Source of the DNA: Acidimicrobiales bacterium | GTDB lineage: Bacteria; Actinomycetota; Acidimicrobiia; Acidimicrobiales; SHLQ01 | NCBI GenBank assembly: GCA_020628865.1 | Contig: JAHDEJ010000042.1 | Span: forward strand, 1 to 38,277 | Length of the DNA stretch: 38,277 nucleotides | Reading direction: 5' to 3' | Shown here: positions 1-38,277 of the stretch, one piece after another | Layout: each line of letters begins with the position of its first letter | Position numbering within the stretch: position 1 is the stretch's first letter | Made by a program: the position numbers and the translations under genes | The notes under the pieces: generated by a model | Databases searched by the model: none | What the model was told of the DNA's origin: nothing | Seen by the model: only the letters and a program-made list of their open reading frames with translations

Positions 1-889
1 CGCGGCACCCAGTTCAGCTCATGGGCGTTCACCCGCCGAGCGCAAGAGTCCGGCCGACGCTACCTCGATCACCGAATCGGATGCGCTGCAATGCGCCAAC
101 CTTGTGGAAGGCGTGCCAATCATCCAGCCGGGACGGCAGTCAGGTCTGTTCGGCCGCGTTACCGACTGGGATGCAAGCCATGGGCTTTCTCATGGCGTAT
201 CAGAGTACTTCGGCTACGTCTGGGTGCCCGATGGTTGGTCCCTCCAGTCCGATGCCAGCATCGAGATATTCGATCTCGGCGGCTATAGCGGCTGGAGCGG
301 TGTTCATGTGGTCGTTCAAGGAGTCAAGCTGACGATCCATACCCAGAGTCCAGAGCAATTCGAAGGCAACATCTATACCGGCTCGAACACAACACCAAAC
401 TTCTATCCAGTGCCAAACCACTCCGAGGCTTCGGGCGGGCGCTATGAGCTCACAGGTATTGATCTGGGCGGCGGTGGCGGAGGGCTCTTCAGCTACGACG
501 TAGAGATGTCGCTTGTGCCCGACAACGGGAACTACAACACACCTGCGGCCGCTGAGCCCTGCCGTCTTCTCCACGACATCGAAGCATGGAGTGACTACTA
601 CGACTCTGATCTGATCGCAGCAATGTACGGAGTGCAAGCCGCCGCTGAGACGATCGTAGAGTCGCTTCCGCTCCACTCCTGCGTTGACACAGCGAACGAC
701 TACTTCGTCCTCAACAGCGCCCGAGGCGTATCGGTCGTCGAAGACGTAGTCGACTGCGCACGATCTGGAATCGGTGCAACCGGCAACGGAGCGCCCCTCA
801 CATCCACGATCGGGAAGGTCTCGTTCGTCGTCTCCGTCGCTAACAACGTTGATGTCGTACTTCTCGACGTTCTCGAGGTGGACTACTAG
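1..889 (+). CDS. Hypothetical protein, 5'-partial
   Basis: The frame is open from the first complete codon (base 2) to a TAG at 887-889, so the gene begins outside the window. A GTG at 104 is only an internal possible start. I do not recognise the family. The visible part is about 295 residues, with aromatic/Gly-rich beta-like stretches (a run of six Gly near bases 467-485) and few long helices except near the C-terminus. It has acidic and Asn/Ser/Thr-rich segments, as in secreted or surface proteins, and no transmembrane segment is evident. It lies upstream of a recombinase remnant and looks somewhat less GC-rich than the rest of the window. It may be cargo of a decayed element, which is inference. 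Confidence 0.55.
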   Translation, partial: AAPSSAHGRSPAERKSPADATSITESDALQCANLVEGVPIIQPGRQSGLFGRVTDWDASHGLSHGVSEYFGYVWVPDGWSLQSDASIEIFDLGGYSGWSGVHVVVQGVKLTIHTQSPEQFEGNIYTGSNTTPNFYPVPNHSEASGGRYELTGIDLGGGGGGLFSYDVEMSLVPDNGNYNTPAAAEPCRLLHDIEAWSDYYDSDLIAAMYGVQAAAETIVESLPLHSCVDTANDYFVLNSARGVSVVEDVVDCARSGIGATGNGAPLTSTIGKVSFVVSVANNVDVVLLDVLEVDY

Positions 890-916
890 CCAGCACTCAA
901 CTCGACGACGCCCTCA

Positions 917-959
917 GATTCTGGGTTCACATCCCGAGACCAGATGTGAATCCAGAATC
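917..959. repeat. 17-bp inverted repeat / hairpin
   Basis: The arm at 917-933 and the arm at 943-959 are reverse complements at 16 of 17 positions, with a 9-nt loop. It starts 27 nt after the stop of the preceding ORF. There is no T-tract on either side, so it is not a classical intrinsic terminator. It could be a factor-independent stop of an actinobacterial kind, a 3' stabilising stem, or the relic of a mobile-element end. The rest of 890-1025 shows no coding signal. Confidence 0.6.
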
Positions 960-1952
960 GCCCTTGTAGGGCGCGAACAGTCGCCCGGTCAACAGCGGTT
1001 CACCGCAGCACATTCAACCTGGGCGATGGAGGGTGGCCCCCGGCATCGTTTCGTGGATGGCACCGACTACCCCGGAAACCATGAAGTCCTGGTTGACGCC
1101 CAGACGTAGGCGAGAGTCCAGGATCAGCTCCACGACAACCGGGACGGCCGCAAGCGGGAACAGCACCACATTCACTATCTGCGCGGCCTGCTCAGATGCG
1201 GGCTCTGTGGTGCTCGTGTCGGGTTGACCCTCTCCCGAGGAAAGAGGGGCAGCTACTACCCGTACTTCTATTGCATCAACCGCCAGAAAACCGGCACATG
1301 CGACCTGCGCTACGTCCCGGTGCTCCAGGTCGAAGAAACCACCGCCCGCTACTTCGCTCATCTCGATATCGAAGACGAACACCTCGACGACATCGAAGCC
1401 GAGGTCAAGACACATCTCAGCGAACACTTCCACGACGCCGACCAGCAACGCCAGCGCTGGACCAGCCAACTTGAGCAGAACCGCGACGAAGAACGCGCCC
1501 TGCTCCAAGCCCACTACCAACAAGCCGTCTCGCTCGAACTACTCCGAGAAGAACAGACTCGCATTGCGAAGGACCGCAAACGCCTTGAACGCGTCCTGGG
1601 CGCAGCCCAGGCCGAAAAGGAACAATTCGAACGGGCGCTACACAACGCCATCGGGCAAGCCCGCCAGCTCTACCCGACCTACGAAGCCGCCCCCGACAGC
1701 TTGAAAGGCAAACTCGCCCATACGTTCTTCTCCAACATCTACCTCGGCAACGACGGCATCATGGCCGTCGACCTGCGAGAACCATGGCCACAACTCCTCA
1801 ACCGAAACATCATCGCCAGACTCCGAGCTGAGAGCGATCTCGACATTCTCGACAAACTTGCTGACAAACCCACAGACGCCCACGAGGAACTACCAGAGAT
1901 CGACGTCAGTGGCTACGAGCGGCCCTGCGGCCAACTCGCCTGGGAATCAAAG

Positions 1953-1983
1953 AACCCCCGCTGCCGAAAGACAGACGGGGGTT
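1953..1983 (-). terminator. Possible terminator of tRNA-Ser(CGA)
   Basis: The 8-bp perfect arms 1953-1960 and 1976-1983 (AACCCCCG / CGGGGGTT) enclose a 15-nt loop, 15 nt beyond the encoded CCA of the minus-strand tRNA. Reading the minus strand, a short T-containing stretch (TTCTTTG) overlaps and follows the second arm. It could equally act on the plus strand, for the recombinase remnant. Confidence 0.5.
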
Positions 1984-1998
1984 CGAACTTGACACTTT

Positions 1999-2088
1999 TG
2001 GCGGAAGGTGAGGGATTCGAACCCTCGGTGACCCGGAGGCCACAACGGCTTTCGAGGCCGCCCCATTCGTCCGCTCTGGCAACCTTCC
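1999..2088 (-). tRNA. tRNA-Ser (anticodon CGA)
   Basis: Minus-strand cloverleaf. The acceptor GGAAGGT pairs fully with ACCTTCC, followed by discriminator G and an encoded CCA at 1999-2001. The anticodon arm GCGGC / GCCGT encloses the loop CTCGAAA, giving anticodon CGA (reads UCG). A long variable arm, typical of class II Ser tRNAs, precedes a GGTTCGAATCC T-loop. The neighbouring recombinase remnant ends against its 3' side, so the tRNA 3' end was probably an integration site. Confidence 0.95.
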
Positions 2089-2095
2089 GGGGTCG

Positions 2096-2124
2096 AGGTT
2101 AGTGATCCACCTCCGGCGCGCCAA
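2096..2124 (-). promoter_or_regulatory. Likely promoter of tRNA-Ser(CGA)
   Basis: On the minus strand a -35-like TTGGCG (2119-2124) and a -10-like TAACCT (2096-2101) are 17 nt apart. The -10 lies 7 nt before the mature tRNA 5' end. Spacing and position fit a sigma-A promoter, but the match is not perfect. Confidence 0.5.
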
Positions 2125-2157
2125 CGTGCGGCGACCGCAGATCGTAGGATTCGGGCG

Positions 2158-2634
2158 ATGGAGATCATCGAGGACGACGCGACCGGTGAGGCGATTCAGG
2201 CGTTGCTTCGACGTCACGCCGAAGGGATGTTGGCGAACTCGCCGAAGGACGCGTGCCATTTCCTCGACGTGAGCGAGTTCCAACGCGAGGACGTCACCCT
2301 CTGGACGATCTGGGATGGCGATGCGTTGGCGGGATGCGGCGCGCTCCGTGAGATCGATGCGACCCATGGCGAGCTGAAGTCCATGCGAACTGCCGACGAG
2401 CATCTCGGCAAGGGTGCGGGCCGCCGGATGTTGGCCCACATCACCGACACGGCGAGGGCGCGGGGCTACGAACGCGTCAGCCTGGAGACCGGCTCGACCG
2501 AAGCGTTCGCCGCCGCCATCCATCTGTACGAGAGCGTCGGTTTCGAGGCCTGCGGTCCGTTCGCCGGTTACGAGGAGAACCCGTTCAGCCGGTTCTTCAC
2601 GCTGACCCTCACCGACCCACCGACGCCCGAATGA
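2158..2634 (+). CDS. GNAT-family N-acetyltransferase
   Basis: This 158-residue protein has a single GNAT fold. GNAT enzymes transfer acetyl from acetyl-CoA to an amine, and the substrate here is not predictable. Visible are the beta4 region (ALAGCGALREID), the acetyl-CoA pyrophosphate loop HLGKGAGRRMLAHI (about residues 80-95), and the C-terminal AIHLYESVGFEACGPF motif typical of small soluble GNATs. A -10-like TAGGAT (2145-2150) ends only 7 nt before the ATG and there is no Shine-Dalgarno, so the mRNA may be leaderless. The stop overlaps the ATG of the M20 peptidase gene (ATGA), implying co-transcription and possibly a shared amino-acid or peptide substrate. Confidence 0.85.
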   Translation: MEIIEDDATGEAIQALLRRHAEGMLANSPKDACHFLDVSEFQREDVTLWTIWDGDALAGCGALREIDATHGELKSMRTADEHLGKGAGRRMLAHITDTARARGYERVSLETGSTEAFAAAIHLYESVGFEACGPFAGYEENPFSRFFTLTLTDPPTPE

Positions 2635-3794
2635 CGGATCGCCGGGCCGAGCTGATCCGTCTCACGTCGGAGTTCGTCGGCTTTCCGACCGTGAACCCTC
2701 CGGGCACCGACCTGGCTGCCTGCCAGGACTGGATTCGATCCACGCTCGACTCGTTCGGTATCGCCCACGAAACCCACGACAGCTCCACCGTCGGTGGGCC
2801 GCACCAGGTGATTGTGGGGTCCATCGGAGACACCGGGCCGGTCATGTATCTCCATGGCCACTACGACGTCGTTCCCGTGTTCGACGATGCCCAGTTCGTG
2901 GCGAAGGAGGTGGACGGCCTGCTCATGGGACGAGGCACCTGCGACATGAAGGGTGGGCTGGTGGCGATGCTGCTTGCGGCCGTCGACCACCGTGACTCCG
3001 GCGGATCTGGCCGGCTGCGCCTCGTCTTCGTGCCCGATGAGGAGACCGGCGGCGCCAATGGTTCGGAGCGCTTGGAAGAGCTCGGCGTGATCACGCCGGA
3101 CGACGCGGTCGGGGCGATCGTGGCCGAGCCGAGCCACCCGGACATCTGGTATGCCGCGCGGGCCGCCTTCACCGTCGAAGTCACGGTCGCGGGCCGCGCC
3201 GCGCACGTCGGTCTGAGCTACACCGGCGCCAACGCGCTGGAAGCCGCCCAGCCGGTGCTGGCCGACTTGTTTGCCATGGCAGCGTCGGTCGCCGAGCACC
3301 GAACCGACATGCGCATCGAACCCGAAGCGGCGAGGGCGTCGATCATGCTGATCGGCGGAACGTCTGGCGGCGGAGCGAACTTCAACATCGTTCCCGACGA
3401 GTTCCGCTTCACGATCGACCGGCGACCCAACCCGGACGAGGACTACGCCACGGTCAAGGCCGACCTGATCGGCCGGCTCGAGGCGCTGGCGCGGGAGCAT
3501 CCGATCTCGTGGCAGGTCCTGCAGGACGTCGACCCGGCACGCACGCCGGTCGACTCGCCGCTGATCCGCCACACCGAGGCCGCCGTACACGAGGTGACCG
3601 GCCGACGGGCGCCGCTGAGCATGTGCCCGGGCTGCCTCGAAACGCGGGTCTACTCGAGGCTCGGCATCGACGCGGTGGCCTACGGACCCGGACCGATGGC
3701 AGTCATGCACGCACCCGACGAGCACGTGCCCATCCAGAACCTCGTCGACGCCCACGCCATCTACCGGTCGATCCTGCAGCGCACCCTTGGCTGA
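2631..3794 (+). CDS. M20 family metallopeptidase (ArgE/DapE-like)
   Basis: This 387-residue cytosolic protein has M20/M28-type metal ligands. H77-x-D79 is in YLHGHYDVV, D105 in GRGTCDMKGG, the catalytic/ligand pair E137-E138 in VPDEETGG, and a late His in VMHAPDEHVP. The dimerisation domain (about 175-290) interrupts the catalytic domain as usual, and the length is normal. Members hydrolyse amide bonds of N-acyl amino acids or succinyl-diaminopimelate. Nothing here fixes the substrate, so no symbol is given. The ATG overlaps the stop of the upstream acetyltransferase gene, so an acetylation/deacylation pair acting on one small amine is plausible but inferred. Confidence 0.88.
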   Translation: MTDRRAELIRLTSEFVGFPTVNPPGTDLAACQDWIRSTLDSFGIAHETHDSSTVGGPHQVIVGSIGDTGPVMYLHGHYDVVPVFDDAQFVAKEVDGLLMGRGTCDMKGGLVAMLLAAVDHRDSGGSGRLRLVFVPDEETGGANGSERLEELGVITPDDAVGAIVAEPSHPDIWYAARAAFTVEVTVAGRAAHVGLSYTGANALEAAQPVLADLFAMAASVAEHRTDMRIEPEAARASIMLIGGTSGGGANFNIVPDEFRFTIDRRPNPDEDYATVKADLIGRLEALAREHPISWQVLQDVDPARTPVDSPLIRHTEAAVHEVTGRRAPLSMCPGCLETRVYSRLGIDAVAYGPGPMAVMHAPDEHVPIQNLVDAHAIYRSILQRTLG

Positions 3795-3819
3795 CCCAGC
3801 CAGCGCGACGGACACCTGA

Positions 3820-5394
3820 TCAGAGGTCGGTGGAGAACGGCGGCGGCGTGATGTCCAGCTCCGCCATGACGGTGGACCATCGGCCGTGAGCTCGCCGAGC
3901 CTCTCCTTCGTGGCCCTGCTGGAGGAGCGCCCGAACCAACAGCAGGTGGGCCGCATCGTCGAACTCGTCCACGTCGATCAGACGGTGCGCGAGGACTGCC
4001 GCGCCGTGGCCGTCGCCGCCGTCCATTGCTGCAGCGCCGAGCCGATGCGCAGCGTCGACAAACCGTCGACGGGCCGTGTCTCGCACACTCGCCGACCAGT
4101 CTTCGTAGGCGTCTTCGGGAAGGAACTCGCCGACATACAGCTCAGTGATGCGTTGGTCATCGTCCTCATCGAGCAGTTCGGCCAGGTCGGTGTGCACCTC
4201 AGCGAGGTCGAGGGCGATGGTGTCGCGGTCGGCAATCACTCCCCCGCCCAAGATGCGGCGAACCGCCGACAGCTGGACCGATAGGCGAGGGCCGAGCTTC
4301 CGCGGGTTGGTCTCGTCCGGCCACAGCCGGTCGAACAGGACGTCACGCGTGACCGGCCAGCCCTGCGCGGCGACCAGGTACTTGCACAGCTGCCGTGCCC
4401 GTCGAGATCCCCATGCGGAGGTGGGCACCTCCACACCGTCGACCTCGACGGCGAATCGCCCAAGCGTTCGCACCACAACGGACGGGGTGGCTTCCGTCGA
4501 CATCGTTCGTTCCGTGACCTCTCCCGTCACGAACCGTTGGACGTCGTCCACCCACGACCTGTCCCCCGCGTACTGGAAGTGGTCTGCGCCTTCGATCTCG
4601 ATGAGCGTCGCATCAGGCAGGAGCGATGCGGTTTCGCGCGCCCACTCGATCGGGATCACCGGGTCGTCGATGCAGTGCAAGAGGAGCACGGGCACACCGA
4701 CGGAGGGAAGGATGTCGCGCACGTCGATCCCGGCTGAGATCTCCAGCATCTCTCGCAACGACGCCCGATCGGTCGTGACGCGTTCGTATCGGCGGTGCCA
4801 TGCGAGGAACTCCTCGTTGTCCGCCAGCGACGGAGCGAACCCGGCGGCAACCGGCGACTCCTCGGTCCCATACAACGCGCAGTAGGCGTCGAAACGGAGA
4901 CGCATCTCGGCCATCGCCTCCTCATCGAGGCCCGGTGGGCTGGTGTAGGCCGCCGACCCGTGGAGGATGATGCCGTTGACACGATCCGGGTAGGTGGCAG
5001 CGAAGAGCAGACTCATGGGCCCGCCTTCCGAGCAGCCGTAGAGGAACGCTCGGTCGAGCCCAGCAGCATCCATGACCGCTTCGAGATCGTGCACCCGCTC
5101 GTCGATGCCAGGCATCTGCGTTCGCCGGTCGGAGGCGCCAGTGCCGCGTTTGTCGAAGTGCACCCACCGACAGAACGACGAGAGCTCGTCGAGCATCGAG
5201 CGGATGTCAGGCCATTCCCAGGCCGCTTCGACATTCTGCGCCGTCGGGGGGATCGACACGACGGCCGGCCCGTCACCGAACTCCTGATAGGCGATCCGCG
5301 CACCCTTCGCCTGCGCGAACCGAACCGGGAGGGCATCGTTTCCAGTCGGTGTGCCGGGTCCAGTGGCCATGTCGATCCCCACGGTAGACAACAC
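3820..5394 (-). CDS. Alpha/beta-hydrolase - SARP/BTAD fusion regulator
   Basis: This 524-residue protein has two parts. Residues about 25-290 form an alpha/beta hydrolase with an apparently intact triad: S122 (YGCSEGG), D243 or D244 (HCIDDPVIP) and H272 (EGADHFQYAG). Residues about 306-395 form an OmpR-like winged helix of the SARP type (VRTLGRFAVEVDGVEVP, then RARQLCKYL, RDVLFDRLWPDE and RLSVQLSAVRRILG). Residues about 396-520 form the helical BTAD domain. SARPs activate transcription, often of secondary metabolism. Here a catalytic module takes the usual sensor position. The GTG start directly follows the cupin stop, and an ATG eight codons in is an alternative start. It forms an operon with the cupin gene. 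Confidence 0.85.
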   Translation of the reverse strand: MLSTVGIDMATGPGTPTGNDALPVRFAQAKGARIAYQEFGDGPAVVSIPPTAQNVEAAWEWPDIRSMLDELSSFCRWVHFDKRGTGASDRRTQMPGIDERVHDLEAVMDAAGLDRAFLYGCSEGGPMSLLFAATYPDRVNGIILHGSAAYTSPPGLDEEAMAEMRLRFDAYCALYGTEESPVAAGFAPSLADNEEFLAWHRRYERVTTDRASLREMLEISAGIDVRDILPSVGVPVLLLHCIDDPVIPIEWARETASLLPDATLIEIEGADHFQYAGDRSWVDDVQRFVTGEVTERTMSTEATPSVVVRTLGRFAVEVDGVEVPTSAWGSRRARQLCKYLVAAQGWPVTRDVLFDRLWPDETNPRKLGPRLSVQLSAVRRILGGGVIADRDTIALDLAEVHTDLAELLDEDDDQRITELYVGEFLPEDAYEDWSASVRDTARRRFVDAAHRLGAAAMDGGDGHGAAVLAHRLIDVDEFDDAAHLLLVRALLQQGHEGEARRAHGRWSTVMAELDITPPPFSTDL

Positions 5395-5913
5395 TCAGCG
5401 ATCGAGGGGCGCCGGAGGCGGGCCGAGGGTGTCGATTCCGTGCTGGTCGAGCACCATTGCGACGTTGCCGGGGTCGATGTCCATCGGTGCCGGCAGCGCC
5501 GGTTCGTTCACGGGTTCGCCGAGCGCTCGGAACATGCGGTCGAAGCGGGGTGCCGTGCCCGGCGTGACGGACGCCGTGACGCTCAGCATGCGGGCGGTCT
5601 CGGACAGCACCTGGAACGTGTGGGGCACCCCGTGCGGCAGATAGGCCGTTCCCCCGGTGCCGGTGACGGCCTCAGTGTCGCCGCTGCGGAAGGCGACTTC
5701 GCCCTCCAGCACGACGACGAGTTCATCCTCGTCGCGGTGGCAGTGCAGCGGCGGGCCGAACCCGCGCGGAGCGAGAAACTCGACGGCGGTGAGCGCTCCC
5801 GACTCGCCGGCCGTGGCCTTGAACGTGACGAGGTTGTCGAGCGCATGCATGTGCTCCCCTTCGTCCCGGTCGAGCACGCTGATGTTGTCCTGATGAAGTG
5901 TCTTCGTATCCAT
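5395..5913 (-). CDS. Single-domain cupin protein
   Basis: This 172-residue protein has one conserved cupin barrel. Motif 1 is PPLHCHRDEDELVVVLEGE, giving metal ligands H57, H59 and probably E64. Motif 2 is YLPHGVPHTFQV, giving H98. It resembles quercetin-dioxygenase-like cupins, but those enzymes usually have two barrels and the substrate cannot be assigned. The stop codon is immediately followed by the GTG of the hydrolase-SARP gene, so the two are co-transcribed with the cupin first. It may make or modify the small molecule read or destroyed by the hydrolase domain, which is inference. Confidence 0.82.
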   Translation of the reverse strand: MDTKTLHQDNISVLDRDEGEHMHALDNLVTFKATAGESGALTAVEFLAPRGFGPPLHCHRDEDELVVVLEGEVAFRSGDTEAVTGTGGTAYLPHGVPHTFQVLSETARMLSVTASVTPGTAPRFDRMFRALGEPVNEPALPAPMDIDPGNVAMVLDQHGIDTLGPPPAPLDR

Positions 5914-6034
5914 GCGGACACCCTGACGAACCGGTCTTTCGAAACCCTTTCGATCTCGTGCGGCTCCCGTCGCCTACTGAGAAGACGACGGGTTCAGTCG
6001 AGCGAATCGCCGGAACCACGCACGGCGAGAGTCA

Positions 6035-6226
6035 TCATTGCCAGCTTGCGAGCAGATCGGATGCGACAACCACGAGCGTCCCTTTGTTGAAGGCAAACTC
6101 GTGCCTAGCGCCTCGCGGGTGCGGCAATAGCTCGTCGACTCTCAATCCTTCGAGCCTGTTGAGCCCTATGGACGACTCGTCCGCAACGGAGAGGTCGACC
6201 GCGACAACATCCTCGTACCGAATCAC
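6035..6226 (-). CDS. Small hypothetical protein
   Basis: This 63-residue ORF starts at GTG; a TAA lies seven codons upstream in frame, so it cannot extend far. The sequence is acidic and beta-like (RYEDVVAVDLSVADESS, ending in a hydrophobic segment before LLASWQ), with no signal peptide or membrane segment. I do not recognise it. It lies 50 nt downstream of another unknown gene on the same strand. The size and pairing recall small immunity-type proteins, but there is no direct evidence. It could be the remnant of a longer gene. Confidence 0.45.
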   Translation of the reverse strand: MIRYEDVVAVDLSVADESSIGLNRLEGLRVDELLPHPRGARHEFAFNKGTLVVVASDLLASWQ

Positions 6227-6276
6227 GAGACGTAAGGTCGGACGTTAGTCGACGACAACGCTCACCCTTTGCGGAT

Positions 6277-6783
6277 CTACATCCGGCGAAAGTCGGTTGC
6301 GACTTCCTGGATGTCGGCATCGTCGCTCACTTCTGCAAGCGCGACAAGTGCACCCAGCTCGTCAGCCCTGCCCAAATCCTCAAGGAGCTCCGCAAGGCGC
6401 CGGAACACCTCGTCGTCAGCGCCCGCCAACGCACGGTCCACTTCTACCCAGAGAAACGAATCCAGATATCCGTCCGGCAATGCCGATAGCAGTCGCCTGA
6501 CCAGAGCGATATCGCTGTGTCCTGTCGTTGCAAGATCAACAAGCTCAGGAAAGACCTCGATCCACTGTGCATGTGGCGTCGCAATCATGAGTCGTAGCGC
6601 TGATCCCCGCTCCTCGGGAACCGATAGCGCTGCTCGAAGGGTGCTGACCAGAGGCTCGTCGGAATGGGCCAGAACCTTCCGCGCCTCTGCCAACGCCAGG
6701 TCAGCCTCGAGATATCGGCGCCATGGTTCCACTCCCATCCACCGTACTTCCAGCAGCGGCGATTCGCCTTGCTGATCGAACAT
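6277..6783 (-). CDS. Hypothetical helical protein
   Basis: This ORF of 168 residues is almost wholly alpha-helical and rich in Leu, Ala, Glu and Asp. Regular helix pairs (ALAEARKVLAHSDEPLVSTL, FRRLAELLEDLGRADELGAL) suggest a HEAT/ARM-like solenoid. The family is not recognised. The ATG at 6781-6783 lies inside the SOS box at 6776-6791, so if this start is right the gene may be under LexA control. A later in-frame ATG (MGVEPWRRYLEADLALAEA) is an alternative start that would leave the box upstream. It is divergent from the DUF222 gene. Confidence 0.6.
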   Translation of the reverse strand: MFDQQGESPLLEVRWMGVEPWRRYLEADLALAEARKVLAHSDEPLVSTLRAALSVPEERGSALRLMIATPHAQWIEVFPELVDLATTGHSDIALVRRLLSALPDGYLDSFLWVEVDRALAGADDEVFRRLAELLEDLGRADELGALVALAEVSDDADIQEVATDFRRM

Positions 6784-6797
6784 CTGTTCGATATACT
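6776..6797. promoter_or_regulatory. LexA (SOS) box plus leaderless -10 element
   Basis: TCGAACATCTGTTCGA at 6776-6791 is a perfect palindrome apart from the central four bases. It matches the actinobacterial LexA consensus TCGAAC-N4-GTTCGA. It abuts TATACT (6792-6797), a good -10, which ends 6 nt before the ATG at 6804. The downstream DUF222 mRNA would therefore be leaderless and blocked by bound LexA. 13E12/DUF222 genes of mycobacteria are known members of the SOS regulon, which supports the call. Confidence 0.85.
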
Positions 6798-6803
6798 TTC
6801 TGT

Positions 6804-8074
6804 ATGGCGATGACGGTGGATTCGGGCGAGCAGTCGGTGGTCGATGACCTTCGTCATGCCCTGAAGCACCTCGCCGACGAGTACCTGCCGGGAATGGATG
6901 TGACAGAGCTCGGGGCGCTGAGCGTGGAACTCACCGAATCCCGCCGGCAGCTCGATGGAGTGATCGCGGCTGTTGTTGCCGAAGCCGCCCGGGCCGGCGT
7001 TCCTGCGTCGGTCGGTCAACGGACCATGGCCCAGTACATCGCCTCCCGTACCCACGAGCGTCCGGCCGTGATTCGCGCCGACGAACGGGTCGGCCGCTGG
7101 GTGTCGTCGCTCCGGCTGATCGAAGAGGCGATGCTCGACGGTCGCCTCTCCCGCCAACACACCGACCACCTTCGCCGGCTCGAGAACATTCGAGTCGCAA
7201 TGGCGATGCAACGGGACCAGCACCTCTTCGTCGAGTGGGCCCGAGACCTCGAATGGAAGTCATTCGAGAACGCCTGCGCGTACTGGCTCAAGGTGAACGC
7301 CGTTCGCTTCGCTCACTAACCGAGTTGTTCGCCTATCGGCTCACAACGTCGGACCAGGACGGCCCCGAACCAGACGACGAAGAGGCCATCAACACGTTCA
7401 ACGTTCGCCGGCTGCCCGATGGTCGAGTCCGAGGAACCTTCGATCTCGATCCGGTCACAGGTGAGATCGTCATGCAGCAGATCGGCGTCGAAGAGAACGC
7501 ACTGTTCAACGAGGATCAGGAGAACGGCATCCCTCGCACCGTTCCACAACGTCGGGCCAAGGCATTCGCCAACCTCGTCCGTCGGGGTGCCAACCGCTCG
7601 ACCGAGTCGGCCAAGCCACTCATCCACGTGGTCATGTCGCTCAAGGTCCTACAGAACGCCATCGCTCAGATGGCGAAGGACCCGCAGGAGCAGGACTTCA
7701 CCTCGGTGCTCGACCCGAGCGACCCCGACGGACGCTGCGAGCTGATCGACGGCACACCGATTCACCCGAAGTATGCGCTGGTCCTCCTCATGCAGGCTCG
7801 CGTCCGGCGCCAAGTGCTCACCGCAAAGAACGTCACACTCGAAGCGTCATACGAGACCCGCTTGTTCCCCGACTGGATGCACTACATCCGGCTCGTCGAA
7901 TCACGCGGCCAGTGTGCGGCTGCTGGATGCGACGCCCACCACTCCTGGCTCCACAAAGACCACCGCCAACCCCGCTCCAAGCAGGGACCTACTGCGCTGG
8001 ACAACCTCGACCCGCTCTGCCGACCCGACAACCACTTCAAGTCAGACGGCCCTCCCCTGCCCGGGCGCAGCTGA
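6804..8074 (+). pseudogene. DUF222 / HNH endonuclease gene, frameshifted
   Basis: The N-terminal DUF222 (13E12) part is read in one frame from ATG 6804 to a TAA at 7317-7319. The rest is read in another frame to 8074 and ends in an HNH nuclease domain (CAAAGC, SWLHKDHRQPRS, TALDNLDPLC). An imperfect direct repeat, GCGTACTGGCTCA at 7278 and GCCTATCGGCTCA at 7331, brackets the switch. Removing the 53 nt between the two copies would join AYWL to SDQDGPEP in frame, as in the intact paralogue at 36807. The gene therefore looks inactivated by a 53-nt insertion/duplication. Such proteins are SOS-linked nucleases of unclear role, often in repeated copies. The promoter and LexA box are still intact. 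Confidence 0.85.
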
Positions 8075-8086
8075 ACCCACGCCCGG
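8061..8086. terminator. Possible bidirectional terminator between convergent genes
   Basis: The 7-bp perfect arms CCGGGCG (8061-8067) and CGCCCGG (8080-8086) enclose a 12-nt loop holding the stop of the HNH frame. It lies 4 nt before the end of the convergent nitroreductase gene. There is no T-tract. Confidence 0.4.
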
Positions 8087-8090
8087 CTCC

Positions 8091-8822
8091 TCAGGGCAGG
8101 TCGGTCACGTGGACGGCCACGTCTGCCAACGGCTTTCTGCTGATGTCGGGCACACGAGTGCCCGCCAGCGGGTAGCCGATTGGGAAGAGCACGAAGGGCC
8201 GTTCGTTTTCCGGGCGACCGAGAACCTTCGACAGGAACGCCATGGGCGATGGCGTGTGGGTGAGCGTGGCGAGCCCCATGGTGTGGAGTGCGGCGATGAA
8301 GAGGCCGGCGGCGATACCGCAGCTCTCCTTCACGTAGTAGTTCTTGCGCCGCTCGCCGTCGGCCCGCTGCTCGTAGCGCTCCTCGAAAAGCACCACGATC
8401 CACGGTGCAACCTCGAGGAACTCCTTGTGGTGATCCGTGCCGAGCGGCGCCAGCGCCTCCTGCCACTCCTCGTTCATCCGGTTGTCCAGGTAGTTGACGC
8501 GCTCCTCTTCCTCGGCCGCCTCCCGGATGGCCGACTTCACCGCAGCGCTGTCCGTCATCACGAACCGCCACGGTTGTTTGTGCGCACCCGATGGCGCGGT
8601 CGACGCCGTGAGGATCGCCTGCTCGATCAACGCCTTCGGCACCGGCTCATCGGAGAACATCCGCACGCTGCGCCGTGCGTCCATCAGCTCGTGGAACTCG
8701 CTCCCTCGGGCTGCTGCGTCGGCCGTCGCAACCGGTGCGGGGGCGTAGGGAACGAACGGGTGCTCGGCCGCCAATTCGGGCGACGGGTACGGGTGCTCGT
8801 AGAGGTCCTTCGCGTCGGTCAT
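8091..8822 (-). CDS. Nitroreductase, iodotyrosine deiodinase-like
   Basis: This 243-residue FMN flavoprotein has the nitroreductase FMN-binding N-motif ARRSVRMFSDEPVP (about 49-62) and APSGAHKQPWRF (76-87). The C-terminal segment (LATLTHTPSPM, LGRPENE, PIGYP, VPD.SRKPL) follows the order seen in iodotyrosine deiodinase (IYD) homologues. Lid residues that grip the halotyrosine zwitterion in human IYD (Glu157, Tyr161, Lys182) appear here as E107, Y111 and K133. The enzyme is probably a reductive dehalogenase of halogenated tyrosine or phenol rather than a generic nitroreductase. The ATG at 8822 begins the homologous region. The much longer open frame upstream is antisense to sodN. The gene converges with the DUF222-HNH pseudogene. 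Confidence 0.83.
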   Translation of the reverse strand: MTDAKDLYEHPYPSPELAAEHPFVPYAPAPVATADAAARGSEFHELMDARRSVRMFSDEPVPKALIEQAILTASTAPSGAHKQPWRFVMTDSAAVKSAIREAAEEEERVNYLDNRMNEEWQEALAPLGTDHHKEFLEVAPWIVVLFEERYEQRADGERRKNYYVKESCGIAAGLFIAALHTMGLATLTHTPSPMAFLSKVLGRPENERPFVLFPIGYPLAGTRVPDISRKPLADVAVHVTDLP

Positions 8823-8939
8823 GGACCGCACGATAGACCCTCCACTCAACCTGCTGGAATGAGCGTCCGAAAGGGTGGGCGACCGAACTTGCCGTGGGTG
8901 TAGAGTTCGAGAGAATCGTTCGATCAAGGAGAACATCTG

Positions 8940-9383
8940 ATGTTTCGCAAGCTCGCAGCCGGCCTTCCGGCCGAAGAAGTAAGCGCACACTGCGACGGAC
9001 CGTGCGGCGTGTACGACCCCGCCTCGGCCCGCATCGCCGCCGAAGCTGCCCGCTCGATGACCAAGAAGCTTCTCGACGCCGGCCCCGCCACCTCCGTGGA
9101 AGAGGCCAACACGCAGTCCCGCTACATCGCCATCAAGGAAGAGCAGGCGCACATCGCCAAGGAAGAACTCCTCGTCCTCTGGACCGACTACTTCAAGCCG
9201 CCGCACCTCGAGGCCTACCCGGACCTCCACACCACCTTCTGGAACGCCGCCAAGGCATGCTCCGAAGTCAAGGTGCACGTGAGCATGGAAGCCGCCGACG
9301 CCCTGATGGCCGCCATCGAAGAGATCCACAACATCTTCTGGGCAACCAAGGGCCGCGACGACGTCGCCTGGTACACCACCTGA
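8940..9383 (+). CDS. sodN: Nickel superoxide dismutase
   Basis: This 147-residue precursor has the diagnostic nickel hook HCDGPCGVYDP. After cleavage before H17, His1, Cys2 and Cys6 would bind nickel. A 16-residue leader precedes the hook and must be removed by the SodX protease, probably the product of the gene at 11244. The rest matches NiSOD's four-helix bundle (IKEEQAHIAKEELLVLWTDY, then FKPPHLEAYPDLH, then IFWATK). It dismutates superoxide in the cytoplasm. AGGAG (8927-8931) lies 8 nt before the ATG. A strong terminator follows, so it is transcribed alone. Elsewhere sodN and sodX are normally adjacent; here a hipBA pair lies between them. Confidence 0.96.
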   Translation: MFRKLAAGLPAEEVSAHCDGPCGVYDPASARIAAEAARSMTKKLLDAGPATSVEEANTQSRYIAIKEEQAHIAKEELLVLWTDYFKPPHLEAYPDLHTTFWNAAKACSEVKVHVSMEAADALMAAIEEIHNIFWATKGRDDVAWYTT

Positions 9384-9404
9384 GCCACCGCTCGATTCGA
9401 GATG

Positions 9405-9444
9405 GAGCGCTCGGCCCGTGGGGTCGGGCGCTCGTTTCGTTTTT
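9405..9444 (+). terminator. Intrinsic terminator of sodN
   Basis: The 13-nt arms at 9405-9417 and 9421-9433 pair fully if two G-U pairs are allowed, with a GTG loop. They are followed by GTTTCGTTTTT (9434-9444). It lies 22 nt after the sodN stop and just before the end of convergent hipA. Confidence 0.85.
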
Positions 9445-9450
9445 GCCGGT

Positions 9451-10758
9451 CTACTCCTCGGGCAGTTCGAGCCGCAGGTTCTTGAACACCGTCTCAGCGA
9501 GCTCCACCGACACGTGTGCTTCGGCGGCGAATGTGCGCCACTGCGAGACAACACCGACTACCTGGTCGAGCAACTCAAGCGATTCCAACGGTGAAAGGTC
9601 TGCAGCCACACCCAACGCGACCAGATCCGAACGGGCGAACCCGTCCCGCTTGCCGTTGATGGTCATCTGGTGCGCAGAGGTCCACGCCCCCACAGGGTTG
9701 TAGGAGTAGGTGACGTCGTAGGCAGGCGAAAGCGACCACCGGCCGCCCCTATCCATCAGGAAGCTGATGTTCTTCGTGTGATCGTCCTGGTTGCGGGCCA
9801 CGACGTTGAAGAACGCCCGACGCACCTGCTCAACGAGATCGGGGTGGGGCAGTCCTATCTGGCGCATCACCCGCAACGCCTGCTCGTAGCTGTAGCCACC
9901 GGCGAGGTTGAAATCGGCGTGGGCCACCGCCGTCAGCGACTGCTGGTGGAGCCGACCCGATGGCGTTCGGTCGAATCGCCGGGTCATGAAGTGCGCCCGG
10001 CCCGCCTCTTCGAGAAGACGGGTGTCGGGCATGCGGACGCCTGCAGCCTGCGCCATCTGCGAGTAGGCGAACTCGACCCGACCGAATCCCTGTGGATCGG
10101 CGAGCTCCCGGTCTCGGTTGCCGTCGACTCCGTCGAACTTGATCAACCAGTGGGTGAACGACGACGGCTGATCCAGCTGCCCCGAGCGGATCTCGTTCGT
10201 CGCTTCGTCCCAGGCAATCACCGCCTTCGCGCGGGCGCCGCCAGCCGAGGTGCCGACGCGAATGATTTTGGTCAGGTCGTCCACCCCTGGGTCACCGTTG
10301 CGGAGCCGTAGCTGTGCATTTGGAGCGATCGCCTTCTGCGCGAGCGACACGAGTTCGGCGACATCGAGGGGAGCATCATCGTCGCCTGTATCTGCGATCG
10401 CCGGAGCAAACTCGAGTGCACCCAACCCGCGACTGCCGACGTAGCAAAGCCGCTCGACCGGATTGAAGTCGTCGACCGGACGTCCCTGACGGACCAGCCA
10501 CGCATCGATGAGCGCTGTGCCGAACTTGTCAGGCAGCGAGTCGGCCAACATGCCGGGCAACCCCTTGAACGTCTCGCGAGACAACGCTGGAAAGCTCCGG
10601 ATGCCCGGGCCGAGCGGCATGGTCAACGGTGCCAGCTCGATTCCGCTCCGAAGAAACGCAGGGTCATACTCGTAGTTCCCCAAGCCTCGGTCTGGATCCC
10701 AGCGCACAGCTCCAACCCGCGTTCCCCAGAGCTGGACTTCCGCCACCTCGACGGTCAC
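9451..10758 (-). CDS. hipA: HipA-family serine/threonine kinase toxin
   Basis: This 435-residue kinase of the HipA fold acts in the cytoplasm. It has an N-terminal HipA_N domain (about 1-120, with GLPGMLADSLPD) and a Gly-rich loop VGTSAGGARAKA (168-179) containing S171, which corresponds to the autophosphorylated Ser region of E. coli HipA. It also has K207 (WLIKFD), a catalytic loop ARNQDDHTKN (321-330) and a metal-binding Asp in SPAYDVT (D348). E. coli HipA phosphorylates glutamyl-tRNA synthetase and causes growth arrest. The target here is unknown. It overlaps hipB by 4 nt and is translated after it, as in classical hipBA. All catalytic residues look intact, so the toxin is probably live. 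Confidence 0.93.
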   Translation of the reverse strand: MTVEVAEVQLWGTRVGAVRWDPDRGLGNYEYDPAFLRSGIELAPLTMPLGPGIRSFPALSRETFKGLPGMLADSLPDKFGTALIDAWLVRQGRPVDDFNPVERLCYVGSRGLGALEFAPAIADTGDDDAPLDVAELVSLAQKAIAPNAQLRLRNGDPGVDDLTKIIRVGTSAGGARAKAVIAWDEATNEIRSGQLDQPSSFTHWLIKFDGVDGNRDRELADPQGFGRVEFAYSQMAQAAGVRMPDTRLLEEAGRAHFMTRRFDRTPSGRLHQQSLTAVAHADFNLAGGYSYEQALRVMRQIGLPHPDLVEQVRRAFFNVVARNQDDHTKNISFLMDRGGRWSLSPAYDVTYSYNPVGAWTSAHQMTINGKRDGFARSDLVALGVAADLSPLESLELLDQVVGVVSQWRTFAAEAHVSVELAETVFKNLRLELPEE

Positions 10759-11090
10759 GCTTCATCTCCCCAGATCCACGCCGTAGCGCCACGTGTCGTG
10801 GGCCGTGCGCCGAGCGCTGCGATGGGACTCTCCGCAGGCTCTGCGATGGCAAGCTCAAGCCCATCAAGTAGGTCGAGCGCCCGTAGCGTTGCCAGCAACG
10901 AGTCGAGACTCACGTCGTGGCCACGCTCCAGCTTGGAGAGCGTCGGACGGGAGAGGCCGGCCCTGACGGCAAGCGCCTCCTGAGTCAGGCGGCGGTTTCG
11001 CCGATGACTACGGATTCGCCGACCGAGCACTTCCCGGACTTGGACGTTCGACAACTCAGCAAACATGTCGGCTCCTGCAAAGGAACACAT
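10755..11090 (-). CDS. hipB: HipB-like XRE antitoxin/repressor
   Basis: This 111-residue protein has a Cro/C1 helix-turn-helix at about residues 27-73 (RRLTQEALAVRAGLSRPTLSKLERG) and an acidic Ala-rich tail that probably contacts HipA. It should neutralise HipA and repress the operon. The ATG at 11090 is the longest start. A second ATG eight codons further in (MFAELSN) is equally possible. The last codons overlap the hipA start (ATGA-type coupling). Confidence 0.9.
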   Translation of the reverse strand: MCSFAGADMFAELSNVQVREVLGRRIRSHRRNRRLTQEALAVRAGLSRPTLSKLERGHDVSLDSLLATLRALDLLDGLELAIAEPAESPIAALGARPTTRGATAWIWGDEA

Positions 11091-11137
11091 TCAAATCGAC
11101 CACATTCGCTCCTCTTCGTAGTGAATACGCTACCAAG

Positions 11138-11165
11138 ACGGAAGGTCTTTGTGAACCTCTTCCGT
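11138..11165. promoter_or_regulatory. Candidate HipB operator
   Basis: The 7-bp arms ACGGAAG (11138-11144) and CTTCCGT (11159-11165) are separated by 14 nt. They lie about 50 nt upstream of hipB, in the 153-bp AT-richer gap between hipB and sodX. Position and symmetry fit autoregulation, but there is only one copy and no known consensus to compare. Confidence 0.3.
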
Positions 11166-11243
11166 AAACGAATCTTTACAGAATTGGCCTGAAGGTTCGA
11201 GATGGTAAACGAGCGTTGACTATCGCTGGCCTAGAGTCTTCAC

Positions 11244-11597
11244 GTGTCATCCCCGCCAGTCGTTCCCGTCGCGTCGACGGCCGAGCTCGCCCGCTGGATG
11301 CTGCGGCGACGCACCCGATTCGCCGTCGTCGGCCCGTCGATGGAGCCGACCCTTCGGGCTGGGCAGGTCGTGCTCGTGAACCGACAAGCCGATCCCCAGG
11401 TTGGCGACGTGGTCGTGGCCATGCATCCACGCCGCAGCGGACTGAAGATCGTCAAGCGACTGGCCGGCGGCTCGGCGACCGACGGCTGGCAACTGGCCAG
11501 CGACAACGCCGCCGAACCGAACAGCGAGGACAGCCGTACGTTCGGGCCGGTTGCCTCGAGCGCGATCGTCGGCCGGGTAACCTCCGTGGTCCGATGA
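11244..11597 (+). CDS. sodX: NiSOD maturation protease (S26/S24-like)
   Basis: This 117-residue signal-peptidase-like Ser/Lys protease has nucleophile S32 in VVGPSMEPTL and general base K71 in IVKRL, with box-B-like GQVVLVNRQADPQVGDVVV between them. No membrane anchor is evident, as expected for the cytosolic processing peptidase that removes the NiSOD leader. Its size matches the SodX family. The GTG start gives the shortest sensible N-terminus. It is encoded 1.9 kb downstream of sodN on the same strand, with hipBA between them. Its stop overlaps the start of a lipoprotein metallopeptidase gene by 4 nt. Confidence 0.88.
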   Translation: MSSPPVVPVASTAELARWMLRRRTRFAVVGPSMEPTLRAGQVVLVNRQADPQVGDVVVAMHPRRSGLKIVKRLAGGSATDGWQLASDNAAEPNSEDSRTFGPVASSAIVGRVTSVVR

Positions 11598-12832
11598 AGC
11601 GACACCTCCTCCCCCTCCTGGCCGGCACCACCCTGTTCATCACCGCATGCGTTTCCGATGCTGGTTCGGTCGACGACACGACGGACGGCGGCGCAACCGA
11701 ACCGTCGACCGCCACGCCCACGAACGTGATCGAAGCGCAGATCGCCGAGGTCGAGGCCTACTGGCTCGAGACCGGCGACACGATCGGCCTGGCATACGAG
11801 ACGGTTGCGCCCGATCGCATCATTCCTCGCTCCGCACTGGAAGACGGAACACACGACAGCATCTGCTCGTTCAACGGCGACGAGGAGATCCTCGACCCGG
11901 ACGACGTGATCGACAACGCCTTCGTGACGACCTGCGATGAGGGAATCACCGTGGTCTATGACGACATCGACTACCTCCCTGAGCTCGATCGTAAATACGA
12001 CGGCGCCGGTGCGGCCATGTTGTTCGCGCACGAGTGGGGCCACGTCATCCAGTTCCAAATGCAGCTCGATGACCAGGACGGGCTCACCGCCGAGCAACAG
12101 GCGGACTGCTGGTCTGGCAGTTACGCCGCATGGGCCGAGGAGAACGGCATCGAACCCTTCACCGATCCGTCCGCCCTGGACCTCGCCATCATCTCCACGC
12201 TCGAAACCCGCGACGAGATCGGCGTCGACCCCGAAGTCGAGGACTCGCACGGCAACGGCTTCGACCGCATCCGGGCCACCCAGGAGGGCTACGAGCAGGG
12301 CGCCGAATTCTGCAACGACTACACGGCCGAGAACCTGCCGATCACGCAGATCGGGTTCCTCGACGACGAAGACGAGGACAACGCCGGCAACCTCCCCTTC
12401 GACGACGCGAACGAGCTGCTCGACGAAGAGGTGGCCGAGTTCTTCGAATCGCTGACCGACGAATCGCTCGACGAATTCCTCGACCCACCGTCGGTCGACG
12501 ACCTCGAGGAGCTCTACGACTTCATCGGCGACAACGCCGTTGGCACGGAATACGCACTGCGTTACGCCGAGGCACTGCAGGAGGCCGAGGGCTTCGAGGT
12601 GGACACGACCGACGCCGCCCTCCAGCGTGCCTGTCTGACCGGCGCCTGGCTCAACAACGTGCTCAACGCCGAGGACCCGCCGGCCGGGCAGCTGTCGCCG
12701 TTCGACCTGGACGAGTCGATCCAGACGTTCTCCACGTCGGACGATCTCCTCCGCAACCCGGGCCTCGTGTTCGACATGATCGACAACCTTCGCATCGGCA
12801 CGATCGACGGCCTGAGCGAGTGTGGCTTGTAA
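11594..12832 (+). CDS. Lipoprotein zinc metallopeptidase (YpfJ-like)
   Basis: This 412-residue protein has a lipoprotein signal (LLPLLAGTTLFITAC), with C19 as the acylated residue, so it is anchored outside the membrane. A low-complexity Asp/Thr/Ser linker follows. The zinc site is H146-E-W-G-H150, and E167 in AEQQADCWSG is the likely third ligand, as in the neutral zinc metallopeptidase family of E. coli YpfJ. The C-terminal half is very acidic (clustered Asp/Glu, about 255-320). Its substrate is unknown. It is translationally coupled to sodX (ATGA), an unusual partner, since SodX acts in the cytoplasm and this protein outside. Confidence 0.85.
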   Translation: MKRHLLPLLAGTTLFITACVSDAGSVDDTTDGGATEPSTATPTNVIEAQIAEVEAYWLETGDTIGLAYETVAPDRIIPRSALEDGTHDSICSFNGDEEILDPDDVIDNAFVTTCDEGITVVYDDIDYLPELDRKYDGAGAAMLFAHEWGHVIQFQMQLDDQDGLTAEQQADCWSGSYAAWAEENGIEPFTDPSALDLAIISTLETRDEIGVDPEVEDSHGNGFDRIRATQEGYEQGAEFCNDYTAENLPITQIGFLDDEDEDNAGNLPFDDANELLDEEVAEFFESLTDESLDEFLDPPSVDDLEELYDFIGDNAVGTEYALRYAEALQEAEGFEVDTTDAALQRACLTGAWLNNVLNAEDPPAGQLSPFDLDESIQTFSTSDDLLRNPGLVFDMIDNLRIGTIDGLSECGL

Positions 12833-12847
12833 CGGTCGCCGCGGCCG

Positions 12848-13555
12848 TCAGCCCTCGGCGAGGCGGATCGAATACGGGGCGGTGGTGACCTCGCTCAGGA
12901 ACTCGTCGAGCGTTCCGGCGTCCTCCTCCGAACCGACACCGAACGAGAGCTGATCGTCGAGCACCTCGATCTCGATCAGCAGGTCCTCGAGCTCACTCGG
13001 GAGCAGGTTGAGGATCCGATCCATCTCCTGCGCCAGCGGCGTCGGCGTACCCGCAGCGATCGTGGTCGTCGTCGGTGTCGTTGTCGTCGTGCTGGTGGTG
13101 GTCGACGTCGTCGTCGTGCTGGTGGTCGTCGTGGTCGGGGCTGCCGGATCGTCCTCGGCGTCATCGTCCTCGCCTCCGTCGGCGGCGTCATCGTCGAGCA
13201 GACCGGGATCGATGATCACCTGCGGCAGCGTCGTCGTGGTGGTCGGCGGGTCGGCGGCCTCAATCGTCGTCGTGGTGATGGGCGCGACGGTGGTCGTCGT
13301 CTCGACGGCAACGTTCGCACCGTTGGCGATCGGCTGGCCGAGGGCCCGCGTGATGCTCGGATCCCGCTCCAGTGGGAACTCGGCACCTTCCGAGACGACG
13401 TCGGCATCGGTGTCGTCGGCAACGACTCGTCCCGTCACCACGAACGCGCCAAGGGCAACGATGGCAAGACCGGTCAAAAGACCGAGAATTCCCGCCTTGG
13501 TGTAGCCCTTGGTACTCGCCTTCACTTCAGCCGACGGTACCGCGTTCATCTGCAA
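12848..13555 (-). CDS. Membrane-anchored protein with Thr-rich linker
   Basis: This 235-residue protein has a short cytoplasmic N-terminus and one transmembrane helix at about residues 22-43. An extracellular region follows with three Thr-rich tracts (about 85-165) separated by an Asp/Glu-rich segment, then a folded C-terminal piece (about 175-235, EMDRILNLLPSELEDLL...). I do not recognise the terminal domain. Thr tracts of this type are common in Acidimicrobiia envelope proteins and probably act as glycosylated wall-spanning stalks, which is inference. It converges with the metallopeptidase gene. tadA lies 33 nt upstream on the same strand. Confidence 0.7.
   Translation of the reverse strand: MQMNAVPSAEVKASTKGYTKAGILGLLTGLAIVALGAFVVTGRVVADDTDADVVSEGAEFPLERDPSITRALGQPIANGANVAVETTTTVAPITTTTIEAADPPTTTTTLPQVIIDPGLLDDDAADGGEDDDAEDDPAAPTTTTTSTTTTSTTTSTTTTTPTTTTIAAGTPTPLAQEMDRILNLLPSELEDLLIEIEVLDDQLSFGVGSEEDAGTLDEFLSEVTTAPYSIRLAEG
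13060..13138. repeat. Low-complexity triplet repeat (poly-Thr coding)
   Basis: This is a GTC/GTG/GTT triplet tract on the plus strand, equivalent to ACN codons on the minus strand. It encodes the main Thr-rich stalk of the membrane protein. Such tracts are prone to length change. Confidence 0.8.
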
Positions 13556-13588
13556 ATGTCCCGGCCGGGTGTGGCCGGTCGACGACGC

Positions 13589-14038
13589 TCAGCGGCGGTC
13601 GGCGAAGAAGGCCGAAAGCAGCGCAGCGCACTCGTCCTCACGAACGCGCATGACGACGTCGAACTCGTGGGGGAAGCGAGGGTCGGCGCCGATGTTGTAG
13701 AGCGAGCCGAGCACGCCGGCCTTCATGTCCATCGCCCCGTAGACGACCCGACCGATCCGGCTCTGCTGGGCGGCGCCGGCACACATCGCACACGGCTCGA
13801 GCGTCACAACGAGTGTGCACCCATCGAGACGCCACGAGCCGAGCGCGGTCGCAGCATCCCGAAGGGCGAGCACCTCAGCGTGCGCCGTCGGGTCGCCGGT
13901 CAGCTCCCGTTCGTTGTGCCGGGCCGCGATCACGTCGCCGTCAGCGTTGAGGACCACGGCACCGACCGGTACGTCGTCGTGCTCGGCGGCCCGTTCCGCC
14001 TCGGCGAGCGCCAGTCCCATCAGTTCGTCGTCGGTCAC
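13589..14038 (-). CDS. tadA: tRNA-specific adenosine deaminase
   Basis: This 149-residue cytidine-deaminase-fold enzyme converts A34 to inosine in tRNA-Arg(ACG). The zinc ligands and catalytic acid are visible as H53-A-E55 (DPTAHAEVLAL) and P82-C83-x-x-C86 (LEPCAMCAGA). The C-terminal YNIGADPRFPHEFDVV segment is typical of TadA rather than cytidine or guanine deaminases. Length is normal for the family. It is divergent from the arylamine N-acetyltransferase gene. Confidence 0.93.
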   Translation of the reverse strand: MTDDELMGLALAEAERAAEHDDVPVGAVVLNADGDVIAARHNERELTGDPTAHAEVLALRDAATALGSWRLDGCTLVVTLEPCAMCAGAAQQSRIGRVVYGAMDMKAGVLGSLYNIGADPRFPHEFDVVMRVREDECAALLSAFFADRR

Positions 14039-14076
14039 GGGCGCATCGTAGCGGCGGGGCCGGATACGGTCGTCCC

Positions 14077-14856
14077 ATGAGCGAACTGTCTCCCATCACG
14101 GTCGACCAGTACCTCGACCGGATCGGGCTCGATGCGGCGCCGCCGGTGGACCTTCCCGGGCTCACCACGCTCATGCAAGCGCACCTCACGACGGTCGCGT
14201 TCGAGAACCTCGACGTGTACGTCGGCCGACGGGTGCACACAAACCTCGGCCACTCGCTCGCCAAGATCGTCGGCGCCGGACGAGGGGGATGGTGCTTCGA
14301 GAACAACGGCGCCTTCGGCTGGCTGCTGGAACAGCTCGGGTTCGTGGTGAGGAACCTCGGTGCCGCTGTGCTTCTCGGAGGGCCGAACACCACGATCGAT
14401 CATCTCTGTCTCGAGGTCACCCTCGACGAGTCCTGGCTCGTGGACGTGGGCTTTGGCGACTCGTTCACCGTGCCCCTCGACCTCAATCGCCGGGGCCCAC
14501 AGGACGGTGGCCACGCCACCTACGAGCTCATCGACAGCAGCCAGGGGCTCACGCTCACCCAACACGACGACGGCGTTCCCGTTCCCCAGTTCCGATTCCG
14601 ACGGGTGCACCACGAGTTGGCGGAGTTCACCGCGTCATCCGATGCACTTCAGGACGATCCAGAACTCCACTGGCACCAGAAACGCTTCGCCACCCGTCTG
14701 CTCGACGGCGGACCCGACCGGGTCACGCTGCTCCGCGACCGAATCACGTTCCGCCGCGGCGGCGAGACGTCCGAGCGTCCCGTCGCACTCGAGGACTGGG
14801 AGGCCACGCTGCAGGAGTGGTTCAGGATGGACATGCCCCTGCCGCCAGAGGGCTGA
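14077..14856 (+). CDS. nat: Arylamine N-acetyltransferase
   Basis: This 259-residue NAT family enzyme transfers acetyl from acetyl-CoA (or acyl groups) to arylamines and hydrazines. The Cys-His-Asp triad is complete: C73 in RGGWCFENN, H109 in TIDHLCLEV and D123 in LVDVGFGDS. The AFENLDV motif (about 41-47) that begins the family signature is also present. Length and domain order are normal. The ATG lies 38 nt from the divergent tadA start. It is followed by tRNA-Ser(GGA). Confidence 0.92.
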   Translation: MSELSPITVDQYLDRIGLDAAPPVDLPGLTTLMQAHLTTVAFENLDVYVGRRVHTNLGHSLAKIVGAGRGGWCFENNGAFGWLLEQLGFVVRNLGAAVLLGGPNTTIDHLCLEVTLDESWLVDVGFGDSFTVPLDLNRRGPQDGGHATYELIDSSQGLTLTQHDDGVPVPQFRFRRVHHELAEFTASSDALQDDPELHWHQKRFATRLLDGGPDRVTLLRDRITFRRGGETSERPVALEDWEATLQEWFRMDMPLPPEG

Positions 14857-14903
14857 ACCCGACGCGAAACCGCTATCGTTGACACTCGCTTCCACGGAAG
14901 CCT

Positions 14904-14991
14904 GGAGGAGTGCGAGAGCGGCCGAATCGGCACGCTTGGAAAGCGTGTGTGGGGAAACTCACCGTGGGTTCGAATCCCACCTCCTCCGCCA
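14904..14991 (+). tRNA. tRNA-Ser (anticodon GGA)
   Basis: The acceptor GGAGGAG pairs with CTCCTCC (14981-14987), followed by discriminator G and an encoded CCA (14989-14991). Stem CACGC / GCGTG encloses the loop TTGGAAA, giving anticodon GGA (reads UCC and UCU). A long variable arm and the T-loop GGTTCGAATCC follow. Confidence 0.95.
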
Positions 14992-14999
14992 AGAGTTCT

Positions 15000-16055
15000 T
15001 CACGTCAACGCCGAGTTCGGCCCGGTCTTGAGCTGGCTCAAGGACCTCGTGTGATCGTCACGGCGGCGGTCGTCGGCAAGCCGCGCAAGCTTGTCTCGAT
15101 CGATGCCGTCGGCGTCGACGACGGCGACCTTGCAATCGGACACCGCTCGCAGGGTCGACGTTCGTGCCCCCGCCTCCATCACCGCTCGCTCGCCCGCAAC
15201 CGCCCCGGGACCGAGCTCGGCCACAGGGTCACCGTCCACCTCCACGCCGAGAATGCCGTTCAGCAGAAGGAAGAGCTCCGAACCGGGCTCGCCCTGCTCC
15301 ACGAGGGTCGACCCTTCGGCCACCCGTCGAATCGATGGCTTGGCGCCGCCTCGCATAATCGACTCCTGGAGACCCCGTTCCAGCAGGCTCTCGACTTCAC
15401 TGACCCTTGCGGGCGAGTCCTCATCACCCCAGGGCGTGCGGCGGCCGAACGACGAGTTCATCCACCGCTTGTATTCGGCGACACTGCTCTTGCCCACGAG
15501 CGCACCGTCATCACCGAAGACCCAGTGCCGGGGAAACCCTGATGCACCGGCGAGCTCGGCCGTGTGAGTGCCATCGGTGTGAATCGTCAGCTCGAGCGTC
15601 GTCCAGACGGTCGGAGCGACGTATTGCACGAAGGGAGGATGCGCGACCGTGCGCGGCATGGGGGCACCGGTGCGGCCGCCGACCGTCTGCCGGAACCGCA
15701 CCGCCGATCCTGATTGCTCAGGCTCCATCTGCAGATCCGGCAAGCTCGTCGCTGCGAACGTGACCGAGCCGACACCGAGACCGACCGTCGTTCCGCCCAT
15801 CACCCCGCCGCCGCAGTATCCGGCGTCGACGACCGCTCCGTCGTCGACCTCGACGAACGCCCGAAGTTCGTTCACGAATCGGAAGCGGTCGGCAACCCGA
15901 AGCTCCTCGATCGCAGCCGACACGTCCGCACCCAGATGGTCCGGGGGTGGCGGATCGTGATGGGCAAGCTTCATCCGTGTCGCCGCCCGGCCCATCCCCT
16001 CCAGCAGATCCGATGGGATCCACGACACCGTGGTGACGCTCCGCTCAATTCGCAT
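15000..16055 (-). CDS. Cyclic-nucleotide-binding domain protein
   Basis: This 351-residue cytosolic protein has a C-terminal cNMP-binding domain at about 245-340. The phosphate-binding cassette reads PGAVAGERAVMEAGARTSTL, with the Glu and Arg that bind the cyclic phosphate and ribose in CRP/PKA-type domains. The N-terminal 240 residues are not recognised: no HTH, kinase or channel motif, but a Gly-rich stretch (CGGGVMGGTTVGLGVG) and beta-rich sequence. The ATG at 16055 is chosen because GGAGGAG sits just upstream; a longer GTG-started form is unlikely. It is divergent, 184 bp away, from the receiver-cyclase gene, so it is the best candidate effector of that cyclase. Confidence 0.8.
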   Translation of the reverse strand: MRIERSVTTVSWIPSDLLEGMGRAATRMKLAHHDPPPPDHLGADVSAAIEELRVADRFRFVNELRAFVEVDDGAVVDAGYCGGGVMGGTTVGLGVGSVTFAATSLPDLQMEPEQSGSAVRFRQTVGGRTGAPMPRTVAHPPFVQYVAPTVWTTLELTIHTDGTHTAELAGASGFPRHWVFGDDGALVGKSSVAEYKRWMNSSFGRRTPWGDEDSPARVSEVESLLERGLQESIMRGGAKPSIRRVAEGSTLVEQGEPGSELFLLLNGILGVEVDGDPVAELGPGAVAGERAVMEAGARTSTLRAVSDCKVAVVDADGIDRDKLARLADDRRRDDHTRSLSQLKTGPNSALT

Positions 16056-16239
16056 CGCTCCTCCTTCACGTACGACTCCTGAAGCAACGATGCGGAACGC
16101 TCCCTGCGCCGTCGACCGTGCCCAGCCGTCGACCGGACGGGGGTTAACCCGCACCTCGTTCGGGCCTCAGCACGCTGTCCCCGGCCGCCGGACCTCATCA
16201 CAATCGAAATGACAACCGACCGCAGTGAGGGCACGCCCG

Positions 16240-17544
16240 ATGACGATTTCCATCTTTCTCGCCGACGACAATCTGATCGTCCGTGAGGGCGTGCGGGCTC
16301 TGGTCGAGCTCGAGGACGACTTCGAGATCGTGGGGCAGGGCGCCGACTACGACGAGCTGGTCGCCGGCGCCGAAGACACGAATCCTCAGGTCGTGGTCAC
16401 CGACATCCGAATGCCACCCAACTTCGCCCGGGAGGGCATCGACGCGGCGAAGCATGTGCGGCGGCGTCATCCGGGAACCGGCGTCGTGATCCTGTCGCAG
16501 TACGACGACCCGGACTACGCCGTGTCGCTGTTGTCCGAGGGTGCTGCCGGGTACGCCTACCTGCTGAAGGATCGAGTCGGCGAAGGCGACCAGCTCGCCC
16601 GAGCCATCCGCGAGGTTGCGTCCGGCGGTTCGCTGCTCGACTCGAAGATCGTCGAAGGCCTGACGACGCCGGTGCGGGCCGACGGGTCGCTCTCCCCCGA
16701 GGATGAGCACCTGCTCCAGCAGGTGGCGGAGGGCCGGTCGATCAAGGCCATCGCCACTCAGTTGCAGACGACGACGACCGCCGTCAACGCGGCGATCGAG
16801 CAGCTCTTCACCACCCTTGCCGAGGGCACCGCCGCCGGCCATTCCGACAGCCTCGCCCGGCTGCGGATGCTCCAGCAGGCGATCGTGGAACGCAAGGAGC
16901 AGGGCGATGCGCTCGAGCGGCTGCTGCCCGGTGGGGTGTCCGAGCAGATCCTCGACGCCGGCCGCCGGCCCGGCGAAACCGAAGAGCTCACCGTCACCGT
17001 GCTGATGTCCGACATCCGGGGGTACACGACCATCGCCGAGCACGCCGACCCGAGTGTGCTCGCCGGGCAGCTCCACGAACATCGAGCCGCCATGAACCAG
17101 GCGATCCTCGCGCAGAACGGAACCGTCATGCAGTTCGTCGGCGACGCGGTGATGGCGGTGTTCGGCGCGCCGGTGCCCCAGGCCGACCACGCCGATCGCG
17201 CGGTCGAGGCCGCCCGAACGATGCACGCCGCCCAACGGAACCTCAACGAACAGTGGCGGGCCGAGGGGCAGGCGCCGTTCGAGCTAGGTCTGGGCGTGTC
17301 GACCGGGCTCGTCGCTGCCGCGCTGTTGGGTTCGGCCGAGCGGCTCGAGTACTCACTCGTGGGCGACACGGTCAACCTCACGCAACGGCTCCAACAATGG
17401 GCCGAACCCGGCGAGACCGTGCTGAGCGAGCCCACCTGGGAGGCGATCGGCGAGAAGCCCGAGTCCGACCGACTCGAACCTGCAATGGTGAAGGGCAGAG
17501 ACACCCCCGTGTCCGCCTATCGATTTCCGCAGAGGACGGCATGA
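16240..17544 (+). CDS. Receiver - LuxR-like HTH - class III cyclase fusion
   Basis: This 434-residue protein has three parts. Residues 1-125 form a receiver with phospho-acceptor D55 (VVVTDIRMPP) and K110. Residues about 150-195 look like a worn NarL/LuxR HTH (LSPEDEHLLQQVAEGRSIKA). Residues about 245-430 form a class III nucleotidyl cyclase with metal-binding D258 (LMSDIRGYTT) and D302 (VGDAVMAVFG), and N379 and R383 (GDTVNLTQRL). By my alignment the adenine-specifying Lys/Asp pair is Q298/S372, so cAMP versus cGMP is open. The ATG at 16240 starts the receiver. Its stop overlaps the first kinase gene (ATGA). The receiver closely resembles that of the NarL-type regulator at 22154, so the protein probably arose by fusing a cyclase to that family. 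Confidence 0.9.
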   Translation: MTISIFLADDNLIVREGVRALVELEDDFEIVGQGADYDELVAGAEDTNPQVVVTDIRMPPNFAREGIDAAKHVRRRHPGTGVVILSQYDDPDYAVSLLSEGAAGYAYLLKDRVGEGDQLARAIREVASGGSLLDSKIVEGLTTPVRADGSLSPEDEHLLQQVAEGRSIKAIATQLQTTTTAVNAAIEQLFTTLAEGTAAGHSDSLARLRMLQQAIVERKEQGDALERLLPGGVSEQILDAGRRPGETEELTVTVLMSDIRGYTTIAEHADPSVLAGQLHEHRAAMNQAILAQNGTVMQFVGDAVMAVFGAPVPQADHADRAVEAARTMHAAQRNLNEQWRAEGQAPFELGLGVSTGLVAAALLGSAERLEYSLVGDTVNLTQRLQQWAEPGETVLSEPTWEAIGEKPESDRLEPAMVKGRDTPVSAYRFPQRTA

Positions 17545-19652
17545 CGATGACCGATGCGCAGCTGATCCGGACGGGTCGGATCATCTCGGGCGCGGCCGTC
17601 CTGATGGCGGTGATCGGCCTGGGCACGGCGATCGCCATCGGCCGGTGGGAGTCGGCCTGGAACTCGCTCACCCCGGTGAATGCATTGATCGGGCTCGGCT
17701 TCGGCGCGCTGGCGTGGACCGTCCTCCCGAGCCAACCGCGCAATCGGTCGATCTGGATCTACACCGTGGCCGCGTTCTTCGGCGGGCTCTATGCGATGGC
17801 CCTGGTGGGGATCGTCCTCCAGATTCCCGTCGAGACCGAACTCGCCGCTCAAGAGCTGATTCCGGCCGACCATCCGTTGTCCGTGGCGATCTTCGCGACC
17901 GCCATTTCGTCGGCGTGGATGCCGGCGTTCCTGCTTCCGCTCACCCTCGCCATGCTGCACTTCCCCGACGGAGATTTTCCCTCACCCCGATGGCAGCCCG
18001 TGGCGCGGTTCGTGGCCACGATGTTCATCCTCGCCATGGTGTTCCAGATCGCCGCCAATCACCCCCGGAGCACCGGCGCGGTCCCCGTGCCGGGCGGAGT
18101 GGTCAGCACGATCGCCGAGATCCTCGGCAACATCACCCTCGCCTCCGGACTCGTATGCATCGGATCCCTCGTCGTTCGCTACCGGAGCGGGTCGGGCGTG
18201 GTGCGGCGCCAGATTCGGTGGATTGCGTTCGCAACCGCCTTCCTGGGGCTCGGAGAAATCGCGAAGCGGTTGACGTACGGCAGCAGCGTGGGCGATCCGA
18301 CGGTCGAGAACGTCCTGAACCTCATTCCGCTGGTGGTCATGATCGCAGCGTTCTCCGTGGCGATCACCAAGTACCGGCTCTACGACATCGATGTCATCAT
18401 CTCGAAGTCCGTCACCTACCTCGGGCTCGCCGCGGTGGTCTCTGGTTTGTACGCCCTCGTCGTGGTGCTGCCGTTGTTTCTCCTCGGTCGCTCCGAGACC
18501 GACGACCCCGGGGTGTTGTTGCCCATCCTCGCGACCGCCGTCGTTGCGATTGCCTTCGAACCCGCTCGATCTCGCCTCGAGCGTTTCGCCAACCGCATGG
18601 TCTACGGCGACCGGACGACACCACACGATGTGCTCGCCCAGGTGACCGGGCTGCTCGCCGACGCGCGCCGTGGCGCCGCCGCCCAGGACGTCGCCCGACT
18701 GCTCGCCGAAGGGACCGGCGCCGACCGGGCCACGGTCTGGCTGGCCGACGACGACACACTCACGCCGGACGGGGTCTGGCCCGCGGGGTCGGTTGCATCG
18801 CCAGACTCGGCCGCTGACTCCGCCGACGTGGAGCTTTCCCTGTCCCAACCGGTCGTCCACCTCGACGAGACGTTTGGAGCCGTCGGGATCATGAAGCCGA
18901 AGAACGACCCGCTCACTCCGGCCGACCGGGAGCTCGTCGCCGACGTGGCCGCCGGCTCGGGCCTCCTCCTGCGAAACATCCGACTCAACCGGGACCTGGT
19001 CGCCCGGGCTGAGGACGTCCGCGGTTCTCGACGCCGACTGATCGCTGCGCAGGATGCGCAACGACGTCGACTGGAACGAGACCTCCACGACGGCGCCCAG
19101 CAACGCGTCGTCGCACTGAAGGTGAAACTCGGTATCGCCCGAACCCTCGCCCAACGCGAGGGCGCCGATGCACTCGACGAGCGGCTCGCCGGTCTGGCCA
19201 CGGCCATCGACGGTGCGGTCGACGAGCTCCGCGGCGTCGCCCACGGCATCTATCCCCCGCTGCTGGAGACCGAGGGACTCCGGGTTGCGCTCCAGGCGCT
19301 GGAACGGTCATCGACCTCCACGAGCATCCCGGCCGAGGTGCAGACGGTCGACATCGAGCGGTACGACCGATCCGTCGAGGAGACCGCCTACTTCTGCGTC
19401 GTCGAGACGCTCCAGCAGGCCCGCATGTCGGGAGCCGAGCGAGCCTGGGTGAAGCTCGCCGGTGACGATGCGGACCTCCGCATCAGCCTCCGCCTCGCCG
19501 GAGGCGTCGACACCGCCGACCTCACCGCCATCGTCGATCGGGTGGATGCACTCGGCGGCCACCTGCAGGCGACCGTGGCGGCCGACGACGATCGTCTGGT
19601 CACCGTTCGCCTTCCCCTGAGCCCTGCCGAGTACAAGGGAGCGCTCGCATGA
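17541..19652 (+). CDS. Membrane histidine kinase A: His kept, ATPase degenerate
   Basis: This 703-residue protein has about eight hydrophobic segments (residues 1-350) and a juxtamembrane KYRLYDIDVIISKSVTYL segment. A GAF-like region (about 385-480) and a HisKA_3 dimerisation domain with H516 in ERDLHDGAQQRVVALK follow. The domain that should bind ATP is badly eroded. The N box reads ETLQQARMSGA (N replaced by Q626), no DxGxG box is present, and the G boxes are replaced by LTAIVDRVD and DDDRLVTV. It can probably accept but not donate phosphate by itself. The ATG overlaps the cyclase stop and its stop overlaps the second kinase's ATG, so the three are one operon. The open frame extends upstream of 17541, but that part is a shadow of the cyclase gene. 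Confidence 0.87.
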   Translation: MTMTDAQLIRTGRIISGAAVLMAVIGLGTAIAIGRWESAWNSLTPVNALIGLGFGALAWTVLPSQPRNRSIWIYTVAAFFGGLYAMALVGIVLQIPVETELAAQELIPADHPLSVAIFATAISSAWMPAFLLPLTLAMLHFPDGDFPSPRWQPVARFVATMFILAMVFQIAANHPRSTGAVPVPGGVVSTIAEILGNITLASGLVCIGSLVVRYRSGSGVVRRQIRWIAFATAFLGLGEIAKRLTYGSSVGDPTVENVLNLIPLVVMIAAFSVAITKYRLYDIDVIISKSVTYLGLAAVVSGLYALVVVLPLFLLGRSETDDPGVLLPILATAVVAIAFEPARSRLERFANRMVYGDRTTPHDVLAQVTGLLADARRGAAAQDVARLLAEGTGADRATVWLADDDTLTPDGVWPAGSVASPDSAADSADVELSLSQPVVHLDETFGAVGIMKPKNDPLTPADRELVADVAAGSGLLLRNIRLNRDLVARAEDVRGSRRRLIAAQDAQRRRLERDLHDGAQQRVVALKVKLGIARTLAQREGADALDERLAGLATAIDGAVDELRGVAHGIYPPLLETEGLRVALQALERSSTSTSIPAEVQTVDIERYDRSVEETAYFCVVETLQQARMSGAERAWVKLAGDDADLRISLRLAGGVDTADLTAIVDRVDALGGHLQATVAADDDRLVTVRLPLSPAEYKGALA

Positions 19653-21716
19653 GCGAGGCGAACACACCCACGTGGCCGCGCCGCTTCGCCGTGGCCACCA
19701 GCAGCCTCTACCTCGTCGCCACAATGGTGCAGTTGAGCCAAGGGCTGGGCTTCAATCTCGGCACCCTCGTCGGCTTCGGGGCGTACGTCGCCATCGGCAA
19801 CCTGGTCCTACTCCGGCGCTCGGGCAACCTCGTGGGTGCGGCGCTCGCCTCGTACGGCACGCTCTTCGCCTTCGGGAACGCTGGGCTCGCAACGGCCGAC
19901 TCATTCGATGCGGCCGGCGATCTGTCTGCGGCAGCAGCGGTAACGATCCCGACGGGAATGGCGACGTCTGCCGGCATCTGGATTGTGGCCGCCGTCTGGC
20001 TCTTGTTTCCGGACGGACGGCTCAGCACTCCCCTCGACCGCAAGCTCTTGATCGGAAGCGGGATCGTTGCGGTTTTTACAGCGACCCTCGGCGTCTTCGC
20101 CGCTCCGCAGGCACTGCCCGAGACCACCCGATACACCCATCCGTTCGTGAACGATGCGCTCGCCAACTTCCTTCGGTCGATGCACGACGGGCTCGTCGGA
20201 GGGACGTTCCTCTTCGGGTACTTCGTCGCCGCTCGGGTGGTGCTCCGCTACCGTCACGGTGATCCGGTCGAGCGCCGGCAGGCCGGCTGGATCGCCGTGG
20301 CCGCCATCTTCGCCATCACCGTGCTCCTCGGCAACGCGTTTCTCCAGCCGCTCGGCACCGACACCCGTGCGTTTCTGCTGATCGACGCCGTCGCCGTCGC
20401 TGCGATCCCGCTGGGCGTCGGGATCGCCATCTTCCGATACCGGCTCTACAACATCGACGTCATCATCAGTCGGTCGGTCACGTTCGGCTCCCTCGCCGCC
20501 TTCATCGGCCTCGTGTACATCGGTATCGTCGTGGGCGTCGGTGGGCTCGTCGGCGATGACGCCGGATTCGGCCTGTCGATCGCAGCGTCGGCGTTCGTGG
20601 CCATGGCGTTCCAGCCGGTACGCCGGCGAGTCGAACGATGGGCGAATCGGCTCGTGTACGGCGACAAGGCGACACCCCACGAGGTGCTCGTCCGCTTCTC
20701 CCGCCGATCGGCCGAGCTCACCGACCAGGACCTCCTCGCTCGCGTTCCGCAGATGATCGTGGACGGAACGGGTGCCGCAACCGCCACACTCTGGACGCGC
20801 TCCGACGACGGATTCCGAACCGAGGCGTCGTGGCCGGACGCGCCGTCCGACCGTGTGCTCGAACCCGGCCCGTCCTTCACGGACCCGACCGCCGATCACT
20901 CGGTGCCGATCACCCACGACGATGAGCTGCTGGGCGGCATCTCGCTGATCAACCATCGAGGCGACACCCTGGCCCCAGCCGAGACGACGCTCCTCACAAA
21001 CCTGGCGTCGGGCCTCGGCCTGTCGCTCCGCAACGCCAGCCTGACCGCCCAGCTGCGGCGGCAGGTGGCCGAGCTCGAGTCATCCCGAGAACGGGTGCTG
21101 ACCGCCACCGACGAAGCTCGACGTGCGCTCGAGAACGACCTCGACAGCGGCCCGCAACAGAAGCTCGTTGCCCTCAAGGTGATGCTCGGACCGATCCGCA
21201 AGCTCGCCGAGCGCAGCGGAGCCGAGAAGACCGCCGGGCTGCTGACCTCGCTCGAGGTCGAAGCCGGCGAGGCGATCAAGGCGGTTCGTGACTTCGCCAG
21301 CGGCGTCTACCCGCCGCTCCTCGAGGCCGAGGGGTTGGCGGCCGCGGTGATCCAGCAGACCCGTGATTTGATGCCACCGGTGACGGTCCGAGGCGACACG
21401 CAGGCCCGGTTCCCCCGCGACGTCGAAGCCGCCGCCTACTTCTCGATTCTCGAGGCGTTGCAGAACACAGCCAAGTACGCAGATGCGTCGAACATCGTCG
21501 TCCGACTTGCGTCGACCGACGGGGTGCTCACGTTCTCCGTCGACGACGACGGCGACGGATTCGATGCCGACAGCATCAGCCCGGGAGCCGGCCTGGTCGG
21601 CATGGCCGATCGGCTCGACACGGTGGGCGGCACCATCTCGATCGATTCAACGCCGGGGCCGTGGCACAACGGTGAGCGGCACGATTCCGGCCCAGGTGCT
21701 CGTCGCCGCCGGCTAG
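19649..21716 (+). CDS. Membrane histidine kinase B: ATPase kept, His lost; 1-nt frameshift
   Basis: This paralogue of kinase A is 688 residues if a single base is removed near 21655-21660. It has about eight hydrophobic segments, RYRLYNIDVIISRSVTFG, a GAF-like region and a HisKA_3 domain. The phospho-acceptor motif reads ENDLDSGPQQKLVALK, with D499-S500 in place of His-Asp. The ATP-binding domain is well kept: N box E602ALQN606TAKYA, D box DDDGDGFD (632-639), and GAGLVGMADRL. In the literal frame the end after STPG is nonsense. One base less gives STPG-RGTTVSGTIPA (the final G box) and a TAG at 21714-21716. The literal frame otherwise runs on to 22891, antisense to two regulators. It either donates phosphate to kinase A's H516 or is a pseudogene. 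Confidence 0.82.
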
Positions 21717-22087
21717 CCGGCCGAGGCCCGAGCCCACGCCGACTCGAGCTCGTCCATGCTGAACTCCGACTTCGGCACGAAGGCGAATGCGCCGGCAGCG
21801 AGCGCCGGCTCTTCGAAGCCGCCGGACTCGTGGGTGGACATGACGAGCACGTGCGGCGGATCGTCGAGCTGACGAATCATGCGAGTGGCCTCCAAGCCAT
21901 CGACCACCGGCATTTGCACGTCCATCAGCACGAGGTCCGGACGGAGTCGTTCGGCCAGCTCGAAGCCGAGCTGTCCGTTCTCGGCTTCACCGACGACCTC
22001 GAACCCATCCGTGAGTTCCACGACGAGCCGGGAGGCGTCCCGAAACGGCGATTGGTCATCCACGATCAGCACTCGAACGTCGGTCAT
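21713..22087 (-). CDS. Single-domain response regulator
   Basis: This 124-residue protein is a lone receiver. The acidic pair is D10-D11 (LIVDDQ), the phospho-acceptor D56 (LVLMDVQMP), with T85 and K106 (FVPKSE). It has no output domain, so it would act as a phosphate sink, shuttle or protein-protein switch. Its stop overlaps the restored end of kinase B by 4 nt on the opposite strand. It lies 66 nt downstream of the NarL-type regulator on the same strand and is probably co-transcribed with it. Confidence 0.92.
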   Translation of the reverse strand: MTDVRVLIVDDQSPFRDASRLVVELTDGFEVVGEAENGQLGFELAERLRPDLVLMDVQMPVVDGLEATRMIRQLDDPPHVLVMSTHESGGFEEPALAAGAFAFVPKSEFSMDELESAWARASAG

Positions 22088-22153
22088 GTCGCCATCATGG
22101 CATCGGGCGTTCTTGGCGCCATCGGTGCTGACCCCCGTTCGAGGGTGGGGCTG

Positions 22154-22822
22154 TCACCCTGCGCCAGCGCCCAGGTACACGAGCACGGCGCGCACGCGCC
22201 GGTGCGTCTCCGAGCTCTGCTCGAGGTCGAACTTCATGAAGATCGAATTGATGTGCTTCTCCACCGACCGCGCGGAAATGAAGAGTGCCTCACCGATCCC
22301 GGCATTGCTCGCGCCGGTGGCCATCTGCTCGAGGACCTCCCGCTCACGATCGGTCAGCCGTTCGAGGACCGACGCCTCGTCCCGGGAGTGGTCGAGCATG
22401 AGGGCGTTGACGACCTTCGGGTCGACGACCGTTCCGCCCTCCGACACGCGACGGATCGCCTCGTACAGCTCGTTCCCATCACCGACGCGCTCCTTCAGCA
22501 GATAGGCGCGACCTTCGGATCCGTCCTCGAAGAGACGAACCGCGTAGGCCGGCTCCACGAACTGGCTGAGCACCACCACGCCCATCGTCGGGTGGTCCCG
22601 CCGAACCCGACCGGCCGCCTGAATGCCCTCGTCGGTCTGGCTCGGAGGCATTCGGATGTCGGTGACGACGACGTCCGGGACGAACTCGTCGATTGCGGCG
22701 ACGAGATCGCTCAGCGATCCGCAGGACCCGACGAGTTCGAGCTCGTCTTCGAGTCCGATGACGGTGGCGATGCCCTCGCGCATGAGGAAGTTGTCTTCCG
22801 CTATGACCACCCGCAACACCAT
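22154..22822 (-). CDS. NarL/FixJ-type response regulator
   Basis: This 222-residue DNA-binding regulator has a receiver with D55 (VVVTDIRMPP) and K110 (AYLLKERVGDG), then a LuxR HTH at about 155-215 (LERLTDREREVLEQMATGAS, FISARSVEKHINSIFMKF). HisKA_3 kinases normally pair with this class, so the A/B kinases in the opposite operon are the likely partners. Its receiver shares long identical stretches with the receiver of the cyclase fusion (VVVTDIRMPP; AYLLK-RVG-G). They may therefore compete for the same kinase. Confidence 0.93.
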   Translation of the reverse strand: MVLRVVIAEDNFLMREGIATVIGLEDELELVGSCGSLSDLVAAIDEFVPDVVVTDIRMPPSQTDEGIQAAGRVRRDHPTMGVVVLSQFVEPAYAVRLFEDGSEGRAYLLKERVGDGNELYEAIRRVSEGGTVVDPKVVNALMLDHSRDEASVLERLTDREREVLEQMATGASNAGIGEALFISARSVEKHINSIFMKFDLEQSSETHRRVRAVLVYLGAGAG

Positions 22823-22909
22823 CGCCAGAACCCTAGGGGACGATTCCGCTCCGGATCGAGCTGTCGGCCCACCGTCGATCGCTCCGGGTGAAAGTGAGAC
22901 GCGACCCCT

Positions 22910-23962
22910 TCACCCGTCGATCGGCGCGAGGAAGGCATCGTCGACTTCGACGTCGTGACCGGCGCGCGGGCCCATGAGCTTGGCCATGAGATGCTCGCCG
23001 GCGGTTATCTCGGGATAGCGGGGCGGGTTGTCCTCGCTGCAGCAGACGTCGAGCACCCGAATCACGGCATCGTGGTTCGGTTGCTGGAACCAGGCGATCG
23101 ACCGCCGGCGCGCCTGACCCGTCATCTCGGCCGGCGGCGGAACCACCCGATGAACCGTCGACCGCCATCGGTCGTTCGTCCACTCGGCCAGCAGATCGCC
23201 GAGATTCACGAGGAAGCCGCCCTTGGGCGGAATCACATCGTGGAACTGGCCGGCGCGGTCTCGTATCTGCAACCCGGGCACCTGATCGGCGAGGAGGATC
23301 GTGAGGCTGCCGTAGTCGCTGTGCGCTCCCATCCGCAGCTGGGTCGGACTCGGCTCATGGCCGGCCCGCCGCACGTAGTTGTTCGCCCGCATGACGCTGG
23401 GGGAACGATCCAGATACGGCTCGAAGTGGTCGAGCGAAAGCCCGAGCGCCCGAGCGAAGATCGCGCACAGGGTCCGCCCCAGGTTCTCGCACGCGTCCCA
23501 GTACGCGAGGTAGGTCGCTCGCATGTCGGCAGGAGTGTCCGGCCACACGTTCGGCGAGAAGTAGGTCGTCAGCGCGTCTCCGGTGATGCCATCGGGGACG
23601 ACATCCGGGCCGACGTTGAAGGCCTCGAAGAGATCCGGTTCCGACTCGACGCCGAGCGAGTAGCTCAGTGCCTCCGACTCGAACGGTGCGTAGCCACGGT
23701 TGGCCGCCACGTCGTCGAGCCGATGCTTCATCTTCTCGTCGATCGACAGCTCGAAGAACTCCTGGCTGACGTCGAGCGTCCGCTCCATCAATTCGATCGG
23801 AACTCCGTGGCCCGTCACCGCCAGGAAGCCGGACGTTGCGCAGGCATCGTCGACGGCCGCAGCCACCGCGTCCATCTCGGCCGGGGCACCAGTGAACCAG
23901 CCAGTCAGATCGATGGGGACGGCAACGGTCTCGTCGCCGAATGTCGGGTCAGGCGCGGTCAT
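22910..23962 (-). CDS. 2-oxoglutarate/Fe(II) oxygenase, isopenicillin-N-synthase family
   Basis: This 350-residue cytosolic enzyme has a DIOX_N-like N-terminal domain (FLAVTGHGVP, about 46-55) and a double-stranded beta helix. The iron triad is H214-x-D216 (MGAHSDYGSLTILL) and H271 (STVHRVVPP), and the carboxylate-binding RxS motif is at 286-288. The general IPNS/gibberellin-oxidase-like family hydroxylates or desaturates varied small molecules, and the substrate is unknown. It is the third gene of a same-strand run (HDOD, surface protein, oxygenase), 33 nt after the surface-protein start, so it may have its own promoter. Confidence 0.9.
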   Translation of the reverse strand: MTAPDPTFGDETVAVPIDLTGWFTGAPAEMDAVAAAVDDACATSGFLAVTGHGVPIELMERTLDVSQEFFELSIDEKMKHRLDDVAANRGYAPFESEALSYSLGVESEPDLFEAFNVGPDVVPDGITGDALTTYFSPNVWPDTPADMRATYLAYWDACENLGRTLCAIFARALGLSLDHFEPYLDRSPSVMRANNYVRRAGHEPSPTQLRMGAHSDYGSLTILLADQVPGLQIRDRAGQFHDVIPPKGGFLVNLGDLLAEWTNDRWRSTVHRVVPPPAEMTGQARRRSIAWFQQPNHDAVIRVLDVCCSEDNPPRYPEITAGEHLMAKLMGPRAGHDVEVDDAFLAPIDG

Positions 23963-23995
23963 CTCCGACCACCCTAGAGCGATGCTTGCCTGAAG

Positions 23996-26900
23996 TCAGT
24001 CGGCGGCGTCGGTGACCCGGACGGTCATGATCTGCGTGTCCCTGAGGCCGTCGAGATCGGTGACGGTGACCTCGACCTCGTAGTCGTTGTCGGCGTCGAG
24101 GTCGGCCGGAGCCTCGAAGTCCGGCGTTGCAAGGAACGTGAGCAGGCCGTCCGTCGCGCCCAGCGCGAAGAGGGCGTTGTCCTCTCCGCCGATGGTTGTC
24201 GTGAACGAGTAGACGAGATCGCTGCTGTCGCCATCGGGATCGGTTGCGTCGACGTCGGCGACGAAGTTGTCGACCGAAATCAGTGTTCCGGATTCGTCCA
24301 CACCCACGCCGGTTCCCACGAGATCGTCATCGCCGCCCAGACCACGGATCCACACGAGTGCGCCGGCCGAGTCGTAGCGGGCGACGAACACGTCTTCCAC
24401 ACCCGATGCCGTGAGGGCGTCGATGTTCGGACCCGGGTTGAAGTCCACCGAGCTCTGGAAGTAGCCGGTGAGGTAGACGTCGCCACCGGCGTCGACGTCC
24501 ACGCCGGCGCCACGGTCGTCCTCCGGCCCGCCGATCGAGATGGTCCACACATGGTCGCCGGCCGAATCGAGCTTGGAGACGAAGATGTCGAAGCCACCGA
24601 ACGCCGTGTGCTCATCCACTCCGGCTCCGGGGTCGAAGTCCACCGTCCCCTGGAAGAAGCCGGTGGTGTAGACGTTGCCGGATGCATCGATCACCTCAGC
24701 CGAGCTGAGCTCCGACCCGCTCGGCACGAAGACGCCGGTGCCCCAGATGACGGTTCCCGGCGCGTCGGTGTTCTCCGCATGGGCGATCCAGGCCGCATCG
24801 CCGCCACCGTTGCTCTCGATCACCGGCGCCTGCGATCCCGCAACCATGGCACTCCCCGCAAAAGAGACCGCATCGATCTGGCCGAGCGATGTGCTGTGGT
24901 CGTCGCCGTCGAAGAGCCGACCCTCGTCGGTGGGCCCATCCTCGGTCCGAGCGAAGACGAAGATGTCGTCGCCGTCACCCACGAGCGCGCCGCTGGAAAT
25001 CGATCGGTCGAAGGTTGCGTGCACGAGGTCGGTACTCGGGTCGACCCACGCAGCCCGAACCGGTCGATTGGTGGTCGCTCCGTCGAAGTAGAGCGAGAAG
25101 GTGTCGTCAGCTTCGACGACGAGGAGATCGTTCGCCCCTGCGCTCAGCACCGAACCGGTGCTCCCGGGCACGTCCACCGGTCCGAGCGTGGAGAGGGCCA
25201 GGCGGCCGTCGCCGGTGACGAGAAGCGCGTCGACGTCTTCGTCCCACGTGTCGAGGCCGACGGCCGATCCGTCGAAGAAGAGGTCGAGCGTGCCGGCGGT
25301 CGTGTCGCCGAGCGAGGTCGGCACGAGGCGGACCACGTCGGAGTCGTCGATCGGTCCGATCGGATCGAGCGTCATCGGATTCGCCACGCTGAAGAGAATG
25401 GTCGGAAGGCCGCCGGTCTCGATCACGTGCACGGCGTCCACATCACGCCCTGCCAGGCCGATGTCGGAGCCGTCCATCAGTAGCGTCCACGTGTCTGCGG
25501 CGGAATCGAATTCGAGGATGTCTTCGTCCTCGAAGGCGACTCCCCCGACCTCGCCGGAACGAGAGGACGAGACGTGGGCGACGATGTTGCGCTCGAGCAC
25601 CGCGGTGCTGCCGACCTCGATCGAGATCGTCGCCGTTGTCGAGCCCTCGGTGTTCTCGAGGCGATAGTCGAACGACAGGTCGCCGACGAACCCGGACGCC
25701 GGCGTGTAGGTGAGCGTGCCGATCGAGCTGAGCGTCACGTCGCCGGCCGCCGCACTCACGGTGCCTCCGGCGGCAGTGTCGTCCACGGAGCCGCCGAGGT
25801 CACCACCACCGAACGCCGAGATGGTGGCGGTGGGGTAGCCGAGGTCGTCGTTGTCGCGAACGTCGAGAACGACGAGTTGCGTGTCGGCCGCCGTGGTGAG
25901 GCCGTCGTCGTCGACGGCGATCGGCTGCGCATGCACCGCTGTCGTCTCCGCCGCAGTGTTGTTGGTGGTGTTCGGATCCTCGAAGCCACTCGAGCCGATG
26001 ACGGTCGTCTCCAAGAGGCCCCGCACCCCAACATCCGGGGAGATGGCGAGCGTATAGACGACGCTGTCGCCGGCGGCGATCGTGCCGAGCGAGCAGACGA
26101 GGCCGTTCGGATCCTCGGCGCAGCCGCTGGACGAGTCTAGCTCCAAACCCACCTCAAGGGTGGACACGGCCGTCACGCCCACGGCCGGAGACGGACCGGC
26201 GTTGAACACCTCGATGGTCTGCACGAGCGTGGTGGCGTCGTCGATCGGGTCGGCCGACTCGGTGATCGTGACCGACACGTCGGCCAGCGGCTTGCGAATG
26301 ACCATGCCGTCGATCTGCTCGCCGCCGAATCCGTGTTCGTCCCCGTCGAAGAACTGGCTGAACGAGCCGGAGGTCGGGTCGCCAGTGCTTCCCGTGAAGA
26401 CGAGGCTGTCGTCTGAATCTCCGGTGAGCGCGCCGATCGTGTAGTTCGCATTCGACGACAGGTGAATCTCGTCGGTGTCGACATCGATCCAGGCACTGCC
26501 GGCGTCGCCGGTGAAGCCAACATCGCTCGAATCGACGAATCGCTCGAACGTCTGATCCGGGCTGAAGACCATCAGGTCCTCGTCGCCACCACTCACCGTG
26601 CCACCCCCCGTGGCCGGAACCGACGAGCCACCGACGGTCGAGATCACGAGGCGGCCATCGCCGAGAAACGCAATCGAGTCGATGTCCTCACCGTTCGCGT
26701 CCAGATCCACATCGGAGCCGTCGAGCCACAGTGCGAAGCTGCCCGCAGTCGTGTCGCCCAGCGAGGTCGGCGTGAACGTGACGATGTCCGAATCGTCGAC
26801 CGCCCCGAGACCGGTGATCGTGGTTGCCTGCTGGAAGCTCATGTAGATCGTCGGGAACTCCGCCCACGGATCATCGATGTGGAACGCGTTGACGTCCACC

Positions 26901-27160
26901 CCACCCAGCCCGACATCCGATCCGTCGAACCACCGCTCCCACGTGTCCGAGATCGGCTCGAAGAGCAGGATGTCCTCGTCGGCGAACGACACACCGCCGA
27001 CCGAACCGCTGGAGGAGGACGACAGATAGAGCGCCGTGAAGGTGTCCCCGGCAGTATCGGCGCGGACTGGCGCCACGACCCCGGCAACGACCATCAGCAC
27101 CACGATCGCCGCAAAGCGGCCGACCGAACACGCTCGATGGAACGTCCTTCGTTCTTCCAT
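23996..27160 (-). CDS. Large secreted modular repeat protein
   Basis: This 1054-residue protein has a Sec signal peptide (RFAAIVVLMVVAGVVAPVRA, cut after A34). A module of about 250 residues occurs twice, at about 38-290 and 528-770, beginning SSSSSGSVGGVSFADEDIL and SSSRSGEVGGVAFEDEDIL and sharing DSDIV/SLGDTTAG phrases. Between the copies lie a DUF11-type domain (about 291-400) and a bacterial Ig-like domain (about 410-520). SBBP-type beta-propeller repeats follow (about 800-925, DASGNVYTTGFF...GGFDIFVSKLDSAG) and then one cadherin-like repeat to the end. The last propeller repeat stops abruptly (VGVDESG) and runs straight into the cadherin-like domain, as if a segment had been deleted. There is no C-terminal sorting signal. 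Very acidic, so probably calcium-binding and extracellular. Confidence 0.85.
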   Translation of the reverse strand: MEERRTFHRACSVGRFAAIVVLMVVAGVVAPVRADTAGDTFTALYLSSSSSGSVGGVSFADEDILLFEPISDTWERWFDGSDVGLGGVDVNAFHIDDPWAEFPTIYMSFQQATTITGLGAVDDSDIVTFTPTSLGDTTAGSFALWLDGSDVDLDANGEDIDSIAFLGDGRLVISTVGGSSVPATGGGTVSGGDEDLMVFSPDQTFERFVDSSDVGFTGDAGSAWIDVDTDEIHLSSNANYTIGALTGDSDDSLVFTGSTGDPTSGSFSQFFDGDEHGFGGEQIDGMVIRKPLADVSVTITESADPIDDATTLVQTIEVFNAGPSPAVGVTAVSTLEVGLELDSSSGCAEDPNGLVCSLGTIAAGDSVVYTLAISPDVGVRGLLETTVIGSSGFEDPNTTNNTAAETTAVHAQPIAVDDDGLTTAADTQLVVLDVRDNDDLGYPTATISAFGGGDLGGSVDDTAAGGTVSAAAGDVTLSSIGTLTYTPASGFVGDLSFDYRLENTEGSTTATISIEVGSTAVLERNIVAHVSSSRSGEVGGVAFEDEDILEFDSAADTWTLLMDGSDIGLAGRDVDAVHVIETGGLPTILFSVANPMTLDPIGPIDDSDVVRLVPTSLGDTTAGTLDLFFDGSAVGLDTWDEDVDALLVTGDGRLALSTLGPVDVPGSTGSVLSAGANDLLVVEADDTFSLYFDGATTNRPVRAAWVDPSTDLVHATFDRSISSGALVGDGDDIFVFARTEDGPTDEGRLFDGDDHSTSLGQIDAVSFAGSAMVAGSQAPVIESNGGGDAAWIAHAENTDAPGTVIWGTGVFVPSGSELSSAEVIDASGNVYTTGFFQGTVDFDPGAGVDEHTAFGGFDIFVSKLDSAGDHVWTISIGGPEDDRGAGVDVDAGGDVYLTGYFQSSVDFNPGPNIDALTASGVEDVFVARYDSAGALVWIRGLGGDDDLVGTGVGVDESGTLISVDNFVADVDATDPDGDSSDLVYSFTTTIGGEDNALFALGATDGLLTFLATPDFEAPADLDADNDYEVEVTVTDLDGLRDTQIMTVRVTDAAD

Positions 27161-27187
27161 TGGCTGTCGCTGCCGGACCGGAGCGAA

Positions 27188-28057
27188 TCAGTTGAAGCTG
27201 GCGAGGACTTCGTCTCGGGTGGTGACGGCCAGCTCGTACATCTCGCCGATGCGGCGGATGTCGACGCCACATCGCAGGATCGAGTCGGCCGTCGTCTGGG
27301 CGATCGAGTTGTTCGGATTCTCGACGAACGGATCGAGTTCGTGGGCCATGGCGTTCGCCGTTCGCACAATCCGGGAGAGCAGATCGTCGCCAGGATACGG
27401 AGGGTGATGACCGGTGATGGCCACCTGGACCGACACGGGGAAGCCCCAGGCCCGGGCGACCGTTGCGCCCACCTGACCGTGGTGCAGACCGAGCAGTTCG
27501 ACCTCGACCTCATGCATCTGACGACCGGACTCCTTCGCCGTCTGGGCGATGCGCATCATCGTGGAGCGGGGCACGCAGTCCGCGAGGACGAGCTTGCCGA
27601 TGTCGTGCAGCAGCGCTGCGGTGCCGGCCCCGTTGGGTGTCGGCTCGGCCGAGAAGTGCGAGATGCACTCGGCAGCGATCGATGATTCGAGCGAGTGCTT
27701 CCACAGGCCGTCACGGTCGAAGCCGTACGGAGGCAGTGCTTCCGCCATACGACCTCGCATCGCTCGCACCATCGCCATGTGCAGCACATCGTCGAGCCCC
27801 AGGCGTCCGACCGCCATGGTCGCGTCGACGATCGCCTGCCGGGCGCCGTACATCGGCGAGTTGGCCTTGCGAAGCACATCGGCACTCAGCACCGCATCGA
27901 ATCGCACGATCTCGGCGACGTCCGACATGCCGGCCGCCTGGTTCTCAGCCAGTTCGAGCAGTCGATTCACCGACGTGGGCATCGCGTCGAGTCGTTCGAT
28001 CGCGTCGAGAATCGTCGACGAGTCGAGCGTCGTGGAAGGTCCAGAAATTGCTGTCAT
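27188..28057 (-). CDS. HDOD domain protein
   Basis: This 289-residue cytosolic protein has an HDOD domain over most of its length (AMPTSVNRLLEL, LSADVLRKANSPMYG, VGRLGLDDVLHMAMVRAM). An embedded HD motif, H151-D152 in AALLHDIGK, is followed by LGLHHGQVGATVARAWGFP. HDOD proteins act as signalling scaffolds, usually without phosphodiesterase activity. The output here is unknown. The ATG at 28057 has a GAGGCGG ribosome-binding site. A GTG 66 nt upstream would add a low-quality extension. It lies 27 nt upstream of the large surface protein and may be co-transcribed with it. Confidence 0.88.
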   Translation of the reverse strand: MTAISGPSTTLDSSTILDAIERLDAMPTSVNRLLELAENQAAGMSDVAEIVRFDAVLSADVLRKANSPMYGARQAIVDATMAVGRLGLDDVLHMAMVRAMRGRMAEALPPYGFDRDGLWKHSLESSIAAECISHFSAEPTPNGAGTAALLHDIGKLVLADCVPRSTMMRIAQTAKESGRQMHEVEVELLGLHHGQVGATVARAWGFPVSVQVAITGHHPPYPGDDLLSRIVRTANAMAHELDPFVENPNNSIAQTTADSILRCGVDIRRIGEMYELAVTTRDEVLASFN

Positions 28058-28221
28058 GTCCGCCTCATGATCAAAGTTGCCGCCGAAGGCGCCGCCGTTG
28101 GATTCCTCATCGACCGCCCGCACCGAATTTTGAGCGCATCAATTCGTGGTCAGAGGGGTCGGCGGGCGAATCCGGCTGCTTGAGCAAATTCACCCACGCG
28201 AAGGGATTCGAGGCTGGCGAC

Positions 28222-29526
28222 CTACGAGCGGAACCCGGGCGGACGTTTCCGGCCGCCCTGCGCCCGAAGGTACTGCTCGAGTTCGTCGTACTCGCCGCTC
28301 CGGTTGGAGTAGGTCACGTGATTCCGAGCGGTCTCGAGCCAGGGCCCAACCGTCGACGGGACTGACGCCAACGCCTGCTCGAGATGGGCCGTCGTGACCG
28401 ACACGACGGTGCCGGCATCGAGTGATTCGTCGAGGCATTGCTCGACCGCAGACTCGACGACGAACGCAAGGTCGGCGCCGGAGTACCCCTCCGTGGCTGC
28501 GACCAAGCCGGCGAGGTCGACGCCATCCGCAGGACGATCCCGGAGGTGGAAGTCGAGGATTGCGCGGCGCGCCGGGGCGTCCGGGGGCAGCACGAGGAGG
28601 CGACGGTCGAAGCGGCCGGGCCGCAGCAGCGCTTCATCGACGTCCCATGGGTGGTTGGTGGCGGCGAGCACGAAGATGCCGTCGTTGTCGTCGGCGACGC
28701 CGTCGAGCTCCGACAGCAGCTGGTTGACGACACCGCGCAGGGCGGCCGCATGTTTCAGGTGGGATCGCTTCTGGCCGAGCGCATCGATCTCATCGAAAAA
28801 GAGGACACAGGGAGCGTTGCGACGGGCGGCCTCGAAGACGGCGGCGAGGTTGCGTTCGCTCGCGCCGATCCACATGTCGAGGATGTCGGCAAGGCCCACG
28901 TTGTAGAAGTTGGCGCCCATCTCGCCGGCGGTCGCCCGAGCGAGAAAGGTCTTTCCGCAGCCGGGCGGCCCCCACAGCAGCAGGCCGCCGCTGGCGGACT
29001 TGCGGAAGGCGGCCGCCATCTCGGGATTGCGAAGTGGGGCGAGGAAGGAACGTTCCAGCTGACGTTTGACCTCGTCCAGGCCACCGATGTCGTCAAGGGT
29101 CACCTCGGAGGCAGCCAGCTCACCGAAGGTCACCTCCTCGGGTGGGGTCGAGCTGTCCCACTTGCTGAGCAGCTCGTCGGCCGTGTCCGGCACGGGAAGA
29201 ATGGCGTCGTCGCCGGTGACCGGCATGGCGCGGCGTTCCTCGGGTTCCGTATCGGATTCCTCGCTGGAACGTTCCTGGGCCCGTCGGCCGGCATCGAGTG
29301 CCGCCGCGGTGGCGTCGTCGCCCACCGCACGAAACACCCGGATGGCCAATTCGAGGGCCGCGTCGTCGTCGGCACCGTGTTCCAACAGGAGATGGGCGTG
29401 GGGAACGGCATCGTCCGCCGCATCGAGCGTCAGCAGGCGTTCGATCAGGTGGCTCCGCACCTCCAGATCGTCGGGCGACGCACGCAGCGCCGCTTCGAGC
29501 GCACGGATCACACCATCGGTCGTCAT
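28222..29526 (-). CDS. AAA+ ATPase (Cdc48/FtsH-like single domain) with TPR-like N-terminus
   Basis: This 434-residue protein begins with helical TPR-like repeats (about 1-85), then an acidic linker. One AAA domain (about 140-390) follows, with Walker A GPPGCGKTFLA (186-196), Walker B VLFFDEIDAL (D245-E246), a pore-like FYNVGL segment, sensor 1 AATN (288-291) and arginine fingers in LRPGRFDRRL. A lid helix ends the domain. It resembles classical AAA unfoldases but has a single ring and no protease domain, so it probably remodels a partner through the TPR segment. The ATG at 29526 is chosen since sequence beyond it is antisense to the divergent TPR gene. Neighbours are also TPR proteins. Confidence 0.88.
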   Translation of the reverse strand: MTTDGVIRALEAALRASPDDLEVRSHLIERLLTLDAADDAVPHAHLLLEHGADDDAALELAIRVFRAVGDDATAAALDAGRRAQERSSEESDTEPEERRAMPVTGDDAILPVPDTADELLSKWDSSTPPEEVTFGELAASEVTLDDIGGLDEVKRQLERSFLAPLRNPEMAAAFRKSASGGLLLWGPPGCGKTFLARATAGEMGANFYNVGLADILDMWIGASERNLAAVFEAARRNAPCVLFFDEIDALGQKRSHLKHAAALRGVVNQLLSELDGVADDNDGIFVLAATNHPWDVDEALLRPGRFDRRLLVLPPDAPARRAILDFHLRDRPADGVDLAGLVAATEGYSGADLAFVVESAVEQCLDESLDAGTVVSVTTAHLEQALASVPSTVGPWLETARNHVTYSNRSGEYDELEQYLRAQGGRKRPPGFRS

Positions 29527-29591
29527 ACGTGATTCGATCGGCGGCACGCCCACGCTGTTGAACTTCCGCACCTCGATGCCGACGAAAACCC

Positions 29592-30395
29592 ATGGGTGCA
29601 GCCGGCAACGCACGCGAGCGCGCACGCAATCTTCTGGTGCTCGGCCGACTCGATGAGGCGCGCGCTGCGGCCGGGGAAGCACTTGCGCTCGATGGCGCCG
29701 ACGCTGTGGCCCTCCGCCTCCTTGCGCAGATCGAGAGTGCGGACGGCGATCTGGGTCGGGCTCGCACGCACGCCGAGGCCGCTGTTGCCGCCGACCAGTC
29801 GGCCGGTTCGTTCCTCGTGCTCGCGTCGATCGAGCGCCGGTCGGGCGACTATGCGGCGGCGATCCGGGCCTGTGAATCCGGGTTGCACAAGGATCCCGAC
29901 GCACCCGCCCTGCATTCGACCATGTCGCTCGCGTGGTCGGGGCCGTGGCTCTCCGAGAAGACGGTTCGGGTGTCAGACCGGCGGAAGGCGGCAGCAGAGA
30001 CTGCAGAGCGTCTTGCCCGGGCGTCCTTGGATCTCGACCCGGAGCACGCCATGGGTTGGTATGCGCTGGCGGTGGCGATGCTCGTACACAACGATCCGTT
30101 CGCCGCAGCGAAGGTCATGGAGGACGGCCTGGCCATGCACCCGGACTGGCCGGAAGGCCACCTGCTCATGAGCGGGATTCGAGGTCGCCAGGGCATGGTG
30201 AAGCTGGCGTCTCGCCACCTTGCCACCGCCGGGCGGCTGGCACCGGCCGACGGCACCCCGTTGCGGCGCCTTCGCGAGATCGCCGGCCGCTCGGGCTTCC
30301 GTCGGAGAAAGACGAACACATCGGCGTGGTGGCTGGCTCCCGAAGCGCGAGCCGTTCTGGATGCCGACGCCCGGCTCGGAGGTGGGGACCGGTGA
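29592..30395 (+). CDS. Tetratricopeptide repeat protein
   Basis: This 267-residue soluble protein consists of TPR helix pairs from residue 5 to about 240 (RNLLVLGRLDEARAAAGEAL, GDLGRARTHAEAAVAADQS, YALAVAMLVHNDPFAAAKVM). The C-terminus is basic with a WWL motif. It is probably a scaffold. It is divergent from the AAA+ gene, with ATGs 65 nt apart, and its stop overlaps the GTG of the next gene (GTGA). The three genes probably form a functional unit, the TPR protein acting as adaptor for the ATPase, which is inference. Confidence 0.82.
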   Translation: MGAAGNARERARNLLVLGRLDEARAAAGEALALDGADAVALRLLAQIESADGDLGRARTHAEAAVAADQSAGSFLVLASIERRSGDYAAAIRACESGLHKDPDAPALHSTMSLAWSGPWLSEKTVRVSDRRKAAAETAERLARASLDLDPEHAMGWYALAVAMLVHNDPFAAAKVMEDGLAMHPDWPEGHLLMSGIRGRQGMVKLASRHLATAGRLAPADGTPLRRLREIAGRSGFRRRKTNTSAWWLAPEARAVLDADARLGGGDR

Positions 30396-31912
30396 GCTGG
30401 AGTGATGCGGGTGTCTCGATTCTTGCGCTTGCGGTCTTTGCCGGTGGGTTGGTCCTGGCCCGCGCGATCGGTCGAGCACTCGTCACGATGCGGGCGCGCC
30501 GACTCGAGGAGTTGGAACACCGCGGATCGGTGCACGGGTCCGACATGATCCTGCGGGTCTCGCTGATCTTCGTGTGGGCCGGCGGCGCCTTCGGGGCGCT
30601 CTGCCTGCTTCCCGGCCTGGCGTGGGTGTCAAGCGGGGATCGGGAAGCGCTGGAGATCGCCGCTCGGCTCTTCGGCGTCGCCGCCTTCATCGTCGGTTTC
30701 GGCGTACTGGTGGCCCTCAGTGGCATGCGCCTGTTCGTCCTCGAACCGGACCGCATCACTCGGTCCGGTCCGTTGCGTGAGCGATCGATCCGTTTCGACG
30801 ACATCACTCGACTCCGTGAGGCGGGCGCCTTTCCGTCCCTTCGGGTGGAAGCCACGGACTCGGCGATTCGTCTCCCGAAGTCGATTGCCGGTTTCGACGA
30901 CGTCTTCAACCGGCTGGTGGCACAGACGCACCCCGACGTGTTCACCCACACGATTCCCGCCGAGCCTGCGGATGGGGTGAGCATGCTCGGAGAATCGACG
31001 ACCGCCGCCCGGTACGCCGTGACGGCCCGACGGCTCCGCATCAACATCGGCGTGCTCGCGCTGCTCTTCCTGCTGTGTGTGACGTGGCCGTGGTTCGTCG
31101 TCAATGGCGAACATCCGGTGCGAGACGCGTTCATCTTCGCCGGCATGAGCCTGCTCCTGTGGCTCGGGATCTACGCGATGGTGCGCAGCGAGTCGCTGCA
31201 ACCCGACCAGCCGATCGAGTTGGAACTGCACCCGCGGACGATTCGTTGGCGAGTCCTTCGTGGTGGCTGGCAGGAGCGGGACCGGACAGAGCTCGTCAGC
31301 GCGTCGGTGGAGACGACGATCATCTACGTGAAGGGCCAGGCCGGGCATCGGTATCCGCTCCGGCTCCGCTTCGTGGACGGCACCGTCGTGAAGGTGGACG
31401 ATTTCCGTGCGCGGCACTTCGGTTCCTCGACACAGTTGGTCGGCCATGACATCCGCCGGCGATTCGTGACGACCGACGCGAGGGACCCGGCCGACGAGCT
31501 CGCCGCAGCCGACCACCTCGAGGCTGGACGTGCGGCCGAAGCAGCGGGCGAATCACTCGCTGCGGTCGAGAGCTATGAGCGGGCGATCGCCCACTGGCCG
31601 AGCGCCCGCAATCTGGCGCTCCATCGCCACCTGGGCGACGTCTTGCGAACCGTCGCCGGCTCGCTGCCATCCTCCAACCGGTCAGAGCGAATGTCAGCCA
31701 TCGCGATGCGGCAACGAGCGGTCGGCCACTACCGGGCCCACGTCGACCACTTCCCGACCGATGCCGACGCGTGGCAGGGCATCGGCGCCACCCTCGCCGG
31801 GGACTACCGCACCGACCTTGCCGACGAAGCGATCGAGACAGCCGAGCAGCTGCTGCTGTCCGGCCGGGCGCAATCCACGACGCATCTGCTGGACGGCATC
31901 GTCGCCGACTGA
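30392..31912 (+). CDS. Membrane protein with PH-like segments and TPR tail
   Basis: This 506-residue protein has about five hydrophobic helices: near residues 7-30, 52-75, 86-110, 210-232 and 245-265. Two similar beta-rich segments follow the membrane pairs (MRLFVLEPDRITRSGPLRER and IELELHPRTIRWRVLRGGW), recalling bacterial PH domains. The C-terminal 130 residues are TPR-like (AGRAAEAAGESLAAVESYERAI). The GTG at 30392 overlaps the upstream TPR stop and has a GGAGGTGGGG ribosome-binding site. The open frame further upstream is a shadow of the TPR gene. The function is not known. It could be the membrane anchor of the adjacent AAA+/TPR system. Confidence 0.75.
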   Translation: MSWSDAGVSILALAVFAGGLVLARAIGRALVTMRARRLEELEHRGSVHGSDMILRVSLIFVWAGGAFGALCLLPGLAWVSSGDREALEIAARLFGVAAFIVGFGVLVALSGMRLFVLEPDRITRSGPLRERSIRFDDITRLREAGAFPSLRVEATDSAIRLPKSIAGFDDVFNRLVAQTHPDVFTHTIPAEPADGVSMLGESTTAARYAVTARRLRINIGVLALLFLLCVTWPWFVVNGEHPVRDAFIFAGMSLLLWLGIYAMVRSESLQPDQPIELELHPRTIRWRVLRGGWQERDRTELVSASVETTIIYVKGQAGHRYPLRLRFVDGTVVKVDDFRARHFGSSTQLVGHDIRRRFVTTDARDPADELAAADHLEAGRAAEAAGESLAAVESYERAIAHWPSARNLALHRHLGDVLRTVAGSLPSSNRSERMSAIAMRQRAVGHYRAHVDHFPTDADAWQGIGATLAGDYRTDLADEAIETAEQLLLSGRAQSTTHLLDGIVAD

Positions 31913-31927
31913 CCGACCCGGTCCAGG

Positions 31928-32317
31928 TCAGCGCTGCGCAAGTGCGTCGACCATCGCGTCCACGTGGTGTTCGATGGCAGCGAAGGCGACCGCCGGGTCG
32001 TCGCTGAAGTTCGGGATCGACCACTCGACAAGCGATTTCGACGTGGGAAGGTCGTCGTGGTCGCAGCCGATGTTCACGACGATGTCGGCGGCATCGAGTT
32101 CCTCGGCGGTCACCACATGGGGAACGCTGAGCACGTCGAGCCCATCGGCTTCGAGTCGTTCCCGCACGATCGGCAGCACGATCTCGTCGGGATGGGTGCC
32201 GGCGTTCGTGACGTCGACGGCGATACCCCGCCGAGCCGCACGATCCCGGAGGAAGGTTGCGGACGCCACGCTCTTGGCGGCGCTGTGGGGGCAGAGGAAG
32301 AGCACGGATGTGGTCAT
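31928..32317 (-). CDS. Low-molecular-weight phosphatase / arsenate-reductase-like protein
   Basis: This 129-residue protein has the LMW protein-tyrosine-phosphatase fold. The P-loop is C9-PHSAA-K15-S, where the usual CX5R has Lys instead of Arg. The C-terminal pattern VEWSIPNFSDDPA...IEHHVDAMVDAL is typical of the ArsC/Wzb group. The Lys makes ordinary phosphatase activity uncertain. The gene starts 31 nt after chrA on the same strand and is probably co-transcribed with it. It may therefore handle an oxyanion or regulate the chromate response rather than arsenate, which is inference. The open frame continues upstream of the ATG, but that part is a shadow of chrA. Confidence 0.8.
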   Translation of the reverse strand: MTTSVLFLCPHSAAKSVASATFLRDRAARRGIAVDVTNAGTHPDEIVLPIVRERLEADGLDVLSVPHVVTAEELDAADIVVNIGCDHDDLPTSKSLVEWSIPNFSDDPAVAFAAIEHHVDAMVDALAQR

Positions 32318-32348
32318 GGTGTGTCCTTTGTTGATGGAGGTTCGTGGC

Positions 32349-33755
32349 TCAGGCCACGAAGAGTTGATGGATGACGCCCACCGCTGCGGCGGCGAGCACG
32401 ACACGAAGCGTCGGGACCCGGAAGCGGAAGACGGCGACGGCCGAGGCGACGGCGATCGCCAACCCGGCGACGTTGAGCGAAGCGAGCTCGGGTTGGTAGA
32501 GGACCGCGCCGTAGCCGCGTCGCTCCTGAACCGTGTCGAAGAGGGTGAACAGTGCGAACCAGATGGCGAGGTTGAGCACGACACCGACGACGGCGGCAGT
32601 GACGGTGGAGAGCGCTGAGGTCAGGGCGGGCCGACCCCGGAGGTGCTCGATGAACGGTGCCCCCAGGAAGATCCAGAGAAACGAGGGCACGAACGTGACC
32701 CAGGTGGCGATGACGGCACCGGCTGCGCCGGCCTGGAGTGGGCTGAGCGATCCCGGCGACCGGTAGGGCCCCATGAAGCCGACGAACTGCACGACCTGGA
32801 TGAGCGGGCCCGGCGTGGTCTCGGCCATGCCGAGGCCGCTGATCATCTCGCCGGGTTCGAGCCAGCCGAACGTGTTGACCGCCTCCTGGGAGATGTAGGC
32901 CAGCACGGAGTAGGCGCCGCCGAAGGTGAGTACGGCGGCGGTCGAGAAGAACCACGCCACGTCCACGAACACCGAGCTTCCGCCGACCGCACCGACGAGG
33001 AGGAGCACCGGGCCGAACCAGAGCACGAGCCCGGTTCCCAGAACCCGAACGGCCCGAGGGAGCGACGGGCGGCCGAGGGTGAGCGCCCCGTCGCCGACGA
33101 GCACGTCCGGGTCGTCCTCGACCGCAGACTCGTCGTGCCCCTGGATCAGGTTGAACGACGCAGGAGCGAGGCGGCTGCCGAGCAGCCCGATGGCGGCAGC
33201 CACTGCGACGATGAGCGGGAACGGCACTTCGAACACGAAGATGCCGAGGAACGAGGCGGCCGCGATGGTGAACATCGGAACGTTGCGGATGACGCGGCGA
33301 CCGATGCGCAGCACGGCGCTGGCCACGACGGCGATGACGGCGGCCGAGATGCCGAAGAACAGGCCGGTCACCCAGGTGAGGTCGCCGTAGGCGGCGAACA
33401 GGATGCTCAGCGCCATGATCGAGAGGAAGCCGGGGAGGATGAACATCGCTCCGGCGAAGAGACCGCCGCGGGGTCCGCGCAGGAGCCAGCCGAGGTAGGT
33501 GGCGAGCTGTTGGGCCTCGGGGCCGGGCAGCAGCATGCAGTAGTTGAGCGCGTGCAGGAACCGCCGTTCGCCGATCCACTTGCGTCGGACCACGATCTCG
33601 TCGTGCATGACGGCGATCTGGCCGGCGGGTCCGCCGAAGCTGTTCGCGGCCACGGTCGTCCAGGCCGCCACCCAGTCCGCTCGGGAGATCGTGGCGCCCG
33701 GCCAAGCGTCGTCGTGCGACTGGGAGGGTTCACTTTGTAACCGTGGTTTCACCAT
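32349..33755 (-). CDS. chrA: Chromate transporter ChrA
   Basis: This CHR-family permease of 468 residues has two homologous halves joined by an acidic linker (HDESAVEDDPDVLVG). The signature occurs in both halves: NSFGGPAGQIAVMHDE with LLPGPEAQQLATYLGW, and LTFGGAYSVLAYI with AETTPGPLIQVVQFVGF. About ten to twelve membrane segments are visible. It exports chromate, driven by the proton gradient. The ATG at 33755 lies inside the palindromic operator region. A second ATG at 33782 overlaps the opposite-strand chrB start and is less likely. It is divergent from the chrB genes and followed by the phosphatase-like gene. Confidence 0.93.
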   Translation of the reverse strand: MVKPRLQSEPSQSHDDAWPGATISRADWVAAWTTVAANSFGGPAGQIAVMHDEIVVRRKWIGERRFLHALNYCMLLPGPEAQQLATYLGWLLRGPRGGLFAGAMFILPGFLSIMALSILFAAYGDLTWVTGLFFGISAAVIAVVASAVLRIGRRVIRNVPMFTIAAASFLGIFVFEVPFPLIVAVAAAIGLLGSRLAPASFNLIQGHDESAVEDDPDVLVGDGALTLGRPSLPRAVRVLGTGLVLWFGPVLLLVGAVGGSSVFVDVAWFFSTAAVLTFGGAYSVLAYISQEAVNTFGWLEPGEMISGLGMAETTPGPLIQVVQFVGFMGPYRSPGSLSPLQAGAAGAVIATWVTFVPSFLWIFLGAPFIEHLRGRPALTSALSTVTAAVVGVVLNLAIWFALFTLFDTVQERRGYGAVLYQPELASLNVAGLAIAVASAVAVFRFRVPTLRVVLAAAAVGVIHQLFVA

Positions 33756-33788
33756 GAGCGGCACGATATACTCTGAAACCATGGTTAC
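33737..33788. promoter_or_regulatory. Divergent chr operator with leaderless promoter
   Basis: The 15-bp arms 33737-33751 and 33774-33788 are reverse complements at 14 of 15 positions, separated by 22 nt. Each arm has its own palindromic core: AACCGTGGTT on the left (nearly perfect) and AACCATGGTT on the right (perfect). The right arm covers the chrB ATG (33781) and the left arm lies over the chrA start region. TATACT (33767-33772) is a good -10 for chrB, ending 8 nt before the ATG, so the chrB mRNA is probably leaderless. A chromate-responsive repressor, most simply the ChrB N-domain protein, could bind both sites. Confidence 0.7.
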
Positions 33789-34266
33789 GCAACCAACACC
33801 GGAATGGGTCCTGCTCAGCTACCGGATCCCTCGCGAACCCTCCACGCCACGCATCGCCGTCTGGAGAAAGCTGAAGGACCTCGGCGTCGCCCAGGTCGGC
33901 GACGGCCTCGTCGCCCTCCCGCACTCCCCGATCACCAAGGAACAACTGGAATGGGTGGCCGCCGCCGTCCTCGAGGCGGACGGTGAAGCCATCGTGTGGA
34001 TCGCCACCCCCACACCGCGGCGCCAACACACGGCGCTCGCCGACCAGCTCATCGCCGCCCGAGCCGAGGAATACGCCGCACTGCTCGACGAAATCGACGC
34101 CACCCCCGACGCCGGGCCGAGGACCTTACAACGCTGGCGACGCGAATGGCGACGCATCGACCGGCGAGACCACTTCCCCGGCGACCAGCGGGACCAGGCG
34201 AAGCTTCGAATCGCCGAGCTCGGCCAGCGTGCAGTCGCCGACGCAGATCAGCAGGCGAAGCGATGA
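33781..34266 (+). CDS. chrB: Chromate resistance protein, ChrB N-terminal domain
   Basis: This 161-residue protein matches the N-terminal part of ChrB (LLSYRIPREPSTPRIAVWRK near the N-terminus, LGVAQVGDGLVALPHS, and a basic helical tail RTLQRWRREWRRIDRRDHF). ChrB is reported as a chromate-sensing regulator of chrA and is usually one protein of about 300 residues. Here the C-terminal part is a separate gene overlapping by 4 nt. The ATG at 33781 sits in the palindrome and just after a -10 element. An in-frame ATG at 33754 is possible but would lie upstream of that -10. The basic tail fits DNA binding. Confidence 0.87.
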   Translation: MVTQPTPEWVLLSYRIPREPSTPRIAVWRKLKDLGVAQVGDGLVALPHSPITKEQLEWVAAAVLEADGEAIVWIATPTPRRQHTALADQLIAARAEEYAALLDEIDATPDAGPRTLQRWRREWRRIDRRDHFPGDQRDQAKLRIAELGQRAVADADQQAKR

Positions 34267-34682
34267 AGTGGGCCACCCGAGCAGGCATTCACGTCGACCG
34301 TGCGGCCTCCGCCTGGCTGATCAGCACCTACATCGACCCCGACGCCGAGTTCGTGTACGTCGACGACCCCGACGATGTCCCCGCCGACGCGACCGCGTTC
34401 GACATGGTCGGCTGCGACCTCAGCCACCACGGCAACGACGTCACGTTCGAGACGATCCTTCGCCGGCACGACCTCACCGATCCAGTCCTGTGGCGCATCG
34501 CCGAGATCGTGCATGAGGCCGACGTCGAGGACGACCGCTTCGACGCACCCGAAGCTTCCGGGCTGGACACGATCATCCGTGCGCTCGGCCGCGACCACGA
34601 CGACGAGGGCGTCCGCGCCGTCACCGCCACGATTCTCACCAGCCTCGAACTCCACCTGCGAGCCGACCTGTTGGACGGCTGA
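34263..34682 (+). CDS. Chromate resistance protein, ChrB C-terminal domain
   Basis: This 139-residue protein matches the C-terminal ChrB domain (WATRAGIHVDRAASAWLISTYIDPDAEFVYV, cited here by its ends: WATRAGIHVDR and FVYVDD). It also has CDLSHHGNDVTFE, with a His-His pair, and AEIVHEADVEDDRF. His, Asp and Cys in these motifs could bind metal or oxyanion. The domain is known both fused to ChrB_N and alone. Its ATG overlaps the preceding stop, so the two halves are co-translated and probably form a complex. It converges with the methyltransferase gene, 3 nt away. Confidence 0.87.
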   Translation: MKWATRAGIHVDRAASAWLISTYIDPDAEFVYVDDPDDVPADATAFDMVGCDLSHHGNDVTFETILRRHDLTDPVLWRIAEIVHEADVEDDRFDAPEASGLDTIIRALGRDHDDEGVRAVTATILTSLELHLRADLLDG

Positions 34683-34685
34683 CCG

Positions 34686-35276
34686 TCAGGAGCGGACTCC
34701 CGAACCCATCAGTGGCTCCATCCGCTGCTCGCCCTCGACCACGGAGAATGCCGTGCGCACCTCCACATCGGTGAGCCCGGCACCAGCGAGCGCATCACGG
34801 ACGTCGTCGCGAGTGAGCCCATGCGGTTCTGCATCGCCGGGGGTCGCTTCCCAATCCCACTGGATGAAGAGACCGCCGGCATCCAGTCGGGAGGCAAGCT
34901 CCCGCGCCACCGCCGGATAGTCGTCCAGGAAGGAACAGACCGACGAGCACACGATGAGGTCCCAAACCTCACCGCCGGACGGCACGGTCAGCGAGGAGTA
35001 CACGTTCGCCCAGCCGAGGCTGTCGCGTTTGCCGTCGAGCACGGCGAGCATGCGCGGCGACAGGTCGACGGCGTGCACCGACGCGGCCTCGTCGACCAGC
35101 TGCTCGGTCAGGAGCCCGGTCCCGCAGCCGAAGTCGAGTACTCGGGCGCCGGCGAGCTCGATCCCGCGGCGTCCCAGATCGGCAAGCAGCGAGGCGTACG
35201 CGGCCCGGGAGTAGCTCCGAGCGACCGGATCGTCGTCCCACCCATCGGCCCAGTCGTCCCAGCTGTCATCGCTCAT
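34686..35276 (-). CDS. Class I SAM-dependent methyltransferase
   Basis: This 196-residue soluble protein has the SAM-binding motif I VLDFGCGTGLLTEQL (46-60), an acidic motif II (VHAVDLSPRML) and a post-I IVCSS segment. The N-terminus is very Asp/Trp-rich (SDDSWDDWADGWDDD), typical of a Methyltransf_11/25 subgroup. The substrate is unknown. The ATG at 35276 has a GAGGCG ribosome-binding site. Upstream codons in the open frame look unrelated. It is divergent from the heliorhodopsin gene, 89 bp away. Confidence 0.87.
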   Translation of the reverse strand: MSDDSWDDWADGWDDDPVARSYSRAAYASLLADLGRRGIELAGARVLDFGCGTGLLTEQLVDEAASVHAVDLSPRMLAVLDGKRDSLGWANVYSSLTVPSGGEVWDLIVCSSVCSFLDDYPAVARELASRLDAGGLFIQWDWEATPGDAEPHGLTRDDVRDALAGAGLTDVEVRTAFSVVEGEQRMEPLMGSGVRS

Positions 35277-35365
35277 CGCCTCATGATCGCACTCCGTCAC
35301 GCAGTCTGCGCAGTGGGCGCCGACTCCATCCACCGAATGAACAGCGTTTCTGCAATGGTGAGGGC

Positions 35366-36175
35366 ATGCATTCGATCGACTTCAGCCGGGAGGTGGTGGA
35401 GCTCTCCGACGAGCGCGCCTCCAGCCTCCGCCGATTCAACCTCATTGCGGCGGCCCTGCACCTCGTCACCGGCGTACTGATGGTCGTCCTCGGCGACACC
35501 GGGTTCACGCTCCCCGTCACCGGCTTCAACATCGGCGGTCCTCCCGGCACGAGCCTGGACAACGGCGTCCTGAACGAGCTCTTCGGCTACCCGCTCGCCG
35601 TTGGCGTCGCCGGGTTCGCCCTGCTGTCGGCGCTGTTCCACGTGCTGATCGCCACCGTGTTGTTCCCGTTCTACAAGAAGGAGCTGCGCCGTGGTCGGAA
35701 CCGCATGCGATGGGTCGAGTACGCGCTGTCGTCGACCCTGATGATCAAGCTCATTGCGATGGTCACCGGCATCACCGACCTGAGCGCCCTCCTCGCCATC
35801 GCCTTCGCCAACATCGCGATGATCCTCTTCGGTTGGATCATGGAGATGGTCAACGCCCCCGAAGACAAGGCCTGGTGGACCCCATTCTGGTTCGGCTGCG
35901 TGGCCGGCATCGGGCCGTGGGTCGCGATCGTCGGCTACCTGGTCGCCAACCTCAGCGTCGACGGCGCCCAGGGTCCGCCCGGATTCGTGTACGGCATCAT
36001 CGTGTCCATCTTCATCTTCTTCAACTGCTTCGCCATCAACCAGTGGCTGCAGTACAAGCAGATCGGCCGCTGGAAGGACTACATCGTCGGCGAACGCACC
36101 TACATCGTGCTCAGCCTCGTGGCGAAGACGCTCCTCGCCTGGCAGATCTTCGCCAACACGCTGATCCCTGCCTGA
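35366..36175 (+). CDS. Heliorhodopsin
   Basis: This 269-residue, seven-transmembrane retinal protein of the heliorhodopsin family has its N-terminus in the cytoplasm, opposite to type-1 rhodopsins. The retinal Schiff-base Lys is K254 in helix 7 (LSLVAKTLLAWQ). The counterion is E118 in helix 3 (RWVEYALSS). The family phrases FWFGCVAGI, FVYGIIVSIFIFFN and GERTYIVLS are all present. The family is known not to pump ions strongly, has a long photocycle, and its physiological role is debated. K128 (LMIKLIA) puts a second Lys in helix 3, where the reference 48C12 protein, as I recall it, has Val. The ATG at 35366 follows a GTGAGGG site. No retinal-biosynthesis gene (carotenoid cleavage oxygenase) is in the window. 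Confidence 0.95.
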   Translation: MHSIDFSREVVELSDERASSLRRFNLIAAALHLVTGVLMVVLGDTGFTLPVTGFNIGGPPGTSLDNGVLNELFGYPLAVGVAGFALLSALFHVLIATVLFPFYKKELRRGRNRMRWVEYALSSTLMIKLIAMVTGITDLSALLAIAFANIAMILFGWIMEMVNAPEDKAWWTPFWFGCVAGIGPWVAIVGYLVANLSVDGAQGPPGFVYGIIVSIFIFFNCFAINQWLQYKQIGRWKDYIVGERTYIVLSLVAKTLLAWQIFANTLIPA

Positions 36176-36219
36176 GGAACCCGAATCTCGGCCCAGAAGG
36201 ACGACATGGCGCTGCGGGT

Positions 36220-36663
36220 CTAGGACGCGATCGCTTCGAGCCAATCGTTGCCCATCGCGTCGAGGAATTCCTCGTCACAAAAGGTCTCAGCGCCATGACA
36301 CGAGAGGACGTAGCGGAGCTCAGGTTCATGGCTCAGCGGATCGCCAATCTCCAGCAGGGGAATGTGTTCACGCAGAGGGACGCACGCCTCGACCGGTTCG
36401 GTGGCCACAGCGATACAGAGCCTGAAGTACGCGTCAGCGCGACCGTCCAGGGTGAAGATGCTGACGCTGTAGACGCCCAGGCGTTTCGTGTGTCCCATCG
36501 GCAACCATCCGTCGGGAAGCGTTTCGATCTGCCAGCCATTCTCGGCCACAGTGGCGAAGAAGTTCTCGCGTTGCGCATCTTCAAAGCTCTCGCCAGAACA
36601 ACCGGCAAGCACCGCGAACAACACCATGAGCAGCGCTCCCCCGAGGCGCTTCGCGGGTCGCAA
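36220..36663 (-). CDS. Small putative lipoprotein
   Basis: From a TTG at 36663 the product is 147 residues with a basic start (RPAKR), a hydrophobic stretch and the lipobox LFAVLAGC, so it is likely lipid-anchored outside the membrane. A GTG at 36720 would give an over-long signal. The mature part is acidic with four Cys (LCIAVATEPVEAC, LSCHGAETFC), suggesting two disulfides. The family is not recognised. It converges with heliorhodopsin (44 nt apart) and is divergent from the DUF222 gene. Confidence 0.6.
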   Translation of the reverse strand: MRPAKRLGGALLMVLFAVLAGCSGESFEDAQRENFFATVAENGWQIETLPDGWLPMGHTKRLGVYSVSIFTLDGRADAYFRLCIAVATEPVEACVPLREHIPLLEIGDPLSHEPELRYVLSCHGAETFCDEEFLDAMGNDWLEAIAS

Positions 36664-36792
36664 AAGCCCGCTTCCCGAGAAGGTGTTCGAAGGAGACGCA
36701 CGCAGAGCAAGGAGTGTCACTCCGCGAATATAGCCGCCGTAAGGGTGTGGCCACGGGGCCACGCGGTCAAGGAAGACTGTCACACCCGAGAG

Positions 36793-36806
36793 GTACATTT
36801 GTTCGT
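36793..36806. promoter_or_regulatory. Degenerate LexA half-box before DUF222 gene
   Basis: GTACATTTGTTCGT lies directly before the ATG at 36807. The right half (GTTCG) matches the LexA consensus GAAC-N4-GTTC, while the left half differs (GTAC). Compared with the perfect box at 6776 it is a weak candidate, but its position relative to a paralogous gene is suggestive. Confidence 0.35.
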
Positions 36807-38132
36807 ATGGAGTCCTTGGTGGAGCGGCCGAAAATGGCGGAGGCAATCAATACGATTGCGGCCGGATTTGCCATGCTCGAACAGGGCGGATTCAACCCAG
36901 CAAACGAGCGGGACGCCATCGTTAGCATCAAGGAATTCGAGTCCATACGACGGGCCGCAGACTCCGCATGCGTCGACTTGATGGCAGAGATCGAGAACGC
37001 TTGTCTCCATCGATCCGATGGCCACGCAACGGCCAAGGCAATGGTGCGCCACCACGCCAGGCTGTCCGGCGGCGAAGCCGCAGCCCGCCAGCGCTCCGTC
37101 CGAGTCTCGGCCAGCTGTCCCGAGATCGCCGAGGCGTACCGAGCTGGCCAGCTCGGCACCGACCAGATCCGTCAGCTCGGCAGGATTCACGCCAATCCTC
37201 GGACCCGGTCGCGGATGGTCGAGCGCCAAGGCTGGTTCCTCGACAAGGCCCGTCTCGACTACGACGACTTCGCCGAACGCACGAACCAGTGGGTGCGTCT
37301 GACCGACGAAGACGGTCCCACACCGCCGAACGAACGCGCCCACGAGGATCGCAACGTCCGTTTCACGCAAGAGTTCGACACGACCTGGAACATGATCGGC
37401 CAATTCGCGTCCGGGCAGGGGTTTAAAGTCCACGAAGTGTTCGAGCACTACCTCCGTGCAGAGACGCTGGCCGACTGGGAGAAGGCTCGGGCCGAACACG
37501 GCGACGCGGCCACGGCCGACGACCTCCCCCGAGCGATCCAACAGCGTCGGGCCGACGCGTTCGCCCAGATCTTCATCGATGCGGCAGCCAACCCAAACAG
37601 TGCGGTGCCGGCCGACTTCGTGCACCACATCTTCTGGGATGCTGACACCTTCGAAGAGATGGCCAACCGTTTCCTTCACGATGCGCTCGACGAAAACACA
37701 GAGGATCAGGAATCGTTCGAGCCCACGGCGCTCGACCCCGACACAACGGTCTGTCGATCACTCGACGGTGTTCGCCTCGACCCGACGGAGGCGTTCTCCA
37801 CCACGCTGGTAGCCAAGATCCGGCGGGTGCTGATTGATGCGCGGTCCACCGTCGTCGACCTCGGGGTCGCCCGTTTCTTCACCGGCAACGCTCGTCACGC
37901 AGTGAAGATCGCATCAACCACGTGCGTATGGCCCGGCTGCCTCACGCCCTCTTCAGCGTGCGAAGCCGATCATCTCGACGAACACGGCCAAGGCGGTAGA
38001 ACCAACCCCGGAAACGGGGCGCCACTCTGTGGCAAGCACAGCCGTTGGAAACAGAAGGGGTTCACCGTTTGGCGAGACCCTGCCGGCCAGTGGCATACCG
38101 TCCGCCCCGACGGAACGGAAATTCCGGCCTGA
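36807..38132 (+). CDS. DUF222 / HNH endonuclease domain protein
   Basis: This 441-residue, intact member of the 13E12/DUF222 family has DUF222 at about residues 10-300 (RRAADSACVDLMAEIENA, then SASCPEIAEAYRAGQLGTDQ, then WVRLTDEDGPTP and QRRADAFAQIFIDAA). A C-terminal HNH nuclease domain follows, with CVWPGC, a Cys-x4-DH (EADHLDEHGQGG) and PLCGKHSRWKQ, a likely zinc-bound HNH site. It is a paralogue of the frameshifted gene at 6804. The family is repeated in many actinobacterial genomes, and in mycobacteria some copies are DNA-damage inducible. The exact role is unknown. The ATG at 36807 begins the conserved N-terminus. Confidence 0.9.
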   Translation: MESLVERPKMAEAINTIAAGFAMLEQGGFNPANERDAIVSIKEFESIRRAADSACVDLMAEIENACLHRSDGHATAKAMVRHHARLSGGEAAARQRSVRVSASCPEIAEAYRAGQLGTDQIRQLGRIHANPRTRSRMVERQGWFLDKARLDYDDFAERTNQWVRLTDEDGPTPPNERAHEDRNVRFTQEFDTTWNMIGQFASGQGFKVHEVFEHYLRAETLADWEKARAEHGDAATADDLPRAIQQRRADAFAQIFIDAAANPNSAVPADFVHHIFWDADTFEEMANRFLHDALDENTEDQESFEPTALDPDTTVCRSLDGVRLDPTEAFSTTLVAKIRRVLIDARSTVVDLGVARFFTGNARHAVKIASTTCVWPGCLTPSSACEADHLDEHGQGGRTNPGNGAPLCGKHSRWKQKGFTVWRDPAGQWHTVRPDGTEIPA

Positions 38133-38141
38133 ACAGGCCGG
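38124..38141 (+). terminator. Possible terminator hairpin
   Basis: The 7-bp perfect arms CCGGCCT (38124-38130) and AGGCCGG (38135-38141) have a 4-nt loop and overlap the DUF222 stop codon. No T-tract follows, so the role is uncertain. Confidence 0.35.
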
Positions 38142-38194
38142 CCAGATCGAACGGTGACGCCCGGGCGATGCGTCAGGTGTTTCAGACCGGCTCG

Positions 38195-38277
38195 TCAGAT
38201 CGCGACACGCGTGAGGTCGTCTCCGATGATGATCTCGCCGTCGTAGTGGGCGGCTGCCACGGCGACCCATTCCGGAT
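38195..38277 (-). CDS. 3' end of an unidentified gene (partial)
   Basis: The minus strand reads 26 residues from the window edge to a TGA (38195-38197), beginning PEWVAVAAAHYDGEIIIGDD and ending VAI. The amino-acid composition and codon usage look coding, and the other minus-strand frame is Arg-rich shadow. It is too short to name. The start is outside the window, and it converges with the DUF222 gene. Confidence 0.5.
   Translation of the reverse strand, partial: PEWVAVAAAHYDGEIIIGDDLTRVAI

Follow-up and report, generated by a model that had tools for sequence, protein, structure and literature searches.

Two overlapping genes for membrane histidine kinases, here called A and B, carry reciprocal lesions, with A keeping the phospho-acceptor His and B keeping the ATPase motifs, and the two proteins are probably obligate halves of a single membrane histidine kinase in which B would phosphorylate A in trans. 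Relatives throughout a bacterial class show the same split, and the working unit is most likely A and B together, as one kinase that controls a cyclic-nucleotide signal. Both genes lie in the window, by which we mean the whole stretch of DNA that was analysed (the complete contig G000:C58, 38277 bases, from a draft genome of 5.36 Mb in 113 contigs, 96% complete). Its relevant features, in the gene order CNB, CYC, A, B, RR1 and RR2, are the following:

15000 to 16154, minus strand: CNB, a protein with a C-terminal cyclic-nucleotide-binding domain (Pfam cNMP_binding, 52.4 bits), divergent from the operon.
16225 to 17544, plus strand: CYC, a receiver (D in VVVTDIRM) followed by a class III nucleotidyl cyclase domain.
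17541 to 19652, plus strand: kinase A, 703 aa, with a TM region, a GAF-like region, a HisKA_3 DHp with His and a degenerate ATPase domain.
19086 to 19088, plus strand: codon of the phospho-acceptor H516 of A, invariant in the 8-row A-type alignment and followed by D517 and Q521 (DxxxQ).
19332 to 19616, plus strand: pseudo-ATPase domain of A, with the N, D and G boxes lost and the fold kept in the AF2 prediction.
19649 to 21716, plus strand: kinase B, with a TM region, a GAF-like region, a His-less DHp and ATPase motifs that are intact; the window sequence carries a frame shift near 21660.
21143 to 21148, plus strand: codons of D499-S500 of B, replacing His-Asp; the second position is S in 14 B-type rows and R in 1, and the first is D in all 15.
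21713 to 22087, minus strand: RR1, a stand-alone receiver convergent with B (Pfam Response_reg, 83.6 bits).
22154 to 22822, minus strand: RR2, a NarL-type response regulator with receiver and GerE domains (Pfam).

H516 of A lies in the acceptor motif RLERDLHDGAQQ, and Pfam gives A a HisKA_3 match of 45 bits (cut-off 24) and no HATPase match. The N box of A reads VETLQQARMSGA, the D-box segment is SLRLAGGVDT, without DxGxG, and the ATP lid is deleted. Despite this loss of motifs, the pseudo-ATPase of A is predicted to keep the ATPase-domain fold, as that part of the AF2 model matches VraS (4gt8) in Foldseek with a target TM of 0.76, an rmsd of 2.8 and an E-value of 5.9e-4, and DesK DHp-ATPase structures likewise match the A model. 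Confidence in the AF2 models is moderate (mean pLDDT 69.5 for A and 68.4 for a second model), so only this local match was used. Kinase B reads ENDLDSGPQQ at the acceptor site, EALQNTAKYA with N606 at the N box and DDDGDGFD, and its lid is normal. Its Pfam HATPase_c score (cut-off 26.4) is 27.4 bits for the window copy, counted as far as the frame shift, and 40.8 bits for the L065 copy, and HisKA_3 stays below the cut-off (16.1 bits in the window, 17.2 in L065, range 16.1-17.8). Trees place B as a HisKA_3 kinase by descent, though its acceptor His is gone. The Pfam content of the pair consists of HisKA_3, a weak GAF and HATPase_c. DxxxQ, a phosphatase motif, is retained in A, and its Asp is lost in B.

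The initial annotation had described these two sets of lesions, H516 kept and the N, D and G boxes lost in A, D499-S500 at the acceptor site and N606 with DDDGDGFD kept in B, together with a 4-nt overlap of the genes, and all of this is borne out by the motifs, by Pfam and by the ATGA in which the start of B (19649) sits inside the stop of A (ending at 19652). The reciprocal lesions are therefore confirmed, with one correction at the 3' end of B. The end at 21716 does not belong to B, since the stop at 21714-21716 falls in another frame; the frame of B, as given, continues to 22891, after a shift that follows STPG near position 21660 and lies within the final ATPase-domain strand. Because the L065 copy of B, 98% identical to that of the window, is intact to its end, the shift is a sequencing or assembly error or a private mutation, outside the lesion pattern. 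The L138 copy of B is also broken, before the DHp. Absent from the initial annotation were the frame shift of B, the overlap of the receiver-cyclase gene with A and the duplication history with its opposite split.

Around the kinases, CYC matches Response_reg (53.1 bits) and Guanylate_cyc (74.9 bits) in Pfam, and its stop overlaps the start of A in a further ATGA. The phospho-accepting Asp is present in all three receivers (CYC, RR1 and RR2), and the positions of RR1 and RR2 are kept in related loci. CNB, which is likely the reader of the cyclic nucleotide, adjoins CYC also in L060, L061, L065, L131 and L132 and in many single-kinase loci.

The lesions are more than a chance event, since they are repeated in all A-type and B-type rows. 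All 14 A-type kinases keep the His and are without the N-box Asn and DxGxG (12 of the His residues come from the aligned lesion table, those of L135 and L138 from a separate reading of the loci, and the absence of DxGxG was read from the D-box segments), and all 15 B-type kinases have Asp at the His position and keep the N-box Asn and DxGxG. As controls in the lesion table, 18/18 single kinases from CYC loci and 8/8 other chosen kinases are complete. Outside those 18, the single kinases of L088 and L095 are complete, and L090 and L084 encode short CYC-adjacent proteins in which the His is kept and the ATP site is absent. Other CYC loci carry complete kinases of this family, either single or in tandem. 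A syntenic module in another family of the order (G052) has the same lesions, with A' 45%, B' 51% and CYC 78% identical, and overall the lesions are found at 38-52% identity between orthologues with synteny kept. Orthologues with both kinases complete, which the initial annotation had named as evidence against its reading, did not occur in the A clade (14 rows) or the B clade (15 rows); where both members of a tandem pair are complete, the pair sits outside these clades (L140 and others of the phylum).

Twelve full A+B pairs are available (the window, L065, L060, L061, L062, L063, L067, L131, L132, L133, L135 and L138; L128, L129, L136 and L146 duplicate L062, L063, L064 and L070, and each was counted once), and in none of them is either partner complete. 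L065 is close to the species of the window. Contig ends leave A alone in L068 and L145, where the next gene is cut, and B alone in L064 and L130. The expectation that the two genes co-occur held in one direction, A being followed by B in 12/12 loci in which the next gene is readable through its DHp and ATPase domains, and failed once in the other, B being preceded by A in 12/13. The exception is L134 (genome G567), where the first ~180 residues of B are missing and the upstream genes are unrelated. A search for A came up empty in G567, and likewise in G435, the source genome of L130, in which B runs off the contig. The junction 3' of A is ATGA in 11 and GTGA in 2 of 13 loci (in L068 the next gene is cut), and the junction between CYC and A is ATGA or GTGA in 10 of 11 and CTGA in the remaining one. 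Of the 12 pairs, 9 have CYC upstream and two run off the contig; for the L067 pair, 3.8 kb of upstream sequence contained no CYC match. We counted B without A (L134/G567 and G435), the breaks in B (window and L138) and the L067 pair without CYC against the A-B reading.

Searches with A returned 14 of 198 genomes in the order at E<=1e-40, and the CYC profile returned 29/397 in the order at E<=1e-60; the 8 genomes listed for the genus of the window were all missing from the other CYC-profile matches. The B profile matched 11 loci in the genome collection, 20/395 in the class, 6/34 in family f70, 4/50 in family f67 and 55/396 in the phylum at E<=1e-90, search matches that take in complete and tandem kinases besides A/B pairs. 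This patchy distribution makes transfer or repeated loss likely. As a wider control, 20 further loci were chosen from the f70 and phylum B-profile matches (19 phylum genomes and L209). They gave 47 kinase rows, one of them the reference B and three cut before the His, of which 38 were complete and 5 were without His and had an intact ATP site (L206, L207, L208, L212 and L218). No new kinase with a His and no ATP site was present in the 47 rows. Loss of the His recurs in tandem arrays, and full-length kinases that keep the His and have lost the ATP site were found only beside a His-less neighbour (A in the 12 readable loci, L142 and L139). The third kinase of L066 has lost both His and ATP site.

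A mechanism consistent with these observations can be proposed. Both A and B retain sensor/TM, GAF-like and dimerisation parts, and the two would pair through their DHp domains, so that the ATPase domain of B could phosphorylate H516 of A in trans. Trans phosphorylation is reported for an engineered DesK pair that stays active with H188V in one subunit (PMC8301901, available text). Phosphorylated A may then hand its phosphate to the receivers encoded nearby, CYC, RR1 and RR2, while free or unphosphorylated A could act as a phosphatase. The resulting output, a cyclic-nucleotide signal, would be sensed by CNB, whose gene is divergent from the operon. The split itself probably arose when one complete kinase was duplicated and the copies underwent complementary loss.

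The strongest competitor to this proposal, although an unlikely one, is that B is a regulatory pseudokinase comparable to DivL, RetS or the frame-shifted ChrS, tuning A or another kinase, while A is phosphorylated by other kinases of the cell. Other donors may exist, as the same genome has 16 HisKA_3 matches, and pseudokinase partners are known that can work without His and ATPase (PMC9491836, available text). The small His-only protein of L090 adjoins CYC with no local ATPase partner, which suggests that a His-only protein may be served from elsewhere and counts against the A-B reading. However, the N box and DxGxG are present in 15/15 B rows and a mere scaffold would need neither, and the A and B genes overlap, with the loss of the ATP site in A accompanied by B in 12/12 readable loci. 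It is less probable still that A serves the regulators solely as a phosphatase or a sink for phosphotransfer, with B using ATP conformationally and never phosphorylating A. The DxxxQ kept in A would agree with this, and the His of A need not be the product of a kinase, but the acceptor His is invariant in the A clade and the operon would have no phosphodonor left.

Purifying selection acts on both genes, with whole-gene dN/dS at 0.14-0.19 in 4 comparisons of A and at 0.08-0.16 in 5 of B. The His-less DHp is the most conserved part of B, where 3 comparisons yielded a value, in the range 0-0.10. The pseudo-ATPase of A has 0.17-0.34, which is relaxed, yet still <1. Since dS was absent in two DHp comparisons and several dS values were >1 (saturation), only the range of dN/dS was used; for several genes the stretch from stop to stop was analysed, which includes some residues ahead of the start. 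That both genes are decaying copies heading to loss is the least probable explanation and already largely excluded, for the frame shifts of B in the window and L138 and the relaxed ATPase domain of A would fit it, but all dN/dS values obtained are well below 1 and orthologues at 38-52% identity share the lesions with synteny kept.

The history of the locus adds to the preferred reading of A and B as two halves of one kinase. In a tree of 77 kinases, A forms one clade (100/99) and B another (100/100). When the lesioned parts were left out, a TM+GAF tree of 50 rows grouped A with the second genes (k2) of sister tandem loci (97/94) and B with the first (k1) (96/89), which we name alpha and beta, respectively. 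Lineage-specific duplication (A and B as one clade, or k1 and k2 as one) and positional grouping (A with k1, B with k2) were rejected by AU tests (p = 0.008, 0.013, 0.015 and 0.009 for the four groupings on the TM+GAF tree), p-values that are optimistic because the groups were defined with a first tree already in view. A DHp-only tree has too few columns, and k1 is not one group there. The TM+GAF clades and the rejected groupings thus favour one older duplication. In the sister locus L140 both tandem kinases are complete, and in L141 and L143 the His is present in both. L142 has the opposite split: k1 (beta) keeps the His and has lost the N box, and k2 (alpha) has Arg for His and an intact ATP site. 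L139, taken together with L209, has four kinases, a complete beta, an alpha with His replaced by Asp, a beta with a degraded ATP site and a complete fourth, the last left off the trees. L114 has two alpha genes with Asp for His; its genome also contains L144, where CYC is accompanied by a His-bearing k1 that is cut. The chances seem about even that an ancestral duplication was followed by decay both ways, alpha keeping the His and beta the ATPase in A/B and the reverse occurring in L142 and partly in L139 and L114. Complementary decay appears to be recurrent and role-swapped between lineages, because in sister loci members of both paralogue clades are found split in the opposite direction. The first kinase after CYC has the His in the A/B loci, L139, L140, L141, L143 and L144; a rule that the His-bearing gene comes first after CYC was dropped, since the first gene is His-less in L206 and L212 and L142 shows no CYC.

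The closest precedent for the principle is CheA3/CheA4 of Rhodobacter sphaeroides, where neither protein autophosphorylates alone, the mixture does and the His protein also carries phosphatase activity (PMC3591291, available text), a parallel also drawn in the initial annotation. As in CheA3/CheA4, the acceptor His and the ATPase of A/B are on separate proteins according to motifs and profiles. Unlike those chemosensory CheA proteins, which lack whole domains, A and B are full-length membrane HisKA_3 paralogues with reciprocal loss of motifs and both dimerisation domains kept, and neither the HPt nor the CheW-like domain of the CheA layout was found in them with Pfam at E<=0.1 in the window and E<=0.01 in relatives. 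The idea of a split kinase beyond CheA is already in print, because the same paper counts 711 of 42417 HisKA proteins (1.7%) as candidate split bifunctional kinases; its theory expects such systems to be ultrasensitive or bistable when the free His-protein acts as the main phosphatase. Hik36/Hik43 of Synechocystis, two interacting proteins with one regulator, has likewise been called a split histidine kinase, but it is a CheA gene in two parts that lie apart in the genome and not a pair of reciprocally lesioned paralogues (PMC7656254, available text).

For HisKA_3 kinases, the earlier statement that no precedent was known has to be qualified by two laboratory systems. The engineered TM1-DesKC(H188V)/TM5-DesKC heterodimer resembles A/B as a DesK-type membrane heterodimer with one His-less subunit and trans phosphorylation (accessible part of PMC8301901). 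It is a laboratory construct, whereas A/B is natural and conserved and its His-bearing subunit is also without an ATP site. ChrS and HrrS of Corynebacterium glutamicum are paralogous actinobacterial kinases, one with its ATPase domain destroyed; the native forms hetero-associate in a two-hybrid assay, and association of the truncated form was not seen (PMC9491836, available text). The ChrS pseudokinase differs from A/B in being laboratory-evolved and in that its His is not used, which implies that pairing need not mean phosphorylation and counts against the A-B reading (same source). Kinase hetero-complexes with a non-canonical or inhibitory partner are also described, such as DivL/CckA and RetS/GacS (PMC12189002, available text). 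Unlike in A/B, His and ATPase are not known to be divided reciprocally in these complexes. The partner there modulates a complete kinase. A search of literature mostly outside subscription papers found no natural reciprocal split pair of membrane HisKA_3 kinases. As far as that literature goes, the principle is known from CheA3/CheA4 and its natural, reciprocal membrane HisKA_3 version would be what is new.

If the A-B reading is true, the pair would be a natural and conserved equivalent of experiments in which the subunits of kinase dimers complement one another, in that this membrane sensor kinase would function solely as AB. If decay also went both ways, the family would show a homodimeric kinase that was subfunctionalised in nature, more than once, into obligate heteromers. 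A and B are material for testing trans phosphorylation and the evolution from homodimer to obligate heterodimer after duplication, for which the sister loci with the opposite split and the complete tandem pair of L140 supply before and after states for experiments. By the published theory of split kinases, the receiver-cyclase switch could be ultrasensitive or bistable, and A/B could show whether signalling becomes switch-like when kinase and phosphatase are separated, in a system that is apparently connected to a cyclic-nucleotide cyclase.

The reading frame of kinase B, the partner in the pair that keeps the ATP-site motifs, continues as given to position 22891, antisense across the genes for a lone receiver (RR1) and a NarL-type regulator (RR2), and an apparent one-base frame shift is found near the 3' end of B (21640-21720). 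The B copy at locus L065, 98% identical, is unbroken where the window copy shifts frame. Elsewhere, at L138:7586-9863 (genome G569), B is broken by a frame shift upstream of the DHp, the dimerisation domain that in the partner kinase A bears the phospho-acceptor His.

Further features of the window are:
1999-2088 and 14904-14991: two genes, tRNA-Ser (CGA) and tRNA-Ser (GGA).
15000-16154, minus strand: CNB, with a C-terminal cNMP-binding domain.
16225-17544, plus strand: CYC, in which a receiver is fused to a cyclase; the stretch that separates the two domains gives a weak LuxR-like (GerE) match.
23996-27160, minus strand: large ORF (1054 aa) containing repeat-like sequence, close to the CYC-kinase module; its N-terminal segment resembles a signal peptide.

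The residues of the CYC cyclase that we take to select substrate (MQFVGD, GDTVN) appear atypical, and therefore the product could be either cAMP or cGMP. For the long conserved N-terminal part of CNB, no Pfam family scored above its cut-off.

Small proteins whose genes overlap CYC are encoded at L090:9422-10033 and L084:3970-4524, with the DHp His present and the ATPase part degraded; they resemble minimal phosphotransfer proteins that likely descended from a module kinase. A tandem array of four kinases with mixed lesions follows CYC at L139 and L209 (G632:C178), and in a Chloroflexi MAG (CF_57; L066) the third of three tandem kinases has neither the His nor the ATP-site motifs. At L206:3632-8166 (G975), Gly replaces His in the kinase directly after CYC and the second kinase retains His with an eroded lid (VHVLGWTNM), a pair that is possibly another split under way.
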